From assembly GCF_003491345.1 (NCBI RefSeq), contig NZ_CP025513.1, forward strand, positions 62,001 to 126,000: a DNA stretch of 64,000 nt, written 5' to 3'. The DNA comes from Neorhizobium sp. SOG26 (GTDB lineage Bacteria > Pseudomonadota > Alphaproteobacteria > Rhizobiales > Rhizobiaceae). Positions 1 to 64,000 of the stretch are shown here, piece after piece; positions within the stretch are counted from its first letter, which is position 1; every line of letters begins with the position of its first letter. The translations under genes and the position numbers were made by a program. The notes under the pieces were generated by a model. It did not search any database. It saw only the letters and a list, made by a program, of their open reading frames with translations, and was not told the origin of the DNA.

Positions 1-1
1 C

Positions 2-310
2 CTCGGCCATGTCGATGACATGCTGAGGACCGACCAAGCCTTCAACGCACGTTTCCCGCTGACGGGCAGCGCGCTTGCGGCACAGCTGCGCCGCACCCGC
101 AGCCTCCTCGATGCCAGGGCCTTCCTGACGCTTGTTGATGCGATCAAGACACGCTCACCCGGCGCGGCCATCGGAACGGCAATCGCAAATCCTTCGGCGC
201 TACGTCACCTGCGCATGCCGATTACCAAGCGGGTTCAACGCGTTTTTGCGCGCTGGTCGGTCAATCGCAACAAGCCGAAGCCCCCGAAGCGCATGCAGGA
301 AGCGGGTTGA
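2..310 (+). CDS. C-terminal end of an unidentified protein (cut by window edge)
   Basis: The reading frame is open from base 2 to a TGA at 308-310, so this is the last ~102 codons of a gene that begins before the window. An internal ATG at 20 exists but nothing marks it as a start. The tail is very basic and proline-rich (KPKPPKR). I recognise no domain. It lies 117 bases upstream of a polysaccharide chain-length kinase on the same strand, so it may belong to an exopolysaccharide cluster such as a glycosyltransferase tail; that is inference from position only. Confidence 0.45.
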   Translation, partial: LGHVDDMLRTDQAFNARFPLTGSALAAQLRRTRSLLDARAFLTLVDAIKTRSPGAAIGTAIANPSALRHLRMPITKRVQRVFARWSVNRNKPKPPKRMQEAG

Positions 311-427
311 TCCGCCGCGGCGCCCGTTGTCGTGGCGGCCGCCAACAAGTTCATGGCGATCCGGCTGGAGAACTGCACCGGGCCGCAGAAACAAATGGCG
401 CACCAGCGCCGAACCTGAGGTAGCCGC

Positions 428-2734
428 ATGGATCAGATGAACTTTCGATCGCGGTCGATGTTTCGAAACAGCGAGCCGAACAGCGACGGCTTCATTGACC
501 TGGACAAACTCTGGTCTGCCGTCGTGCGTCGGCTGGGCATCATTATCGCCTGCGTGCTTGTCTCGATGGTGCTGGCGGCGATCTACCTGTTTGCCGCAAC
601 ACCGACCTACACCGCCGCGACGCAGATACTCATCGACGACAACCTCTCGCGCTACGCGGAGGAGCAGGAAGAGATCAAGAGCGCGCAGCAGATCGACAAC
701 CGCATGTCAAGCGCCGTCGAAATCCTGAAATCGAAGGCGCTCGCCCTGCGCGTGGTGGATGAGGCGCAGCTGGCGGACAATCCACTGGTCACCGATCCCC
801 CGCGCTCGCCGGTCGATTTTCTCAAGAGCACGGTCAAGAGCGTCGTTTTCGCCCTGACGCCAGCATCTACGCCAGCATCTGAAGACGCCGTGCGGAATGG
901 ACGACGGGAGAAGGCTGCGGCGGTGCTTCAGCAATCGCTGACCGTCAACAGGATCGGCCGCAGCTCGGTCATCGCGCTTGCCGTCGGCTCGCCGGATCCG
1001 GTTCTCTCCACCAAGATCGCCAAGACCTATGCCGATGCCTATATCGAGGAGCAGTTGAACGCCAACTTCGACGCGAGCGAGAAAGCGTCTGTCTGGCTGC
1101 AAGAGCGGCTCAACGACCTGAACAAGCGCTCGCAGGAAGCCTCACTTGCCGTCGAGAAATACAAGCGCGAGCATGGCCTCGTTTCTCCACGCGGCGAACT
1201 GCTTTCTTCCCAGCAACTGTCGGATCTCAACAGCCAGCTGATTGTGGCGCAGGCCGATGCCGCGACCGCCTCCGCACGCTACCATCAGTACAAGGCGATC
1301 ATCGACAAGGGTCCCGAGGCGGCGGTGAACAACGCCGTCGTGTCCACTCGCGAAACCGATAATTCCATCCTCCAGGACCTAAGGAAGCGCTACCTCACCG
1401 CCAACGAACGCGAGCAGGCGATCGTCCAGCAGTTCGGCGCCGATCACCCGCAGGCCGTTGCGCTTGCCTCCGAAAAGGGGGACCTGTCACAGCAGATCTA
1501 TCGAGAACTGGAGCAACTGACCGGCAGCTTCCGAAACGAGTTCGAGGTGGCGAGTTCACGCGAGAAGTCGCTGCGGGAGAGTATCGAAAAGGTTGCCGGC
1601 ACCAATTCCGAGGCCAATGTCTCGCTGGTGCAACTGGCCGAACTTGAACAAAAGGCGGCAGCGCTGAAGACGCTCTACCAGTCTTATCTCACCAGGTTCG
1701 AGCAGGCATCGCAGCAGCAGTCCTTCCCAATTGCCAAAGCGCGGGTGATCTCCGAAGCAGGCGTTCCGACCGCTCCGTCCAGCCCCAGAAAAACACTCAC
1801 CATGGCCCTATCCGTCGTGCTGGGGCTGATGGCGGGCGGCGTCTCCGCTGGTTTCCTCGAAATGCGCGAACGCTTCTTCCGCACCGGTGACGAGATCCAG
1901 GACAAGTTGGGGCTGCGGTTCCTTGGCTACCTTCCGCATATCACTGGCAAGAAACTCGGCGCAGAACCGCCTGCCGCCGAGGAGCCGAAGCCACTATCGG
2001 ATGGCGCACCGGTCGATTTCCGGCAAATGATGCGCTACGCCGTCGATGCCCCACGCTCGAGCTTCGCCGAAACGCTGCGCAACGCGCGCCTCGCCTGTGA
2101 TGTGCTGCTGCAAGGCAAGAGCCCACGGGTGATCGGTGTTGTCTCCTGCCTGCCGGGCGAAGGCAAATCGACTGTTGCGGCGAATTTCGCCGGCATCCTT
2201 TCGACGGCCGGTGTGCGCACCTTAGTGGTCGATGCAGACCTTCGCAATCCAGGCCTCACCAAGATGCTTTCAGCCGAGCCGCAGACGGGGCTGGTTGAAG
2301 TCGTTCTCGGCGAAGTCGACTGGATGCATGCTGTTCGCGTAGACCGACGTTCAAAGCTCGCCATCATGCCGATCGCCGGTTATGCGGGGAAGCTCGCCCA
2401 TACCAGCGAACTGCTTTCATCGCCGGGGATGTCGCGGTTCCTCGACAGCGCACGGGAAAAGTTCGACGTCATCGTTGTCGACCTCGCGCCGCTGGTGCCG
2501 GTGATCGATGCCAAGGCGCTGGAGGCGCAAATCGATGGCTTCATCTTCGTCACCCAGTGGGGTGTGACGCCGAAGAAGACGGTCCAGAACGTTCTGTCGG
2601 CCGAACCGCAGATCGCCTCAAAGCTGATCGGCGCGATCCTCAACAACACCGACATGTCCCAACTTTCGCGTTATGCGGACCCGGGAACACCTGAGCGGTT
2701 CCGCGATCGGTACATGTCGTATTACGAATCCTGA
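428..2734 (+). CDS. Wzz/ExoP-type polysaccharide chain-length regulator with BY-kinase domain
   Basis: 768 aa inner-membrane protein of the Wzc/ExoP class, which sets chain length and export of extracellular polysaccharide by cycles of tyrosine autophosphorylation. Order seen: cytoplasmic N-terminus, membrane segment at about 35-60 (IIIACVLVSMVLAAIYLF), Wzz domain, long coiled-coil periplasmic region (~200-410, QEASLAVEKYKREHG), second membrane segment (~455-478), then a kinase domain with Walker A LPGEGKST, Walker A' VVDADLR and Walker B VIVVDLAPL. The C-terminus has only a short tyrosine group (YMSYY), smaller than the classic Wzc cluster. A TGAGGTA ribosome site precedes ATG 428. Size and fusion match rhizobial ExoP, but the polysaccharide it serves cannot be told from the window. 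Confidence 0.9.
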   Translation: MDQMNFRSRSMFRNSEPNSDGFIDLDKLWSAVVRRLGIIIACVLVSMVLAAIYLFAATPTYTAATQILIDDNLSRYAEEQEEIKSAQQIDNRMSSAVEILKSKALALRVVDEAQLADNPLVTDPPRSPVDFLKSTVKSVVFALTPASTPASEDAVRNGRREKAAAVLQQSLTVNRIGRSSVIALAVGSPDPVLSTKIAKTYADAYIEEQLNANFDASEKASVWLQERLNDLNKRSQEASLAVEKYKREHGLVSPRGELLSSQQLSDLNSQLIVAQADAATASARYHQYKAIIDKGPEAAVNNAVVSTRETDNSILQDLRKRYLTANEREQAIVQQFGADHPQAVALASEKGDLSQQIYRELEQLTGSFRNEFEVASSREKSLRESIEKVAGTNSEANVSLVQLAELEQKAAALKTLYQSYLTRFEQASQQQSFPIAKARVISEAGVPTAPSSPRKTLTMALSVVLGLMAGGVSAGFLEMRERFFRTGDEIQDKLGLRFLGYLPHITGKKLGAEPPAAEEPKPLSDGAPVDFRQMMRYAVDAPRSSFAETLRNARLACDVLLQGKSPRVIGVVSCLPGEGKSTVAANFAGILSTAGVRTLVVDADLRNPGLTKMLSAEPQTGLVEVVLGEVDWMHAVRVDRRSKLAIMPIAGYAGKLAHTSELLSSPGMSRFLDSAREKFDVIVVDLAPLVPVIDAKALEAQIDGFIFVTQWGVTPKKTVQNVLSAEPQIASKLIGAILNNTDMSQLSRYADPGTPERFRDRYMSYYES

Positions 2735-2761
2735 AAAAGAGAAGGCGGGACAATGCCCGCC
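2731..2761 (-). terminator. Rho-independent terminator of the chemoreceptor gene
   Basis: Stem 2744-2749 (GGCGGG) pairs with 2756-2761 (CCCGCC) around a 6-base loop. On the minus strand it is followed by a T-rich run (TTCTCTTTTTC), so it fits termination of the minus-strand gene ending at 2788. It lies in the 53-base gap between convergent genes; the plus side lacks a good T-tract. Confidence 0.75.
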
Positions 2762-2787
2762 TACTCAAGCTCACCTAAGTTTTAGTC

Positions 2788-4746
2788 TCAGAACTCTTCC
2801 CAGCTCTCGTTGCTAACCGCGACTGCAGCATTACCCTTGCTGGTAAAGGCGCGCGCGATCTTGTTGACCATGCCACGTGCCGGCGAAGAGACCGGGGCGG
2901 CGGCAGGGCTGGCAACGGCCGGAGCGGCACGTCGAACCGGGTTGGCGGCTGAAACTGCGCCCACCTGGAACTGCGAGACGATTTCGCGCAGGCGGCTTGC
3001 TTCGTTGGCGAGCGTTGCGCCGGCGGCATTGGCTTCCTCCACCATGGCGGCGTTCTGCTGCGTCACCTGGTCCATCTGGTTGACGGCGGTGTTGACTTCC
3101 GACAGGCCGACCGACTGTTCGCGAGCAGAGGTGGCGATCGCATCCATGTGCTGGTTGATGGTGACGATATAGCCCTCGATGGTCTTCAGTGCTTCACCCG
3201 TTTCGCTGACCAGCTTGACGCCGGTGGCGACTTCGCCAGACGAGTTGCGGATCAGATCCTTGATCTCCTTGGCGGCCGTGGCGGAACGCTGTGCAAGTTC
3301 GCGTACTTCCTGGGCGACGACTGCAAAGCCCTTGCCGGCGTCGCCGGCGCGTGCCGCTTCCACACCGGCGTTCAACGCCAGCAGGTTGGTCTGGAAGGCG
3401 ATGTCGTCGATGACGCCGATGATGTTGGAGATCTGGTTCGACGACTGTTCGATTCGGCCCATGGCGTCAACAGCGTTGGCAACCACCGAGCCGGAATGAT
3501 TGGCGCTTTCGTTCGCCTGGATTGCCACTGCGCGGGCCTCTTCGGCACGCTTGGAGGAATTCGCGACATTGGTGGTGATCTGGTCGAGTGCTGCGGCGGT
3601 CTCTTCGAGCGAGGCAGCCTGCTGTTCAGTGCGCTTCGACAGATCCTCGGCGCTCTGGCTGATTTCGCGCGAGCCGCTGTCGATCGAGCCGGTGGATTCA
3701 GCAACCGAGGCAATCGTCTGCCGAAGCTGCGCCACGGCCTGGTTGAAGTCGGTCCTGAGGGTCTCGAATTCCTGTGCGAAGGACTGCGACAGCTGGAAGG
3801 TCAGGTTGCCGGCGGCCAGTTGCTTCAGACCATCGGCAAGGCCGGAAGTCGCCTGTGCCATGGCTTCGGCACGAATGCGCTCCTGTTCGGCGGCGCGGCG
3901 ACGCTGTTCTTCCGACTGCGAGCGCTGCGCATTGGCTTCCTGCTCCAGCCGGCGGTTTTCCAGGGCGTTGCTACGGAACACCTCGACAGCCGCAGCCATC
4001 TCGCCGAGTTCATCCGTGCGATCGGCGAAGGGAATCGGCGTCTCCGCGTCACCCTTGGCGAGATTGTTCATCGAATGGGTGATGGTGGCGATCGGGCGAG
4101 CGATATTGGTGATTGCAAACCAGATGGCAGCCACCACGATTGCGGCAAGCACCGCGAGGGCCACGAACGTTACCGTCAGTGCAGAGGCATAAGCCTGTTC
4201 CGCCCTTGCTTCGGATCCGACTGCATCCGCAACACTCATCTTGGTAAGCTCTTCGAGGCTCGCGGCTGCGGCTTCAGCCGGCTTCACCATCTGACTCGTG
4301 AGAATCCTGTTTGCACCTTGTACGTCACCGAGCTTCGAGAGCTCGAGCACGCGCGCGCCGGTTGCGACGTAGCTCTCGACCGCAGCTTCAACTTCAGCAA
4401 GCATCTGCTTTTCGCGTTCACTCGGGTTGAGCAGCTTGAACTTCCGCGAACGTTCCGCAAGCGCCTTGCGCGCCTTGTCGATGGACCGTTCGGCCGCGGC
4501 CTTGCCCTCGGCATCCGACCACAGCAGATGGCTGCGATAGCCGTTGCGGATGGTCATCACCTGGATCTCGACATCCTTGACCGAAGCGATCTTCGGCATC
4601 GTCGTCTCGATAACCTCGATAAACTGGTTATTGAGCATTCCCATGCGGTTGATCGCGAAGGTCGCAAACACAGCGAATGCCACGCCTAACAGGACCAGGA
4701 TCCCGGCGAGTGCGGTTTTAACTTTGGGTCGTGACATTGGGCTCAT
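2788..4746 (-). CDS. Methyl-accepting chemotaxis protein with C-terminal tether pentapeptide
   Basis: 652 aa transmembrane chemoreceptor. An N-terminal membrane helix (~10-32) and a second (~188-210) bracket a roughly 150-residue helical periplasmic sensor. A HAMP region follows (ITNIARPIATI onward), then a coiled-coil and the signalling hairpin with the conserved tip region (IDDIAFQTNLLALNAGVEAA), which docks CheA and CheW. The last residues are ESWEEF, close to the NWETF-type pentapeptide that tethers CheR/CheB in some receptors; here it sits after a flexible Ala/Pro-rich linker. Ligand unknown. ATG 4746 is used; ATG 4737 (MSRPK) is equally possible, since neither has a strong ribosome site. 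Single gene with its own terminator. Confidence 0.92.
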   Translation of the reverse strand: MSPMSRPKVKTALAGILVLLGVAFAVFATFAINRMGMLNNQFIEVIETTMPKIASVKDVEIQVMTIRNGYRSHLLWSDAEGKAAAERSIDKARKALAERSRKFKLLNPSEREKQMLAEVEAAVESYVATGARVLELSKLGDVQGANRILTSQMVKPAEAAAASLEELTKMSVADAVGSEARAEQAYASALTVTFVALAVLAAIVVAAIWFAITNIARPIATITHSMNNLAKGDAETPIPFADRTDELGEMAAAVEVFRSNALENRRLEQEANAQRSQSEEQRRRAAEQERIRAEAMAQATSGLADGLKQLAAGNLTFQLSQSFAQEFETLRTDFNQAVAQLRQTIASVAESTGSIDSGSREISQSAEDLSKRTEQQAASLEETAAALDQITTNVANSSKRAEEARAVAIQANESANHSGSVVANAVDAMGRIEQSSNQISNIIGVIDDIAFQTNLLALNAGVEAARAGDAGKGFAVVAQEVRELAQRSATAAKEIKDLIRNSSGEVATGVKLVSETGEALKTIEGYIVTINQHMDAIATSAREQSVGLSEVNTAVNQMDQVTQQNAAMVEEANAAGATLANEASRLREIVSQFQVGAVSAANPVRRAAPAVASPAAAPVSSPARGMVNKIARAFTSKGNAAVAVSNESWEEF

Positions 4747-5159
4747 CCATCCAGCGTACGAGAAACGAAGCAGAGCATCTTGGTATTGCTGCTGGCGCGA
4801 CCCTAAGTCTTCGAATTTACTAAAATCCGAACTAGAAAACCCTATAGTTGCATGGCGAAAATTAGTAGCTTGCGGTTTGGGGTCAAATCGCTCTCTGCGA
4901 GAGTCACTGGTCGGTTCGTTACGGGCGTCACCGACGACTCCAATGAAACGAATGCCTTAGCCAAACCGGGGCAGCCGGAACCGCGCAGATCCGAAGGAGC
5001 TGCCGACGCCCCCCGGCGCGAGCCCCCCCGATTTTTCATGGGTGCAATGACGAATATGAGCGTTGTCTGTTTCAGGCAAGGCGCGTAAGCGACCCGCGTC
5101 ACACATATCATTAAATAGCCACAATTGGTGTGGCGCGGAAACAAATCAAGGAGTAGGAC
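4747..5159. other. Intergenic region between divergent genes (413 bp)
   Basis: It must hold the promoters of the chemoreceptor (minus) and of the small membrane operon (plus). An AT-rich patch at about 4815-4870 is the likeliest chemoreceptor promoter, and another at about 5103-5125 (CATATCATTAAATAG) the likeliest plus-strand one, but no convincing -35/-10 pair stands out. No coding frame here has a credible start or family match. Confidence 0.4.
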
Positions 5160-5597
5160 TTGTCTGGGTCCCAACGTATATCGGAGCGGACGCTGTACAT
5201 AGCGTCGCTCGTCATCGCCGCCCTCTTCCTCGTAAACATCTATTACCAGCTTCATGTCGCTCCCGGCTGGCAGTGGGGCCCTGCCCTGGACAAGATGCCA
5301 AAGACCATGCTCACGGACTTCCGTGACGAGGTCTATACCAATGCCAAGGGCGGATGGGCTGCCGGCGAATACATCGCCTCGGACGCGAAATTCGACAAGG
5401 CGCTCTTCCCGGAGTTCGTTGATGGCGCCCAGGTGAAGTCGGAACTGCTCCAGCCACTCGTTGGCGACGGCCGTACCGTCGTCGCGATCCACAAACTAAC
5501 GGATGCAGGCATCGAAAAGACGGTTGTCGACGTCTATCACATCGGCCCGCGCGGCGGCCGCATCGACAGCATTCAGCGCTACGTTTCGCAGGAGTAA
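5160..5597 (+). CDS. Membrane-anchored small protein, possibly NTF2/SnoaL-like
   Basis: 145 aa, starting at TTG 5160 with a strong AAGGAG ribosome site (5148-5153) six bases upstream; no ATG fits the same spacing. A single membrane helix (residues ~12-29, LYIASLVIAALFLVNIYY) is followed by a soluble domain whose end (VVDVYHIGPRGGRIDSIQRY) recalls the last strands of NTF2/SnoaL-like folds. That resemblance is weak. Six bases separate it from the next gene, so the two are surely co-transcribed. Function unknown; probably an anchored partner of the downstream membrane protein. Confidence 0.7.
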   Translation: MSGSQRISERTLYIASLVIAALFLVNIYYQLHVAPGWQWGPALDKMPKTMLTDFRDEVYTNAKGGWAAGEYIASDAKFDKALFPEFVDGAQVKSELLQPLVGDGRTVVAIHKLTDAGIEKTVVDVYHIGPRGGRIDSIQRYVSQE

Positions 5598-5603
5598 TCA
5601 GAC

Positions 5604-6119
5604 ATGTCGAAGGAAATCACCTACTCCTGGAACCTCGCAACGGCCGTGAAGATCCTGCTGACGCTTGGACGCCTTTACCTTGGTGGCTGGATGCTCACCT
5701 CGGGCACGTCCTACTGGCTGACGCAGGCTGGCCTGCCGACGATCTTTCCGCAGCCGGTCGGCAACACGCCGCTGTCCTCGCAGATGCTCGTCACCATGAT
5801 CGAGGTCGGCCTGTTCGACATCGTCAAGACGCTGGAAATCGTCTGCGGCCTGATGCTGATCTTCAACCGCTTCGTGCCGCTCGGGCTGGTCATCGCCATG
5901 CCGATCTCGGCTGTCGTATGGTATAACGCCATCGTCCTGAACGGCCGTTACGACCGCCTGTTCAGCCCGACCTACATGGGCGTGATGTGCTTCTACCTGT
6001 CGATCGTGCTGATGCTCGCCTACCTGCGCTTCTACGCACCGCTGCTGACCTGGAAGGCCAAGATGGGCGGCCTCGGCGACGTCAAGGAACTGATCAAGGC
6101 TGCCAAGACCGAGGCCTGA
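5604..6119 (+). CDS. DoxX-like multi-pass membrane protein
   Basis: 171 aa with about four hydrophobic helices (for example ILLTLGRLYLGGWML, IVKTLEIVCGLMLIF, LVIAMPISAVVWY and YLSIVLMLAYLRFYAP). Length and layout resemble the DoxX-like family of small membrane proteins, whose roles are mostly undefined. It follows the TTG-started anchored protein by 6 bases and ends just before a strong terminator, so it closes a two-gene operon. Family assignment is from overall pattern rather than a diagnostic motif. Confidence 0.65.
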   Translation: MSKEITYSWNLATAVKILLTLGRLYLGGWMLTSGTSYWLTQAGLPTIFPQPVGNTPLSSQMLVTMIEVGLFDIVKTLEIVCGLMLIFNRFVPLGLVIAMPISAVVWYNAIVLNGRYDRLFSPTYMGVMCFYLSIVLMLAYLRFYAPLLTWKAKMGGLGDVKELIKAAKTEA

Positions 6120-6149
6120 TAACCCCTCGATCCTCTTCGGATGTCTCGA

Positions 6150-6181
6150 CCTTGGGCATCGACCGATGCCCAAGGTTTTTT
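6150..6181 (+). terminator. Strong rho-independent terminator
   Basis: A perfect 11-bp stem, 6150-6160 (CCTTGGGCATC) with 6165-6175 (GATGCCCAAGG), has a GACC loop and is followed by a T-run at 6176-6181. It ends the two-gene membrane operon. The opposite strand lacks a T-tract after the stem, so it is one-directional. Confidence 0.92.
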
Positions 6182-6206
6182 AATGCCGTGAAGGTGGTGG
6201 CAGTCT

Positions 6207-6605
6207 TCAGACTAGCGCGTCGAACGCGTCTGCCTCACCCTGGGTGAGAAAATTGAAGGTGATCACCTCGCTGTCGTCGTCCTGACGAAGGCCGATCGCC
6301 GTGATGATCAACCGAGCGACCTCATCCTGCGCTTCCGTTCCCGAGCGCGCCGACCGCACCGCCTTTTCGATTGCGGGTGCAAAGACCTCGCTGATCAGGC
6401 CAAGGCGCATGTTGTGCTTCATGATGATATCCCGGTCCTCCATGATCGCGGCCTGTTCAGCCTTCGGGATCTCGGCGTTGTCCATCGCCGTCAGCGTGGC
6501 GTTGGTGGCGAGCTTGATCGGGCCTTCCTGCAGCCAGCGATCCACCATCTCGTTGAACTGGCGCATGCGCGCCGCGGGAATGGTTTTCTGTACTGTGATC
6601 GACAT
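6207..6605 (-). CDS. Hypothetical protein
   Basis: 132 aa soluble, mostly helical and acidic protein with no signal peptide or membrane helix. I recognise no family. ATG 6605 has an AAGGA ribosome site eight bases upstream. It follows the 76-aa gene on the same strand by 62 bases, so the two probably form a small transcription unit. Its end lies 26 bases from the terminator of the convergent operon. Confidence 0.6.
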   Translation of the reverse strand: MSITVQKTIPAARMRQFNEMVDRWLQEGPIKLATNATLTAMDNAEIPKAEQAAIMEDRDIIMKHNMRLGLISEVFAPAIEKAVRSARSGTEAQDEVARLIITAIGLRQDDDSEVITFNFLTQGEADAFDALV

Positions 6606-6667
6606 CTGAATTCCTTCGTCGGCACCCTGCCGACAGCTTTCTTGTGTTGCCGCGGAAGCTCGAAGTT

Positions 6668-6898
6668 CTACGACTCGAACTTGACGGTCACGCCGCGCTG
6701 GCGAAAGTAGGCCTGCATCAGCTTCCTGCCCTGCCGGTTGTTCTGCACCAGCTTGGCCGGGTCGAAGATCGCTTCCTTCAGACCCTCGCGTGCCAAGGCA
6801 GCCTTCAAGACTGCGATGTGCTGGTCAAGATCGGCGTTATCGGCCTGAAGCGACGCGTAGATCCGATCTATCGCCTCTGCTACCGTCGTTTCGCTCAT
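6668..6898 (-). CDS. Small hypothetical protein
   Basis: 76 aa, soluble and charged, predicted helical (SLQADNADLDQHIAVLKAAL looks amphipathic). An AGGAG ribosome site lies about ten bases before ATG 6898. No recognisable domain. The TTEVTT-like end of the protein (RQRGVTVKFES) suggests a short strand. Next to another small unknown gene on the same strand; joint function cannot be inferred. Confidence 0.55.
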   Translation of the reverse strand: MSETTVAEAIDRIYASLQADNADLDQHIAVLKAALAREGLKEAIFDPAKLVQNNRQGRKLMQAYFRQRGVTVKFES

Positions 6899-6997
6899 GT
6901 GGTAAAACTCCTGTCGCTGTTTCGTTGGCCCTCCCTACAATATCCTGCCGCTCCTGCTTAGAGAAAATGCACCTCGATCAGGCGAAAGATGACTCGA

Positions 6998-7810
6998 TCA
7001 GCCATTGTCGCGAAATTCCGGGTAGAGCGACATGCCGCCATCAACGAACAGCGTCGTACCGGTGACATAGTCGGCTTCGTCCGACGCCAGCCAGACCACA
7101 GCCCGCGCAACATCTTGAGGCGCGCCGATGCGGCCGTAGGGGATCAGCTTTAGCAGCGCCTTCAGCGCGTCCTCGGTCTCCCAGGCCTCCTTGTTGATCG
7201 GGGTCTTGATGGCGCCCGGCGCAATCGCATTCACCCGAATGCCTTCCGCCGCGACTTCCTGGGCGAGAGACTGCACGAACATGCGAACGCCGCCCTTGGA
7301 GGACGCATAGTTGATGTGCCCCGCCCAGGGGATCAACTCGTGGACCGAACTCATGGCAATGATGGTGCCCTTGCTTCGTGCCGGTGCGCCTTCCCTCCCC
7401 TGCGCTCGAAAGCGGCGGACAGCCTCCCGCGCACATAGAAACTGCCCGGTCAGGTTGACGCCGATGACAGTGTTCCAGTCCTGGAGGGTCATCCCGGCAA
7501 TTGCGGCATCCTTCTGGATCCCGGCATTCGACACGACGACATCGACGCGGCCAAAGGCGGCGATGGTTTCGTCAAAGAGACGGATGACGTCTTCTTCCTT
7601 GGAAACGTCCGCTTTCACGGCCACGGATCGCCCGCCATTCGCTTTGATCCGCTCGACCAACGCGTTGGCAGCCTGCTCGTCCGAACGGTAGTTGACGACG
7701 ACGCTTGCACCTTCGCCAGCCATCGCTTCAGCAATGGCCAAACCGATACCCGAGCTTGATCCGGTGACGAGGGCAACGTGATTTTCAAGACGGTTGGCGT
7801 ATGCTGGCAT
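6998..7810 (-). CDS. SDR-family oxidoreductase, glucose 1-dehydrogenase-like
   Basis: 270 aa classical short-chain dehydrogenase. NAD(P) site TGSSSGIG near residue 18, NNAG-equivalent SNAG, and catalytic Ser-Tyr-Lys (SSVHELIPW, then YASSK). The stretch SSVHE-IPW and the ending VDGGMSLYPEF closely match Bacillus-type glucose 1-dehydrogenases (SSVHEMIPW, DGGMTKYPSF), so oxidation of an aldose to its lactone is the best guess; the substrate is not proven. Transcribed divergently from a MarR-type regulator (start 7966), which may control it. Confidence 0.85.
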   Translation of the reverse strand: MPAYANRLENHVALVTGSSSGIGLAIAEAMAGEGASVVVNYRSDEQAANALVERIKANGGRSVAVKADVSKEEDVIRLFDETIAAFGRVDVVVSNAGIQKDAAIAGMTLQDWNTVIGVNLTGQFLCAREAVRRFRAQGREGAPARSKGTIIAMSSVHELIPWAGHINYASSKGGVRMFVQSLAQEVAAEGIRVNAIAPGAIKTPINKEAWETEDALKALLKLIPYGRIGAPQDVARAVVWLASDEADYVTGTTLFVDGGMSLYPEFRDNG

Positions 7811-7965
7811 TCAGGTCTCCTGCCGCAGTTCTGTTTCAGGTTTCGGGGGTTTAACTGACCGTGCCGGTCTTCGTTGCAGACCGAGTTTGAAACTGTCGCT
7901 CTTTCTCTTCTCACGCCTCTCGGTCTATGGAAGTCAAAGATAGTCGCTCGAGGGTGCAGAGGGTC

Positions 7966-8409
7966 ATGGCAAGCAAGGACGCCCGTTCCGCAAAGCACGC
8001 AGACGCCTTGGCGCTTGCGGAAAACCTTCGCGTGGTTGTGGGGCGATTTGTTCGACGTATCAAGGCGGAAGCCAAGACACCAACGACGGCGCAATCAGAA
8101 ACACTGTCGCTTCTCGATCGTGAGGGGCCACTTAGTGTCGCAGAACTGGCCGACCGCCGCGGCGTCCGACATCAGAGCATGCGGCTCGTCGCCGGCCAAC
8201 TGGAAGCTGACGGGCTGATCAGCAAGACGCCGAACCCGGCGGATGGACGCAGCCAGCTTCTTGCCATTACCGATGCCGGGCGGTTCGAATTATCCCGCTT
8301 CCGCCAGGCCCGCGCATCACAGATCGCCCGCCTGATCGAGGAGCGTCTGTCAGACGAGGAGAAGCGCACGCTCGAAGCGGCGGTTCGTATGATCGAGCGG
8401 CTGTGCTAA
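7966..8409 (+). CDS. MarR-family transcriptional regulator
   Basis: 147 aa winged-helix regulator. The recognition region reads LSVAELADRRGVRHQSMRLVAGQ and the wing LISKTPNPADGRSQLLAITDAG, with the MarR hallmark DGR. ATG 7966 is chosen because the domain needs no more; ATG 7927 would add 13 residues, and neither has an ideal ribosome site. Divergent from the SDR gene and convergent with the SnoaL gene (stops overlap by 4 bases). MarR proteins usually respond to small phenolic or lipophilic ligands; either neighbour could be its target. Confidence 0.88.
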   Translation: MASKDARSAKHADALALAENLRVVVGRFVRRIKAEAKTPTTAQSETLSLLDREGPLSVAELADRRGVRHQSMRLVAGQLEADGLISKTPNPADGRSQLLAITDAGRFELSRFRQARASQIARLIEERLSDEEKRTLEAAVRMIERLC

Positions 8410-8828
8410 CGCACAAGATTTGGATTCGACAGCGAAGAGAGCACGTTTGACAGTGTGTTCAAGCCCCAGTGCTCTGCATATCTGCCGTGGTCGACGCGGA
8501 CAATATCGATCACGCTGATCGCGACCTTTCGCCCTGTCGCAGGAACGCCCAGCAGTGTACCGGTATGGACGCCACTGATCGTCTTGCGGGTCGTCACCTT
8601 GTCGTGTTCGGCGATCTGGTCGTGGATCGTGACGGTGAGGTTCGACAGCGCGGGACGAAGAACCTTTTCGAACGTGTTCCACATGCTGTCCGGCCCGTTC
8701 GGCATTCCTTGCGGCGCGGCGTGGTTGATGAAATCGGGCGCCATCAAGGCTTCGAACGTGCTTCGGTCGCCATTTTGGATCACCTCGATGTTGAAGCGAC
8801 GAACTACTTCCTTGTCCTCTGCAGACAT
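8406..8828 (-). CDS. SnoaL-like ester cyclase family protein
   Basis: 140 aa single-domain protein of the SnoaL/ester-cyclase branch of the NTF2-like fold (NHAAPQGMPNGPDSMW, then GVHTGTLLGVPATGRKVAI and the closing HWGLNT). The family has a cone-shaped pocket; natural substrates of most bacterial members are unknown. ATG 8828 is chosen over ATG 8834 because GAGGA lies six bases before it and abuts the other. Its TAG overlaps the MarR stop by four bases. Confidence 0.85.
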   Translation of the reverse strand: MSAEDKEVVRRFNIEVIQNGDRSTFEALMAPDFINHAAPQGMPNGPDSMWNTFEKVLRPALSNLTVTIHDQIAEHDKVTTRKTISGVHTGTLLGVPATGRKVAISVIDIVRVDHGRYAEHWGLNTLSNVLSSLSNPNLVR

Positions 8829-8850
8829 GACCATTCCTCAAATTTGCCAG

Positions 8851-8871
8851 TTGTACAGTTCACCTGTATAA
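8851..8871 (-). promoter_or_regulatory. Imperfect palindrome upstream of the SnoaL gene (candidate operator)
   Basis: TTGTACAG, five bases, CTGTATAA: 8-bp arms with one mismatch, centred about 33 bases upstream of the SnoaL start. Position and size suit a dimeric HTH regulator such as the MarR next door. No second copy was found in the SDR/MarR intergenic region, so the regulator is unassigned. Confidence 0.5.
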
Positions 8872-8961
8872 TTACCTACGCTCCTTGTGCCCCAGTTGCA
8901 AGATGCCGACCTTGGCGTTTGCGCCTGACGCAGTTATGAGAGTCCGAGATTGTGAGGGCTT

Positions 8962-10083
8962 ATGCAGCGCATCGTATTGTTTTCCGGCGGTACAGCGTGC
9001 CGCGCCATCAATATTGCGCTCGCGCGCAAGCAGGTGCACCTGACGCGGGTAGTTCCTGCCTGGGACAGTGGCGGCAGCTCAAAGCTGATCCGCGAGAAGC
9101 TCGGGATCCTGTCGGTGGGCGACATCCGGCAGGCGCTGATGACTATGGCTCACGGCGAACGTCGCTCCGGCGATGTGGTAAGGATCTTCAACACACGTAT
9201 CTCTGCTCTGGGCGAGGCTGGAGATGCTCGGCAGGAATTCCAGCTTTATGCAGAGGGCCGACACCTTCTCCTGGAGCGCATGGAGCCGGGGCTTAGAGGC
9301 GCGATCCTGAACTATTTGCGAACCTTTGCGACCGCGGTCGGTCCTGACTTCGACTTCCGGAACGGCAGCATCGGCAACTTCATCCTGACCGGTGCATGCA
9401 TCGCTCACAACGGCGACGTCAACACCGCCATCTTTGTGTTCCGCAAGCTCTGCGGCATTGACGGGAACGTCTGGCCGTCCTCGCTCGACAGCGATCTTAT
9501 CCTGTCCGGCCGCCTCAGGAACGGCGCGCGCCGTGCGCCGCAGGACGTACTCTCGAAACTGTCGGAAGCCGATGCGGCAATCGGGATCGAGGACATCGAG
9601 CTCACCAGTGAGAGCGGTAAGAATCCTGCTGCAAACAACGCCGTCATCGAAGCCATCGAGGCCGCCGATGTGGTGGTGTTCGGCCCGGGGAGTTTTTACA
9701 CCAGCATTCTCCCGCATCTGCTTGTCGGAGGCGTCGTTGAGGCCGTCGAGCGCGCACGTTGCCCGGTTCTGTTTGTCGGCAACATTCTGCAATGCCGCGA
9801 AACGCTGGGCATGACGCTGGACGACGTTATGGACCGGTTCCTTCGCACGTGGCGGAACGTGAGCAGCACCCAATCCGCACCGCTTGTACAGGTCCTGGCC
9901 AACCGGGTGCTGCTGCCGTTTGGACGTTCGCTCGGCGCTTTTCCCTACCTGACGGCACACGCCGAAACCCAAGGTGCCGGCACCGGCTACGATCTCATCG
10001 AAGATGAGCTCGAGGACGCCTGGAACAGAGGCCAGCATGACGGGGATCTGGTTGCCGAACGCATACTGGCGCTCGCGGGCTAG
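8962..10083 (+). CDS. CofD/YvcK-like family protein
   Basis: 373 aa member of the 2-phospho-L-lactate transferase CofD / YvcK superfamily. The N-terminal Rossmann-like start VLFSGGTACRAINIAL and the loop DSGGSSKLIREKLGIL match the family's GGGT and DDGGSSGRLR elements; later signs are SIGNFILTGAC, NAVIEAIEAADVVVFGPGSFYTSILPH (family GPGSLYTS) and FVGNIL. CofD makes coenzyme F420 precursors and YvcK acts in carbon-source-dependent envelope control; no F420 genes are seen here, so a YvcK-like or uncharacterised role is likelier. It converges with a LysR/TrpD-like fusion, both stops sharing one CTAG. Confidence 0.85.
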   Translation: MQRIVLFSGGTACRAINIALARKQVHLTRVVPAWDSGGSSKLIREKLGILSVGDIRQALMTMAHGERRSGDVVRIFNTRISALGEAGDARQEFQLYAEGRHLLLERMEPGLRGAILNYLRTFATAVGPDFDFRNGSIGNFILTGACIAHNGDVNTAIFVFRKLCGIDGNVWPSSLDSDLILSGRLRNGARRAPQDVLSKLSEADAAIGIEDIELTSESGKNPAANNAVIEAIEAADVVVFGPGSFYTSILPHLLVGGVVEAVERARCPVLFVGNILQCRETLGMTLDDVMDRFLRTWRNVSSTQSAPLVQVLANRVLLPFGRSLGAFPYLTAHAETQGAGTGYDLIEDELEDAWNRGQHDGDLVAERILALAG

Positions 10084-11543
10084 GCATGGCGCCTGCGCTT
10101 GAGCCACTGATCCGTTGCCTGAGTCAGGCAGGCTTCAAAACTGCGGCGCGAGTCACGTGAGATCGCAAAGAGCGCCGTCGCTGCCGTATAGATAATCGAG
10201 GCCTCGGCCAGATCGTCACGAGCCGCACCCGACCACACGGCCTCCCAATATTCCCTTTGACTGAAACCGCTGCTTGGCAGCCCGGTACCGGTGATACCTG
10301 AGCATGCCGGCACCCGCTCACTCGACTCCTCACCATTGATGATGCGCATCAGGTTTGTCACGCGGCTCGGATTGATCTGGGCGAAACTGCGCACGGCGCC
10401 CAAGATCGTCACGTTCTCCATCCCCAACAGCTTCACGACGTCTCCATAGATCGCCAACGAAGCGCCGCCAGGGGCTCCCGTCAATGTTGCAGACGCAGCG
10501 AATGGATTGATGAGCGGCACGACGTTGTGAAGCGGCGTGCGGGTTTCAAGCAGCGGGTGGAGGTTGAGGATGCTCTGCGTACGCGGCGCAAAGGCGGCCA
10601 GCGGCACATAAGCGATGTTGCACGCACCAAGCGCCGCAGAGACTTCCGGTGCCGTCACGCAGACCGGGATGCCGGCGTATTCGGCAGCCTGCTCGAGCTT
10701 GCCACTATCGCGACCGTTGCCGAAATGGCCGTGCATGACGACGCGGTAGCCCGCCGCCGCGACAAGCCGTGCCGAATGGATGAACCATGGCGGCCTCTTC
10801 CAGCGGGGCGATACATAGACCGGCCAGTCCAGATCCGGCTGATGATTGATCGCAACCGTTGGAGCGATTGCCTCGCGTATCGCCTCCACGAATCCCGCAA
10901 GCTCCAGCGCCGTCGGTCCACGATATTGCAGGGTCATCAACAGTGCACCAAGCTGCACCGCATCTGCCTCCCCCCGCAGGATGATGGTCAGAGCATCGCA
11001 CGCTTCCTCCCGCGCGAGCGTGCGGCTTCGTCCCGGGCCCGGGGAGGTGAGCGCGATATATTTAGCCAGTCTGCGCTGCGGTTCTTCGTTGTCGCCGATT
11101 GCAGCAATCCGCCTTGCGATCACCGACGGCGTCGGTGCGGCTTCGAGAAGGTCACCGCGGGAGACCGCGAGCGGCGGGGCTGCGACCCTCGAGCGCTTCT
11201 GCCAGCCGTCCGCCGGCGGTTCGACCACTCGCTGGGCGACATGTACGTCCGGCGCTCGAGTCCATCCCTCTCCCTTCAGAAGCGCTTCCGTTTCTTCCGC
11301 CAGCGCGCGAACCCGCAACCTCAGGGATTCAGCAAACGGCGTTGGTCGCAAGCCCCGGCCGGTCCGAATGAAGATCGGATCGTTGTAGAGGTTTCTCAAC
11401 TCACCCAGCATGCGGCTGACGGCAGACACCTGCAGTTCCAAGCTGGCGGCAGCACCCGTCACGCTTCCTTCCCGCAACAAGGCATCGAGCGCGAGAAGAA
11501 GCTTGATCTTGCCGATCGGTGGAAGCTTGCCGTCGTTCGTCAT
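10080..11543 (-). CDS. LysR-type HTH fused to TrpD-like (glycosyl transferase family 3) domain
   Basis: 487 aa. Residues ~8-75 form a LysR-type winged helix (LDALLREGSVTGAAASLELQ, then SAVSRMLGEL). The LysR sensor domain is absent. After a linker comes a helical TrpD N-domain (LTIILRGEADAVQLGALLM) and a GT3 core with VVMHGHFGNGRDSGKL in place of the TrpD KHGNR region, and TPLHNVVPLINPF matching the NLLGPLTNP region. The glycine-rich PRPP loop is not canonical, as in TrpD2/YbiB proteins that bind nucleic acid. Divergent from siderophore uptake genes and convergent with the CofD-like gene, so it may regulate the former. Function unproven. Confidence 0.85.
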   Translation of the reverse strand: MTNDGKLPPIGKIKLLLALDALLREGSVTGAAASLELQVSAVSRMLGELRNLYNDPIFIRTGRGLRPTPFAESLRLRVRALAEETEALLKGEGWTRAPDVHVAQRVVEPPADGWQKRSRVAAPPLAVSRGDLLEAAPTPSVIARRIAAIGDNEEPQRRLAKYIALTSPGPGRSRTLAREEACDALTIILRGEADAVQLGALLMTLQYRGPTALELAGFVEAIREAIAPTVAINHQPDLDWPVYVSPRWKRPPWFIHSARLVAAAGYRVVMHGHFGNGRDSGKLEQAAEYAGIPVCVTAPEVSAALGACNIAYVPLAAFAPRTQSILNLHPLLETRTPLHNVVPLINPFAASATLTGAPGGASLAIYGDVVKLLGMENVTILGAVRSFAQINPSRVTNLMRIINGEESSERVPACSGITGTGLPSSGFSQREYWEAVWSGAARDDLAEASIIYTAATALFAISRDSRRSFEACLTQATDQWLKRRRHA

Positions 11544-11652
11544 TTCGTGTCGTCAGATCGTTTGTCGGCACAAGCAGAACGATCAGGAACGACCTTGCTC
11601 GCCGGATTCCGTCGCGCCTAACATAAGCTTCCTCATCTTCTCAACTTTCTTT

Positions 11653-11685
11653 TTGAACCCGGTACCATTTTGCGATAATCGCAAA
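11653..11685 (+). promoter_or_regulatory. Candidate promoter overlapped by a perfect 17-bp palindrome
   Basis: TTTGCGATAATCGCAAA (11669-11685) is a perfect inverted repeat with one central base. It contains T-N11-A (TGCGATAATCGCA), the LysR-class binding pattern, and overlaps a possible -10 GATAAT (11674-11679) with TTGAAC (11653-11658) upstream at a short 15-base spacing. It lies between the divergent LysR-TrpD fusion and the siderophore binding-protein gene. The right arm plus flank (ATCGCAAATTG) recurs exactly upstream of the TonB receptor at 18160-18170. Confidence 0.6.
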
Positions 11686-11761
11686 TTGGAACGGCTAAAG
11701 AAAAGATGATTTGACGCTCCCCTTGGCCGATCGATAACTGGCTTCAACCACTCAACTTATC

Positions 11762-11788
11762 TTGGCCAAGCGCGTTTGGCCAAGCGCG
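11762..11788 (+). repeat. Tandem duplication of a 14-base unit in the 5' leader
   Basis: TTGGCCAAGCGCG occurs at 11762-11774 and again at 11776-11788, a 14-base period ending at the ribosome site. Each unit contains the palindrome TTGGCCAA. Slippage duplication is the simple explanation; it could also shape the leader of the binding-protein mRNA. Confidence 0.7.
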
Positions 11789-11797
11789 GAGATGATA

Positions 11798-12724
11798 ATG
11801 TTCGCAATACCCCGGACCTTCCACCTTGCTCTCGCCCTTGCCGGTGCGGTCTTTGCTGCTCAGGCAATGCCATCGGCGGCTGCCGAGATCGTCGTCAAGC
11901 ACAGCAAGGGTGAAACCACCCTGCCGTCGACGCCTGCAAAGGTGCTTGTGTTCGACATGGCGAGCCTTGACACGCTCCATACCCTCGGCATCGAAGTCGC
12001 AGGCGTTCCTTCTGGGGCGAAGCCTGAGTATCTTTCGAAATATGCGGGCAAGGATGTCCTGAACATCGGGTCCCTCTTCGAGCCGGATTATGAAGCGGTT
12101 AACGCCGCACAGCCGGACCTCATCATCGTCGGCGGCCGGTCGTCAGCGAAGTTCGAGGACCTGGCAAAGATCGCGCCGACCATCGACATGACGATCGACC
12201 AGACGAAGTTCGTTGAAAGCGCCAAGCAGAACGTCGAGACGTTGGCGGAAGTCTTTGGCAAAAAAGCCGAAGCTGATGCTGCCCTTCAGAAGCTCGACGC
12301 CTCTGTCTCTACGCTGAAGGCCAAGGCAGCGTCTGCCGGCAAGGGGCTGCTCATCCTCACCACCGGTGGCAAGATGAGCACCTATGGTGCGGGTTCACGT
12401 TTCGGTCTGCTCTTCACCGACTACGGCGTTCAGCAGGCGGATGAGAACATCAAGGTCGGCCAGCACGGCCAGCCGATTTCGTTCGAATACATACTCGAGC
12501 GTAACCCTGACTGGCTGTTCGTCATCGACCGCGACGCAGCGATCGGCCGCGACGGACAGGCGGCTGCCAAATTCCTCGACAACGAGATCGTCGCCCAGAC
12601 CACTGCCTGGAAAAAGAAGCAGGTTGTCTATCTCGACTCGACCGCATGGTACTTGGTTGGTGGTGGCCTCACCGCCATGCAGAACACCGTGGATCAGTTG
12701 ACCAAGGCCTTCGACGCCAAGTAA
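11798..12724 (+). CDS. Siderophore ABC transporter substrate-binding protein
   Basis: 308 aa periplasmic binding protein of the iron-siderophore (class III) type. A signal peptide (FHLALALAGAVFAAQAMPSAAA) precedes the mature start near EIVVKHSKGE. Typical marks: VVDM-like VLVFDMASLDTLHTLGI, QPDLIIVGGRSS and the long backbone helix region. The overall layout is that of the CeuE/FatB/VctP/YclQ group, which bind catecholate siderophores. ATG 11798 has GGAG six bases upstream; the TTG at 11762 lies in the leader repeat. First gene of binding protein-permease-permease-ATPase-DUF2218, and presumably iron-regulated. Confidence 0.88.
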   Translation: MFAIPRTFHLALALAGAVFAAQAMPSAAAEIVVKHSKGETTLPSTPAKVLVFDMASLDTLHTLGIEVAGVPSGAKPEYLSKYAGKDVLNIGSLFEPDYEAVNAAQPDLIIVGGRSSAKFEDLAKIAPTIDMTIDQTKFVESAKQNVETLAEVFGKKAEADAALQKLDASVSTLKAKAASAGKGLLILTTGGKMSTYGAGSRFGLLFTDYGVQQADENIKVGQHGQPISFEYILERNPDWLFVIDRDAAIGRDGQAAAKFLDNEIVAQTTAWKKKQVVYLDSTAWYLVGGGLTAMQNTVDQLTKAFDAK

Positions 12725-12745
12725 TCAGGTCCGAACAGAAATGAT

Positions 12746-12775
12746 CGGCAGCAACCGGTTCATCGGTTGCTGCCG
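12746..12775 (+). other. Perfect 12-bp stem-loop between binding-protein and permease genes
   Basis: CGGCAGCAACCG (12746-12757), loop GTTCAT, CGGTTGCTGCCG (12764-12775). Only a few dispersed Ts follow, so full termination is unlikely. Hairpins at this position commonly protect the binding-protein message or cut transcription so that the binding protein outnumbers the permeases; that role is inferred here. Confidence 0.75.
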
Positions 12776-12799
12776 CTTCTGCATTTTCATGGTGACGTC

Positions 12800-13762
12800 T
12801 TGAAGCTCTTCCTCCTTGCCCTGCTGGCCACCGCTGCCGTCGCAGTCGCAAGCTTGTTTGTGGGCGTCAGCGAGGTGTCACTCCTTCGCCTGATTTCTGG
12901 CGAGGGTGACGAGAAGATGCTGATGGTGCTCGCCGGAAGCCGCGTGCCCCGGACATTGGCCCTGATCCTGGCCGGCGCCGGAATGGCCGTGGCCGGAACG
13001 ATCATGCAGATGCTTTCCCGCAACCGCTTCGTTGAACCGTCGACGGCTGGTACGGTGGAATCGGCAAGCCTCGGCATGCTGTTTGTGCTTCTTGTGGCGC
13101 CGGACCTGCCGGTGATGGCGAAGATGCTGGTCGCGGCCGCCTTCGCGCTGGCGGGAACGGCTGTCTTCCTCGGCATTCTGCGGCGGGTACCGTTGCGCTC
13201 CCCTGTACTGGTGCCGCTCGTCGGCCTGATGCTCGGAGGCATCATCAACGCCTGCACCACCTTCTTCGCATACCGTTACGACCTGATGCAGGCCATGGGT
13301 GCCTGGACGAGCGGCGACTTCTCGGCGGTCCTGCGGGGCCGTTATGAGGTGCTTTGGATAGCGCTCGCGTTGACCATGGCCGCTTATATTGCCGCTGACC
13401 GCTTCACCGTGGCCGGCATGGGAGAGGATTTTTCGACCAATCTCGGGCTGAACTACCGCACGGTCGTCACGCTCGGCCTCGTCATCGTATCCATGGTGAC
13501 GGCATCGGTGGTGGTGACCGCCGGCATTCTGCCCTTCATCGGCCTGATCATCCCTAATCTCGTCAGCATGGCGATGGGTGATCGGCTGCGCCACACGCTG
13601 CCGTGGATCGCGCTTAGCGGTGCAGCACTCGTGCTCCTGTGTGACACGGTCGGACGCATCATCAACGCGCCTTACGAGATCCCGGTCAGCTCGGTGCTCG
13701 GCATCATCGGCAGCATCTTCTTCCTGCATATGCTGTTGCGGAGGCGATACCGTGCAGCATGA
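12800..13762 (+). CDS. Siderophore ABC transporter permease (FecCD family), first subunit
   Basis: 320 aa multi-pass permease. Family marks are SRVPRTLALILAGAGMAVAG, the conserved R-PR-L start region, and GILPFIGLIIPNLVSMAMG, the coupling loop to the ATPase. TTG 12800 with GGTGA four bases upstream is the most likely start: it begins right before the first helix. The TTG at 12767 lies inside a stable hairpin, and no ATG is available before residue ~50. The next permease starts inside this gene, so translation is coupled. Works with the neighbouring permease as a heterodimer in the inner membrane. Confidence 0.85.
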   Translation: MKLFLLALLATAAVAVASLFVGVSEVSLLRLISGEGDEKMLMVLAGSRVPRTLALILAGAGMAVAGTIMQMLSRNRFVEPSTAGTVESASLGMLFVLLVAPDLPVMAKMLVAAAFALAGTAVFLGILRRVPLRSPVLVPLVGLMLGGIINACTTFFAYRYDLMQAMGAWTSGDFSAVLRGRYEVLWIALALTMAAYIAADRFTVAGMGEDFSTNLGLNYRTVVTLGLVIVSMVTASVVVTAGILPFIGLIIPNLVSMAMGDRLRHTLPWIALSGAALVLLCDTVGRIINAPYEIPVSSVLGIIGSIFFLHMLLRRRYRAA

Positions 13763-14717
13763 GAAAAAGCGTTCGCCGATCGTGGTCCTCACGATCACCG
13801 CGGCCGTTGCGGCTGCCGCAGTTGTCGCCTTCATGACGGTTGGCGCCCGCGGCAACTGGGGCTTCGTCCTGTCATTCCGCGGCACCAAGCTTTTTGCGCT
13901 GATCCTCGTTGCCTACTCCATTGCCGTCTCGACGGTGCTGTTCCAGACGATCACCAACAACCGGATCCTGACACCGGCGATCATGGGCTTCGACTGGCTC
14001 TACATGCTGCTGCAGACGCTTTTCGTATTCGTGCTGGGCGCGGCTGCGACGTCCGCTATCGATGCGCGACTGATGTTTGCCATCGAGGTCGGCACCATGC
14101 TGGCCTTCTCCCTGGTGCTCTACCGCTTCATGTTTTCCGGCGCAGTGAAGGACCTGCACCTGCTGCTGCTGATCGGGGTGGTGTTCGGCACCCTGTTCCG
14201 CAGCCTGTCTGGCTTTCTCCAGCGTCTAATCGATCCGAACGACTTCGTGGTTCTCCAGGACCGGTTGTTTGCAAGCTTCAATGGGGTCGACTCGAACCTT
14301 CTGCTGATCTCAACGCTGTTCGTTGCCGGCGCTAGTGCATTGGGACTGCGGATCTTCCACACCTTCGACGTGATGTCCTTGGGGCGGGAAACAGCGATCT
14401 CGCTTGGTGTCGATCATCGGCGGGTGACGATGACGGTGCTTGCGATCGTGACCGTGCTCGTTTCGGTCTCTGCAGCACTGGTCGGCCCGGTAACCTTCTT
14501 TGGCCTGCTCGTCGCCAACCTCGCTTATATCCTGATGCCGACTGGCAAACATCGCTTCGTCCTTCCGGCGGCGATCCTGCTTGCAGTGATCTGTCTCGTG
14601 GGTGGCCAGACGATCCTTGAGCGGGTCTTTGCCTTCGACACCGCGCTCTCCATTGTCATCGAGTTTGCGGGCGGGCTTTTCTTCATCTTCTATCTTCTCA
14701 GGGGCAATGCCCGATGA
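13752..14717 (+). CDS. Siderophore ABC transporter permease (FecCD family), second subunit
   Basis: 321 aa from GTG 13752, overlapping the first permease by 11 bases. The frame is open much further upstream, but those residues are the first permease's other frame. Marks: TPAIMGFDWLYMLLQT, GRETAISLGVDHRRVTM and GPVTFFGLLVANLAYIL (ATPase coupling loop). It has the shape of the CeuC/VctG-type second permease. Its last codons overlap the ATPase start by four bases (ATGA). Confidence 0.87.
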   Translation: MQHEKKRSPIVVLTITAAVAAAAVVAFMTVGARGNWGFVLSFRGTKLFALILVAYSIAVSTVLFQTITNNRILTPAIMGFDWLYMLLQTLFVFVLGAAATSAIDARLMFAIEVGTMLAFSLVLYRFMFSGAVKDLHLLLLIGVVFGTLFRSLSGFLQRLIDPNDFVVLQDRLFASFNGVDSNLLLISTLFVAGASALGLRIFHTFDVMSLGRETAISLGVDHRRVTMTVLAIVTVLVSVSAALVGPVTFFGLLVANLAYILMPTGKHRFVLPAAILLAVICLVGGQTILERVFAFDTALSIVIEFAGGLFFIFYLLRGNAR

Positions 14718-15472
14718 TCGAAATCACTGACGTCACCAAAGCCTATGGCAATACAACCGTGGTGGACCATGTTACCGCGAAGCTGCCGAAGGGCGGCATC
14801 ACCTCCATCATCGGGCCTAACGGCGCCGGCAAATCGACGCTTCTGTCGATGATCGCCCGACTGATTCCGAGCGACCAAGGCACGGTGCTGGTGGACGGAT
14901 TGGATGTTGCCCACACCTCAGGTGAAACGCTAGCACGCCGGCTGTCGATCCTGCGCCAGGACAACCACATGACGGCACGGCTTACCGTGAGGGATCTCGT
15001 GGCATTCGGGCGCTACCCGTACAGCAAGGGGCGGACGACTGCGGAAGATCAGGCTCATATCGCTCGCGCGCTTGGCTATCTCGGACTGGAAGAACTGGGT
15101 GACCGCTTCCTGGACGAGCTCTCCGGCGGACAAAGGCAGCGCGCCTTCGTTGCCATGGTGCTCTGCCAGGACACCGACTACATGCTTTTCGACGAACCGT
15201 TGAACAACCTCGACATCCGCCATGCTGTCGGCATGATGAAGCTTCTTGGCAACGCCGCGCGGGATTTCGGCAAGACCGTGGTCGTTGTCCTCCACGACGT
15301 CAACTTCGCCTCCTGCTACTCGAACCACATCATCGTCATGCGCAACGGCAAGCTTTTCCTGCAGGGCACACCACACGAGATCATCCGTCCCGAAACGCTG
15401 GAGCAGACCTATGGCTGCCCGTTCGATGTCCAGGACATCGGCGGAAACCGGATTGCCGTCTATTACACGTAA
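14714..15472 (+). CDS. Siderophore ABC transporter ATP-binding protein
   Basis: 252 aa FecE/CeuD-type ATPase. Walker A GPNGAGKST, Q-loop LRQDNH, signature LSGGQRQRAFVAM, Walker B YMLFDEPLNNLD, switch histidine VLHDVN. It starts at an ATGA overlap with the second permease. It powers import of the ferric siderophore from the periplasm. The next gene starts 57 bases on, still on the same strand. Confidence 0.92.
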   Translation: MIEITDVTKAYGNTTVVDHVTAKLPKGGITSIIGPNGAGKSTLLSMIARLIPSDQGTVLVDGLDVAHTSGETLARRLSILRQDNHMTARLTVRDLVAFGRYPYSKGRTTAEDQAHIARALGYLGLEELGDRFLDELSGGQRQRAFVAMVLCQDTDYMLFDEPLNNLDIRHAVGMMKLLGNAARDFGKTVVVVLHDVNFASCYSNHIIVMRNGKLFLQGTPHEIIRPETLEQTYGCPFDVQDIGGNRIAVYYT

Positions 15473-15529
15473 TCGAGAGGGTCGCCTGCCGCGCTCCAAA
15501 ACGTCACCTCAACGATAGAAGAAGATACC

Positions 15530-15832
15530 ATGACCGAACAGCAGACCCGCGCCACAAGCCACGCCAGTATCCCGACTGAGCATGCGAGCAAATACCTGCA
15601 GCAGTTGTGCAAGCATTTCGCGCATAAGCGCCCCGTGACGTTCGACGAACACAGAGGTCAGATCAGCCTGATGAGCGGCGATTGTTACTTGCAGGCCGAA
15701 GACGCGGCGCTGGCTCTCCGCGTGGAGGCCGAAGACGCCGAGAACCTGCCACAGCTGGAGGATGTTGTGGTGCGCCACCTTGTCCGTTTTGCTTTCCGTG
15801 AAGAACTGCAGGTCGAGTGGACGAAGGCCTGA
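15530..15832 (+). CDS. DUF2218 family small protein of the siderophore locus
   Basis: 100 aa, recognised by the family core ASKYLQQLCKHFAHKRPVTF, DEHRG and the end HLVRFAFREELQVEW. DUF2218 proteins often lie beside siderophore uptake or reductase genes. A role in releasing iron or handling the chelate in the cytoplasm is a guess; no metal-binding motif is obvious beyond several histidines (QLCKHFAH). Last gene of the plus-strand uptake operon, ended by a strong terminator. Confidence 0.82.
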   Translation: MTEQQTRATSHASIPTEHASKYLQQLCKHFAHKRPVTFDEHRGQISLMSGDCYLQAEDAALALRVEAEDAENLPQLEDVVVRHLVRFAFREELQVEWTKA

Positions 15833-15863
15833 TCAAAGCCTTCCGCAGCGAGGGTCAAAACAT

Positions 15864-15900
15864 AAAAAGCCCTGCCGATCGATACTGGCGGGGCCTTTTT
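15864..15900. terminator. Bidirectional rho-independent terminator
   Basis: AAAAA, stem GCCCTGCC (15869-15876), 10-base loop, GGCGGGGC (15887-15894, one G-T pair), CTTTTT. T-runs follow the stem on both strands, so it serves the DUF2218 gene and the TonB receptor gene converging on it. Confidence 0.88.
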
Positions 15901-15952
15901 CGTTTGGGCAAACAGCCGGCACTGAATCCACCAGCGCCGGTTGTTGTCTTGA

Positions 15953-18058
15953 TTAAAACGACTTGCTGACGCTGAGCCAGAAGCGGCGTCCTTCGACGAC
16001 AGTGTTGAAGTCCGTCTGCTCGATCTTCTTGTCGAAGACGTTGTAGACGGCCGCATTCATCGTCACGCCTTCGCCCGCGTCGAACTTCGCGCCGATATCG
16101 AACGTGGCGTAAGCGTCGTACTTGCGTCCCGGCTGGCCATTGATCGTCACCGGACGACCATTCGTTCCAATCCGGGCACCAGCCGCGATTTCTTCACCGT
16201 GGTAGTTGCCGGACACCCATGCCTCAAGGCCTTCGATCGGCGTGACCCAGTCCAGGCGGATATTGGCCATGTGCTCTGGCGTGCGGGCGAGCGGGAAGCC
16301 AGCGTAATCACCGGTCTGCTGCTCCGAATGTGTATAGGTGTAGCTACCGCGGACCGTCAGCTCTGGCGTCGCATACCATTTGGCCGTCAGCTCAACGCCC
16401 TGGATCACCGCATCGTCAATGTTGTAGCTGTACCAGAGCCGGTAGTTCGGATCTTCCGACCAGCGCTCGGGCGTGCCATCGGGCCGTAGGACCAGCGCAT
16501 TGCTGATCTTGTCCTTGAAGTCGGTGTAGAAATAGGTCGCACCGAGAACCAGATCATCCTGCTCCCAGACCGCACCGATTTCATAGCTGGTGCTAGTTTC
16601 CGCCTTCAGGTCCGGATCCCCGATGATGACACCGCAGGTGCCCGCCGGACCGTAGGAGCAGCCGCTGCCGCCGGTCGTCATGGCGTAACCGGGCGCAATC
16701 TGGCGGATGTCCGGTGCACGGAAACCGGTCGAAACGCCGCCCTTGATTGTCAGGTCGTCGGTCGCGTTCCAGACGCCGTAGATGCGTGGGGTCAGGTTAT
16801 CGCCGTAAACGTCGTGGTGGTTAAGGCGCAAGCCCGTGGTCAGTGCGAAGTCATCCGTGATCTTCCACTCGTCTTCGGCAAATAGCGCCCACTGTTCAAT
16901 GCTGAAGGTTTCGGTGACACCGGTGCGCCGGCCCGGGTTCTGGTCACGCAGCCGGCCTTCCATGTACTGCCCGCCTGTAATGACCGTGTGCTGACCCAGA
17001 AGTTCAAACGGCGTCGTGAACTTGCCGTCGACGACGGTGTTACGGATCTGCGGCGCACGCGGATTGCGCACGAAATCGCCGGTCGCAGCATCATAGTTGT
17101 AGGTCGTCCGCGTCCCCCATTCCTGCTGGATGGAGAATTCCGAGGTTGTCCGTCCCCAGCGCCCGGTATGCGACAGTGACCAATGATCACGGTCGTGGTG
17201 AGGCTCGGTGGCAGCGGCAGTCGCCTCCAGGGTTTCACCCGGACGCGCCTTGCGCTCGATGCGGCTCAGGCCGCCCTGAAGGACGATGTCATGGTCTTCA
17301 TTCGGCGTCAGCGTCAGGCGGCCGGCAATATCGCCTTCCTTGGCACCCGTGATGCCGCTGAGGAAGCTGTCTTCGCCGCGCTTGTAGCCACGTCCCCAGA
17401 TCTGCAGGCCGAGCGTATCCTTCAGGATCGGGCCATTGGCATAGAAGGAGACCTGACCGCTATTGCCGAACTTGCTGTGCTGCTGAAGGGTGGCTTCGGT
17501 CGTGACACTTCCGGACCAGGCGTTCGAGACCTTGCGGGTGATGATGTTGATAACACCGCCCATGGCATCCGAACCGTAGAGCGAGGACATCGGACCGCGA
17601 ACGACCTCGATGCGCTCGATGGCGGAAACCGGAGGAATGAAGCTCTGCTCAAAGCCGGAGCTTCCGTTTGGGCGGGCGTCTCTGGTGCTCTGCCGCTTTC
17701 CGTCAACCAGGATCAATGTGTAGGTCCCGGGCAGGCCTCGGATATAGATGTCCTTCTCGTTGGCAACACCGGTCACGGCGACACCCTGGACTTCGCGAAG
17801 CGCATCGGTCAGGTCACGGAACGCACCTTTTTCCAAATCCTCGCGCGTGACGACGGTGATGCTCGCAGGTGCATCCTTCACGTTCTGCTCGAACCCCGAT
17901 GCCGTCACGACGATCGTCTCGAGGACGGAATCGTCTTGCGCATCCTGCGCCAGGGAATTGCCGGCAGCGCTGAGGATTGTTCCGGCCAGCATCAGCCGAA
18001 CCACCCTCTTGCGTCTAGCCTTGCTGTTATCCCGCCCCGGAACTGCTGCCCCTGTCAT
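15953..18058 (-). CDS. TonB-dependent siderophore receptor, FepA-like
   Basis: 701 aa outer-membrane receptor. A basic N-terminus and signal (VVRLMLAGTILSAAGNSLAQ) precede a TonB box (ETIVVTAS), a plug domain (SITVVTREDLEKGAFRDL, IERIEVVRGPMSSLYGSDAM, GGVINIITR) and a 22-strand barrel closing with a terminal phenylalanine (RRFWLSVSKSF). The plug and the Cys pair near CSYGPAGTCG resemble FepA/PfeA/BfeA-type receptors for catecholates such as enterobactin. Together with the CeuE/FatB-type ABC genes convergent to it, it makes one complete uptake route. An Irr-like box lies 77 bases upstream of the start. Confidence 0.9.
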   Translation of the reverse strand: MTGAAVPGRDNSKARRKRVVRLMLAGTILSAAGNSLAQDAQDDSVLETIVVTASGFEQNVKDAPASITVVTREDLEKGAFRDLTDALREVQGVAVTGVANEKDIYIRGLPGTYTLILVDGKRQSTRDARPNGSSGFEQSFIPPVSAIERIEVVRGPMSSLYGSDAMGGVINIITRKVSNAWSGSVTTEATLQQHSKFGNSGQVSFYANGPILKDTLGLQIWGRGYKRGEDSFLSGITGAKEGDIAGRLTLTPNEDHDIVLQGGLSRIERKARPGETLEATAAATEPHHDRDHWSLSHTGRWGRTTSEFSIQQEWGTRTTYNYDAATGDFVRNPRAPQIRNTVVDGKFTTPFELLGQHTVITGGQYMEGRLRDQNPGRRTGVTETFSIEQWALFAEDEWKITDDFALTTGLRLNHHDVYGDNLTPRIYGVWNATDDLTIKGGVSTGFRAPDIRQIAPGYAMTTGGSGCSYGPAGTCGVIIGDPDLKAETSTSYEIGAVWEQDDLVLGATYFYTDFKDKISNALVLRPDGTPERWSEDPNYRLWYSYNIDDAVIQGVELTAKWYATPELTVRGSYTYTHSEQQTGDYAGFPLARTPEHMANIRLDWVTPIEGLEAWVSGNYHGEEIAAGARIGTNGRPVTINGQPGRKYDAYATFDIGAKFDAGEGVTMNAAVYNVFDKKIEQTDFNTVVEGRRFWLSVSKSF

Positions 18059-18134
18059 TTACGCATCACCCCATAAACTTGATTTTGCCGGTCAGGTTCT
18101 TAGCGGGGAAGAACTGAGCCAACAATACGGCTCT

Positions 18135-18151
18135 TTTAGAAGGTTTCTAAA
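18135..18151 (-). promoter_or_regulatory. Irr/ICE-like iron-control box upstream of the TonB receptor
   Basis: TTTAGAA-GGT-TTCTAAA is a perfect 7+3+7 inverted repeat 77-93 bases before the receptor start. It fits the iron control element recognised by Irr in alphaproteobacteria as I recall it. Nine bases further upstream the receptor region has ATCGCAAATTG (18160-18170), shared with the binding-protein promoter at 11678-11688. Confidence 0.72.
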
Positions 18152-18254
18152 TGCATAAGATCGCAAATTGCCCCGCCGCACGCGATTGCACGACGGTCTA
18201 CACACCCATTCGGGTCGGCGAAAAAACGGCAACGGGAAAGCAAAAACTGGCGGA

Positions 18255-19055
18255 TCAATCGAGCAGAAAACGCAGGGCGCGCTGGACCTCGAAAAAGTCA
18301 TCAGACTTAAAGGCGATAGTGCGTGGTCTGCAAATAGAAGCACCCGGATACCACGACGCGCGATAGGCATCGGTTGGGTTCACGAACTCGACCGTTACCT
18401 CGTACGGGCCATCGACGGTCGGCACGGTACGCGAGGAAAGACGTTCCAGGCCCGTCTTCACGCCGTTGAAGATCGACTCTCGCGCCTGCGCTGGCGAAAT
18501 GGAAAGTGACGCACGGCCGAAACCTTCAAGGGTTGCGACCGTCTCGATGTTCGGCACTAACGCGCGTGCGTCAACGCAGATCTCCGCATCACCGGCGAGG
18601 AAGGCAGACGGCACCTTGTAGCGGGCTGCGCAGAGCGCATTGAAGGTGAACTCGGAAGCAACTTCACCGTTGAGGAGCACGCGCGAAACACGTCTTGTCG
18701 TGGTGTGGGCGAGCGGGTTGGCTTCCGACCCCGCCTTTGCATGATAGCCCGTATAGATGGCAGCGGCGAAGTCTGAACCGATGCCGAACATCATGGAGTC
18801 CGGGTGGCCGGACCAGCCGCGCATGATCTTTGCATAGGCTGGCAAACGATCAACGATGATGTTGCGGCCGCTCTCATGCGCGTCCTTGATCAAAACCTCG
18901 GTTGCACCCGCCGCACGCGCACCTTGGCAAGCCGCGAGCACCTCGCCGGTCATCAACTCGCGAAACTCTTGGTAGTCGGCCTTTTCACGATCGGCCTCAT
19001 CCCAGTGGGCGATGCCGGCGGTACCCTCGATGTCGGCGGATAGGAAGACCTTCAT
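18255..19055 (-). CDS. M55-family D-aminopeptidase (DppA-like)
   Basis: 266 aa cytoplasmic zinc aminopeptidase. The start MKVFLSADIEGTAGI matches DppA MKLYMSVDMEG, with Asp8 and Glu10 as metal ligands. Further marks: EVLIKDAHESGRN (zinc His), GIGSDFAAAIYTGYHAKAG and SEFTFNALCAARYKVPSAF. DppA releases N-terminal D-residues such as D-Ala from D-peptides. ATG 19055 overlaps the upstream stop by four bases; an earlier in-frame codon at 19076 would only add shadow residues. Last gene of the D-amino acid operon. No terminator was seen between it and the receptor promoter region. Confidence 0.9.
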   Translation of the reverse strand: MKVFLSADIEGTAGIAHWDEADREKADYQEFRELMTGEVLAACQGARAAGATEVLIKDAHESGRNIIVDRLPAYAKIMRGWSGHPDSMMFGIGSDFAAAIYTGYHAKAGSEANPLAHTTTRRVSRVLLNGEVASEFTFNALCAARYKVPSAFLAGDAEICVDARALVPNIETVATLEGFGRASLSISPAQARESIFNGVKTGLERLSSRTVPTVDGPYEVTVEFVNPTDAYRASWYPGASICRPRTIAFKSDDFFEVQRALRFLLD

Positions 19056-20089
19056 CTCTGTTGCTCTTTCGCCCAATCCGCAAGCGACGGGAACACCTTG
19101 CCGGAGCGGCCAGTCGCTGCCGGGGCCGCAGCGAGAGCATTCAAGATCGCTTCCTGTGTCGCCTCTGCCGCCGCACGAAATGCCACGTCGATGTGGTCGT
19201 TGTCGAGCATCTGTACAGTCTGGAAATCAGGCCCTTCGTGCACAACCTGGTCGGCGGTCGTGAAACTCACCACAATGTCGCCAGAACCGTTGCCCCAGAA
19301 GGCACCGAGACGCGCAATACCGGCGCCTGCACGACGGGCAACGCGCTGCAATTGCCGATCGCCAAGCGGCAGGTCGGTGGCGAGGATGACGATGATCGAG
19401 CCCTTCTCCGGTGCGCTGACGTCATTCGGCGAAGGACGGCGTCCATCCGGTAAGGTCAGGTCGCCGGCGCGACCAAAGTTGGCGAGCACCAGGGAACCGA
19501 GCGTGAACTCCTGTTTGCCGATGCTCAAGCGGCGGGAGGATGTGCCAATGCCGGCCTTGAAGCCGAAGGCTGTCATGCCGGTTCCAGCCCCAACCGCGCC
19601 CTGTTCAACGACTCCGGGTGCGGCTGCATCCAACGCAGCGGATGCATCGTCCACGGTCACCGCCATGGCCTGGATGTCGCTGATCTGGCCATCGTTGCAT
19701 TCGCAAACAACGGCGTTCACCGTCGACGTCTGTCTGCCGATCTTCGGGTTCTGCTCAATCGCCCGCCGGATCAGCGCCTCGGTGCAGGCAGCGACGCCGA
19801 AGGTATTGGTCAGCAGAATGGGCGTTTCGATTGTACCGAGTTCGGCGATCTGCACGAGGCCGCCTGACTTCCCGAAACCGTTGATGACCTCGACCGCCCC
19901 ACGTACCTTCGAGCGGAAGAGATCGCCCTGATGCGGCACGACTGCCGTCACGCCGGTCGCAAGCCCGTTACCTTGAAGTGTGCGGTGCCCGACGGTCACG
20001 CCGGGTACATCGGTGATGGCATTGTTCGCGCCGGTCGGGAGGCTGTTGACGCCATCGGTCCAGAGGCCAAGGCTGCGGGCTGTACTCAT
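19052..20089 (-). CDS. P1-family peptidase (DmpA/L-aminopeptidase D-esterase-like)
   Basis: 345 aa N-terminal-nucleophile hydrolase. Members self-cleave at a Gly-Ser bond and the new N-terminal Ser is the catalyst; here KGS-IIVILATDLPL gives the site at about Gly230-Ser231. Other family marks: NAITDVPGVTVGH near the start, GFGKSGGLVQIAELG, TPILLTNTFGV and GSLVLANFG. Ochrobactrum DmpA cleaves L-Ala amides and D-Ala esters or amides. ATG 20089 has GAGGA eight bases upstream. Sits between the transporter ATPase gene and DppA, fitting release of amino acids from unusual peptides. Confidence 0.9.
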   Translation of the reverse strand: MSTARSLGLWTDGVNSLPTGANNAITDVPGVTVGHRTLQGNGLATGVTAVVPHQGDLFRSKVRGAVEVINGFGKSGGLVQIAELGTIETPILLTNTFGVAACTEALIRRAIEQNPKIGRQTSTVNAVVCECNDGQISDIQAMAVTVDDASAALDAAAPGVVEQGAVGAGTGMTAFGFKAGIGTSSRRLSIGKQEFTLGSLVLANFGRAGDLTLPDGRRPSPNDVSAPEKGSIIVILATDLPLGDRQLQRVARRAGAGIARLGAFWGNGSGDIVVSFTTADQVVHEGPDFQTVQMLDNDHIDVAFRAAAEATQEAILNALAAAPAATGRSGKVFPSLADWAKEQQR

Positions 20090-20114
20090 GATCAATGTCC
20101 TCGTCCGGCTGCCG

Positions 20115-20858
20115 TTAGATGCGGCCAGCTTTCTTCAAGCTTCTCAGGAAGGCCTGCGTCCGCTCACCCTTCGGATTGCCGAACAATTCGGCCGGCGGGC
20201 CCTGCTCGTAAACCTGTCCAGACTGCAGGAAGCAGATCCGGTTGGCCACCTCGCGCGCAAAACCCATCTCATGCGTCGCAAGGATCATGGTCATGCCACG
20301 GGCCGCAAGATCGCGCACGATATCCAGCACTTCGGAAACCAGTTCCGGGTCAAGCGCCGAGGTGATCTCGTCGAGGAGGAGCAGCATCGGATCCATCATC
20401 AGGGCGCGGACAATGGCCACCCGCTGCTGCTGGCCGCCAGACATCCGGTCCGGATATTCGTTGGCCTTATGGGCGAGGCCGATCCGCTCCAGGAAGGCCA
20501 TGGCCTTTTCGCTCGCTTCGCGCTTACCCATCCCGAGCACCTTCGTTGGTGCAAGGATGGTGTTCTCGAGCACCGTCATGTGCGGGAAGAGGTTATACCC
20601 CTGGAAGACGATGCCGATGTCGCGGCGCAACCGGTCAAGATCCACGCCCGGGCCGGTAATGCGATCGCCGTGGATGCGGATCTCGCCTGAGGAGATCTCC
20701 TCGAGCCGGTTGATACAGCGAAGCAGAGTAGACTTGCCGCAGCCCGACGGGCCGATGAGGCAGACGACCTCGTGTTCGTCAACATTCAGCGTCAGGTTGG
20801 ATATGACTTCCAGCACGCCGTAGTGCTTTGTGACGCCATTGATTTCAAGAAGCGACAT
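20115..20858 (-). CDS. Amino-acid ABC transporter ATP-binding protein (GlnQ/HisP type)
   Basis: 247 aa. Walker A GPSGCGKST, Q-loop IVFQGYNLFPHM, signature MSGGQQQRVAIVRAL, Walker B LLLLDEITSALD, switch His ATHEMGF. ATG 20858 (MSLLEING) sits four bases past the permease stop. It pairs with the following permease and binding protein as a polar amino-acid importer. Walker B carries DEI rather than the usual DEP, a minor substitution also found in this family. Confidence 0.93.
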   Translation of the reverse strand: MSLLEINGVTKHYGVLEVISNLTLNVDEHEVVCLIGPSGCGKSTLLRCINRLEEISSGEIRIHGDRITGPGVDLDRLRRDIGIVFQGYNLFPHMTVLENTILAPTKVLGMGKREASEKAMAFLERIGLAHKANEYPDRMSGGQQQRVAIVRALMMDPMLLLLDEITSALDPELVSEVLDIVRDLAARGMTMILATHEMGFAREVANRICFLQSGQVYEQGPPAELFGNPKGERTQAFLRSLKKAGRI

Positions 20859-20862
20859 GCGC

Positions 20863-21978
20863 TCAACCCCCTGCTCGCATGCGTTTACGATCACGATCGA
20901 TCAACTTGTCCACCAGGCGCGCCTGCGGAATGGTGATAACGATGAAGAGGATGGCGACCGTCGTCACAGCCGAAAGATTGAAGTTGTTGGCGGCGATGAT
21001 CTTCGACTGGTTGAAGGCGTCGATCGTGCCGATGATGGCAACCAGCGCCGTATCTTTCTGCAAACTGATGCAGTTGTTCATCAGCGGCGGGATGATGTTG
21101 CGTACCGCGAGCGGCACCACGACATACCGCATCGTCTTGGTGTGGCTGAGCCCGAGCGAGCGCGCCGCAGCGACCTGGCTGTGGTGCACGCCTTCGATGC
21201 CTGCGCGATAAACCTCCGACGTATAGGCGCCATAGGTCAGCGTCAGGGCGATGATCGCATAAGAGGTAGAGCCGAGATCCGACAGGATCGGAAGATTGGT
21301 GAGCGGCAGGCCAAAACCGATGAGATAGATCGTGATGATGGCCGGAAGACCACGGAAAAGGTCACCATAGGCCGTTGCGAGATAACGCAAGGGCCGGCCA
21401 GCCTCGCCGGGAAGCGTACGGGCGATCGCGATCAGCAAGGACCATACAAGGATCAGCACCGCCGACACCGCGAAGATGGTCACATTGGTGCCGAAGGCCC
21501 AGATCACCTTGCCAGCCGAGCTTTGGATGAGTTCGAGGTCGAAGAACGTGCGGCTGACTGCGGCGTCATTGACTGCCATGAACCAGGCGCCGGCGGTCAC
21601 CACCAGCAGCGCTCCGCTCCAGGACAAGGCCTTCCACGATGCCAGCGAGGCCTCGGCGCCGAGTGCGCGTGCCTCATAGACATCCGCATGACGACGCGCC
21701 GCTGCCGATTTCATCGCAGCCCGAATGGCCAGCAGCAGGACGTAACCCGCGGCCACGGCCGCAATGCCGCCGGGAATCAAGGCCGCGACTTTGGAAACGC
21801 CCTGCTCGACAGCATAGCTGCCGATGTGCTGCGCCGAAACGGCCACGAGGAAGAAACAGAAGATTGCGACGACAAGCGTCAGCGTTGTGCGCAGACCGTG
21901 GGTCTGCGTGGTGCCCCGGGCGCGCCACGTTGCAGCGCGCCCGGTTTCACTATGCAATTCTGAGGACGAACCAGCCAT
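20863..21978 (-). CDS. Amino-acid ABC transporter permease (HisM/GlnP type), extended
   Basis: 371 aa, longer than the usual 220-250 residues because of an N-terminal part with two extra helices (LVVAIFCFFLVAVSA and a second at ~65-85) and a further helix near 120. The core begins at about GTNVTIFAVSAVLILVWSLL and has YGDLFRGLPAIITIYL and the coupling loop EGVHHSQVAAARSLGLSHTK. Only one permease is present, so it may act as a homodimer. Five bases separate it from the upstream binding protein. Confidence 0.9.
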   Translation of the reverse strand: MAGSSSELHSETGRAATWRARGTTQTHGLRTTLTLVVAIFCFFLVAVSAQHIGSYAVEQGVSKVAALIPGGIAAVAAGYVLLLAIRAAMKSAAARRHADVYEARALGAEASLASWKALSWSGALLVVTAGAWFMAVNDAAVSRTFFDLELIQSSAGKVIWAFGTNVTIFAVSAVLILVWSLLIAIARTLPGEAGRPLRYLATAYGDLFRGLPAIITIYLIGFGLPLTNLPILSDLGSTSYAIIALTLTYGAYTSEVYRAGIEGVHHSQVAAARSLGLSHTKTMRYVVVPLAVRNIIPPLMNNCISLQKDTALVAIIGTIDAFNQSKIIAANNFNLSAVTTVAILFIVITIPQARLVDKLIDRDRKRMRAGG

Positions 21979-21982
21979 CAGC

Positions 21983-22828
21983 TCAGTATTTCCAGACCGG
22001 CACGTCTTCCGGCTTCAGCCCGCCGCGTTCGGCGGCGAGATACTGTTCTTCGAGAGCCTTGAGCGTACCATCTGCCGCAAGATCAGCAATAACCTTGTCG
22101 ATTGCCGGCTTTGCAGCGGATCCCTTCTGGTAGATGCCGGCGGTATCGCGGCCGCTCGGGAACTGACCGACGACCTTCAGCTTGCCGTTGGAGTTTGCAA
22201 CCTGACCGAGGATGACAGAGATATCTGTCATGACGACATCGACATTGCCCGCGGCAAGCGCGGTGAACATGGCGCCCGTATCGTCGAATACTGAGAGCTT
22301 GGCGTCCGGCAGGTTTTCCTGCGCCCACTGAACCATGATCGTGCCGGCCTGGGTCCCAAGCTTGGTGGTCTTGATGCCGGCTTCATCAACAGGAGCATCC
22401 GCACGCGTTGCGAGACCAAAAGCACCGCTCGCGTAAGGGGTCGAGAAGTCGACCACCTTCTTACGAGGCTCGGTCACGGAGATCAGCGCAAGCGCGATGT
22501 CGAATTCCTTGTTCTGACCAGCGACGATCGAGTCGAAGGAAGCGTTCTTCAGCACGACCTTGTCGATGCCCAGGCGGTGCGCAATGTTGACCGCCATGCA
22601 GAACTCGCGGCCGCTCTTCACTGTTTCAGGCGTGTCGCCGTTGAACTCGCCGACTGCCGGAAGGTTGATGACCACCGTGAACTGGCCGGGAACAGCCGTT
22701 TCGACCTTCTCGCTGCCACGCTCGCCATAGAGCTTGCAATCGCCATAGCCTTCGGCGGCAAGTGCCGGAGCGGACAATGCCATCAGGCAACCAAGAGCAG
22801 TTCCGATCAATTTCGAATTGAGTTTCAT
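21983..22828 (-). CDS. Amino-acid ABC transporter substrate-binding protein
   Basis: 281 aa, family 3 solute-binding protein. A signal peptide (IGTALGCLMALSAPALA) leads to a mature start at about AEGYGDCK. Typical marks: the central hinge region FDIALALISVTEPRKKVVDFS-like (family D-I-A-ITPER--DFS) and the second lobe start GTQAGTIMVQW. Two Cys (mature C4 and FCMAVN) could form a disulphide. The neighbours, a D-amino acid aminotransferase and D-peptidases, suggest that it binds a D-amino acid or a small D-containing peptide; this is inference. Confidence 0.88.
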   Translation of the reverse strand: MKLNSKLIGTALGCLMALSAPALAAEGYGDCKLYGERGSEKVETAVPGQFTVVINLPAVGEFNGDTPETVKSGREFCMAVNIAHRLGIDKVVLKNASFDSIVAGQNKEFDIALALISVTEPRKKVVDFSTPYASGAFGLATRADAPVDEAGIKTTKLGTQAGTIMVQWAQENLPDAKLSVFDDTGAMFTALAAGNVDVVMTDISVILGQVANSNGKLKVVGQFPSGRDTAGIYQKGSAAKPAIDKVIADLAADGTLKALEEQYLAAERGGLKPEDVPVWKY

Positions 22829-22866
22829 GTGTTCGCCTCTGTCGATGCTTCGTTGTGGTTTTGGTC

Positions 22867-23727
22867 TTAGCCCGCTGCCTTGGGTATGTTTACCGTTTCA
22901 AGGTAGTAGGCCTGCAATTGCCGGGTCACGGGACCGGGCACACCCCCATTCAGGCTGACGTCACTGATACGAACGATAGGCGTCACTAGACTGGTTGCGG
23001 ATGTTTGGAACGCCTCAGCCGCACCCTGGGCTTCGGCAATGGTGAATGGGCGCTCCTCCAGGACAACGTCATGGGCGCTGCAAAGCTTGAGAAGCGCCGC
23101 ACGAGTGCAGCCCGGCAGGATAGCCTTCGAATTGCCGCGCGTGATGATGCGCCTATCATGCGTCACGATGAACGCGGTCGAAGACGCCCCTTCGGTAATC
23201 GCGCCATCTTCGAAGAACCAGGTGTCGTCGAAACCCGTAGCCTTTGCCTGGCGCTTGGCCATCACCTGCCCGAGCAGCATGACCGTCTTGATATCGCGGC
23301 GCTCCCAGCGGGGGTCCTCAACAAGATTGACCGACAGGCCCTGCTTCTGGCCTTTGCTGCCGAGCAGGTTCTTGACCTGCGTGAAGGCAATGAAGGTCGG
23401 CTCGAGACCATCGGAATAAAGGAAATCGCGGTCTTCCGCGCCACGCGAAACCTGAAGATAAACCGTGCCCTCTACCAGCGCGTTCTTCTCGATGAGCGCG
23501 AGCTGGATCGCTTCGATCTCCTCACGTGAGAGCGGCATGGGAATGGAAAGTTCCGACAGCGAGCGCTCCAGGCGCGCCAGATGCAAGTCGTTGTCGACCA
23601 TCTTGCCGCCGATCACGGCAGTGACTTCGTACACGGCGTCGCCGAACAAGAAGCCGCGATCAAACAGGCTCAGCTTGGCCTCGTTTTCGGCGACGAACTC
23701 CCCGCCGCAATACACTACTCTGGCCAT
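22867..23727 (-). CDS. dat: D-amino-acid aminotransferase (class IV, PLP)
   Basis: 286 aa fold-type IV aminotransferase. The PLP lysine is Lys147 in RRDIKTVMLLGQVMAK, which matches Bacillus D-amino acid transaminase (CDIKSLNLLGNLMAK). Other marks are FDRGFLFGDAVYEV near the start and EGASSTAFIV with the cofactor-binding acid. It would convert D-Ala or other D-amino acids plus 2-oxoglutarate to 2-oxo acids and D-Glu. First gene of the six-gene minus-strand operon, 38 bases ahead of the binding protein. A branched-chain or 4-amino-4-deoxychorismate lyase role is less likely from the Lys context. Confidence 0.87.
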   Translation of the reverse strand: MARVVYCGGEFVAENEAKLSLFDRGFLFGDAVYEVTAVIGGKMVDNDLHLARLERSLSELSIPMPLSREEIEAIQLALIEKNALVEGTVYLQVSRGAEDRDFLYSDGLEPTFIAFTQVKNLLGSKGQKQGLSVNLVEDPRWERRDIKTVMLLGQVMAKRQAKATGFDDTWFFEDGAITEGASSTAFIVTHDRRIITRGNSKAILPGCTRAALLKLCSAHDVVLEERPFTIAEAQGAAEAFQTSATSLVTPIVRISDVSLNGGVPGPVTRQLQAYYLETVNIPKAAG

Positions 23728-23785
23728 ATCCTAGCCCAGCCCCCGCATGTCATTTCCGAGTCGGAGCCTATTGCGCTGCACAAAG

Positions 23786-23795
23786 ATTGGCCAAT
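23786..23795. promoter_or_regulatory. Short palindrome in the dat/LysR divergent promoter region
   Basis: ATTGGCCAAT is a perfect 10-bp palindrome in the 180-base region between the divergent D-amino acid operon and its LysR. ATGCA also repeats nearby (23815 and 23824 areas). A LysR-type site is expected in this region, but this palindrome is too short to name as the operator with confidence. Confidence 0.35.
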
Positions 23796-23907
23796 TCACA
23801 TTGAGCAGCAGATGATGCAAAAAATGCATACTCATTCGAAATCAATGGCTTTATGAAGGGATGCGGGGGTTGAAGAAGATGCGCGACTTCGCGCGGGGCG
23901 GTGTTGA

Positions 23908-24897
23908 ATGGAATTAAAGTGGCTGGAAGATTTTGTAACGCTTGCGGATACGTCGAGCTTTTCGCGCTCCGCTGAACTGCGGAATGTGTCGCAGCCGGCC
24001 TTCAGTCGACGCATCAAGCAACTGGAAGTCTGGCTTGGTGCTGCACTCATCAAACGCGGAGCGGTTCCCGCGGAATTGACACCCGCGGGCCGCAGCTTTC
24101 TTCCCGTCGCACAAGACACGATCCGGGCACTTTATGCGGCGCGCGAGACGCTGCAACCGGCTTCCGATGCAGGAATGGTCAGGTTCGCCGCGCTCCATAC
24201 GCTGACTGTCACCTTCATTCCGAACTGGCTGCAGGCGCTCGAAAAGACCGCGCCCGACACGCGTCTCTGCTTTATACCCGACCGCGGCGGCATCGAAGCC
24301 AATCTCGCTGCTCTCGTGGATGGGGAGGCGGACTTTTTCCTCACCTATACAAACCCGCGGGTTCCGCTTCATCTCGACCGCGAGCACTTCGACTTCCTGT
24401 CGGTTGGCCGCGATCGCCTGCTGCCCGTCGCGGCACCCATGCTACGTCTCGATCGCGATCGCTGGACGGCGGGAGAAAACATTCTTGACAAGGCTTTGGC
24501 CGAACACTTCACCCTGCCCTATCTCAGCTATGGCTACAGCTCGTTCTTCGGCGTGGCGCTGGGCAAGCTCTTTTCCCAACACCCCAGCTTCCGCCGGCGC
24601 GCAGTCCATGAGAACGCGATCAGCGCTGGCCTCAAGACCATGACCTGCACGGGCGCCGGCATCTGCTGGCTGCCGGAAAGCCTGGTGGAGGAAGAACTTA
24701 GGACCGGCAAACTCGTTTCGGCAACATCCAGTTCGGACTGGACGCTTGACCTCGAGATCGTTCTCTACCGGCATGTCGGCAACCAGACGCGCAACGTCAA
24801 CGCCTTTTGGAACAATGCCCGCCAGGTAAGCGGGACAGCCGTCGGGCAGAAGTTGCCTGTCGCGGAAACGGTGATGCAAATGGCTTCAGGAGAGTAG
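23908..24897 (+). CDS. LysR-family regulator, likely of the D-amino acid operon
   Basis: 329 aa LysR-type regulator. N-terminal HTH (FVTLADTSSFSRSAELRNVS, then QPAFSRRIKQLE) and a C-terminal effector domain with FIPNWLQALEKTAPD, the hinge of the two lobes. ATG 23908 begins the canonical HTH. It is divergent from dat with 180 bases between, the usual arrangement for LysR autoregulation and control of the neighbour. The inducer would plausibly be a D-amino acid; not shown. Confidence 0.9.
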   Translation: MELKWLEDFVTLADTSSFSRSAELRNVSQPAFSRRIKQLEVWLGAALIKRGAVPAELTPAGRSFLPVAQDTIRALYAARETLQPASDAGMVRFAALHTLTVTFIPNWLQALEKTAPDTRLCFIPDRGGIEANLAALVDGEADFFLTYTNPRVPLHLDREHFDFLSVGRDRLLPVAAPMLRLDRDRWTAGENILDKALAEHFTLPYLSYGYSSFFGVALGKLFSQHPSFRRRAVHENAISAGLKTMTCTGAGICWLPESLVEEELRTGKLVSATSSSDWTLDLEIVLYRHVGNQTRNVNAFWNNARQVSGTAVGQKLPVAETVMQMASGE

Positions 24898-24976
24898 TTT
24901 TATCCGTAGGGAAGAAGCGTTCGTTGGCGGTCGCTCCGCCGCCGTCTGACGGCCACACGTTCGGCATCAGAGTACG

Positions 24977-25519
24977 TCATCGTGGTCTTGGCAGGTCCCA
25001 GGTGCGATACAACTGGTTCAGCGCGGCGGCCGTGCCGCACTCCACCGCAGGAAGACCGGACTGGCGGATCGCCTGCGCATACTTGAGGCTACTGTCCCGG
25101 GTCCTCACGGCGACCCAGTGGATCATCTCCCACTTGATGCTGTCTTGCGCACCTTCGAGATGCCCAGCGCGGTCGCTGCGGTTGATAAGCGTCCGCTTGA
25201 GGTACCTGCCGAGGCGGAGCCAGTGGTTGGAGGACAGGAGGATTGCGCCAGTCGCCCGGGCGAAGCGCTGGGGCATCAGGCGCGAATAATTGCCGTCCAT
25301 TACCCATTGCTCTCCAAGGATCGCCGCATCATGAAGCGCGGCAAATTCTGCATCCGGGCGCTGCTGCCAGTCGGTGTTCGGCAGATGCTTGAGCTGGTCG
25401 AGATGAATGGCAGGAAAACCGAGCTTCTTTGACAGCGAGACGGCAAGGGTCGACTTGCCCGCATTGGACGGGCCGAGGACGACGATGCGTTCGCCAAGGG
25501 AGTGCAAGGGCAGCATGCG
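24977..25519 (-). CDS. P-loop kinase-like protein (adenylate kinase / FlaR-like)
   Basis: 180 aa small P-loop protein: GERIVVLGPSNAGKSTLAVSLSKKLG holds the Walker A (GPSNAGKST), followed by HLDQLKHLPNTDW and WVMDGNYSR, typical of proteins annotated as topology modulation or adenylate-kinase-related. The nucleotide acceptor is unknown. ATG 25519 is chosen because it starts just before the first strand; a TTG at 25573 would add 18 residues without family support. Convergent with the LysR gene, apparently monocistronic. Confidence 0.78.
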   Translation of the reverse strand, partial: RMLPLHSLGERIVVLGPSNAGKSTLAVSLSKKLGFPAIHLDQLKHLPNTDWQQRPDAEFAALHDAAILGEQWVMDGNYSRLMPQRFARATGAILLSSNHWLRLGRYLKRTLINRSDRAGHLEGAQDSIKWEMIHWVAVRTRDSSLKYAQAIRQSGLPAVECGTAAALNQLYRTWDLPRPR

Positions 25520-25804
25520 ACACCAAGCGGGATTGGGTTCAACGTCCCTTGGCAAAGCAACCGATGGTGTCAAAGTCGAGGCAAGTGCATCGTCTCAACC
25601 AGGCCATCGCTCGTGTCTGGTTGCTGATCAGGGGTGGTGCCGTACTTTGGGCTTGGTTCGCCTTTGTTCGTCCGGTAAGAGATCTCTAAATCAAGTTAAA
25701 GCCCGCCGCTGCCTGCGGCCCGCTACATATTTCCTCGCGAGGCTTGATGCCTCGGTCGGAAGAGGCAAACACATGCTACATCTTCATCCAGGGAAGCGCC
25801 TCGC

Positions 25805-26899
25805 GTGCCGCACGCCATGCGTCGCATAGATGCCATTCGTCGTCTGCTGACGCCCCACCAGATCCGTGAAAGCATGACGCTCGCTCCCCAGGCGCGTTGG
25901 CGGGTCAGCGTAGTCGCCGGGGTTCAGGCGGCACTCTGTGCAGCCATAGCGCTCCCCTTGGTGTCAGTCTCGCCGTGGTCACACCTGATTGGCTTTGCCT
26001 CGCTTGGTTCTCTCGTGGCGTTGTTTGGCCGGTTTGCTCCGAGAGCAGATCGGAGCTCGATCATCCTGCAGTGCCTTCTCTGGCAGGTCTTCGCGGTGAC
26101 GGTCGTCTCGCTTGCAGGTTGGGCAGGCGCACCTGATTGGCTGCAGCTTATGCTGATCGCAATCGGCTGCGGTGCGTTCTTCTTTATCAGCACCACGGGT
26201 CGGTTCGGTCCCCCTGGCGCCCTGATTTTCGTTTTTGCGGCAAGCGCCTCGGTCAATTTTACCGGTTCGTTTGCCCAGGTGGCCGAAAGAAGCACCGCAG
26301 TTCTCGTTGTTGGCATCTTGGCGTGGGTCATCTGCAGGCTGACCGATACACTGCGCTACAGGCGCGGCGATCCCGACTTGCCCCGTGAAACCCTCCACCC
26401 GCTACGAGACCGCCTCAACCGATCTCTGCAGATCGCCCTCGGAGGCGCGGCCTCTGCCTTCACAGCCTATGCGCTGGGCTTGGCACATCCCGGCTGGGCT
26501 GCATTGGGCACTGTTGCCGTCATGCAAGGACCGCACCTGCATATCGGCATGAACCGGGCGCTGCAGCGCACAATCGGCACGTTGGTCGGCGCGGGTTTCG
26601 TCTGGCTGCTCCTGACCCAGGAGCCACCGGTTTGGGTCGTCATCGCCGTCGTGGTTTGCCTGATGGTTGGGACGGAAATCGTCATCGGCAGCAATTATGC
26701 GCTGGGCCAAGTGCTGGTAACGCCGATGGCCCTGCTCATGACCTTCCTCGCCAGACCGACGACCGATCTTGGCATGGTGCCGGAGCGCGTGTTGGATACG
26801 CTGATCGGTGCCGCCGTGGGCATGGCGCTGGCGGTGCTTTTCTCCACCGTCGAGGAACGACGGCACCTGGAGGATCACCACTCCAGGCGTTCAGGCTGA
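25805..26899 (+). CDS. FUSC-family membrane protein
   Basis: 364 aa with two sets of closely packed membrane helices (~35-165 and ~205-345) split by a short hydrophilic loop (TDTLRYRRGDPDLPRE). The second half shows the FUSC/aromatic acid exporter pattern PGWAALGTVAVMQGPHLH, then ALQRTIGTLVGAG. Such proteins are linked to export of aromatic acids or resistance, often with larger cytoplasmic domains; here the protein is short. GTG 25805 has GGGAAG nine bases upstream; ATG 25817 is an alternative. No efflux partners next to it. Confidence 0.8.
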   Translation: MPHAMRRIDAIRRLLTPHQIRESMTLAPQARWRVSVVAGVQAALCAAIALPLVSVSPWSHLIGFASLGSLVALFGRFAPRADRSSIILQCLLWQVFAVTVVSLAGWAGAPDWLQLMLIAIGCGAFFFISTTGRFGPPGALIFVFAASASVNFTGSFAQVAERSTAVLVVGILAWVICRLTDTLRYRRGDPDLPRETLHPLRDRLNRSLQIALGGAASAFTAYALGLAHPGWAALGTVAVMQGPHLHIGMNRALQRTIGTLVGAGFVWLLLTQEPPVWVVIAVVVCLMVGTEIVIGSNYALGQVLVTPMALLMTFLARPTTDLGMVPERVLDTLIGAAVGMALAVLFSTVEERRHLEDHHSRRSG

Positions 26900-26921
26900 G
26901 CGCGGTCAATTAAAGAGGAGC

Positions 26922-28133
26922 TTACGTGACCCGTTGGTGACGCCTCGCCCGGGCAGCCACGTTTCCAAACGCAGCGACGCCCACGGCTCCCAAAGCGGCG
27001 GTCCCAAACAACGACACCTCGATTCCGACCCGCTCCATCGCAGCGGCGAAGGCGAAGGGTGCGGCGGCTCCGGCGGCCAGTCGCACGGCGGCCATCTTGC
27101 CGGTCACCGCGCCGTATCCTTCACTGCCGAACAGATAAAGCGGCAGGCTGCCTTGCGCGATCGAATTGATGCCGGACCCCAGCCCCAGGCAGATGGCAAA
27201 TGCCACCGCCCCCATAAGTGAGCTCCCTACACTTCCAAGGATGACGATGCCGCCGACCATTAAGGCAGCGGAAATCACCGCCAGCATGGGTGGCGTCAAT
27301 CGCGTGCCAAAAACCATGTTTATCAATCGGCTCAGGACCTGAGCAGGACCGAACAAGGTGCCGACAACGACAGCAGCAGTGCCTAGCCCTAGAGCGCCGA
27401 GCATTGGAACCATGTGGGCAAGGATGGACGACAGGGCGAAACCCAGGATCGCGAAGGCGGTGGATACGATAAGCATCGTCTCGCGCCGGTTTTCCACTGG
27501 AATGGCCCCGACAATGGGTTCGCGGGTCTGTCTCACGCCACTTTCCCTGACGGCCTTGCGCTGCGCCATGATCCAGAAATGCAGAGGCATGCACAGCACG
27601 AGATTGAGCGCGGCGAACAGGACGTAGATTTCCCGCCAGGTGATGTGGTCGAGCAAGCTGGCGGAGATCGGCCAGAAGATCGTTGAGGCAAAGCCGCCGA
27701 TCAAGGTGAGGTAGGTGATATTGCGCGATGCCGTCTTCGGATTGTTTTCCACCAGGGCTGCACAGGCCGCCTGGTACTGCACCATGCCCGAGGACACTTC
27801 GAGGAGGATGATCCCGATGGCAAAGGCGGCGATCGACGGTGACCAGGCGCAGAATACCAATGTCAGGGCCGAAAAAAGCGAGCCGACCGTCAATACGGTT
27901 GCGGCGCCGAGCCTGTCCATCTGCCGGCCTATGATCGGTGCTGCGAGCCCGCCGAATAGCAGGGAAACGGAGAAGACGGCAAAGACCTGCTCGAGGCTGA
28001 TCTCGAGATCGGCGGCTATGTGCGGCGCGAGGATCGAGAACGAATAATACAGCGTGCCGTAGCCGATGATCTGCGTCAGCCCAAGCGCGACCACCACTGC
28101 TGCGCGAGAAATGCCATTACCCACGAAAACCAC
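26922..28133 (-). CDS. MFS transporter
   Basis: 403 aa, about twelve helices, with the MFS loop 2-3 motif GRQMDRLGAATVLTVGS. Start is GTG 28133 (or GTG 28124), inside the end of the upstream araC-type gene, giving a 17-base overlap and likely translational coupling. The frame stays open to 28262, but those residues are the other frame of the AraC gene. Substrate unknown; the AraC partner probably controls it. The shape is that of the oxalate/formate or monocarboxylate-like MFS branch (GLTQIIGYGTLYYSFSILAP), which is a weak hint only. Confidence 0.87.
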   Translation of the reverse strand: MVFVGNGISRAAVVVALGLTQIIGYGTLYYSFSILAPHIAADLEISLEQVFAVFSVSLLFGGLAAPIIGRQMDRLGAATVLTVGSLFSALTLVFCAWSPSIAAFAIGIILLEVSSGMVQYQAACAALVENNPKTASRNITYLTLIGGFASTIFWPISASLLDHITWREIYVLFAALNLVLCMPLHFWIMAQRKAVRESGVRQTREPIVGAIPVENRRETMLIVSTAFAILGFALSSILAHMVPMLGALGLGTAAVVVGTLFGPAQVLSRLINMVFGTRLTPPMLAVISAALMVGGIVILGSVGSSLMGAVAFAICLGLGSGINSIAQGSLPLYLFGSEGYGAVTGKMAAVRLAAGAAAPFAFAAAMERVGIEVSLFGTAALGAVGVAAFGNVAARARRHQRVT

Positions 28134-28932
28134 CCCGTTCGCTGCCTTGGAAATATTGCCCAGGTGAGGTTCCGAAGGCTGCTCTGAAAACGGCAATGAA
28201 GGCGCTAGGCCCTGAATAGCCAAGCGCGAAGGAGATGTCGCCAACGCTCTTGCCGGCCGCAAGCCACTCCACAGCCTTGAGGAGCTTTGCCTGCTGGCGC
28301 CACGCCCGGAAGCTCATGCCGGTTTCCAGCTGGAAATGACGCTGGAAGCTGCGTGGCGACATCGCTGCCCGGGAGGCGAGCTCCTTGAGCGGCCACTCCT
28401 CGCCCGGCTCGCGGCGGATGCCGGCCGCAATCGCTCGCAGCCGTCCTGAGGTGGGTGACGGAAGCGAAAGCGGCGCAACCGGGCTCGTCTCCAGTTGGTC
28501 GATGATGACCGCCGCCAGCCGCTCCGCACGCGGACTGCCGGCGTCTGCTCGCGGGATCTCCAGAAAGGCGAGGATAAGTTCGCGCAGAAGCGGCGTCGTG
28601 CCGATCACCGAGACATCTCGAGGGAGATCGACCACAGCCTCAGGACGGAAGAAGAGGTAACTGCGTTCAGTTTCCTGGAGATAAGTGACTTCATGCAAGA
28701 CGCCTGAGGGAACGAAAACGGCCCGCTCGGGCGGCACGATGAAATAGCCACTCTCCGTCTCGAGCCGCAACGACCCGCGCACGATCTGAAACAACTGGGC
28801 ACGGTGGTGTGTATGAAAAGTATATGTCTGGCCAGCGGGCTCTGATCCACCCTGGCCGACGGCGGTGAACGGATAGTCTCCAACCGCATCTTCAGGCAGA
28901 TGCACGTTGATCAGGTTGTCCGCGGCAATCAT
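28117..28932 (-). CDS. AraC-family regulator with cupin N-domain
   Basis: 271 aa. The cupin sensor part has FHTHHRAQLFQIVRGSLRLE and VPPERAVFVPSGVLHEV. The C-terminal double HTH has PLKELASRAAMSPRSFQRHF and GDISFALGYSGPSAFIAVFRAAFG. ATG 28932 has a clear GGGGAG ribosome site; the earlier codon at 29004 lacks one. Overlaps the downstream MFS gene, so the two form one unit. Such AraC-cupin/MFS pairs typically respond to the exported compound. Confidence 0.9.
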   Translation of the reverse strand: MIAADNLINVHLPEDAVGDYPFTAVGQGGSEPAGQTYTFHTHHRAQLFQIVRGSLRLETESGYFIVPPERAVFVPSGVLHEVTYLQETERSYLFFRPEAVVDLPRDVSVIGTTPLLRELILAFLEIPRADAGSPRAERLAAVIIDQLETSPVAPLSLPSPTSGRLRAIAAGIRREPGEEWPLKELASRAAMSPRSFQRHFQLETGMSFRAWRQQAKLLKAVEWLAAGKSVGDISFALGYSGPSAFIAVFRAAFGTSPGQYFQGSERGGFRG

Positions 28933-29031
28933 GGCGTCTCCCCGACATTTATTGACAGGATACCGATAACAGGTCTTGACGCAAATACGTAGATTGACGG
29001 TCACACAGCAACCAAGGCTGGAGACAAAGTC

Positions 29032-29358
29032 ATGTCAGTAGAACGAGTTGACCCGGTTGGACGGTTCTATCGGGACGCTGTTGCGGTGGTTTCGCGCTGG
29101 TGGCAGCAAGCGACAACCGAGCAGGAACTGCAGTGGCTATCCGATCGCGATCTGGCGGACATTGGTGTCGTCCGCAGAGATATCGCTGAGCTGGCGCGCA
29201 AACGCGCTGGCTCCGCGGCGACAACCGGCTTGGCCAAAGGCGCCCAAAATAACCCCTGCCGATACCGGAGTTCCGCGGCCTGTCCACAAAACCGTTGGCG
29301 GACCGATTTTCAACTAAACGCTCCACGGCTGGGCCAAGAATGCAGGAGAATTGTGTGA
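29032..29358 (+). CDS. DUF1127-domain small protein with extra C-terminal tail
   Basis: 108 aa. Residues 15-60 carry the DUF1127 core (LQWLSDRDLADIGVVRRDI), a short arginine-rich type of domain abundant in rhizobia and linked to small-RNA, phosphate and stress physiology in Agrobacterium. The tail after ~62 (proline, cysteine and arginine-rich) is unlike the domain and may be non-conserved. TGA 29356-29358 shares one base with the next ATG (TGATG), so the methyltransferase downstream is translationally coupled. Confidence 0.8.
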   Translation: MSVERVDPVGRFYRDAVAVVSRWWQQATTEQELQWLSDRDLADIGVVRRDIAELARKRAGSAATTGLAKGAQNNPCRYRSSAACPQNRWRTDFQLNAPRLGQECRRIV

Positions 29359-30086
29359 TGCACGACGACGGAATTTTTGATGAAGCGGTCGCAGCAACTT
29401 ACGACAATGATGATGCGATCTCGGCACCCGAGGTGGTTGATCCGATCGTTGATCTTCTTGTCGAACTGGCGGACGGCGGGCGGGCTCTGGAGTTCGCGAT
29501 CGGAACCGGTCGACTTGCGCTTCCACTCTCCGCGAGAGGCGTTGACGTTGAAGGCATAGAGTTGTCGCGCGCCATGGTTTCTCGTTTGCGCGCCAAGCGG
29601 GGCGGAGAAAGGCTTCCGGTAGCGATTGGCGACATGGCGACAATTCGAACCGAAGGTGAGTTCTCGCTGGTGTATCTTGCCTTCAACACCATCAACAACC
29701 TGACAACCCAGGATGCGCAGGTTGCCTGCTTCCAGAACGCAGCCGCGCATCTTAAGCCGGGTGGTGTCTTCCTGGTGGAGGTCGGCGTTCCGCCACTTCA
29801 ACGGCTGCCGGTCGGCGAGAGGCTGGTTGCATTTGCCTGCAGCGACACGCACTGGGGCATCGACGAGTTTGATGTGGTGACCCAGGAGTTCTCGTCTCAC
29901 CATATCCAACTTCGGGACGGAGAAGCTCAGAAGCTGTCGGTGCCGTTTCGCTACGTCTGGCCCGCCGAACTCGACCTCATGGCGCGGCTGGCGGGCATGA
30001 CACTCAAACACCGCTGGGGCGGCTGGAAAAAACAGCCCTTCACCTCTGTCAGCAGAAAGCATGTGTCGGTTTGGCAAAAATTATAG
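29358..30086 (+). CDS. SAM-dependent class I methyltransferase
   Basis: 242 aa Rossmann methyltransferase: motif I ALEFAIGTGRLALPLSARG, motif II VEGIELSRAMVSRLR, motif III IGDMATIRTEGEFSLVYLAFNT, post-motif LKPGGVFLVEV. ATG 29358 has CAGGAG nine bases upstream; an ATG at 29340 is weaker. Shares TGATG with the DUF1127 stop. Substrate unknown; the C-terminal part (VWPAELDLMARLAGMTLKHRWGGW) is usual for small-molecule methyltransferases. Confidence 0.87.
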   Translation: MHDDGIFDEAVAATYDNDDAISAPEVVDPIVDLLVELADGGRALEFAIGTGRLALPLSARGVDVEGIELSRAMVSRLRAKRGGERLPVAIGDMATIRTEGEFSLVYLAFNTINNLTTQDAQVACFQNAAAHLKPGGVFLVEVGVPPLQRLPVGERLVAFACSDTHWGIDEFDVVTQEFSSHHIQLRDGEAQKLSVPFRYVWPAELDLMARLAGMTLKHRWGGWKKQPFTSVSRKHVSVWQKL

Positions 30087-30102
30087 GCTCGCGGCGGTAG
30101 AT

Positions 30103-30120
30103 CGGCGGCGAAGGCCGCCG
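30103..30120. other. GC-rich stem-loop between convergent genes
   Basis: CGGCGGC, loop GAAG, GCCGCCG: a perfect 7-bp stem in the 44-base gap between the methyltransferase stop and the convergent MFS stop. No T-run on either side, so termination is possible but not assured. Confidence 0.5.
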
Positions 30121-30130
30121 TCGAAAGCCT

Positions 30131-31348
30131 TTACGATGTCGGCGCTAGCTCGAGAGATGATGCGCGTTCCCCGGCCAAGGTGTTTTGCGCCACGGCCACA
30201 GTCACCCATGCCGCCGCGCTGGCAAACACCGAGACCCAGAAACCGTTGCTCGGGCCGAATGTGTCGACCACCCAGCCGGACAGGAATGCACCAAACGCCA
30301 TGCCAATCCCCACACCGGTCATCACCCAAGTCACGCCTTCCGTCAGCATGGCTTCCGGTACGCGGCGCTCGATAAGCCCGAAGGCGGTGATGAAGACGGG
30401 CGAGATTGCGATGCCGCTGAAGAAGACGGCTGCAGCCAGGAGTGCAACGGAACTGCTGGCGACGAGAAGCGGCAATGCGGTGAGCGCCAGCACGGTCAAC
30501 GCGATCAGCAGTTGGCGTTGAAGCGCCATCTTGGGATTGAGTGCGCCAAGGATCAGGCCCACGATGAAAGAGCCGGTCGCATAAACGCCGATGACGAGGC
30601 TGGCAGTATCGGGACGCCCCAGTTCCTTGGTGATCGCGACCGCGCTGACCTCGGCGGTGGCAAAGGTTGAGCCAACGAAAATCAGGGCGAGCGTGATGAT
30701 TTGGACCGGACGCAGCCAGATAGCGGAGCCTTGACGCGTCCCTTCCTCAACCACCCTCACCTTAGGTTCGGTGCCTCTTTGAAAAAGAAAGGCAGAGGTA
30801 CCAAGCGCCAAGAAGCCTGTGCTCGCGACCATGCCCGCCTCGGGAAACAGCGAGACCGCGAGGCCGACGGAAAGCGAAGCCCCGGCGATATAGACAAGCT
30901 CGTCAGCGGCGGACTCAAACGCGAAGGCCGTGTTCAGCTCCGGCCTGCCGCGGAAGATTTCGGTCCAGCGAGCCCGTAGCATCGCTGGCATGCTCGGCAT
31001 CGCGGCCGCAAAAAGCGCTGAAAGAAAAAGCGTCCATGCCGGCCAGTCCCGATTAGCCGCGAAGATTAGAGCTGCAAAGGCGATTACGGAAACCACTGTC
31101 GTCGGAAACAGGACGGCCATCTGGCCTTTCCGATCAACGAGACGCGAGATTTGCGGTGAGAGTAGCGCGTTGGTGAGCGCGAAAGTCGCGGAGACCGCGC
31201 CTGCGAGCCAGTATTCACCACTCGTCTGAGATAGCATGGCTACGATGCCGATCGGCGCCATCGCAATTGGAAGGCGGGCAAAGAAACCAGCGCTCGAAAA
31301 GCCCAAGGCGCCGGGGGCGCGGAATATCTCTCGGTATGCACTGTACAT
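30131..31348 (-). CDS. MFS transporter controlled by divergent TetR
   Basis: 405 aa, twelve-helix MFS protein with SRLVDRKGQMAVLFPT (loop 2-3 motif). The fold type is that of drug or metabolite exporters annotated only as MFS. ATG 31348 has AAGGAA eight bases upstream; an in-frame codon at 31417 lies inside operator DNA and is unlikely. A possible -35 TTGACA on the minus strand (31433-31428) overlaps the second operator, so TetR binding should block transcription. The substrate is probably the toxic inducer, unidentified. Confidence 0.88.
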   Translation of the reverse strand: MYSAYREIFRAPGALGFSSAGFFARLPIAMAPIGIVAMLSQTSGEYWLAGAVSATFALTNALLSPQISRLVDRKGQMAVLFPTTVVSVIAFAALIFAANRDWPAWTLFLSALFAAAMPSMPAMLRARWTEIFRGRPELNTAFAFESAADELVYIAGASLSVGLAVSLFPEAGMVASTGFLALGTSAFLFQRGTEPKVRVVEEGTRQGSAIWLRPVQIITLALIFVGSTFATAEVSAVAITKELGRPDTASLVIGVYATGSFIVGLILGALNPKMALQRQLLIALTVLALTALPLLVASSSVALLAAAVFFSGIAISPVFITAFGLIERRVPEAMLTEGVTWVMTGVGIGMAFGAFLSGWVVDTFGPSNGFWVSVFASAAAWVTVAVAQNTLAGERASSLELAPTS

Positions 31349-31383
31349 CGGAATGTTTCCTTGTTGAGAGGGAACTGCTACAT

Positions 31384-31453
31384 ACATACGCGGCGTATGT
31401 GAGATACGTAGAGACATACGTTGCGTATGTCAATTCACATACGCAACGTATGT
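31384..31453. promoter_or_regulatory. Three perfect 17-bp operators (ACATACG-N3-CGTATGT)
   Basis: Copies at 31384-31400 (spacer CGG), 31414-31430 (TTG) and 31437-31453 (CAA), all with identical 7-base arms. Centres are 30 and 23 bases apart. They fill the region between the divergent MFS (start 31348) and TetR (start 31469) genes and overlap a candidate MFS -35. This is the TetR operator array by position and symmetry. Three copies on a single divergent promoter are more than the usual one or two. Confidence 0.88.
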
Positions 31454-31468
31454 GTGCTTGGAGGTCGG

Positions 31469-32071
31469 ATGCGCAGATCACGCAACGAGATGATCGCAGA
31501 GACGCGCCAGAAACTGTTGTCCGCAGGAAGGCGCGCCTTTGGCGAGCTTGGTTATGCAGAAGCATCCATGGATGACTTCACAGCAAAGGCGGGATTGACG
31601 CGCGGCGCGCTTTATCATCATTTCGGTGACAAGAAGGGCTTGTTCGCGGCCGTCGTGGCAGAGATCGATGCGGAGATGTCTGCAAGGCTCTGCGACATCT
31701 CCTCCAAGGCAGCAGACCGTTGGCGGGGGTTTGTTGATGAGAACGTCGCTTATGTGCTGACCGCGCTCGAACCCGAAATCCAGCGCATCATGTTCCGTGA
31801 CGGTCCGGCCGTGCTCGGCGATCCGTCGCAGTGGCCGAACGCCAATCACTGCATCGCGACCGTCGCCCGAAGCATCGAAACCCTGAGAAACGATGGCTTG
31901 ATCGTCGATATCGATCCGGAGGCGGCTGCGCGTCTCATCAATGCTGCGAGCAGCAGTGCGGCTCAGTGGATCGCCAATTCCGACGATCCAGACGCGACAT
32001 CAAAGCGGGCGGTGAAGAGTTTCAAGACGCTGCTGGAAGGCCTGCGCATCAAGAAGGATCCTAAGCGATGA
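31469..32071 (+). CDS. TetR-family repressor
   Basis: 200 aa. The HTH is MDDFTAKAGLTRGALYHHFG with the TetR YHHFGDKKGLF signature; the C-terminal part is a helical ligand domain (TetR-C type). ATG 31469 has GGAGG just upstream. Divergent from an MFS exporter with three matching operators between them, a standard ligand-induced efflux circuit and autoregulation. Its stop overlaps the convergent EthD gene by 11 bases. Confidence 0.93.
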   Translation: MRRSRNEMIAETRQKLLSAGRRAFGELGYAEASMDDFTAKAGLTRGALYHHFGDKKGLFAAVVAEIDAEMSARLCDISSKAADRWRGFVDENVAYVLTALEPEIQRIMFRDGPAVLGDPSQWPNANHCIATVARSIETLRNDGLIVDIDPEAAARLINAASSSAAQWIANSDDPDATSKRAVKSFKTLLEGLRIKKDPKR

Positions 32072-32372
32072 CCTCGCTCATCTGCACGATCGGCACGACG
32101 TCCGTGTAGTTCTGGACATCTGCTCCGACGTCTGCGCGGTGGGGCTCGAAGGCCTCCTTGAAGGTCTCAAGATCCGGCACGTAAACGTGGCATGCCGCGA
32201 CGAACTCGGGGGTAGTCCCAGGTTCACGGCCAGATATGCCGCGGTCGATCTCGTAGCGCAGGCAGACGTCGCCGAGGCGCTCCTTGATCATGGGCATATG
32301 GCGGGTGCGGTAGTAGTCGTGATCGAATCTTGAGCCGCGGTTGGACGGGTAATAGACGCTCATCTTGATCAT
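32061..32372 (-). CDS. EthD-family protein
   Basis: 103 aa ferredoxin-like barrel protein of the EthD type: MSVYYPSNRGSRFDHDYYRT, with HMPMIKERLGD the typical helix, and the end VQNYTDVVPIVQMSEV. EthD was first seen in ether degradation; most members are uncharacterised. ATG 32372 has GGAG and AAGG upstream; codons to 32507 lack support. Possibly related in role to the DJ-1 gene upstream on the same strand, with 162 bases between. Confidence 0.85.
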   Translation of the reverse strand: MIKMSVYYPSNRGSRFDHDYYRTRHMPMIKERLGDVCLRYEIDRGISGREPGTTPEFVAACHVYVPDLETFKEAFEPHRADVGADVQNYTDVVPIVQMSEVIA

Positions 32373-32441
32373 CACCTTGCTCCTCTCCGAGGGATCGGCG
32401 GTCCTAGGAACTTTCAAAGCCCCCGCCCAGAGATCGCGAGT

Positions 32442-32456
32442 AGTTCCGGCGGAACT
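32442..32456. promoter_or_regulatory. Perfect 15-bp palindrome upstream of the EthD gene
   Basis: AGTTCCG-G-CGGAACT, 70-84 bases before the EthD start. Size and location fit an operator of a dimeric regulator. No gene nearby is an obvious partner. Confidence 0.45.
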
Positions 32457-32534
32457 CAAGACGTACCGCGTTCCGCACGAGATGGGAACGCATCCCCGTG
32501 ATGGCAATCGCGAGGATGCTCGTTTTACAAAGTC

Positions 32535-33121
32535 TCAGGCGTGCACGATCTTCGTGCCGAGAACCTTCAGGCACTCGCGCATGAAGGCGGCAAGGCCGGT
32601 CCAGCCCTTTGCCGAAACCATGTTGCCATCAACGAAGGCTTCGGTCGGCTTCACGTCCACATAGATGCCGCCGACGGCAGTCACTTCAGGTTCGCAGGTA
32701 CCAAGCCCGGCAACCTTGCGCCCCTCCAGCACGCCCGGAACCGCCATTAGGATCTGCACCCCATGGCAGATCGTGAAGATGGGTTTGCCGCTTTCGTGGA
32801 AGTAACGGACGATGTCCTGAACGCGCTTGTCTGTGCGGATATATTCCGGGCCGCGCCCGCCGGCCGCGTAAACGGCATCATATTCCTCAACGCGGATTTC
32901 CGAGAATGTCTTGTTGATGTCGGCGTAGTGGCCCATCTTTTCGGTATAGGTCTGGTCACCCTCGAAATCGTGCAGGGACGTCTTGATCCGGTCACCGGCG
33001 TTCTTGTCCGGGCACACCACGTGCACCGTATGCCCGACGGCCTCCATCCCCTGCTGAAATACGTAGATCTCGTATTCCTGGTGAACTCGCCGGTCAGCAT
33101 GAGGATCTTCTTGCCACTCAT
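32535..33121 (-). pseudogene. DJ-1/PfpI-family protein gene with a one-base frameshift
   Basis: From ATG 33121 the frame reads MSGKKILMLTGEFT and then loses sense. The expected continuation, EYEIYVFQQGMEAVGH, is in another frame. The switch is at about 33079/33080, where one base is missing (CCTGGTGAA for the expected CCTCGGTGAA). After it the protein is complete: nucleophile Cys in FTICHGVQIL, AAGGRGPEYI, and an intact end. A 170-aa product from 33047 could still be made but lacks the first strand. DJ-1/PfpI proteins are stress or glyoxalase-type enzymes. Could be a real mutation or a sequence error. Confidence 0.82.
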
Positions 33122-33186
33122 GTCATATCTCCTATCGTTTGTTTGGTGGTGGTGCCGGGGCCAGAGCCACGGCACCACCAAAGCCG

Positions 33187-34151
33187 TTAGAAGGGGGAAT
33201 CGGGGAAATAGAACTGATGCGCATTTTCCGGCGTGATCAGCGGCGCCCCCAGGAGGAAGGACCGCGCATCGGGGCCTGACCGTTGAACTGCGCGGCAGTC
33301 ATGTAGATCGCCGTCTTGATCATCGATGGCGGGTAGGGCGTGGAGACCGGCGTGCGCTCGTCACCCTTCTTCACCATCTCGATAACCTGCTTCATGCCGT
33401 TGCCGCCGAGAGCGTACTTGATGTCCTTGCGGCCGGCGCTGTCGACCGCTTCCAGAACGCCGAGAAGCATGTCGTCGTCGTTTGCCCAGACAGCATCGAT
33501 CTTGGGGTATTTCGCCAGGTAATCCTGCATCAGCTTGAAGGCCTGGTCCTGGTTCCAGTTCGCATACTGGATATCGAGGATCTTGATCTTCGTTTCGGCA
33601 ATGGCGTCCGAGAAGCCCTTGATGCGTTCGTCGTCGATCACCGTCGGGATGCCGCGCAGCACCACAATCTCGCCCTCGCCGCCGAGCTTGTCGATCAGCC
33701 AGCGTGCGGTATTGGCGCCAACAGCGATGTTATCGCCGGCGACGTAAAGATCCTGTACGGCCTGGTCCGTCAGGCCGCGATCCACGACGGAGACGAAGGT
33801 GCCGTTCTGCTTGATCTGCTTGACCGGCTCAGTCAGTTCCTCCGAGGTGAAGGGCAGAATAACCAGCGCATCAAGCTTGCGCGTTGCGGCAATATCTTCC
33901 AGCGAGGACACCTGCGCAGGTGCGGACGAGGCGGTGGACAAGACCACGTCGATGTTCGGGAATGCGGCTTCAACTTCCTTTTCAGCCTGCTCAGCGTGGT
34001 AGACAACGCCTCCCGTCCAGCCATGCGTTGCCGCCGGAATAGAAACGGCGATCGTCTTCTTTTCCTGTGCCTGTGCCGCTCCCCACGACATGGCCAGCGC
34101 AATCGCTGCCGAAGACAATAAGATGCCTGCTCTTGGTAATAATGACTTCAT
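33187..34151 (-). pseudogene. Ribose-type ABC substrate-binding protein gene with C-terminal frameshift
   Basis: Signal peptide (GILLSSAAIALAMSWGAAQA), then a periplasmic binding protein of the RbsB/sugar class (KKTIAVSIPAATHGWTGGVV onward, DALVILPFTSEELTEPV). The frame as it stands ends at 33237 with the odd tail PSSWGRR. A shift of one base near 33261 restores SFLLGAPLITPENAHQFYF to a TAA at 33187-33189, the natural family end. So one base is missing near the end of the gene. The lost tail contributes to the C-terminal lobe and hinge, so function is doubtful. Same decay pattern as its permease and ATPase. Confidence 0.82.
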
Positions 34152-34181
34152 GTTCTCCTCCTCTTGAAGTTCTGGTTGGAT

Positions 34182-35164
34182 TTATCGGTTGTCCGTGAAC
34201 CGGTGTGCGAGCATCGCGATGATGATGATCGCGCCTTGGACCGCAGCAACGAGATATTCGGACACCATGTCCGACAGGACCATGACGTTGGCGATGACCT
34301 CGAGGATCAGCACCCCGGCAATGGTCCCGCCGATGCGCCCGCGCCCTCCCCGCAACACCGTGCCTCCGATTACAACGGCGGTAATGACCTGCAATTCCCA
34401 CAGTTGGCCGGTGGTCGGTGTCACGGCACGTAGCAGATGGCCGCGACAGCGACGCAGAAGCCCTGGACCCCATAAGCGATGGTCCGCACCCGGGCGACAT
34501 TGACGCCGGAGAACCTCGCCACCTCGACATTGGAGCCGGTCGACGTCAAGCGCCGACCATACTTGGTCTTGTAAAGCAGGAAGGCCCCGAGCAGCACGAT
34601 CACCGCGGTGATCAGCACCGGATAGGGGATGCCGACGATATTGCCGAAGTAAACCGGCCGGTACGCTTCACGCAGGCTGCGATCGATGGGTAGCGAGCCG
34701 CCATTCGTCATGAAGGTAATGAGTGCGCGGAAGATGCCCATCGTCCCCAGAGTGACGATGAAAGGCTCGATCCGGCCAACCGTGATGATCAGGCCATTGA
34801 ACAGGCCACAAAGGGATCCGACCACCAACGCCAACACGGCGCCCATCGGTATCGCCCAAGTGCCGAAACCTGGCGCCAGGTAGTTCATCGCCATGATCAT
34901 GATGCCGGTGACAAAGGCCAGCATCGAACCGACAGAAAGATCAAGCCCACCTGACGAAATCACGAATGTTGCGCCCAGCGCGATAATCGCGATGAAGGCG
35001 CTTCGCGTGACCACGTTGAGGATGTTCGTCGGCGCCGCGAAGTTCGGATTCACCAGCACGCCGAGGACGACAATCACCGCCAGCGCGATGAAGGGAGCCA
35101 GTTCGGCCCAACGGAACTTTATCCCTTCGTCAACCGATGCGAGTGTGGTTGTTGCTGTGGTCAT
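34182..35164 (-). pseudogene. Ribose-type ABC permease gene, interrupted by a frameshift deletion
   Basis: The 5' part from ATG 35164 encodes an RbsC-like permease (ISSGGLDLSVGSMLAF, GLFNGLIITVGRIEPFIVTLG) but stops at 34421 after AAICYVP. The 3' part is in another frame (TPTTGQLWELQVITAVVIGG, ending RFTDNR at 34182). The family normally has a short SRL-type stretch between. The two CGTG-containing ends suggest a 13-base loss. The protein is cut before its coupling region, so the transporter is inactive. Confidence 0.85.
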
Positions 35165-35345
35165 GGCTATCCTCCCCGACGCCACCGCCACCACCTGTCG
35201 TGGCGGCATAGACGACATTCTCCTCATTGATCTCTTGTCCCCGGAACTCGGCGACGATCTTGCCGGCCCGCATCACCAGGACGCGGTCCGACAGGCCAAC
35301 AAGCTCCTGCATTTCCGACGAGATGACGATGCAGGCCAACGGCCC
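35130..35345 (-). pseudogene. 3' remnant of a ribose-type ABC ATPase gene
   Basis: Only about the last 70 codons remain: ACIVISSEMQELVGLSDRVL is the end of the second RbsA nucleotide-binding domain, followed by VMRAGKIVAEFRGQEINEEN and the C-terminal tail to 35130. Everything upstream (Walker A, both signatures) is absent; sequence after ~35345 belongs to the leader of the plus-strand alcohol dehydrogenase. It overlaps the permease start by 35 bases as intact operons do. The junction marks an old deletion or rearrangement. Confidence 0.85.
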
Positions 35346-35378
35346 TCGCGGCCGCCTGATCAACCGGAGGAGACATCG

Positions 35379-36578
35379 ATGAACCTGTTCGGCACACTGA
35401 GGGCGCCGCGTGAGCTGCATGTCGGAAGCGGGCAGAGACATGCTCTCGGTGGCATAGCCGCCAAGCTCGGCAAGCGAGCACTTTTCGTTACCGACGCGCG
35501 CCTTTCTGCTGACGCCGAGTTTCTCGCCATGGTTCAGCACGTGAAAGACGCAGGTGTGACGTGCAGGATCGACGCCTCAACCCTTCCCGATGTGCCCGTC
35601 GAATCTGCCATCACGGCCGCCAATGGAGCACAAGAGTTCGCGCCGGATCTCGTCATCGGCGTCGGTGGTGGCTCCTGCCTCGACATGGCGAAATGCGTTG
35701 CCTTGCTGCTAACGCACGGCGGCCGCCCACAAGATTATTATGGAGAGAACCTGGTCTCTGGGCCCATCATCCCATTGATCGCCGTCCCGACGACTGCTGG
35801 CACCGGGTCCGAAGTCACGCCTGTCGCGGTGCTTTCAGATAGCGAGCGAACGCTGAAGGTTGGCATTTCGAGCCCCTTTCTCATCCCGACAACCTCGATC
35901 TGCGATCCTGACCTGACGCTCTCTTGCCCGGCCTCGCTGACGGCAATCGCCGGAGCTGATGCGCTAACACACGCAATCGAAGCATTCACTGCTGTTCGGC
36001 GCGAGCCTGTTCCCGGAATCGCGCAGCAACGTGTTTTTGTCGGCAAGAATGCGATCTCCGACCAGTTTGCGCTGAGCGCCATCACCCTGCTTTGGGAAGG
36101 GCTCGAAGCCGCCTGCCAGAATGGTTCGGATCGCACAGCGCGCGAAAAGGTCATGCTCGGCGCTACCCTGGCAGGGCTCGCCTTCGGCGTCGCTGGCACT
36201 GCCGCTGCCCATGCGATCCAGTATCCGGTCGGCGCACTCACCCACACGGCCCACGGGCTTGGGGTCGCCTGCCTGCTGCCCTATGTGATGACGTGGAATG
36301 CGCCCGCGATCGGCGCTGAGTTGACGCAGATCGCCCAGGCTGCGGGGCTTAGCGGAGGAGATGCGGTCATTCCCGCGCTGGCCTCCCTGTTCGAGCGCAT
36401 CGGTATCCCCAAGAGCCTGAGCGCACTCGGTCTTGACGAGGCTCGCATCGATTGGGTTGCTGAACAGAGCCTCGGGATTGCCCGGCTCATCCAGAACAAT
36501 CCTCGTCCCCTGAACGCGCACGAAATGCGCAACCTGGTCGCTGCCGCCCATGGCGGCGATCTCAGCAAACTGAACTGA
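35379..36578 (+). CDS. Iron-containing alcohol dehydrogenase
   Basis: 399 aa group III alcohol dehydrogenase. NAD site GVGGGSCLDMAK, PTTAGTGSEVTPVAV, metal ligands in DALTHAIEAFTA and HTAHGLGVA, all present. ATG 35379 has GGAGGAG six bases upstream; the frame is open to 34893 but only as shadow of the decayed permease. It oxidises an alcohol to the aldehyde used by the next gene. Next to a succinate-semialdehyde-type dehydrogenase, so 4-hydroxybutyrate is a good candidate substrate. Confidence 0.9.
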   Translation: MNLFGTLRAPRELHVGSGQRHALGGIAAKLGKRALFVTDARLSADAEFLAMVQHVKDAGVTCRIDASTLPDVPVESAITAANGAQEFAPDLVIGVGGGSCLDMAKCVALLLTHGGRPQDYYGENLVSGPIIPLIAVPTTAGTGSEVTPVAVLSDSERTLKVGISSPFLIPTTSICDPDLTLSCPASLTAIAGADALTHAIEAFTAVRREPVPGIAQQRVFVGKNAISDQFALSAITLLWEGLEAACQNGSDRTAREKVMLGATLAGLAFGVAGTAAAHAIQYPVGALTHTAHGLGVACLLPYVMTWNAPAIGAELTQIAQAAGLSGGDAVIPALASLFERIGIPKSLSALGLDEARIDWVAEQSLGIARLIQNNPRPLNAHEMRNLVAAAHGGDLSKLN

Positions 36579-36597
36579 ACCCGAAAGGTCGTGTCCG

Positions 36598-38061
36598 ATG
36601 ATGTTGCAGTCCAAAACGCCGAACTACGCCGACCCTGCCCTCCATACTGCCGGCCTTTTCATTGGTGGTGAGTGGCTTCCGGGCGATGGAGTTCCGGTTC
36701 ATGATCCGTCGACGGGCAAGGTCCTGGGTGAAGTCGCCGACGCATCCGTTGAGGATGCCATGCGCGCTGTCGATGCAGCCGAGGCTGCCGCCGCCGGCTG
36801 GCGCGACACACCTCCTCGCCAGCGATCAGAGATCCTGCGGCGCTGGTTCCAGTTGATGACGGAGCACGCCGAGGAACTGGCGAGGCTCATCTCTTTGGAG
36901 AACGGAAAGGCCCTGCCGGATGCCCGTGGTGAAGTCGCGTACGCCGCCGAATTTTTCCGCTGGTACGCCGAAGAGGCCACCCGGATCGCCGGCGAATATC
37001 GCCACACGCCGTCCGGTGCCCACAAAATTCTGGTAGATCATGAGCCGATTGGCATTGCCGTCCTCATCACGCCCTGGAACTTCCCTGCCGCGATGGCAAC
37101 GCGCAAGATCGGGCCTGCCCTGGCCGCTGGTTGCACTGTCATTCTGAAACCCGCTTCGGAAACACCGCTCACCGCCTATGCAATGGCGCGGCTTGGCGAG
37201 GAGGCGGGCGTGCCGCCCGGCGTCGTGAATGTCCTCACCACCAGCAAGCCTTCCGATATCACCAGCCGAATGCTGCAGGATCCTCGGGTCCGTAAGCTGT
37301 CCTTTACCGGTTCCACCGGGGTGGGTCGCGTGCTGATTGCCGAGGCAGCGAAATCCGTCGTCAGTTGCTCGATGGAGTTGGGCGGCAACGCGCCATTCCT
37401 GGTCTTCGATGATGCCGACCTGGACGCAGCCCTCGACGGTGCGATGATCGCGAAGATGCGCAACGCCGGGGAAGCCTGCACCGCGGCAAACAGGTTAATC
37501 GTGCAAGCTGGCATCCACGACGCCTTCGTGGCGGGACTGACGAAACGCATGGCGGCGCTCAAGGTCGGAGCTGGTTATGAGGCTGAGACGCAGTGCGGAC
37601 CGATGATTACGAAGAACGCGGTGAAGAAGATCGACCGCCTGGTGCGCCACGCGATCGCGACGGGCGCACGCGCCACCACCGGCGGTGAACCGCTGCAGCA
37701 GGATGGTTATTTCTATCCGCCGACCGTGCTTGAGAACGTGTCGCACGACACGACGATCGCGCGCGAAGAAATCTTCGGACCGGTCGCTGCGGTCTACAAG
37801 TTTGAGAGTGAGGATGATGCGGTTCGGCTCGCGAATGACACAGAGTATGGCCTCGCGGCCTACCTTTATTCGCGCGACCTGAAGCGGGCGATGCGGGTCG
37901 GCAAGCGGCTGGAGACGGGAATGCTCGGAATCAACCGCGGCCTGATGTCGGATCCCGCAGCACCATTTGGCGGAGTCAAGCAGAGTGGCCTTGGGCGAGA
38001 AGGCGGGGTCACTGGGATCCTGGAATTCATGGAGCCTAAATATTACGCCATCGAGCTCTAG
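36598..38061 (+). CDS. NAD(P)-dependent aldehyde dehydrogenase, succinate-semialdehyde type
   Basis: 487 aa aldehyde dehydrogenase of the GabD group. Active Cys in NAGEACTAANR, Glu in MELGGNAPF, cofactor FTGSTGVGR and ITPWNFPAAM. The final part LGREGGVTGILEFMEPKY is typical of SSADH. ATG 36598 has AAAGG eight bases upstream and follows the alcohol dehydrogenase by 19 bases. It probably turns the aldehyde made upstream into the acid (succinate if the substrate is 4-hydroxybutyrate). Substrate not provable from sequence. Confidence 0.9.
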   Translation: MMLQSKTPNYADPALHTAGLFIGGEWLPGDGVPVHDPSTGKVLGEVADASVEDAMRAVDAAEAAAAGWRDTPPRQRSEILRRWFQLMTEHAEELARLISLENGKALPDARGEVAYAAEFFRWYAEEATRIAGEYRHTPSGAHKILVDHEPIGIAVLITPWNFPAAMATRKIGPALAAGCTVILKPASETPLTAYAMARLGEEAGVPPGVVNVLTTSKPSDITSRMLQDPRVRKLSFTGSTGVGRVLIAEAAKSVVSCSMELGGNAPFLVFDDADLDAALDGAMIAKMRNAGEACTAANRLIVQAGIHDAFVAGLTKRMAALKVGAGYEAETQCGPMITKNAVKKIDRLVRHAIATGARATTGGEPLQQDGYFYPPTVLENVSHDTTIAREEIFGPVAAVYKFESEDDAVRLANDTEYGLAAYLYSRDLKRAMRVGKRLETGMLGINRGLMSDPAAPFGGVKQSGLGREGGVTGILEFMEPKYYAIEL

Positions 38062-38076
38062 GTCAGGGAGGGCAGC

Positions 38077-38940
38077 ATGACGCCACAGGATCTTTACCGG
38101 ATACGCGACTTCGTGCCCGACTTCGACGCGATCTCAGCGGAGTTCACCGAACGAAGCCGCGCCCTGGCGGCGCCCAATCGGGTCCTGCGGGACCTGCAAT
38201 ATGGCGAAAAGCCGCGTGAGGTGCTGGACGTAATTCTGCCGGAGCGTGCGGCGACCGGGGCTCCACTGCATGTTTTCGTACACGGCGGATACTGGCGCTC
38301 CAGTGAAAAACACACATACCACCTCGTCGCCGAACCGGTTCTTGCGGCAGGAGGCGTTGCGGCATTCGTCGAATATGACCTGATGCCGCATGCGCGTCTT
38401 GACGTTCTGGTGGACCAGGTTCGGCGAGCGGTGGTTTGGCTGCAGGCGCGTTGCATGGATTTTGGGGCCGATCCTGCACGTCTCACGGTCAGCGGCCATT
38501 CGGCTGGTGCTCACCTGGCTTCCTATCTCGCTGCCCAGGGGCCGGAGGAGAACCACCCCCCTACGCTGCCGAAGGTCCAGGGGCTGCTTCTTCTGAGTGG
38601 TATTTATGACTTGTCCGGCATACCAGGCAGTTTTCTCCGCGATGAAGCGCGGATGACCGATGCGGAGGCCGCGGCCTGGTCGCCGTCAACGTCGCATCAG
38701 TTTCCGGCCCGAAGGATCATCGCCTGTGGAGCGGAAGAGACCGCGCCGTTCCTGGAACAGGCGCGTCACCTGCAAAATGTACTGGCGTCTGCTGGCGAGA
38801 CTGCCGAGCTCATCCTGGCGCCGCACCTCAACCACATGAACGTCGTTCTCGATCTCGCCGATCCGGACGGTTTCCTCGGCAGGCGCCTGCATGATCTTGT
38901 AGCAGAGCCGGCTACCTACTCGACCGACGCGCCAAGGTGA
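38077..38940 (+). CDS. Alpha/beta hydrolase, kynurenine-formamidase-like
   Basis: 287 aa. Oxyanion start VHGGYWRSSEKHTY (HGGYW motif of formamidase-like esterases), nucleophile Ser in VSGHSAGAHLASYLA, likely His in APHLNHMN. GGGAGG precedes ATG 38077, 15 bases after the dehydrogenase stop, so it is the third gene of the operon. It may open a lactone, ester or amide to supply the hydroxy acid used by the two dehydrogenases. Ends 25 bases into the convergent AraC gene. Confidence 0.87.
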   Translation: MTPQDLYRIRDFVPDFDAISAEFTERSRALAAPNRVLRDLQYGEKPREVLDVILPERAATGAPLHVFVHGGYWRSSEKHTYHLVAEPVLAAGGVAAFVEYDLMPHARLDVLVDQVRRAVVWLQARCMDFGADPARLTVSGHSAGAHLASYLAAQGPEENHPPTLPKVQGLLLLSGIYDLSGIPGSFLRDEARMTDAEAAAWSPSTSHQFPARRIIACGAEETAPFLEQARHLQNVLASAGETAELILAPHLNHMNVVLDLADPDGFLGRRLHDLVAEPATYSTDAPR

Positions 38941-39851
38941 TGTCTGATCCACTTCGACTCTTCTGACGCTGTTCGTCCGAAGTGTCTTTTGAAGTCCCGG
39001 CTGAACTGGGCGGGACTGGCATAGCCAACCGACATGGCCACCTCAGCGATGGTCCTGTTGCTGCGGGCCACCATTAATCTGGCTTCGTGAAGCCGTATGG
39101 CTTTCAGGTACTGGATCGGGCTCGTCCCGGTCAGTTCCCTGAACCGGGCATGATAGGATGGGATGCTCATGCCAACGTTATGCGCCAGTTCTGCAACAGA
39201 AATGTCAGAGCCGAAGTTCTCCCTTAACCAGTTGAGGCTCTTGATGATCCTCCCGGCCACCCCTTCCTGCCTTAATGCAGCAATCATTGCACCGCCTTGC
39301 GGACCAAGCAGAACCCGGAAATGCAGCTCACGCATGAGACCGGCACCCATCACCGCGCTTTCGACCGGATCTTGAAGCGCCCTCAGCAGCCGGAGAAGAA
39401 CACCGCCGATGTCCGGCCCCATCTTGCTTGACACCAGCCCGCGAGGTCTCTGGACCGGCAGATCCCTGTGCTGCTCGATCTGCAGGATGATTTCTGCCGC
39501 GACCTGCAGGTCGAAATCGAAGTAGATCGCGAGCAACGGCCGCTCCGGGCTAGCATCGGATTGCATCCGGAAAGGAACCGGAACGGAAATGGCGAGGTAG
39601 TGCTCTTCGTCATAAACGAAGACGTCGCCATTGAGGCTGCCGCGCTTGCTCCCCCGGAGAACGAAAACCGCGCCGGGCTGGTAAAGAACCGGAACATCGT
39701 GGAGCACCGCTTCGGACCGCAGGATGCGGACGAGGGGCGATGTGGTGAAGTTATAACCATGACGAGGTGCAAGCTGGGCAGCGAGCCTCACCAGTTCATC
39801 CCGACTGGGTGCATTTAGCGTGTGGCTGATAGGATCTGGCAAGAAGCTCAT
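38916..39851 (-). CDS. AraC-family regulator (AraC_N type)
   Basis: 311 aa. N-terminal sensor domain of the AraC_N family (VPVLYQPGAVFVLRGSKRG; EEHYLAISVPVPFRM), then a double HTH (ISVAELAHNVGMSIPSYHAR and IAEVAMSVGYASPAQFSRDF). Convergent with the alcohol-dehydrogenase operon (25-base overlap) and divergent from the SDR at 39924, with 72 bases between, so the SDR is the better target. Many such AraC_N proteins regulate an adjacent aldo/keto reductase or SDR. Confidence 0.9.
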   Translation of the reverse strand: MSFLPDPISHTLNAPSRDELVRLAAQLAPRHGYNFTTSPLVRILRSEAVLHDVPVLYQPGAVFVLRGSKRGSLNGDVFVYDEEHYLAISVPVPFRMQSDASPERPLLAIYFDFDLQVAAEIILQIEQHRDLPVQRPRGLVSSKMGPDIGGVLLRLLRALQDPVESAVMGAGLMRELHFRVLLGPQGGAMIAALRQEGVAGRIIKSLNWLRENFGSDISVAELAHNVGMSIPSYHARFRELTGTSPIQYLKAIRLHEARLMVARSNRTIAEVAMSVGYASPAQFSRDFKRHFGRTASEESKWIRHHLGASVE

Positions 39852-39923
39852 AGGTTCTGCAATCGAGAAGGCCTCGTTCTCTTATTATCTGCCAACTCCT
39901 GATCCATACAAGGAGTAGGCAAC

Positions 39924-40751
39924 ATGACAGAGAAAACCATCTTCATCACCGGGGCCAATTCGGGATTCGGATTGGCAATCGCATCGGCGGCTGCGCAGAT
40001 GGGACACAAGGTGATCGGTACCGTCCGGTCGGAAGCCGCACACGCAAGATTTCTGGAGAAGGTCCCGACAGCCAGCACGGTCCTCTGTGACGTGACGGAG
40101 TTCGAGCGCATCCAGCCAGTCGTTGGCCACGTCTACGAGGAGCATGGACCGGTTGATGTTCTGATCAACAATGCAGGCTACGGCCATGAAGGCGTAATCG
40201 AGGAGTCGTCGCTTGACGACATGCGCCGCCAATTCGACGTGAACGTCTTCGGTGCCGTTGCAGTCGCCAAGGCCTTCATTCCGCGGTTTCGCGAGCGTCG
40301 CAGCGGCTTCATCGTCAACGTCACATCCATGGGCGGCATGATCACCATGCCCGGGATCGGTTATTACTGTGGTAGCAAGTTCGCGCTGCAGGGCATTTCC
40401 GAAGTCATGCGCTCCGAAATGGCTGCCTTCGGCGTGCATGTCACGACGCTCTGCCCGGGTTCCTTCCGGACCGATTGGGCCGGGCGCTCCATGGTGCGCG
40501 CCGACCGGTCGATTGCGGACTACGATGCCCTCTTCAACCCCATACGCGAGGCGCGCCAGGCAGTCAGCGGCAAGCAACTTGGCAATCCAGAAAAGCTTGC
40601 AACCGCCGTGCTGAACCTGATCGAATCGGACAATCCGCCGCCACAACTGCTGCTGGGAAGTGACGCCTTCCGGCTGGTGTCGGAGCGGATTGCGCGTCTG
40701 AAGCAGGAACTCGACGCATGGAAGCCGGTCACCTTGTCGACGGACGGCTGA
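39924..40751 (+). CDS. SDR-family oxidoreductase
   Basis: 275 aa classical SDR: cofactor TGANSGFGLAIA, NNAG, catalytic Ser (VTSMGG) and YCGSK (Tyr-Lys). The TGxxSGFG form is that of SDRs close to retinol- or 3-oxoacyl-type reductases; substrate unknown. GGAG lies upstream of ATG 39924. Divergent from the AraC regulator and followed by a SnoaL-like gene at 133 bases on the same strand. Confidence 0.88.
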   Translation: MTEKTIFITGANSGFGLAIASAAAQMGHKVIGTVRSEAAHARFLEKVPTASTVLCDVTEFERIQPVVGHVYEEHGPVDVLINNAGYGHEGVIEESSLDDMRRQFDVNVFGAVAVAKAFIPRFRERRSGFIVNVTSMGGMITMPGIGYYCGSKFALQGISEVMRSEMAAFGVHVTTLCPGSFRTDWAGRSMVRADRSIADYDALFNPIREARQAVSGKQLGNPEKLATAVLNLIESDNPPPQLLLGSDAFRLVSERIARLKQELDAWKPVTLSTDG

Positions 40752-40883
40752 GTAACTAACTGCGACGCAACTGCTATCTCTGTTCGCGCGAGCCAGCCGG
40801 CGGCGGCACGTCCGCAGCGTCTCTCGCGACCGCATCAACGGTCAAGCAGTCCACTTCATGTGATCAACAGCTAGGATATTGAT

Positions 40884-41429
40884 ATGGATAGACTCGACCT
40901 CAACAGCGTCGAAAGCCGGCTGCGCATCATCGAAGACAAGCTCGCGATCTATGAGCTGATTGCCTCTCATCCACCGAGCGCCGATACCAGTCATTCGGAC
41001 TACACCCGCTCTGTCTACAAGGAGGATGGTGTTTTTGATCGTGGCCCGACGCTGGATGGCGCGAACGGAGCTTCGGATATAGCCGCCTTCATCGAACGAC
41101 CGGAGCACCATGAAGCAATCGCCAGTGGCCTTGCCCATTTCGTGGGCCTGCCGTTGATTGATCTTCGCGGCGATGAGGCCGTGGTGACGTCATATCTTCA
41201 GATCGTGCATCTGGACCACGAGGGTCAGCCAAGAAACCTCCCCAACCATGGCGTCTCGACCGGTTACCGGATCCATCGTGCGGTGGTGAACCGCTGGGAG
41301 CTTGAGCGGGTTGAGGGGCGATGGAAGATCAGGAGGCGCACGCTCCTGCCGGTCGACGGATCAGAAGCGCATCAGGACCTGCTCCGACGAGGCCTTGATG
41401 ACTTGTATTTCTCGAAGCGCGATGACTGA
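40884..41429 (+). CDS. SnoaL-like / NTF2-fold family protein
   Basis: 181 aa of the SnoaL_4-type: the opening helix LRIIEDKLAIYELIASHPP, then AHFVGLPLIDLRGDEAVVTS and the closing strand RVEGRWKIRRRTLLPVDG. In rhizobia these proteins often sit with SDRs and act on small cyclic or aromatic compounds, but no reaction is known. ATG 40884 is used. Convergent with the LysR gene that follows. Confidence 0.8.
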   Translation: MDRLDLNSVESRLRIIEDKLAIYELIASHPPSADTSHSDYTRSVYKEDGVFDRGPTLDGANGASDIAAFIERPEHHEAIASGLAHFVGLPLIDLRGDEAVVTSYLQIVHLDHEGQPRNLPNHGVSTGYRIHRAVVNRWELERVEGRWKIRRRTLLPVDGSEAHQDLLRRGLDDLYFSKRDD

Positions 41430-41465
41430 CCAGATCAGGTCTGCGCCCGGCAGAAGCTCGTCGCT

Positions 41466-42359
41466 TCATTGATCGGGCGCGGACTTGACCGTATCGAGGA
41501 TAGCGCGCAGCGCCGGCGGGACGGCACGGTGGCCGGAATAATAGAGTGCCATCCTCTCCGGCCCATGCATCCAGGAGGATAACACTGGCTTCAACTGGCC
41601 TGCAGCAATGGGACGTTCGGCGACCCAATTCACGACATAGGCGATCCCCAAACCCTTTGTCGCGGCTTCGACCATCAGGTCCTCGTCATCCAGCACGACC
41701 GCGCCGTCCGTCTCGACGACGACCTCTTCTCCAGCCCGTTGAAACTCCCAGCGATACAGCTTTCCGCTCGGCAACCGATGGCCAACGCAGCGATGCCTGG
41801 ATAGATCATCCGGAAGCTGAGGCTCTCCGGCTCGCTTGAGATAGGAAGGCGAGGCGACGCACTGGAAACTCACGGGCTTGCCGAAAGGCACCGCGATCAT
41901 GTCCTTCGGGATCGTCTCCATGAGGCGTACACCAGCATCGAAGCCGGCCGATACGATATCGATCAGCCTGCCCTCGGCCACGAGGTCTACCTTCACATTC
42001 GGAAACCGCTCCGCCATCAGCGGCAGGATCTCGCGCACGAGATAACCGACGATCACGCGCGGTGCATTTACCCGCACCCGCCCTGCGATACTTCCTCGGA
42101 ACGCCGCGGTCGCATCAAGCGCCTCGTCGAGCGAGTTCATCACACCATGCAGCCGGCCCAAAAGCGCGGCACCCGCTTCCGTCGGTGAAACGCTGCGGGT
42201 CGTCCGGTTGAGGAGACGCACGCCGAGCCGCTCTTCAAGAGCACGCACCGTATGGCTGAGTGTGGAAGGCGCCGTGCCAAGTTCATCCGCCGCGCGCCGA
42301 AAGCTACGATGGGTGGCGACCGCCATGAAGGCGCTGAGGTCGTTGAGCGAGGGGCGCAT
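41466..42359 (-). CDS. LysR-family regulator
   Basis: 297 aa. HTH (FMAVATHRSFRRAADELGTA, then PSTLSHTVRALEE) and an effector domain of the LysR substrate-binding type (RVNAPRVIVGYLVREILPLM). ATG 42359 begins the usual N-terminus; a TTG at 42398 would add 13 residues. Divergent from the RidA gene (42476) with 116 bases between, so it may regulate it; also adjacent to the SDR/SnoaL pair. Confidence 0.9.
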   Translation of the reverse strand: MRPSLNDLSAFMAVATHRSFRRAADELGTAPSTLSHTVRALEERLGVRLLNRTTRSVSPTEAGAALLGRLHGVMNSLDEALDATAAFRGSIAGRVRVNAPRVIVGYLVREILPLMAERFPNVKVDLVAEGRLIDIVSAGFDAGVRLMETIPKDMIAVPFGKPVSFQCVASPSYLKRAGEPQLPDDLSRHRCVGHRLPSGKLYRWEFQRAGEEVVVETDGAVVLDDEDLMVEAATKGLGIAYVVNWVAERPIAAGQLKPVLSSWMHGPERMALYYSGHRAVPPALRAILDTVKSAPDQ

Positions 42360-42475
42360 GATTGCTGGGATTTTTGCATCAACCCATCCGTATTTCAACG
42401 TCTAATCCCATGGATGAGCAATTGTTATCTCTGGTCCGCGGCTGACAAACACCGCCCCGACAACAGGAGAAGACA

Positions 42476-42871
42476 ATGACCAAGCGCGAAACGATCTTTC
42501 CGGCCCGGCGACAAGCGCTCTATGAGATCAACAGATATTCAGCGGCCATCCGCTCGGGTGACCTGCTGTTCGTCTCCGGCCAGGTCGGCAGCCGCGAAGA
42601 TGGCTCCCCCGAACCCGATTTTCCCAGACAGGTGCAATTGGCATTCGTCAATCTGAAGGAAGTTCTGGAGGCGGCGGGCTGCGGCGTCGACGACATCATC
42701 GACGTCACCACCTTCCACACCGACCCTCAGAACCAGTTCGAGGTCGTGCTGGCAGCGAAGAACAGGATATTTCCCCAGGAGCCTTATCCAAACTGGACCG
42801 CCGTCGGCGTGAACTGGCTCGCCGGCTTTGACTTCGAAATCAAGGTGATCGCTCGCATTCCGCAAACGTGA
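42476..42871 (+). CDS. RidA-family protein
   Basis: 131 aa YjgF/YER057c/UK114-type protein: SGDLLFVSGQVGSRE, VNLKEVLEAAGCGVDDIIDV, and the active-site arginine region FEIKVIARI. RidA proteins deaminate reactive enamine/imine intermediates. In this divergent setting with LysR and next to SDR/SnoaL genes it is more likely part of a dedicated catabolic step than the housekeeping RidA. ATG 42476 has AGGAG upstream. Confidence 0.88.
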   Translation: MTKRETIFPARRQALYEINRYSAAIRSGDLLFVSGQVGSREDGSPEPDFPRQVQLAFVNLKEVLEAAGCGVDDIIDVTTFHTDPQNQFEVVLAAKNRIFPQEPYPNWTAVGVNWLAGFDFEIKVIARIPQT

Positions 42872-43010
42872 CGCGCTTCCGCCCTTCTATCGAGTGCCCG
42901 AACCATGATCGTCGATGAGAGGCTAAATGGGCTGCCGAGGGAACGGGCGCTTCAAAACTCCGTTCTTGCAAGCCGGCAAGCGTGCCGGCTGACGAAGGAA
43001 TGGCAGGTAC

Positions 43011-46000
43011 ATGGAAAGCGTTGTTGCGTCCCGAGATGAAAAAACCACAGCACCGCCTGCCGCCGCCGAAGAGAAACGAAGCCCGAAGTCGCCTCCGGGC
43101 TTCGTAGCAACCCGGCTTGTCACCCTGCTTCAGGAGTCGGAACAACCGCTTTGTTATATTGCGCGGAGCGAAAGTGCTGCTGCGAGGATTGCCGAGGCCA
43201 TCGCGGCTCTTTTTCCCGAGCTCGAACAACTTGTTCTGCCGCCATGGGACTGCCTACCGTATGATCGCGTGCCGCCATCGCGGCATTGCATGGGCGTGCG
43301 CATGGACGCGTTGCGGATCTGGAAAACGTCGAGCGACACACCGCGCCTCCTGCTGACTTCGGTGGAAGCAGCACTTCAACGGGTTCCGCCGATGGGCGTC
43401 ATCACGGATAGCCGGATGGAGCTTGCCGTGGGAGAGCCGTTCGATCGGGAGGCTTTTTCCAGCTTCACCCAACGGACCGGATATGTGGAAGAAGGCGTCG
43501 CCGACGATCCTGGCGAATTGGTTGTGCGCGAAGGCGGCGTGATCGACATCTACCCAGGTGGCGCGCCAGGCCCGATGCGGATTGTCCTGTCCGAGGACGA
43601 CAAGGTCAAGGAATTGAGAGGTTTTGACCGGGTCTCGCAACGGACAGAAAGTTATCTGGAGCGGGTAACCATCGGTCCTGCCTCGGAAGCCATTCCGAGT
43701 GACGGTGTCATGGACGAACTGGCGTCAAAACAGGAGACGATGGAGCGCGTGCTTCTGCGCCTCTACCAGGACATGCCGTCTGTCTTCAACCTGTTGGGCG
43801 ATGCGAAAGTGCTTCTTGCGCCGGATGCGGACGAGCGGGTTGGTCGATATCTCGAGATCATCGGGGACGCTTACCAGTCCCGCCAGAGCTTCGGCGAAAC
43901 CGAGACCTCCGCCTCTCGATCGATCTACCTCGATCGTGAGGAATGGGGTCGATGCGTCGGCAAATCAGCAAATGTATTGGCACTTGCGGCAGGAGAGCTG
44001 TCGGTGGCGCCGGCCGACGGTGATCCACGAAGGGCATTAGCCAAGTTCGCTCGCGAAAGCATGGCCGAAGGGCGCACGGTCGTGGTTGCCGGGAGGAGCA
44101 ACGGCTCAAGCACGCTTTTCCGGCGCCTTGCGAAGGCCGCGGGGACAGAGGCTCGAACCGTTGATCGATGGGAGCAGGTGCTCGAGGCAAAGCCGGGAAG
44201 CCTGCTGAAGCTATCGTGCGATCTGAATGAGGGTTTCATCGATCCGGAACGGAACATCGTGGTTCTCACCGCGGCCGGTGGTATCAGGACAAAGGGCAGC
44301 CAGAACAGGCTGCTCACCGAACCCGAACTTCAGATCGGCGATGTCGTTGTTCATGAAGACCACGGCGTAGGCGTTCTGAAGGATCTTGAAAGCATCACGG
44401 TGGAGGACGCTGCACGAGATGCCGCTCGCCTGGAATATCGCGACAACGGCTCCGTGCTTGTGCCCATGGAGGACTTCGGCAAACTGTGGCGGTACGGGTC
44501 GGAACCCGAGGCCGTCACGCTTGATCGCCTCCATACCGACGCCTGGGCGAAGAAGCGGGAGAAGATGGCCGCCGATATTCAGTCCACCGCGCGGCATCTG
44601 CTGAAGCTGGCCAAACAGCGGCTGGACGCGCAGGCGCAAACTTTCGTGCCGCCGCGTGCGGCATTCTCCGCTTTCATCCGCCGCTTCCCGTTTACGGAGA
44701 CGCAGGATCAGGCGGAGGCGGTCGAGGCTGTTCTTTCCGATCTGGCTTCCGGTCGCCCGATGAACCGCCTGGTCTGCGGAGATGTTGGCTTCGGCAAGAC
44801 CGAAATTGCACTACGCGCTGCCGCAGCCGTTGCACTTTCCGGCGGACAGGTGGTGCTGATCGCACCAACCACTGTGCTGGCCCGCCAGCACTTCACCACG
44901 TTCCGGCGTCGCTTTGCGGAGACGGGCGTTGAGGTTGGCATGTTGTCTCACCTGCTCAAGTCCAGCGAAGCCAAGGAGGTGAAGACGGCGCTCGCCGAAG
45001 GCCGGATGGGCGTTGTCGTGGGAACGCAAGCGCTTCTTGCAAAGGACGTCCAGTTCGCCAACCTGTCTTTGCTGATCGTGGATGAGGAACATCGGTTCGG
45101 GGTAAAGGAAAAGCGGGCGATGACGAAGCTCGCGCCCACCCTTCACACGCTCATCATGTCAGCGACGCCGATACCGCAGACATTGCAATCGGCGATGATG
45201 GGAATTCAGGAGGTAAGCCTCCTGACAACGGCTCCAGCGAGGCGCAGGCCGATCCGCACCTCACTCGCCGATTTTGACCAGGCCTCCATGCGGACCGGCC
45301 TGATGCGCGAATATCGGCGCGGTGGACAGAGCTTCGTTGTCGTGCCTCGCATCGAGGATATTGAGGAGGTTGAGGCGATCTTGCGGAAGATCGTCCCTGA
45401 ACTTTCCGTCAAAGTCGCTCATGGCAAGATGCGGGCGGCGGAGATTGATGAGGTCATCGTTGGTTTTGCCGAGGGCGATGGCGACATCCTGCTCGCCACC
45501 AGCATTATCGAAAACGGCCTCGACGTGCCGCGCGCCAACACGATGTTCGTCTGGCATGCCGACCGCTTCGGGCTCGCGCAACTTCATCAGTTGCGCGGCC
45601 GCGTCGGCCGCGGCGCGGCACAAGGCGTCGCGACGTTGTTGACCGAAGCAGGAGCCGAACTGGCTGAAGAAACACGGCTGCGGCTTTCGACACTTGTTGA
45701 ACATGATCGCCTGGGGGCGGGTCTTGCGATCAGCCTCCGCGACCTGGACCTGCGCGGCGGCGGGGATATCGCAGGAGAGGATCAGGCCGGGCACATGAAG
45801 GTGATCGGCACGGGCCTCTACCAACAGTTGCTCGCTGCTGCGGTGGCAAAGTTGCGCAAGCAGCCCGTGGTCAGCCAGGAACGACCCATCCTGAACCTCG
45901 GCAACGTGGGAACCATACCCACCGATTACGTTTCGGACCCGGCGGTAAGACTGAACCTTTATGGCCGGCTGCTGCGGGCGTCCAAACTGCGCGAGATCAA

Positions 46001-46331
46001 CGACCTGGAAGAAGAGTTCGAGGACCGGTTTGGCGAGCCCCCGCAGGACGTGCTGCTTCTGTTGCGTACAACGAGGCTGCAAGTTGTCGCAGCACGGTTA
46101 GGCATCACAAAGCTGGAAGCCGGTCCGAAAGCACTTGCGATGACGCTGACACTCAAGACGCCCTCTAGGGCCATCACCGCTCTGACGAAGAAGGGCAAAG
46201 GCGTGCGGCGGGAAGACCGGCTCATCTTCGAGCAGGCGTACCAGGATAGCGACGAACAGATCCGGTTTTTCGAGAAGATCATGTCCGGCGTGAGCGGAGC
46301 CGCCAAAGGGAGTGCGGACAGAACGATCTAG
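43011..46331 (+). CDS. Mfd-like transcription-repair coupling translocase
   Basis: 1106 aa, slightly short for Mfd (~1150). Seen in order: UvrB-like region (PPWDCLPYDRVPPSRHCMG), the CarD-like RNA polymerase contact (IGDVVVHEDHGVGVLKDLES), then helicase motifs GDVGFGKTE, DEEHRFGVKEKR, SATPIPQTL, IIENGLDVPRANT, LHQLRGRVGRG, and a C-terminal TRCF domain (DYVSDPAVRLNLYGRLLRA). Mfd strips stalled RNA polymerase and recruits UvrA. The N-terminus starts with a non-conserved Ala/Pro/Lys-rich stretch. Rhizobia usually also carry a canonical chromosomal mfd, so this may be a paralogue. Its CTAG stop is shared with the convergent gene. Confidence 0.88.
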   Translation: MESVVASRDEKTTAPPAAAEEKRSPKSPPGFVATRLVTLLQESEQPLCYIARSESAAARIAEAIAALFPELEQLVLPPWDCLPYDRVPPSRHCMGVRMDALRIWKTSSDTPRLLLTSVEAALQRVPPMGVITDSRMELAVGEPFDREAFSSFTQRTGYVEEGVADDPGELVVREGGVIDIYPGGAPGPMRIVLSEDDKVKELRGFDRVSQRTESYLERVTIGPASEAIPSDGVMDELASKQETMERVLLRLYQDMPSVFNLLGDAKVLLAPDADERVGRYLEIIGDAYQSRQSFGETETSASRSIYLDREEWGRCVGKSANVLALAAGELSVAPADGDPRRALAKFARESMAEGRTVVVAGRSNGSSTLFRRLAKAAGTEARTVDRWEQVLEAKPGSLLKLSCDLNEGFIDPERNIVVLTAAGGIRTKGSQNRLLTEPELQIGDVVVHEDHGVGVLKDLESITVEDAARDAARLEYRDNGSVLVPMEDFGKLWRYGSEPEAVTLDRLHTDAWAKKREKMAADIQSTARHLLKLAKQRLDAQAQTFVPPRAAFSAFIRRFPFTETQDQAEAVEAVLSDLASGRPMNRLVCGDVGFGKTEIALRAAAAVALSGGQVVLIAPTTVLARQHFTTFRRRFAETGVEVGMLSHLLKSSEAKEVKTALAEGRMGVVVGTQALLAKDVQFANLSLLIVDEEHRFGVKEKRAMTKLAPTLHTLIMSATPIPQTLQSAMMGIQEVSLLTTAPARRRPIRTSLADFDQASMRTGLMREYRRGGQSFVVVPRIEDIEEVEAILRKIVPELSVKVAHGKMRAAEIDEVIVGFAEGDGDILLATSIIENGLDVPRANTMFVWHADRFGLAQLHQLRGRVGRGAAQGVATLLTEAGAELAEETRLRLSTLVEHDRLGAGLAISLRDLDLRGGGDIAGEDQAGHMKVIGTGLYQQLLAAAVAKLRKQPVVSQERPILNLGNVGTIPTDYVSDPAVRLNLYGRLLRASKLREINDLEEEFEDRFGEPPQDVLLLLRTTRLQVVAARLGITKLEAGPKALAMTLTLKTPSRAITALTKKGKGVRREDRLIFEQAYQDSDEQIRFFEKIMSGVSGAAKGSADRTI

Positions 46332-47443
46332 GCATGCGGATACTTATCCACGATGGCCTGAAGCTTCGGTGACGGCGTCTTCGACCATTTGAGAAAGGCG
46401 CCAAGGCGCCGCGCGACCTTCAGGGCGTGGTTGCTGGCGATGTCCGCAATGCGGTGATCCAGGAAAGGGTTGTCGAAACGCTCCAGTGTGGTTGCGACAT
46501 AGGCTCGTGCCTGTTCACCCATGCCTTGAGCCGCAAAACCGCCCATGACCTCGATGTCATAGATGTCGAGCAACCGCGCGCGCACGGCAGGATCTGACAT
46601 GATTTCGCGGACAAACTCGTCCTTGCGCCTGTTCTCGGCAAGCCAGATCTCGGCAAGCACGGTGTGTCCCAGGTTCAGGATATGCAGCTTCAGCCTCTCG
46701 AACGGCTCTATGTCGTCCACAAGCTGGATGGAGGGATGGCGGCACGGCAGAACGAGACCAGGCGCTCGCTCGATAGCCCACAACGCATAAGGCTCGGCGA
46801 CAGCGCCTGCCGGCTCAAGCGGCTCGGACACGATGCGGTCCACCAGCGTATTGGCAAAGATCACGTGGGCATCAAGCCAGGCCAGAAAGGCGGGCTCATC
46901 TCCACGCCGCTCCGCGATCCTCATCACCCGCGCCTTGAGCACGGGGCCATTGCCGTTGATCAGTTCGCAAGGCAAAACGGTGATGGGCTCACCGCCTGCC
47001 TGGAAACGCGCATGAAGCAGCTGCGCCAGCTTCCCCGGAAAGGACGCGGCTGGTTCGCTCCCGTCAAGCGAACCGGAGTCGTCACTGGACACTTCATATC
47101 CCGCATCACCCGTGTTGGAGATGATGAACCGCGATTGACGGGCAAAGAGATCCACAATCTCCGGCCAATGTGTTGCCGTCGACAACCCGCGTTTGACGCT
47201 TTTGACCGCCACTCGTCGTTCGACCTTTTGGCCATCCTCAAGACCGCGTATGATGACCGGGAATCCGTCGGGATCCGAGAAGGCAGCAAGGCGCCCCACC
47301 CGCTCGGCCGAGCCGGATGTCTGGACAATGGTGACAGGCAGGACCGCCTGCCCCGCTTCCGCCGCCTCGTGAAGAAAAAGGTCGGCATGCGCCTGAAGGA
47401 AGCGGCTCGTGCCGAACTGGAGAATGATCCCGTCGACGGTCAT
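46328..47443 (-). CDS. Mannitol dehydrogenase/tagaturonate reductase-family oxidoreductase
   Basis: 371 aa NAD-dependent polyol/uronate dehydrogenase. N-terminal Rossmann LQFGTSRFLQAHADLFLHEA, and the family catalytic motif KLHILNLGHTV (Lys, Asn, His). Shorter than UxaB (~480) and near that of the shortened family members. ATG 47443 with GAGGG eight bases upstream, 11 bases after the mutarotase. Last gene of the minus-strand sugar operon. Substrate unknown; a keto-sugar acid or polyol from the same pathway is likely. Confidence 0.83.
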   Translation of the reverse strand: MTVDGIILQFGTSRFLQAHADLFLHEAAEAGQAVLPVTIVQTSGSAERVGRLAAFSDPDGFPVIIRGLEDGQKVERRVAVKSVKRGLSTATHWPEIVDLFARQSRFIISNTGDAGYEVSSDDSGSLDGSEPAASFPGKLAQLLHARFQAGGEPITVLPCELINGNGPVLKARVMRIAERRGDEPAFLAWLDAHVIFANTLVDRIVSEPLEPAGAVAEPYALWAIERAPGLVLPCRHPSIQLVDDIEPFERLKLHILNLGHTVLAEIWLAENRRKDEFVREIMSDPAVRARLLDIYDIEVMGGFAAQGMGEQARAYVATTLERFDNPFLDHRIADIASNHALKVARRLGAFLKWSKTPSPKLQAIVDKYPHA

Positions 47444-47454
47444 GCGCACCGCCC

Positions 47455-47784
47455 TCAATCGAGATGGAATACTTCATCCATCATGGCCCACCATTCACCC
47501 TCCGCCCGGGTCTCAAGCGGCTTCTGGCAGGGGATGCAGTAGGACCACCATTCCTGGTTCTTTTCACTCGCAGCCATCTTTGCCATGTCGGCTGCAAAAT
47601 CAGTGCCGTGATATTCCCAGTAGCCGAACAATAGGTTCTCCGGCTCGCGCAGGAAGATTGAATAGTTGCGGATGTTGCAGCTGGAGATCAGTTGCAGGAT
47701 CTCAGGCCATACCGCCGCGTGCAGTGCCTTGTATTCCTCAACCTTGTCCGGCTGCAGGCCGATCACCATGCCCATTCTCTGCAT
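47455..47784 (-). CDS. L-rhamnose/L-fucose-type mutarotase
   Basis: 109 aa of the RhaM/FucU-like dimeric alpha-beta barrel: GMVIGLQPDKVEEYKALHAAV, WPEILQLISSCNIRNYSIFL and the end EWWAMMDEVFHLD. It interconverts sugar anomers before dehydrogenase or isomerase action. A single base separates it from the fuconolactonase-like gene. The neighbours favour L-fucose or a similar 6-deoxy sugar; L-rhamnose cannot be ruled out. Confidence 0.88.
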   Translation of the reverse strand: MQRMGMVIGLQPDKVEEYKALHAAVWPEILQLISSCNIRNYSIFLREPENLLFGYWEYHGTDFAADMAKMAASEKNQEWWSYCIPCQKPLETRAEGEWWAMMDEVFHLD

Positions 47785-47785
47785 T

Positions 47786-48607
47786 TCAGTACCCCTTCAG
47801 CCCATAAACGCGGATCGCATTGCCGCCCATGATCGCATCCTGATCCGCTTGCGGTACAATGTGGAGACACTGGTTGATCCATCCCGAATATGAACCGGCG
47901 AGGTTCAACACCGGCCAGTCGCTGCCCCAGATCACCCGCTCCGCGCCAAACAGTTCCAGAATTGTCTCGATGTAAGGCCGAAGCGCCTCCTGGCGCTGTT
48001 CGCCGGCTTCGGTGAGCAATCCGGACAGCTTGCAATGCACATGGGAAAGCTTCGCGAGCCGCAACATCGCATGCCGCCAGCCGGTGAAGTGCCCCGAGGC
48101 AATCCTAGGCTTTGCGCCATGATCGATCACGATCGGCAGGCCAGGATACCGTGACGCGAACGCGTGGAGTGCCGGGAGATGTGGTTCCAGAACCAGCGCG
48201 TCGAAAACCAGGCGATGCTCGATCATGGCCTCCACCGCCGGCGCCAGCGCCGGATCATCGATCCAGTTCGGATCCGCCAGGTCTTGCAGCATTGGCCTCA
48301 GGCCTTTCAGCTTGTCAGCCTTGGCAAGCTCGGCAATCACTTGCGGTGCGTCAGGCGCCTTCAGATCTGCCCAGCCGACGACGCCGAGAACGAAGTCATG
48401 ATCGCGGGCAAGCTCGAGCAGAAACCGTGTATCTTCCAGGCTCGGCAGCGATTGCACGAGCACCGTGCCTGAAACACCCGAAGTCTTCATCTCCGGAATG
48501 AGGTCCGCGGGGAGAAAATCGCGATGGATGGCAGCGAGCTCTGGGGGAGGCCAAGCGCCCAGACGGTCCTTCAGCAGCCAGAAATGCTGATGCGCATCGA
48601 TGACCAT
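47786..48607 (-). CDS. Amidohydrolase-family lactonase, L-fuconolactonase-like
   Basis: 273 aa of COG3618: metal ligands HxH in VIDAHQHFW, then a barrel with WADLKAPDA, KGLRPMLQDL, IVIDHGAKP and the end VIWGSDWPVLNL. L-fucono-1,5-lactonases of this group (Burkholderia multivorans) open the lactone made by an L-fucose dehydrogenase. ATG 48607 is one base past the aldo/keto reductase stop. With mutarotase and AKR this makes the first three steps of the non-phosphorylating L-fucose route. Confidence 0.87.
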   Translation of the reverse strand: MVIDAHQHFWLLKDRLGAWPPPELAAIHRDFLPADLIPEMKTSGVSGTVLVQSLPSLEDTRFLLELARDHDFVLGVVGWADLKAPDAPQVIAELAKADKLKGLRPMLQDLADPNWIDDPALAPAVEAMIEHRLVFDALVLEPHLPALHAFASRYPGLPIVIDHGAKPRIASGHFTGWRHAMLRLAKLSHVHCKLSGLLTEAGEQRQEALRPYIETILELFGAERVIWGSDWPVLNLAGSYSGWINQCLHIVPQADQDAIMGGNAIRVYGLKGY

Positions 48608-48608
48608 C

Positions 48609-49619
48609 TTAAACGGCACCTTCGATAGGCGCATCGGCAGCAATGACGCCCCTGTCCTTGAGCCGGCTCCAGAAAGAAGCGGGAATGTCCTGTCCGAACC
48701 AGCTTACATTGGCATTCATCTGCTCTGCATTGCGAGCGCCCGACACGATGGTGACCACGGCCGGATGTAGTGCTGGAAAGGCCAGCGCCGCGGCCTGCAT
48801 GGAAACACCTTCGGCCTTGCAAGCAGCCTCGATTTCGTCAACGCGTGCAAGAATTTCAGCGGGAGCGTCGGCGTAGTTGAACTTCCGGTTGCCGGCCAGA
48901 AGGCCGGAATTGAAGGCACCGGCGATAACGATACCGACACCCTCTCGTTGGCAACGATCCAGAAGCGGAAGGCTCTCCTGTTCCAGCAAGGTGTAACGAC
49001 CGGCAAGCATGGTGACGTCAATGTCGAACTCGTCCATGGCCTGCGCGACCACCTGCCATTCGTTGACCCCAAGCCCTACGGCCTTCACCAGGCCACCAGC
49101 ACGCAGTTCACCGAGAGCACGGAACCCGCCACCTGTTGTAAGCTGATCCCAATAATGTTGATGCCGATCGCCATGTGTGGCGCGGCCGATGTCATGGACA
49201 TACAAAATGTCGGGCGCGAAGATGCCGATCCGCTGCCGGCTCGCTTCAAATGAGCGCATGACCGCGTCGTAGCTGTAGTCATAGGTTGGACGGAACGGAA
49301 GCGGCTCAACATAAGCGTCCTCCTCCGGCCCAACCGTCGCATCGGGCACCATGATGCGGCCGACCTTGGTGCTCAGCACATAGTCATCACGCTTTTGATC
49401 CGTCACCATCGTGCCGAGGCGGCGTTCGCTGCGCGTATATCCATAGAACGGCGCCGTATCGAAATAGCGGATGCCGGCATTCCATGCGGCCTCAAATGCA
49501 CCAAGCGACTCCTGATAGCTGGTGAGGCGGTAAAGATTGCCCATCTGGGCACAACCAAGCCCCATAAGCGTGAACGAGACGTCGCGATTGCGCAGCTTGC
49601 GCTTGTCCGAAACCTTCAT
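48609..49619 (-). CDS. Aldo/keto reductase, D-threo-aldose (L-fucose) dehydrogenase-like
   Basis: 336 aa AKR: GLGCAQMGNLYRLTS, the catalytic FDTAPFYGYTRSERRLG (Asp, Tyr), a Lys in LSTKVGR, His in YVHDIG. It matches the group containing L-fucose/D-threo-aldose 1-dehydrogenase and pyridoxal dehydrogenase. ATG 49619 follows AAGGG. Placed before a lactonase, so it would oxidise the sugar at C1 to the lactone. 70 bases after the binding-protein stop. Confidence 0.88.
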   Translation of the reverse strand: MKVSDKRKLRNRDVSFTLMGLGCAQMGNLYRLTSYQESLGAFEAAWNAGIRYFDTAPFYGYTRSERRLGTMVTDQKRDDYVLSTKVGRIMVPDATVGPEEDAYVEPLPFRPTYDYSYDAVMRSFEASRQRIGIFAPDILYVHDIGRATHGDRHQHYWDQLTTGGGFRALGELRAGGLVKAVGLGVNEWQVVAQAMDEFDIDVTMLAGRYTLLEQESLPLLDRCQREGVGIVIAGAFNSGLLAGNRKFNYADAPAEILARVDEIEAACKAEGVSMQAAALAFPALHPAVVTIVSGARNAEQMNANVSWFGQDIPASFWSRLKDRGVIAADAPIEGAV

Positions 49620-49689
49620 GATGCCCTTATATCTGATCTTGGTCTGGAAGAGGCGCGCGAACATCAGCCCGCGCGCCGGGATCCACCTC

Positions 49690-50634
49690 TTAGTAGAGGA
49701 CGTTTTGCGCTTCCGGCTTGTCGATGTTGTCCTTGGTGACAACAACAACGCCAGTGTCGATGGTCTTTTCTACCTTCTCCTTGTTGAGGATCTTCACCAG
49801 CGTCGCCACGCCCATCTCACCCATCTGATAGGAACCCTGGACGACGGTCGCCGCCAGTGTGCCGTCCTTGACGAATTCCTGCAGGTCCTGGTTTCCATCG
49901 AAACCGACGGCAATCACCTGGCCGCTCTTGCCGGCCTGCTTGATTGCACGGCCCATGCCGATCGCGGTGGGCTCATTCGCGCCAAAGATTCCCTTCAGGT
50001 CGCTGTTGGCCGCCAGCACGTCAGTCACCTGGTTGAGCGCAGTGGCCATCTGGGACTGCGAATAATACGGCCCGACGATCTCAAGCTTAGAATTCGCCTT
50101 GATGTAGTCGGTGAAACCGCCAACGCGGCCAATTTCCGAGCCGGCACCGGCGACATAAGACATAACGGCGATTTTCCCGGTCGTGCCAACCTTGTCGATC
50201 AGTGCCTGTGCTGCGAGTTCGCCGGCTTTCTTGTTATCTGTGGCAAGGAACGACTGGTAATACTTGTCGGCGCCGTCGGCGAGTTGGCTGTCGATGATGA
50301 CGACCGGAATGCGGGCTTCCCATGCCTTCTTCACCGCCGGCACCAGTGCGTCCGGATCAGACGGCGCCAGCAGGATCGCTTCCACCTTACGGTTGACGGC
50401 ATTCTCGACCATGTTGACCTGGTCGGCGATCGCAGATTCCGACGCCGGTCCTTGGAAGGTCATCGTATGCTTGTCTTTGACTTCAGCAATCGCGGCATCT
50501 GCACCCTTCTGGACGTTCTGCCAGAAGGTCGAGTTGACCGTCTTGACAATGACGGCAATTTCTCCGGCGGAACCCGCGGATGCGCTTGCAAGCGCAATAG
50601 CCGAGGCCAGCAGCACAGTTTTCAGTTTTCCCAT
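49690..50634 (-). CDS. Sugar ABC transporter substrate-binding protein (RbsB type)
   Basis: 314 aa. Signal peptide TVLLASAIALASASAGSA, mature start GEIAVIVKTVNSTFW, then the RbsB pattern AILLAPSDPDALVPAVKKAW, VVIIDSQLADG and VIAVGFDGNQDLQEFVKDGT. ATG 50634 sits on a ribosome site; more upstream codons lack one. Third gene of the ATPase-permease-binding protein set. Pathway genes downstream point to L-fucose or a similar sugar as ligand. Confidence 0.9.
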   Translation of the reverse strand: MGKLKTVLLASAIALASASAGSAGEIAVIVKTVNSTFWQNVQKGADAAIAEVKDKHTMTFQGPASESAIADQVNMVENAVNRKVEAILLAPSDPDALVPAVKKAWEARIPVVIIDSQLADGADKYYQSFLATDNKKAGELAAQALIDKVGTTGKIAVMSYVAGAGSEIGRVGGFTDYIKANSKLEIVGPYYSQSQMATALNQVTDVLAANSDLKGIFGANEPTAIGMGRAIKQAGKSGQVIAVGFDGNQDLQEFVKDGTLAATVVQGSYQMGEMGVATLVKILNKEKVEKTIDTGVVVVTKDNIDKPEAQNVLY

Positions 50635-50708
50635 TTTCTCCTCCACAAGACGGGACCCGAACCGGGGTCCAAAGCGGGGGAAGGTGCTTCCCCTTCCCGA
50701 CATCTTCC

Positions 50709-51761
50709 TCAGCGGCGGTTGCGCAACTGGTCGATCCAGACGGTCGCCAGGATCACAAGTCCGATGATGATCTGCTGCGTGAAGGCCGAGACGCCGTTCA
50801 TGTTCAAGCCATTGCGCAGGATGCCGATCACGAAGGCGCCGATGAAGGTGCCGGAGATCGTGCCGACGCCACCGATCAGCGAGGTGCCGCCAATCACCGC
50901 GCTTGCAATCGCATCAAGCTCGTACATGACGCCTTCGTTGGGCTGCGCCGTCACGAGACGGGACATCAGCACACAGCCTGTAAGACCGGCCAGGGTGCCC
51001 GAGATCAGGTAGGTGTAGATGGTGACCCGCGAGACGTTGACGCCGGAAAGCCGTGCCGCATCCGCATTGGAGCCGATTGCATAAACGTGACGACCAAAGA
51101 CGGTGCGGTTCAGCACATAGGCGGACGCAACAGCAATGATGATCATCAGGACGACCGGGTATGGGATTCCGGGGAAAGCCACGACCGGAAAACCCTGCTC
51201 GTCAATCGACTCGAAGCGAAGCAGCGACCCATTGCCGAGAACGCCAAAGCTTTCGCCAAGACCTGAGACGGCGCGGGCACCGGTGATCTGCAGCGCGACG
51301 CCGCGGGCAATCAGCATCATGCCAAGCGTGGCAATGAACGGAGGCAGTCTCAGCTTGGTGACGACGATGCCGTTGATCATCCCGCAGAGCGACCCTGTCA
51401 GGATACCTAGCACCATGCCAAGCCAGACCGGCAGTTGCAGTTCCTTGACCGCCAGCGCGGCAACGACGCCCGCCAGCGCCAGGACGGAACCCACAGAAAG
51501 ATCGATACCGCCAGTGATGATGACATAGGTCGCGCCGATCCCCAGAAGCGCAATCGACGTCACCTGCAGGGCAATCGTCATGCCGTTGCCGACGGTGAAG
51601 AAGGCGCTGCTGGTTGCAGAGAAAAAGGCAGTGAGGACAACAAGGCTGGCGAGAGCCGCAAACTTTTGGATGATATCTTTCTGCCGCTCGCTGAGCCGTC
51701 CGGTCTTCACAGTCGGAGCTGCTCGTTGCTGCATATCCTTTTCGCCGGTCACGTCGGCCAT
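50709..51761 (-). CDS. Sugar ABC transporter permease (RbsC type)
   Basis: 350 aa, about ten helices. Family marks: ITGGIDLSVGSVLALAGVVA, TKLRLPPFIATLGMMLIARG, EGVMYELDAIASAVIGGTSL. ATG 51761 with AAGGA upstream; a codon at 51791 would overlap the ATPase end. Ten bases separate it from the ATPase. Acts as a homodimer with the RbsA-type ATPase. Confidence 0.92.
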   Translation of the reverse strand: MADVTGEKDMQQRAAPTVKTGRLSERQKDIIQKFAALASLVVLTAFFSATSSAFFTVGNGMTIALQVTSIALLGIGATYVIITGGIDLSVGSVLALAGVVAALAVKELQLPVWLGMVLGILTGSLCGMINGIVVTKLRLPPFIATLGMMLIARGVALQITGARAVSGLGESFGVLGNGSLLRFESIDEQGFPVVAFPGIPYPVVLMIIIAVASAYVLNRTVFGRHVYAIGSNADAARLSGVNVSRVTIYTYLISGTLAGLTGCVLMSRLVTAQPNEGVMYELDAIASAVIGGTSLIGGVGTISGTFIGAFVIGILRNGLNMNGVSAFTQQIIIGLVILATVWIDQLRNRR

Positions 51762-51771
51762 TTCAGTATCC

Positions 51772-53310
51772 TTATTGCGCACGCCGGCCACTGCCGGACG
51801 CGTAATGCATGATCTCTTCCTGGTTTGTGTCGCGCGTGGTCAGCGTGGCGGTGATCCGCCCTGCGTGGAAGACAGCGATGCGGTCCGTCATTCCGAGAAC
51901 TTCCGGCAACTCCGAGCTGATCAGCACCACGGCGATTCCACGCGCCGCCAGTTCGTCCATGATCTGGTAGATCGCAAACTTGGCGCCGATATCGATGCCC
52001 CGCGTCGGCTCGTCAAAAAACATCACCCGCGGCTCGCGGAACAGCCATTTGCCGATGATGATCTTCTGCTGGTTGCCGCCCGACAACAGCCTCACCGGCT
52101 GGGTGAGGCTCGGCGTCTTGATGTTCAGCAGATCGACATAATGCTGGCTGGCATCATGATGTTTCTTCCGATCAATGATGCCGAAGCGGTTGCTGACACC
52201 GTCCATCCGCGCCATCATCAGGTTCGCGTCAACGGGCATCTTGATGGCGAGGCCATTCGCCTTGCGATCTTCCGACAGATAAGCGATCCCTGCCTCGATC
52301 CCGTTACGCGGATCAGTGATCTTCAGCTCCTTCCCATCCAGGGTAATCGTACCGGAGTCGAGCGGATCGGCGCCAAAGATGGCGCGAGCGACTTCGGTGC
52401 GGCCCGCCCCCATCAATCCGGCAAACCCAAGGATCTCGCCGCGCCGGATCTCGAAGCCGATGTCGGAAAACACTCCATGCCGCGTCAGGCCGCTTGCCGA
52501 AAAGATGACGTGCTCGCCCGGTACTCGCGTCGGCTCTGGATATTTATCTTCCAGCGAACGCCCGACCATGCGCGCGACGATGTCGTCGAGCGTCAGATCC
52601 GCAAAATCATCCGTCGAGATATACCGCCCATCGCGCAGGACCGTGACGCGATCGACAATCTCGACCATCTCATCCAGCCTGTGGGAGATGTAGATGATGC
52701 CGGTGCCCTGCGCCTTGAGATCGCGGATCACCTTGAAGAGGAGTTGCGCCTCCTGCTCCGTCAGCGATGACGTCGGCTCATCCATGATGAGGACTGCAGC
52801 ATCAAGAGATAGTGCCTTGGCGATCTCCACCATCTGGCGCTGCGCAACCGAGAGCGCCCGCACCTGCACGGTCGGGTCGATGTTCACACCGATCCGGTCG
52901 AGGCAGCGGCGAGCAGCGGCGATCAGTTTCCTTCGATCAACGAGAAAACCGCGCCGCGGCTCGCGCGCGAGATAGATGTTTTCCGCGACGGTAAGATGCG
53001 GAACAAGGTTGAGTTCCTGGTGGATGATCGCGATGCCGACCGCTTCCGACTGAAGCGTTGAGCTGAACCGCATTGGTTCACCCTTGAAGGTAATCGACCC
53101 TGAGTTCGGCTGGTAGACGCCGCTGATGATCTTCATCAAAGTCGATTTGCCTGCACCATTCTCACCGCAGACGGCGTGAACCTCACCGGCGCGCAGGTCG
53201 AAGTTGACGCCCGACAGCGCCTTGACCCCAGGAAACTCCTTGGAGATGTTTTCCAACCTCAGCAACACGCGCGCTGGCGCGGTCGCGGCAATAGCAGATG
53301 CTCCCATCAT
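51772..53310 (-). CDS. Sugar ABC transporter ATP-binding protein (RbsA type)
   Basis: 512 aa, two nucleotide-binding halves. First: Walker A GENGAGKST, signature LSVAQRQMVEIAKAL, Walker B VLIMDEPTSSL. Second: degenerate Walker A GLMGAGRTE and intact LSGGNQQKIIIGKWL. ATG 53310 or 53307 with GGAGG. First gene of the transporter set, 172 bases downstream of the lacI stop; that gap may hold its own promoter, though no AGCGCT palindrome is present in it. Confidence 0.93.
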   Translation of the reverse strand: MMGASAIAATAPARVLLRLENISKEFPGVKALSGVNFDLRAGEVHAVCGENGAGKSTLMKIISGVYQPNSGSITFKGEPMRFSSTLQSEAVGIAIIHQELNLVPHLTVAENIYLAREPRRGFLVDRRKLIAAARRCLDRIGVNIDPTVQVRALSVAQRQMVEIAKALSLDAAVLIMDEPTSSLTEQEAQLLFKVIRDLKAQGTGIIYISHRLDEMVEIVDRVTVLRDGRYISTDDFADLTLDDIVARMVGRSLEDKYPEPTRVPGEHVIFSASGLTRHGVFSDIGFEIRRGEILGFAGLMGAGRTEVARAIFGADPLDSGTITLDGKELKITDPRNGIEAGIAYLSEDRKANGLAIKMPVDANLMMARMDGVSNRFGIIDRKKHHDASQHYVDLLNIKTPSLTQPVRLLSGGNQQKIIIGKWLFREPRVMFFDEPTRGIDIGAKFAIYQIMDELAARGIAVVLISSELPEVLGMTDRIAVFHAGRITATLTTRDTNQEEIMHYASGSGRRAQ

Positions 53311-53482
53311 CGCGCCCTCCTCCAGTGCTTGATGCACCCGCAGAAAAGCGCCAAAAGTAAAATTGGTCAAGCCGATTTCTTCGAAGGTGCTTCGCCGTAC
53401 GATAAAAGGCGCTTGCAAAACGCAACGAGGTCGCTTTGGTAAAACCACTTATGCCGACGCCCCTGAACATCAGGCCGCTGTT

Positions 53483-54562
53483 TTACGCAGGCTTCCACCT
53501 CGGCGCGAAGGCTCTTGCGGTGCTTTCACGGGCCTGCAGGCGGAACCCGAGATCGAGGTAGCGTGCCTCTTCCGTTTCACCTGACAAACGACGACGAACC
53601 ATCTGCACCGCGTGTCGGCCAGTCTCATACCTTGGAGTGGTGACGCTGGTCACGCAGGGATGCGCAGCGCGCATCAGGTCGAGATCGTTGAAGCCGCAGA
53701 TCCCGATGCGGTGCGGCACGCTGATCGCACGCCGTTGGCACTCGAAGAGCACGCCCAGGGCAAGATCGTCGTTATTGCAGAAGACGGCATCAAGGTCATG
53801 GTTCCGCGCCAAGGCCTCCGCCAGCAGTTCGCCGCCGAGCGGCACGCTGGATGGTGTTGGCGTCGTGGTAATCAGAGTCGGATCGAACATGCCGGCTTCT
53901 TCCAGAGCGCGCTGGTAGCCGGCCATGCGACGCTGCGAGCGTGGATCCATGCGCGCGCCGATGAATCCGATCCGGCGATAGCCGGCGTGGACAAGGTGCT
54001 CCGTCGCCGCCTTTCCCGCCTCGAAGTGCGAGAAGCCGACCAGCATGTCGATTGGCTCTTCGTGGTATTCCATCACCTGCACCACCGGGCAGCCAGCGGC
54101 CTTGAGGAGCTTCACCGTTGGACTCGACTGGTCGATGCCGGCGAGGATCAATCCGGATGGTCGCTGGCCAAGGAACATGCGCACAAGCCGTTCCTCTTCC
54201 TGCGGAGAGTAATGGGTGTTGCCGATCTGGACCTGCAACGTGCTGTCATCCAGCGCGTCATAGATGCCCCTGATAAAGTCGGCGAAGACGATATTCGTCA
54301 GCAACGGCACAAGGACGGCAATGACGTCTGCGCGCGAGGAGGCAAGGGCGCGCGCATTGACGTTTGGCTGGTAATGGAGTTCGGCAACAGCGCCGTCGAC
54401 CAGCCGGCGCAACTCCACCGAGACCAGCGACGGATCGCGCAGCGCCCGAGAGACGGTGATTGGTGAAACGCCGGCCAGCCGCGCCACATCATTGATGGTG
54501 GGCCGGCCACTGCTGCGCCGTCCCATCTTCTTGACCGGCTCATTGACGTCGAGTTCTTCCAC
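53483..54562 (-). CDS. LacI-family repressor
   Basis: 359 aa. HTH at ~22-45 (PTINDVARLAGVSPITVSRA) and hinge (NARALASSRADVIAVLVP), then a periplasmic-binding-like sugar sensor. An N-terminal extension precedes the HTH. Starts three bases after the SMP-30 lactonase stop, so the two share a transcript. Two TAGCGCTA-centred palindromes in the divergent promoter region (55513-55526, 55630-55641) fit LacI/GntR-type operators and would link both transport operons to one sugar signal. Confidence 0.92.
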   Translation of the reverse strand: MEELDVNEPVKKMGRRSSGRPTINDVARLAGVSPITVSRALRDPSLVSVELRRLVDGAVAELHYQPNVNARALASSRADVIAVLVPLLTNIVFADFIRGIYDALDDSTLQVQIGNTHYSPQEEERLVRMFLGQRPSGLILAGIDQSSPTVKLLKAAGCPVVQVMEYHEEPIDMLVGFSHFEAGKAATEHLVHAGYRRIGFIGARMDPRSQRRMAGYQRALEEAGMFDPTLITTTPTPSSVPLGGELLAEALARNHDLDAVFCNNDDLALGVLFECQRRAISVPHRIGICGFNDLDLMRAAHPCVTSVTTPRYETGRHAVQMVRRRLSGETEEARYLDLGFRLQARESTARAFAPRWKPA

Positions 54563-54565
54563 CGG

Positions 54566-55477
54566 TCAGGACAGCCTCGCACCGTTGACCATGAGCCGGA
54601 TGGCGTAGAGAGAACTCGTCGCGCAGATATAGAGAATGTTGCGCTTCGGCCCGCCAAACACGCAGTTGGCCGTCGTTTCGGGAACAAGGATCTTGCCGAT
54701 CAAGGTGCCGTCCGGATCATAGCAGTGGACGCCGTCCCCGGCACTCGTCCAGATTCGCCCGTCCTCATCAAGCCGGAAACCATCAAACAGGCCAACCGTA
54801 CAGTCGGCAAAGACACGGCCGCCGGACACCTTGCCCGCCCGGTCCACGTCGAAGACACGCATGTGGGCCGGGTAATGCTCACCGTGAGTTCGCCCGGTAT
54901 CGACGACATACAATTGGCTCTCATCCAGCGAGAAGGCGAGGCCGTTGGGGCGCACCATGTCAGTGATCACCGGCTCGATTGCCATCGTCTGCGGGTCCAC
55001 ACGGTAAACGTGGCAGGCGCCGATTTCGCTCGGTGCTCGATGACCCTCATAGTCAGTGTCGATCCCGTAGGTCGGGTCGGTGAACCAGATCGAACCGTCC
55101 GAGCGAACGACCACGTCGTTGGGTGAATTCAGCCGCTTGCCATCCCATCGATCGGCGATCGTGACGACGCTACCGTCATGTTCGGTGCGACTGACCCGGC
55201 GACCGCCGTGCTCGCAGGTTACGAGTCTTCCGTGGCGGTCCGTGGTGTTGCCGTTGGAGAAGTTCGCTGGCTGCCGGAAAACGCTGACATGCCCGTCGTT
55301 CTCGTCATACCGCAACGTGCGGTCATTGGGGATGTCGGACCAGATCAAATAGCGTCCGCCTGCAAAGTAAGCTGGCCCCTCGGCCCAGCGGCATCCGCCG
55401 TAAAGCTGCTCCAGTCGAGCGCTCGGATTGACCAGACGTGCGAAGCGTGCATCCAGCACCTGAAAATCTACGGCCAT
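54566..55477 (-). CDS. SMP-30/gluconolactonase-family sugar lactonase
   Basis: 303 aa six-bladed beta-propeller lactonase: CRWAEGPAYFAGGRYLIWSD (Glu metal ligand), LNSPNDVVVRSDGSIWFTDP (Asn-Asp), DMVRPNGLAFSLDE and DTGR. ATG 55477 follows GGGGGAGG; the codon at 55594 is in promoter DNA. It hydrolyses sugar lactones made by aldose dehydrogenases. The operon also has an amidohydrolase lactonase, so it may act on a different sugar lactone or as backup. First gene of the lactonase-lacI unit. Confidence 0.9.
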   Translation of the reverse strand: MAVDFQVLDARFARLVNPSARLEQLYGGCRWAEGPAYFAGGRYLIWSDIPNDRTLRYDENDGHVSVFRQPANFSNGNTTDRHGRLVTCEHGGRRVSRTEHDGSVVTIADRWDGKRLNSPNDVVVRSDGSIWFTDPTYGIDTDYEGHRAPSEIGACHVYRVDPQTMAIEPVITDMVRPNGLAFSLDESQLYVVDTGRTHGEHYPAHMRVFDVDRAGKVSGGRVFADCTVGLFDGFRLDEDGRIWTSAGDGVHCYDPDGTLIGKILVPETTANCVFGGPKRNILYICATSSLYAIRLMVNGARLS

Positions 55478-55512
55478 CGTTCCTCCCCCGAATGATACCA
55501 ATCCAACAATGC

Positions 55513-55526
55513 TGATAGCGCTAACT
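55513..55526. promoter_or_regulatory. LacI-type operator 1
   Basis: TGATAGCGCTAACT holds TAGCGCTA (55516-55523) with near-symmetric flanks. It lies 36 bases upstream of the lactonase start and just downstream of a candidate -35 on the minus strand, the right place for repression of the lactonase-lacI operon. Confidence 0.72.
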
Positions 55527-55629
55527 TTATGCAAGTGGCACGGCCGCGCCAACGAATACTTCCAAAACACTTCAACGTTAAAATAATCCGACAAGTTGTT
55601 TCCGCAAAATCCTCTTTACAGTGAAATAT

Positions 55630-55641
55630 GGTAGCGCTACC
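55630..55641. promoter_or_regulatory. LacI-type operator 2
   Basis: GGTAGCGCTACC is a perfect 12-bp palindrome with the CG centre typical of LacI/GntR sites. It sits about 115 bases from operator 1 and 149 bases before the binding-protein gene at 55790, fitting control of the second transporter or looping between the two sites. Confidence 0.75.
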
Positions 55642-55789
55642 CATTAAGGACGGTGCGGCTGGTGAGGAGACTTTGCTGCGCTGTTTGGGAGATGGCCGCC
55701 GTGAGCGACGCCAAGGGAGTCGTGTCTGTATCGTGCCTCGCGACCACGCGAGAGAGCTCGTGCAAGCGCGCCAAAGGGAGGGAAAGCCG

Positions 55790-56911
55790 ATGAAATCCGT
55801 GATACGTGGTGTTGTCGCAGCAACTGCATTCCTCATGCTGGGCTCGGCATCTTACGCTGAGCCAGAAGTCGTTTCAGGCCCGTCTGCCGATCCGGAGTGC
55901 TTTGCACCCTGGTCTGCCGAGACCAAGTTCTACAAGTTCCCCAAGAAGGATGGCCCGTTCCGCATTGCGCTCGCGAACGGCTATATCGCCAATACCTGGC
56001 GCATCCAGATGGTGCAGACGGCCAAGGCCTATGCTGCCCAGCCGGACGTCGCCGCCAAGCTGAAGGAATTCAAGGTCGTTTCGACAGGAGAGGATGTGCC
56101 GGCGCAGATCTCGGCCATCAACAACTTCATTGACTCTGGTTACGACGCGATCATCGTCAACGCCCAGAACCCGACCGCCTTTGCACCAGTCATCAAGCGG
56201 GCCAAACAGGCCGGCGTCGTTCTCGTCGCGTTTGACAATATTCTCGACACGGAAGACGCGATCAACGTCAATGTCGACCAGAAGGGCCTCGGTGAGCTTT
56301 GGGGCGACTGGCTGGTGAAATACCTGCCGAATGGTGGAAAGGTGCTCGAGGTTCGCGGCGTTGCTGGAACCTCTGTCGACACCGACCGTCATACCGGGCT
56401 TCACGAGAAGCTGCAGGCTTCGGGCAAGGAGTTCAAGGTGACCGAGGTCATGGGCAAATGGGACGACGGCGTGGCCCAGAAGGTCGCGGCTGACGCGATC
56501 GCCACCAATGGCCCGTTTGACGGCATCACCGCCCAGGGTGGCGACACCGGCGTGGTGCAGGCGATGATTGACGCCAAGCACCCATTCGTTCCGTTTGGCG
56601 GCGAGACCGAGAACGGTTTCCGCAAGCTTTGCGCGAAGCATTCGGCGGACGGGTTGAAGTGCACCTCGGCAGGCTCGGGACCGGCACAGGTGGCCGTGGC
56701 CATCAAGACGGCAATTGCAGCTCTTGAGGGTCAGGTCATCCCGCAGGAGGTCAAGCTGCCGCTGGCGATCACCTCGGATGGCGAGTTCAAGGAAGGGCAG
56801 GATTACTTCCCAACGGAGTCCGACAATTTCTTCGTTGGCAACTCCTTCCCGACGTGCGGGATCAACTTCACTGCCCAGGAGATTATGGGGCAGACAAAGG
56901 AAAATCAGTAG
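55790..56911 (+). CDS. Sugar ABC transporter substrate-binding protein (ribose class)
   Basis: 373 aa. Signal peptide MKSVIRGVVAATAFLMLG with cleavage near SYA-EPEV. Ribose-class fold: IALANGYIANTWRIQMVQTA, YDAIIVNAQNPTAFAPVIK, VRGVAGTSVDTDRHTG. Longer than RbsB, with an N-terminal PECFAPWSAETKFYKF extension and a late Cys (FPTCGINF) that may pair with the first. ATG 55790 follows GGGAGGG. First of a binding protein-ATPase-permease-permease set. Ligand unknown; shares a promoter region with the lactonase-lacI operon. Confidence 0.9.
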   Translation: MKSVIRGVVAATAFLMLGSASYAEPEVVSGPSADPECFAPWSAETKFYKFPKKDGPFRIALANGYIANTWRIQMVQTAKAYAAQPDVAAKLKEFKVVSTGEDVPAQISAINNFIDSGYDAIIVNAQNPTAFAPVIKRAKQAGVVLVAFDNILDTEDAINVNVDQKGLGELWGDWLVKYLPNGGKVLEVRGVAGTSVDTDRHTGLHEKLQASGKEFKVTEVMGKWDDGVAQKVAADAIATNGPFDGITAQGGDTGVVQAMIDAKHPFVPFGGETENGFRKLCAKHSADGLKCTSAGSGPAQVAVAIKTAIAALEGQVIPQEVKLPLAITSDGEFKEGQDYFPTESDNFFVGNSFPTCGINFTAQEIMGQTKENQ

Positions 56912-56981
56912 CCATCATGGAATTGGCAGGCACGAAGCCGATCGGCCTCGTGCCTGCTTCGCTCATGTCCCGGAGAAAATG

Positions 56982-58520
56982 ATGCAGCAGTCTGATGACC
57001 TTTTCCGTATGGAAGGCATATCCAAACGTTACGGAGGGGTCAGGGCGCTTGAGCAGGCCAGCCTCACGCTGAAGGCCGGCAGAATCCACGCGCTCCTGGG
57101 GGAAAACGGCGCAGGCAAGTCGACGCTGATCAAGATCATGTCTGGCGTTGTGTCGCCTGATCAAGGCACCATGCTCATGGACGGGCAGCCGGTGACGTTC
57201 CCCTCGCCGGCGGCCGCCAACGATGCCGGCGTGGTCTGCGTCTTTCAGGAACTGTCACTCATTCCGGAACTTAGCGTTGCGGACAACATCATGGTATCCA
57301 GGCCGCCCACCCGTTTCGGCATGATTGACCGGAGGGCGCAACGTCAGATAGCCGAAGAGGCGCTGGCGCGCACGGGCGCCTCCGACATACATCCGCTTGC
57401 TCTCGTCAAGGACCTGCCGCTGTCACGCCGGCAGATGGTGGAAATTGCAAAGGCGCTGGCCCGCAAGCCGCGCATCCTCATTCTCGACGAGGCGACATCC
57501 GCCTTGACGGCGGGCGATGTCCGGAAAGTCTTCGAGGTCTTGAAGCGTCTTCGCAACGAACGGCTGGCGCTGCTCTACATATCGCATCGGATGAACGAGA
57601 TCGCCGAGCTCGCGGACGACTGCACCGTGTTCCGTAATGGCAGCAATGTCGCAAGCTACCCCGCCGGGACAAAGAGCGATGAAGACGTGATCGAGATGAT
57701 GATCGGTCGCGAATATCATAGCGCTTACCCGTCGAAACCTGAGCCCGTGCCGGACAAGAAGCCGGTCCTTGACGTTCAGAACCTCTCCTGGGGTGACCGC
57801 CTTCACGACATTTCCTTCTCGCTGAAAGCGGGCGAGATCGTTGGCCTCGGCGGGTTGGATGGCCAGGGGCAGAGAGACCTGCTGCTTGCCCTGTTCGGCG
57901 TGCTTCGCGATGTTAAGGGCACTGTTCTCGTAGATGGCGAACCCGTGCGAATAGAAAGCCCGACACAGGCGCGCGACCATGGCATCGGCATGGCGCTCAT
58001 ACCCGAAGACCGGAAGACCGAAGGACTCATGTTACCGATGACGGTGCGTGAGAACCTGTCATTTGCGGCCCTTGACCAACTCGCTAAGAGCGGCGTCATC
58101 GACGGCAAAAAGGAGCAGACGCTCATCGACCGCATGATGAAGTTGCTTTCGATCAAGGCCGGCAACCTTGATGTGCCCGTAGGCACGCTTTCAGGTGGTA
58201 ACCAGCAGAAGGTCGTCATCGCCAAATGGTTGATGCGCAGCCCGCGGATCGTGCTGCTGAACGACCCGACCCGAGGCATCGACGTTGGCACGAAGCAGGA
58301 AATCTACCAGTTGCTGCGCCGGCTGGCCGATGAAGGTGCCGCTATTCTCTTTTATTCGACCGACTATGCCGAATTGATCGGCTGCTGCGACAAAGTTCTG
58401 GTTCTTTATGACGGCGCAGTGAAGCGGCAACTGGTGGGGTCCGAGATTACCGAACATGCTCTTCTCGCCAGCGCCCTAAACCTGCCCGAAGCGGAAAGAG
58501 TGCAGGAGCTCGCATCATGA
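56982..58520 (+). CDS. Sugar ABC transporter ATP-binding protein (RbsA type)
   Basis: 512 aa double-domain ATPase. First half GENGAGKST, LSRRQMVEIAKALA, ILILDEATSAL; second half degenerate GLDGQGQRD and LSGGNQQKVVIAKWL. ATG 56982 with CGGAG six bases upstream (ATG 56979 is next to it). The frame is open back to 56715 as shadow of the binding protein. Overlaps the first permease by ATGA. Confidence 0.93.
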   Translation: MQQSDDLFRMEGISKRYGGVRALEQASLTLKAGRIHALLGENGAGKSTLIKIMSGVVSPDQGTMLMDGQPVTFPSPAAANDAGVVCVFQELSLIPELSVADNIMVSRPPTRFGMIDRRAQRQIAEEALARTGASDIHPLALVKDLPLSRRQMVEIAKALARKPRILILDEATSALTAGDVRKVFEVLKRLRNERLALLYISHRMNEIAELADDCTVFRNGSNVASYPAGTKSDEDVIEMMIGREYHSAYPSKPEPVPDKKPVLDVQNLSWGDRLHDISFSLKAGEIVGLGGLDGQGQRDLLLALFGVLRDVKGTVLVDGEPVRIESPTQARDHGIGMALIPEDRKTEGLMLPMTVRENLSFAALDQLAKSGVIDGKKEQTLIDRMMKLLSIKAGNLDVPVGTLSGGNQQKVVIAKWLMRSPRIVLLNDPTRGIDVGTKQEIYQLLRRLADEGAAILFYSTDYAELIGCCDKVLVLYDGAVKRQLVGSEITEHALLASALNLPEAERVQELAS

Positions 58521-59497
58521 AAGACTGGCGGTATTGGCTTTCAGCACAGCAAGGCACTTTGACCGCCGTTGCGATCTTCGTCGTGATGTTCGTCATCTAC
58601 ACGGCAAACCATCCAGCAGGGTTCACCGCCAATGTCGTCCAGACGGCTGCGAACAAGGGCGTGCTGCTGGCATTCGTCGCTATGGCGCAGACGCTTGTCG
58701 TGATCACAGCCGGCATTGATCTCTCGGTCGGCATGATCCTCCTGCTGACCAATTGTCTGGCGTCCTGGATCGTAATCGGCACACCCCTCGAAACAGCAAT
58801 GGGCGTGATTGCGGTCCTGCTTGTCGGCGCGTTGTGCGGGGCGATCAACGGCGCCATCGTCATCTATGGCCGGTTACAACCGATCGTCACGACGATCGCG
58901 ACAGGTGCCGTTTATTTCGGCATTGCGCTCCTCCTGCGGCCCTTCCCGGGCGGATCCGTCAATGAGGATCTGGCGGACGCGCTTACCGGCCGGCTGTTCG
59001 GCGTCATCCCGAGCAGCCTTGTTGCGCTGGCGGGCGTGGTGCTTGTCGTTTGGATCCCCTATAGCCGCAGCGTCTACGGTCGTGCGGCCTATGCCGCCGG
59101 TTCGTCCGAAACGGCCGCATACATGTCGGGCATGCCCATCCGCCGCGGCAAGTTCCTGAGCTACACGCTTGGCGGTCTGATCGCCGCCGTCGGCGGGCTC
59201 TTCCTGACTTTTTTCACCTATACAGGGGATGCAGCTCTTGCGAGCGGCAATGCCTATACGCTGTTCTCCATCGCGGCGGTGGTGCTGGGCGGGGTGTCTT
59301 TGTTTGGCGGCAAGGGCAGCGCGATCGGCGCCATCTTTGGCGCGCTCGCCTTCCGTACGATTGGCGACCTGCTGTTCGTCTTTGATTTCGACCCCATCTG
59401 GCAGCCCCTCTTCCAGGGCCTCATATTGCTTGTCGCTGTCAGCCTGGGAGCGATCGGCTTGGTCCGTGTCCGAAATAGGCTGGAGTGGTTCCTGTGA
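58517..59497 (+). CDS. Sugar ABC transporter permease (RbsC type), first of two
   Basis: 326 aa, about ten helices: VITAGIDLSVGMILLLTNCL, IYGRLQPIVTTIATGAVYFG, GNAYTLFSIAAVVLGGVSLF. Four-base ATGA overlap with the ATPase and four-base GTGA overlap with the next permease. The two-permease layout resembles the rhamnose RhaPQ or YtfT/YjfF systems rather than ribose. Confidence 0.92.
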   Translation: MKDWRYWLSAQQGTLTAVAIFVVMFVIYTANHPAGFTANVVQTAANKGVLLAFVAMAQTLVVITAGIDLSVGMILLLTNCLASWIVIGTPLETAMGVIAVLLVGALCGAINGAIVIYGRLQPIVTTIATGAVYFGIALLLRPFPGGSVNEDLADALTGRLFGVIPSSLVALAGVVLVVWIPYSRSVYGRAAYAAGSSETAAYMSGMPIRRGKFLSYTLGGLIAAVGGLFLTFFTYTGDAALASGNAYTLFSIAAVVLGGVSLFGGKGSAIGAIFGALAFRTIGDLLFVFDFDPIWQPLFQGLILLVAVSLGAIGLVRVRNRLEWFL

Positions 59498-60480
59498 GTG
59501 AAACTGGAACGGTACGCATGACTGAACGCATGCCAAGCTTCGTCCGGCGGCTCGATCGGGCGGTGGTAATCGCTTTCGCCTGCATTGTCCTTCTTCTCAT
59601 TTTGGGGAGCCTTTATTCCAGCAGCTTCCTCTCGCCGGAATACCTGCTGCAGCAGTTGAAAGTGGCCTCCTTCCTGGGTGTCATTGCCACGGGTATGATG
59701 CTGGTCATCCTGCTTGGCCAGATCGACCTTTCCGTGCCTTGGGCAGTCTCCACGGGCGCCATGATGGCCTGCGCGGCCGCCGCCTATGGCGACGTGGGCG
59801 CGGCCTTCGCTATCCCGTTTGGGATCTTGTGCGGCGTCGCGATCGGCGTCGTCAACGGCCTCGGCGTCGCCTATCTGCGCATCCCGTCGATGATCATGAC
59901 GCTCGCCACCAATGCTGTCGCCCAGGGTGCCATGGTGGTTTACACCGGCGGCTTCTCCCCGCAGGACAGCGCCACCGGTGCCATGCGCTTCCTCGCTACA
60001 GGATCGATCATCCCCGGCATTCCGAACGTCGTAATCATCTGGGCACTTGTTGGCGCCGGAATGGTATTCGTGCTGACGCGTACGAGCTTCGGGCGATGCG
60101 TCTATGGCATCGGGAATCGCGAGCGGGCGGCTTATCTGTCAGGCATCAACACGCGGCGCATCGTAATGATAGCGTTTGCCGTGGCCGGCGGGCTGTCTGC
60201 GCTTGGTGGCATCCTGCTCGCAGGCTATGCTTCGAAGGCTGCGCAATCCATGGGTGACGCGTACCTGCTGCCGGCAATTGCCGCAGTCGTTCTTGGCGGA
60301 ACCTCGATCATCGGCGGTCGTGGCTCTTACCTTGGCACCATCGCGGGCGTGATCCTCATCACGCTCCTGCAATCGATCCTGTCGGTGATGCAGATGCCTG
60401 AAGCCGGGCGCCAGATCATCTACGGCCTCGTCATCATTGTCATGCTGCTGCTTTACGGGCGCACAGCAGCTGAGCGGTGA
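59494..60480 (+). CDS. Sugar ABC transporter permease (RbsC type), second of two
   Basis: 328 aa from GTG 59494 (CTGGAG eight bases upstream, GTGA overlap); ATG 59518 is an alternative. Marks: ILLGQIDLSVPWAVSTGAMM, AYLRIPSMIMTLATNAVAQG, DAYLLPAIAAVVLGGTSIIG. Likely forms a heterodimer with the first permease. Last gene of this operon, with 83 bases to the next ATPase gene. Confidence 0.92.
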   Translation: MSETGTVRMTERMPSFVRRLDRAVVIAFACIVLLLILGSLYSSSFLSPEYLLQQLKVASFLGVIATGMMLVILLGQIDLSVPWAVSTGAMMACAAAAYGDVGAAFAIPFGILCGVAIGVVNGLGVAYLRIPSMIMTLATNAVAQGAMVVYTGGFSPQDSATGAMRFLATGSIIPGIPNVVIIWALVGAGMVFVLTRTSFGRCVYGIGNRERAAYLSGINTRRIVMIAFAVAGGLSALGGILLAGYASKAAQSMGDAYLLPAIAAVVLGGTSIIGGRGSYLGTIAGVILITLLQSILSVMQMPEAGRQIIYGLVIIVMLLLYGRTAAER

Positions 60481-60563
60481 AGCGCGAATATTTCCAGCCA
60501 GCATCCGTATCTTGACTTCCGATACATACCGGAAAGAATGATGCGAGCTCTGGGAGGAGATGG

Positions 60564-61649
60564 ATGGCGGAAATTCGTCTGGAGAATGTATCGAAAAGCT
60601 TCGGTTCGGTATCGGTCATCAAGGACATCTCGCTGTCTGTCGAGGCGGGGGAACTCGTCGTCTTCCTTGGGCCTTCCGGATCGGGCAAATCGACGCTTCT
60701 TCGCATGATCGCCGGGCTTGAGACGATCGACTCCGGCTCCCTTACTATCGGCGGCGTGCGCAGCGAGACGCTGCCGCCGGGCCAGCGCAATGTTGCGATG
60801 GTATTCCAGAATTATGCTCTTTATCCGCACATGAGCGTGCGGGACAACATGGCCTTCGGGCTCCAGAATATTGGCCTTCCAGCGACGGAGATCGAAACGC
60901 GGGTGTTGACCGCTGCCCGCATGCTGGAGATGGAGCATCTACTGTCGCGCAAGCCCGCACAGTTATCCGGTGGGCAACGGCAACGGGTGGCCATTGGCCG
61001 GGCGATCGTCAAGGAGCCGAAGGCCTTTCTCTTCGATGAACCGCTGTCGAACCTCGATGCCGCGCTACGCGCGCGCACCCGGGTCGAGCTCGCCCAGCTT
61101 CATCAGCGCATGAAGGCGACGATGATCTATGTCACGCATGACCAGACGGAGGCGATGACGCTCGCAGACCGCATCGTCGTTCTCAACCAGTGCAAGATCG
61201 AGCAGATCGGGACGCCGATGGAGGTCTACCTCAAGCCCGCTTCGCGCTTCGTTGCAGGGTTCATCGGAAGCCCCGGCATGAATTTTCTTCCCGTCGAAGT
61301 TCTGCGCCCCGGGCGGACGCCGGTGCGGCTCGGAAACGGGTTCGAGTTCGAGATCGAAGCACCTGTTCCCCAAGCCGGGAAGTTTGATCTCGGTATCCGG
61401 CCGGAATCAGTGCGGATCGTGGCGGCGGGTACCGACCCATCCCGTCCCACGACAACGGCGCAGGTGGGGGTCGTGGAACAACTCGGCGAACGCACGCTTG
61501 CGTATTGCACGCTCGAAGATGGCTCCCAGCTTGTTGCGCAGGATAGCGGACGCTCGAGCGTGCGCCCCGGTGATCGCGTGCAGGTGGGCCTGGATCCTAC
61601 GGCGGTTCATCTGTTTGACGCAGACGGAAGATCCTATCAAGCCGCTTGA
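60564..61649 (+). CDS. MalK/UgpC-type ABC transporter ATP-binding protein
   Basis: 361 aa CUT1 ATPase with Walker A GPSGSGKST, signature LSGGQRQRVAIGRAI, Walker B AFLFDEPLSNLD, His VTHDQTEAMTL and a C-terminal TOBE region (LGIRPESVRI). AGGAG precedes ATG 60564. It would energise CUT1 permeases; the only ones near are UgpA/UgpE-type genes on the opposite strand that converge on it. Thus the CUT1 set is split into two transcripts. Confidence 0.93.
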   Translation: MAEIRLENVSKSFGSVSVIKDISLSVEAGELVVFLGPSGSGKSTLLRMIAGLETIDSGSLTIGGVRSETLPPGQRNVAMVFQNYALYPHMSVRDNMAFGLQNIGLPATEIETRVLTAARMLEMEHLLSRKPAQLSGGQRQRVAIGRAIVKEPKAFLFDEPLSNLDAALRARTRVELAQLHQRMKATMIYVTHDQTEAMTLADRIVVLNQCKIEQIGTPMEVYLKPASRFVAGFIGSPGMNFLPVEVLRPGRTPVRLGNGFEFEIEAPVPQAGKFDLGIRPESVRIVAAGTDPSRPTTTAQVGVVEQLGERTLAYCTLEDGSQLVAQDSGRSSVRPGDRVQVGLDPTAVHLFDADGRSYQAA

Positions 61650-61696
61650 GTCACCGCGGCAGGGCTCTCGCTCAAGCGAATGCGAAAGGCGTGGCC

Positions 61697-62539
61697 CTAC
61701 CCCTTGATGCCCGCCGACAGGGTGATCGCTTCCGTCACCCTTCGCTGGAAGATCAGGTAGACGAGCGCCACCGGCAGACCAGCAAGCACCGCCGCCGTCA
61801 ATTGCCGTGCATAATAGACGCCGAATGCATCATTGACCTGGGTGATGCCGACGGTGATCGTCATCATGTTGGTCTTGGTTACCGCCAGGAACGGCCACAG
61901 GAACGAATTCCACGACCAGATGAAGCACACGATCGACAGCGCCGTGGTGACACCCCAGTTCATGGGGATATAGACCCGCGTCAGGATGCGCCACTCGGAA
62001 GCGTTGTCCATCACCGCCGCCTCGCGAAAATCCTTCGGCACGCCATCGAAGAACTGCTTGTAGACGATGATGATGACCGGGTGGATGAGCTGCGGCAGCA
62101 CGATGCCGCTCCATGTGTTGATAAGGCCGAGATCCGCCACCAGCTCGAAATGATTGATGATCAGGGTTTGCATCGGGACCATGAAGCTTGCCAGGATGAG
62201 CCACCAGAGCATGCTCCGAAACGGAAACTTCAGCTGCGAGATGGCGTAGCCGCAGAAGAGCGACGAGCTGACTGTGAGCACGGTGACGGCCGCCGCGGTC
62301 ACGATCGAGTTGATGTACCAACGGCCGATTTCCGTCTTAGTCAACGCAAATACATAGTGCGACAGCGTGGGGGTATCCGGCCACAGCTCGATATAGGGCC
62401 GCACCACTTCGTCCTCCGGCTTCAGCGACGATACCACTGCCCAATAAAGCGGGAAGGCCCAGACCACGGCACACAACACGGTAATCACGGTGATGACGAG
62501 GCCGATGTTGTTCAGCCGACGTGCGGTTGCTGCTGTCAT
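61697..62539 (-). CDS. CUT1 sugar ABC transporter permease (UgpE/MalG type)
   Basis: 280 aa, six helices; VYIPMNWGVTTALSIVCFIW follows the EAA coupling loop, which reads DFREAAVMDNASEWRILTRV. ATG 62539 overlaps the upstream permease stop by ATGA; the frame is open further but as shadow of that gene. Ends 47 bases from the stop of the convergent ATPase gene. Substrate unknown. Confidence 0.92.
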   Translation of the reverse strand: MTAATARRLNNIGLVITVITVLCAVVWAFPLYWAVVSSLKPEDEVVRPYIELWPDTPTLSHYVFALTKTEIGRWYINSIVTAAAVTVLTVSSSLFCGYAISQLKFPFRSMLWWLILASFMVPMQTLIINHFELVADLGLINTWSGIVLPQLIHPVIIIVYKQFFDGVPKDFREAAVMDNASEWRILTRVYIPMNWGVTTALSIVCFIWSWNSFLWPFLAVTKTNMMTITVGITQVNDAFGVYYARQLTAAVLAGLPVALVYLIFQRRVTEAITLSAGIKG

Positions 62540-63423
62540 CGTGATCGCCCTCCCGAAAGGCGCGTCAACTGGAAGTTCAACACCGACACGACGATGACGA
62601 TAATGAACAGCACGACAGCCACGGCCGCTGCCCTGCCCCCCTGGTCTGACTGGAAGGCTCTCTGGAACACGTAATAAACCAGCACGACGTTGTCGTTCGG
62701 GCGCCCCCCGGTCGAAAACAGATAGACCTGGTCGAAGATCTTGAGCTGGGAGATCAACTGGATCGTCAGCACCAGCGCAGTGATCGGCCACATCAGGGGC
62801 CAGGTGATGCGGCGAAAGGTCGACCAGATGCCGGCATTGTCCAACGCCGCGGCTTCGTAGATCTCAGCTGGTATGGCGCGCAATCCCGCAAGGAACAAGA
62901 GAATCGAAAAGCCGGCCGTCCACCAGATCGTGATCACACCCACCGCCGGCATGAACCACGCCGTCGACTTGAAGACCGGAATGCGCTGGATGCCGAGCAG
63001 GTCAAAGACATGCATCGCGATGCCGAACTGGAAGTTCAACGTCCAGTCCCAGAGGAGATAGACCACCGAGACCGGGAGAATATACGGCAGGAAGAACAGG
63101 GCGAGGATCGCGGCCTGAAGCCGCCCCCTAAGGCGATTGACGCCGAGCGCAATGGCGAACGCGATAAGGGTCCCCGGCACGACGGTGATGAGGACAAAGT
63201 ATGCCGTGTTCCAAACTGCGGTGTTGAACCTCCGGTCAGACGCGAGACGCGTGTAATTGTCGAAGCCGACATAATTTCCCCCGCCGATCAGCGGCGCATC
63301 CGTGAGGCTGATCATGAAGAGCTTGATCGTCGGGTAGACGAAGACAAGGCCATAGATGGCGACGAAAGGCGCGACAAGCGCCAGGGCGAAAAGCGTCTCC
63401 CTGCGCCGGTTTCTGAGCATCAT
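62536..63423 (-). CDS. CUT1 sugar ABC transporter permease (UgpA/MalF type)
   Basis: 295 aa, six helices, with a basic N-terminus and EAA loop EIYEAAALDNAGIWSTFRRI. Partner of the next permease (4-base overlap). ATG 63423 has GGGGAGG upstream. 63 bases after the binding-protein stop, so all three minus-strand genes form one operon. Confidence 0.92.
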   Translation of the reverse strand: MMLRNRRRETLFALALVAPFVAIYGLVFVYPTIKLFMISLTDAPLIGGGNYVGFDNYTRLASDRRFNTAVWNTAYFVLITVVPGTLIAFAIALGVNRLRGRLQAAILALFFLPYILPVSVVYLLWDWTLNFQFGIAMHVFDLLGIQRIPVFKSTAWFMPAVGVITIWWTAGFSILLFLAGLRAIPAEIYEAAALDNAGIWSTFRRITWPLMWPITALVLTIQLISQLKIFDQVYLFSTGGRPNDNVVLVYYVFQRAFQSDQGGRAAAVAVVLFIIVIVVSVLNFQLTRLSGGRSR

Positions 63424-63486
63424 CCTCCCCCCCCTGCATTCAAACGCGTAAGGCCCGGGTGACCCTGGTCGCCCGGGCCAAGCTCG

Positions 63487-63999
63487 TCAAAGGTCCTCCA
63501 GACCAGCCTTGATCTCCTCGACTGCTTCTGCAGGCTCCATCTCGCCATTCAGCGTCGGCACGAAGAAGTTCGACATCACGTCGAAGATCGGCCCGGCGAT
63601 GCCAGCGAGTGGCGTCTTCGGGTCGAAGATCATGTTGGTGGTGAGCGAGGAGTAGGTCGCATTCGGCTCCATCGCCTTGTATTCCGCCGAATTGGTCACG
63701 GGACCATAGGCGGGAATATGTCCGGCGGTCGCCCAAAACAGCGAGTTCTTCGAGATCCAGCTCATGACCTCCAGCACGGCCGCGCGCTTTTCCGGGCTCA
63801 TCTCCTTGCCCTTGTTGGCCGGGATCGCGAAGCTGTGGCTGTCGGCATAGGTTGAAGGATGATCGAAGATCACCGGCAGTTCGACAGCACCCCAGTCGAA
63901 AAGCTTGCCGTTCTTGGCAAGGTCCGTCATCGTCGGGACCTCCCAGACGCCGTTGATCATCATCGCCGCCTCACCCGAGGTGAACAGCGCGACCGTTGC
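63487..63999 (-). CDS. CUT1 ABC substrate-binding protein, C-terminal part (cut by window edge)
   Basis: The frame is open from the window end (first codons read ATVALFTSGEAAMMINGVWE) to a stop at 63487: at least 170 residues of a family 1 extracellular solute-binding protein. GEAAMMINGVWEVP is the family motif of the second lobe. The N-terminal half and signal peptide lie beyond the window. An internal ATG at 63963 is not the start. Confidence 0.9.
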   Translation of the reverse strand, partial: ATVALFTSGEAAMMINGVWEVPTMTDLAKNGKLFDWGAVELPVIFDHPSTYADSHSFAIPANKGKEMSPEKRAAVLEVMSWISKNSLFWATAGHIPAYGPVTNSAEYKAMEPNATYSSLTTNMIFDPKTPLAGIAGPIFDVMSNFFVPTLNGEMEPAEAVEEIKAGLEDL

Positions 64000-64000
64000 A

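Follow-up and report, generated by a model that had tools for sequence, protein, structure and literature searches.

The present study describes a LysR-type DNA-binding head joined to a TrpD-type domain that lies where the sensor domain of LysR proteins normally sits, and the resulting protein is a probable regulator. The gene was found in the window, i.e., the whole 64,000-nucleotide stretch of Neorhizobium sp. SOG26 DNA that was analysed (Table 1). We consider it likely that the fusion is a dedicated LysR-type regulator of ferric-siderophore uptake, in which the rebuilt cleft of the TrpD fold serves as a small-molecule sensor and the HTH acts at a composite operator. The computed features behind this reading are the domain architecture, the single origin within the sample, the conserved neighbourhood, the co-occurrence of the operator and the loss of catalytic motifs.

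Table 1. Coordinates of the fusion gene, its domains, the operator candidates and the adjoining uptake genes in the window.
Feature	Position	Strand	Remarks
LysR-TrpD fusion regulator	10080-11543	-	single open frame, 487 aa, ATG start, stop included
HTH_1 (LysR) DNA-binding domain, aa 14-72	11328-11504	-	Pfam E 3e-14; coordinates converted from residue numbers
TrpD-fold (PRK09071-type) putative sensor/dimer domain, aa 155-486	10086-11081	-	NF006564 score and VIA Z ~30 to TrpD
Composite operator candidate, gap between regulator and ABC operon	11669-11701	-	18/21 informative positions
Site B of the composite candidate, palindrome TTTGCGATAATCGCAAA (T-N11-A)	11669-11685		
Siderophore ABC substrate-binding protein	11762-12724	+	true start may be internal
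FecCD permease 1	12767-13762	+	
FecCD-type permease 2	13641-14717	+	start uncertain; ORF listed from 13578
ABC ATPase	14714-15472	+	
DUF2218 protein	15530-15832	+	common to some fusion loci
TonB-dependent receptor	15953-18058	-	closest solved relative is the colicin I receptor (Cir, catecholate receptor)
Second composite candidate, upstream of the TonB receptor	18135-18167	+	19/21; perfect Irr-box-like palindrome and half of site B

A first-pass annotation of the window had proposed that an N-terminal LysR HTH is followed by a complete TrpD-type fold with altered catalytic loops in place of the usual sensor, and the domain search and the structure prediction both bear this out. In Pfam, HTH_1 scored 53.1 bits against a cut-off of 26.6 and was also present in all seven other fusions scanned. 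Glycos_trans_3N (aa 174-225, E 2.2e-13) and Glycos_transf_3 (aa 257-401, E 1.8e-6) matched further downstream, and the LysR_substrate (PBP2-like) sensor domain gave no match in the window protein up to E 0.1. The NCBIfam model NF006564 (PRK09071) matched aa 149-485 with 282 bits against a cut-off of 257. The scores of the YbiB/TrpD2 model NF006005 (65.6 bits) and of the anthranilate phosphoribosyltransferase model TIGR01245 (58.9 bits) were below their respective cut-offs of 185 and 199. The C-terminal domain is thus a member of PRK09071, in a protein that has the LysR HTH and lacks the LysR sensor-domain feature.

An AlphaFold2 model, based on 26 fusions, had a mean pLDDT of 78.4, with 10-residue block means of 68 to 97 over aa 161-487 and of 54 to 84 over aa 11-90, so that the HTH is of moderate confidence. 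The linker between the HTH and the TrpD fold is flexible and was poorly predicted, with stretches of pLDDT below 50 within aa 91-110 and 125-152. By VIA, aa 157-486 of the model superposed on the solved TrpD 1khd_B (Z 30.2, 312 residues) and aa 154-480 on E. coli YbiB 8bfr (Z 28.4). The Foldseek and VIA-align match lists were filled by the TrpD domain, and these fold matches therefore concern the TrpD part alone.

In many database records the fusion is named 'glycosyl transferase family protein', and its TrpD fold is complete. These two points would fit a fusion that has kept an enzyme activity (phosphoribosyl or glycosyl transfer) and happens to carry an HTH. We regard this as highly improbable, as the TIGR01245 score lies far below its cut-off and the catalytic motifs of TrpD are gone. 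When 31 fusions were aligned with 46 stand-alone relatives, three TrpD proteins and YbiB, the fusions had no GTGGD loop (the PRPP motif), and Ala replaced the Asp of the DE pair in 31/31, followed by either Gln or Glu in the displayed rows. In view of these losses and of the fusion-specific rebuilding of the loops, the nucleotide or phosphoribosyl ligand suggested by the first-pass annotation is not supported.

That rebuilding is visible in residues conserved among the fusions. R385 is invariant in all 31, at a place where the stand-alone proteins keep a GGGGE loop, and A388 is likewise present in 31/31. S245 occurs in all fusions and P246 and H256 in most of them; stand-alones have conserved A, G and L there. 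Since these loops are conserved in a fusion-specific way, the cleft looks rebuilt and not simply decayed. Other positions are held in common: D239, W240, P252, W253, H271, G272 and R335 are shared by stand-alones and fusions, H271-G272 being retained in every row of the alignment and R335 in nearly all. Both parts of the protein are under purifying selection: for the three pairs whose dS is below 1, dN/dS was 0.05 to 0.08 in the HTH and 0.09 to 0.10 in the TrpD part (dS was near or at saturation in the other three pairs).

The stand-alone PRK09071 (NF006564) proteins are the family of the C-terminal domain and share with it the LDWP-Y, PW, HG, R335, NP and W437 features. They differ from it by having no HTH, by keeping the GGGGE loop and by being more acidic. 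Their neighbourhoods differ as well, as roughly half of the sampled ones are found together with siroheme, nitrite or dsr genes. Some lie in nirB-nirD-nasA-gene-cysG operons, others adjoin nasA, and genes recognised by eye as dsrP/dsrN-like stand beside those at L010, L011 and L013. As a separate observation on these loci together with L146, L147, L149 and L184-L223, siroheme chemistry is a common factor among many of their neighbourhoods. Of the forty loci L184-L223, one (L203) is a fusion; for the remaining 39, neighbours were identified by tblastn using a set of 14 reference proteins only.

Such surroundings raise the alternative that the fused domain still senses the metabolite of its stand-alone ancestors, linked to siroheme, nitrite or sulfur, and thereby couples siderophore uptake to cofactor demand. 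The residues common to both groups and a cysG, nas, nir or dsr match at 19/39 of the sampled loci speak for it. On the other hand, the remaining 20/39 had no such neighbour, and no nir/nas/cysG-type neighbours were found at the Acinetobacter stand-alone locus. Moreover, the loops at the positions of S245-P246 and R385-A388 are ligand-binding loops in TrpD. As these are the loops that differ, the ligand has probably changed, and we consider retention of the ancestral ligand quite unlikely.

The first-pass annotation had also placed the domain close to TrpD2/YbiB. The likeness of fold stands, as do the shared absence of TrpD catalysis and a link to DNA; the closest kin, however, are PRK09071 proteins both by score and by tree. 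YbiB, in addition, has no LysR HTH and is encoded in a dinG-ybiB operon. In line with the YbiB likeness, the TrpD-fold domain might sense nothing and act as a dimerisation and/or nucleic-acid module, leaving iron control to Irr alone. The charge of the fused domain could favour this: it is basic (median charge +4, pI 9.1, n=31), whereas the stand-alones have a median charge of -5 and pI 6.1 (n=46). However, a more basic domain fits either an anionic ferric-catecholate or DNA, and E. coli YbiB itself has a net charge of -3. YbiB is marked by binding of nucleic acid in basic grooves irrespective of sequence; the counterparts of its Arg92 and Arg123 look only partly kept in the alignment. Furthermore, the fusion-specific conservation of the cleft loops exceeds what a scaffold needs. 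We therefore hold a purely YbiB-like module to be unlikely.

The fusion is neither a chance event nor a sequencing artefact, in agreement with the continuous frame noted at first pass. The fused frame recurs in 9/36 genomes of the genus (own included) and in 30/297 of the family. Neither two separate genes nor a missing HTH was seen at these places; two relatives have a shortened HTH, G016 being without its first residues and G212 matching only from within it onward. Six further matches in the family sample were partial or without the HTH. Wider samples held few fusions: three in 297 order-wide genomes, 29 of which had matches, and one in 385 class-wide genomes, 47 of which had matches (own included in both cases), the remaining matches covering the TrpD part or the HTH alone. 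A scan of genome contigs gave 49 loci. Thirty are named fusion loci, from Pseudorhizobium, Neorhizobium, Rhizobium, Agrobacterium, Ensifer and Pannonibacter among others, and 19 (L061-L079) match within the HTH alone and were excluded from the fusion counts. Among plasmid records, 50 matched at E 1e-20 (20 of them from Agrobacterium) and 41 covered at least 80% of the protein, adding Azospirillum, Cereibacter, Sulfitobacter, Shinella and Pararhizobium as carriers. Its distribution within Rhizobiaceae is patchy, and it extends to Pannonibacter, Azospirillum, Cereibacter and Sulfitobacter.

In an IQ-TREE phylogeny of the TrpD-like domain, 31 fusions formed one clade (100/100) on a long stem within the stand-alone relatives. 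This clade was joined (100/97) with 11 alphaproteobacterial stand-alones, 6/11 of which lie in nitrate-assimilation neighbourhoods; the Sulfitobacter fusion (L142) and YbiB had long branches and were flagged as unsure by the program. The tree points to a single origin of the fusion within the sample and to descent of its TrpD-fold domain from the PRK09071 family.

Two variants were observed among the relatives. On an Aliirhizobium terrae plasmid (L043/L009), the fusion is truncated at the N-terminus, and the binding-protein gene that would adjoin it was not found, which looks like a deletion spanning the divergent promoter. In two Rhizobium-type species, the reading frame of the fusion at L037 (7944-9992) and L034 (7974-10019) meets no stop and extends into an IalB domain (E 2.5e-15 and 3.9e-17). 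Ahead of that domain lies a hydrophobic stretch that by eye resembles a signal peptide, which suggests either a LysR-TrpD-IalB protein tethered to the membrane or a gene that overlaps the fusion.

The first-pass annotation had named siderophore and CofD-like genes as possible neighbours. The siderophore genes were present at every locus examined for neighbours; the CofD-like gene was seen only in the window. At 8/8 genus loci the fusion has a TonB receptor and/or a siderophore ABC operon next to it, and all 30 named loci have siderophore uptake genes among the proteins searched (ABC operon in 16, receptor only in 14). In the family sample, 28/28 fusions are divergent from a TonB receptor, and in 20/28 the stretch also contains an ABC operon. 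The annotated plasmid loci examined likewise have siderophore uptake genes next to the fusion (9/9), and an unannotated Azospirillum record has ABC genes about 5 kb from it. The genus, named, family and plasmid sets overlap in organisms and share descent, and, as a point against the functional reading, inheritance also keeps neighbours conserved.

In the PDB, the closest relatives of the window binding protein were 8bf6 and 8b7x (titled ABC transporter, siderophore substrate-binding protein), with YclQ and enterochelin-binding proteins close behind; for the window receptor, ferric enterobactin receptors followed the colicin I receptor. Both the transporter and the receptor look like catecholate systems, which makes a catecholate the likely cargo. 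The presence of uptake genes beside the relatives suggests the conversion of an old enzyme pocket into a sensor used in scavenging iron.

The CofD-like gene at 8962-10083 is convergent with the regulator, their ends overlapping by 4 bp. It is related to the GAK-system CofD family but, with 199.9 bits, stays below the TIGR04357 cut-off of 340. Neither the eight other genus loci nor the 30 named loci gave a match to CofD, and the CofD/GAK link was dropped. As a further observation, the genes next to two Azospirillum fusions encode a TonB siderophore receptor and an Fe2+-dependent dioxygenase, and in E. coli the distance from ybiB to ybiX and to fiu, the gene of a catecholate receptor, is 2-3 kb (L224, 830000-842000); the parallel is possibly a coincidence.

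Upstream of the fusions we found a 33-bp composite element consisting of TTTnGAAnnnTTCyAAw followed at fixed phase by TTnCn7GCAAA, i.e., an Irr-box-like palindrome and an imperfect T-N11-A site. Binding to T-N11-A sites at divergent promoters is a feature of LysR-type regulators, and a candidate of that kind stands at 11669-11685. The divergent region of the window has a perfect site B with a degenerate Irr-like half; before the receptor the reverse holds. The best composite match beat 100/100 dinucleotide shuffles in 24/28 fusion upstream regions of the family sample, with identical orientation relative to the fusion in all 24. Controls were 18 promoter regions (14 transporter, 4 receptor) at 14 of the 17 best no-fusion matches, G136, G216 and G129 being left out, and the whole composite occurred in 0/18. 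The median score was 18/21 at fusions and 13/21 in controls (Mann-Whitney p 2.5e-7); this p value is not independent, because the pattern was derived from relatives and the further loci used to test it come partly from those genera and are related by descent. Two control receptors (L282, L285) scored 16/21, reaching 5 of 100 shuffles or better. They match mainly through the Irr-like half, and this half may therefore belong to Irr alone.

The tail TTCTAAAN11GCAAA, with at most one mismatch, occurred in 11/28 fusion stretches and in 0/14 no-fusion stretches. Genome-wide (4.56 Mb), TTCYAAWN11GCAAA had three places and its reversed control two; two of the three are 11669-11691, in the ABC/regulator promoter, and 18145-18167, in the receptor promoter. 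Single patterns were not enriched genome-wide: the half pattern TTTGCN7GCAAA alone had six places against five for its reversed control, and the Irr-like pattern (at most two mismatches) eight against six. The weight rests on where the matches lie. The perfect Irr-like match stands before the window TonB receptor. We take the first half of the composite to resemble the rhizobial Irr box, and four of the seven other Irr-like places presumably precede mbfA, rirA, suf and nifU-like genes, as recognised by eye. In Rhodobacter, mbfA reportedly has an Irr box (PMC3413700). Three Fur-family genes were found in the own genome.

The composite was absent upstream of the fusion at four of the 28 family loci (L291-L293 and L296) and at the Azospirillum, Cereibacter, Sulfitobacter and Rhizobium ACO-34A loci; three exception loci carry a partial composite (16-18/21) before the receptor instead. 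A promoter/terminator consensus scan of 11500-11800 gave no match. Separately, several Rhizobiaceae groups have another conserved element, near ATAACTTGAG and including a TTAT arm, that is located closer to the divergent gene.

For DNA binding, dimerisation, ligand and direction of control, we infer the following scheme. The HTH would bind the composite operator both at the divergent ABC operon and upstream of the TonB receptor, at a site adjacent to, or overlapping, the Irr-box-like site that would report iron status. Irr would read iron and the fusion a siderophore-linked signal. Paired sites are used by LysR tetramers, and the fusion may bind site B, perhaps together with site A. The TrpD fold would dimerise the protein, as in TrpD and YbiB. 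A signal molecule bound in the rebuilt cleft would alter the spacing of the HTHs and thereby transcription. The most likely class of signal would be an imported, probably catecholate, siderophore or its aryl fragment, a guess that draws on the aromatic native substrate of TrpD and on the catecholate-type transporters. A more specific version, in which an anthranilate-type pocket became a sensor of an aryl (2,3-dihydroxybenzoyl or salicyl) siderophore or fragment, and iron shortage and siderophore are integrated at the 33-bp site, is offered tentatively and seems rather doubtful.

IrgB of Vibrio cholerae, a LysR-class protein with a divergent layout and a nearby Fur site, offers a comparison. 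The window fusion resembles it in the class of HTH, in the divergent receptor gene and in an iron-regulator-like site in the same region. In contrast to IrgB, it has a TrpD fold and no periplasmic-binding-protein-like sensor domain. IrgB is described as an activator of the IrgA enterobactin receptor (PMC7600106). The fusion would act in the manner of such a LysR activator of a catecholate receptor. In the open-access literature we found no paper on the IrgB-LysR link and none on a LysR-TrpD fusion.

LysR regulators, the largest class of bacterial regulators, are pictured as an HTH combined with a single sensor fold. The existence of a stable family with a TrpD fold and, within the sample, a single origin suggests that the LysR sensor can be swapped for an enzyme-derived fold. 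The fusion gives a branch of the little-understood PRK09071 family its first testable role and points to the regulator specific to a siderophore system in several orders of Alphaproteobacteria. Besides, many records name a probable transcription factor as a glycosyl transferase. If the more specific version of the scheme is true, the co-inducer domain of this LysR regulator would be a retired enzyme of an amino-acid pathway that reads catechol siderophores.
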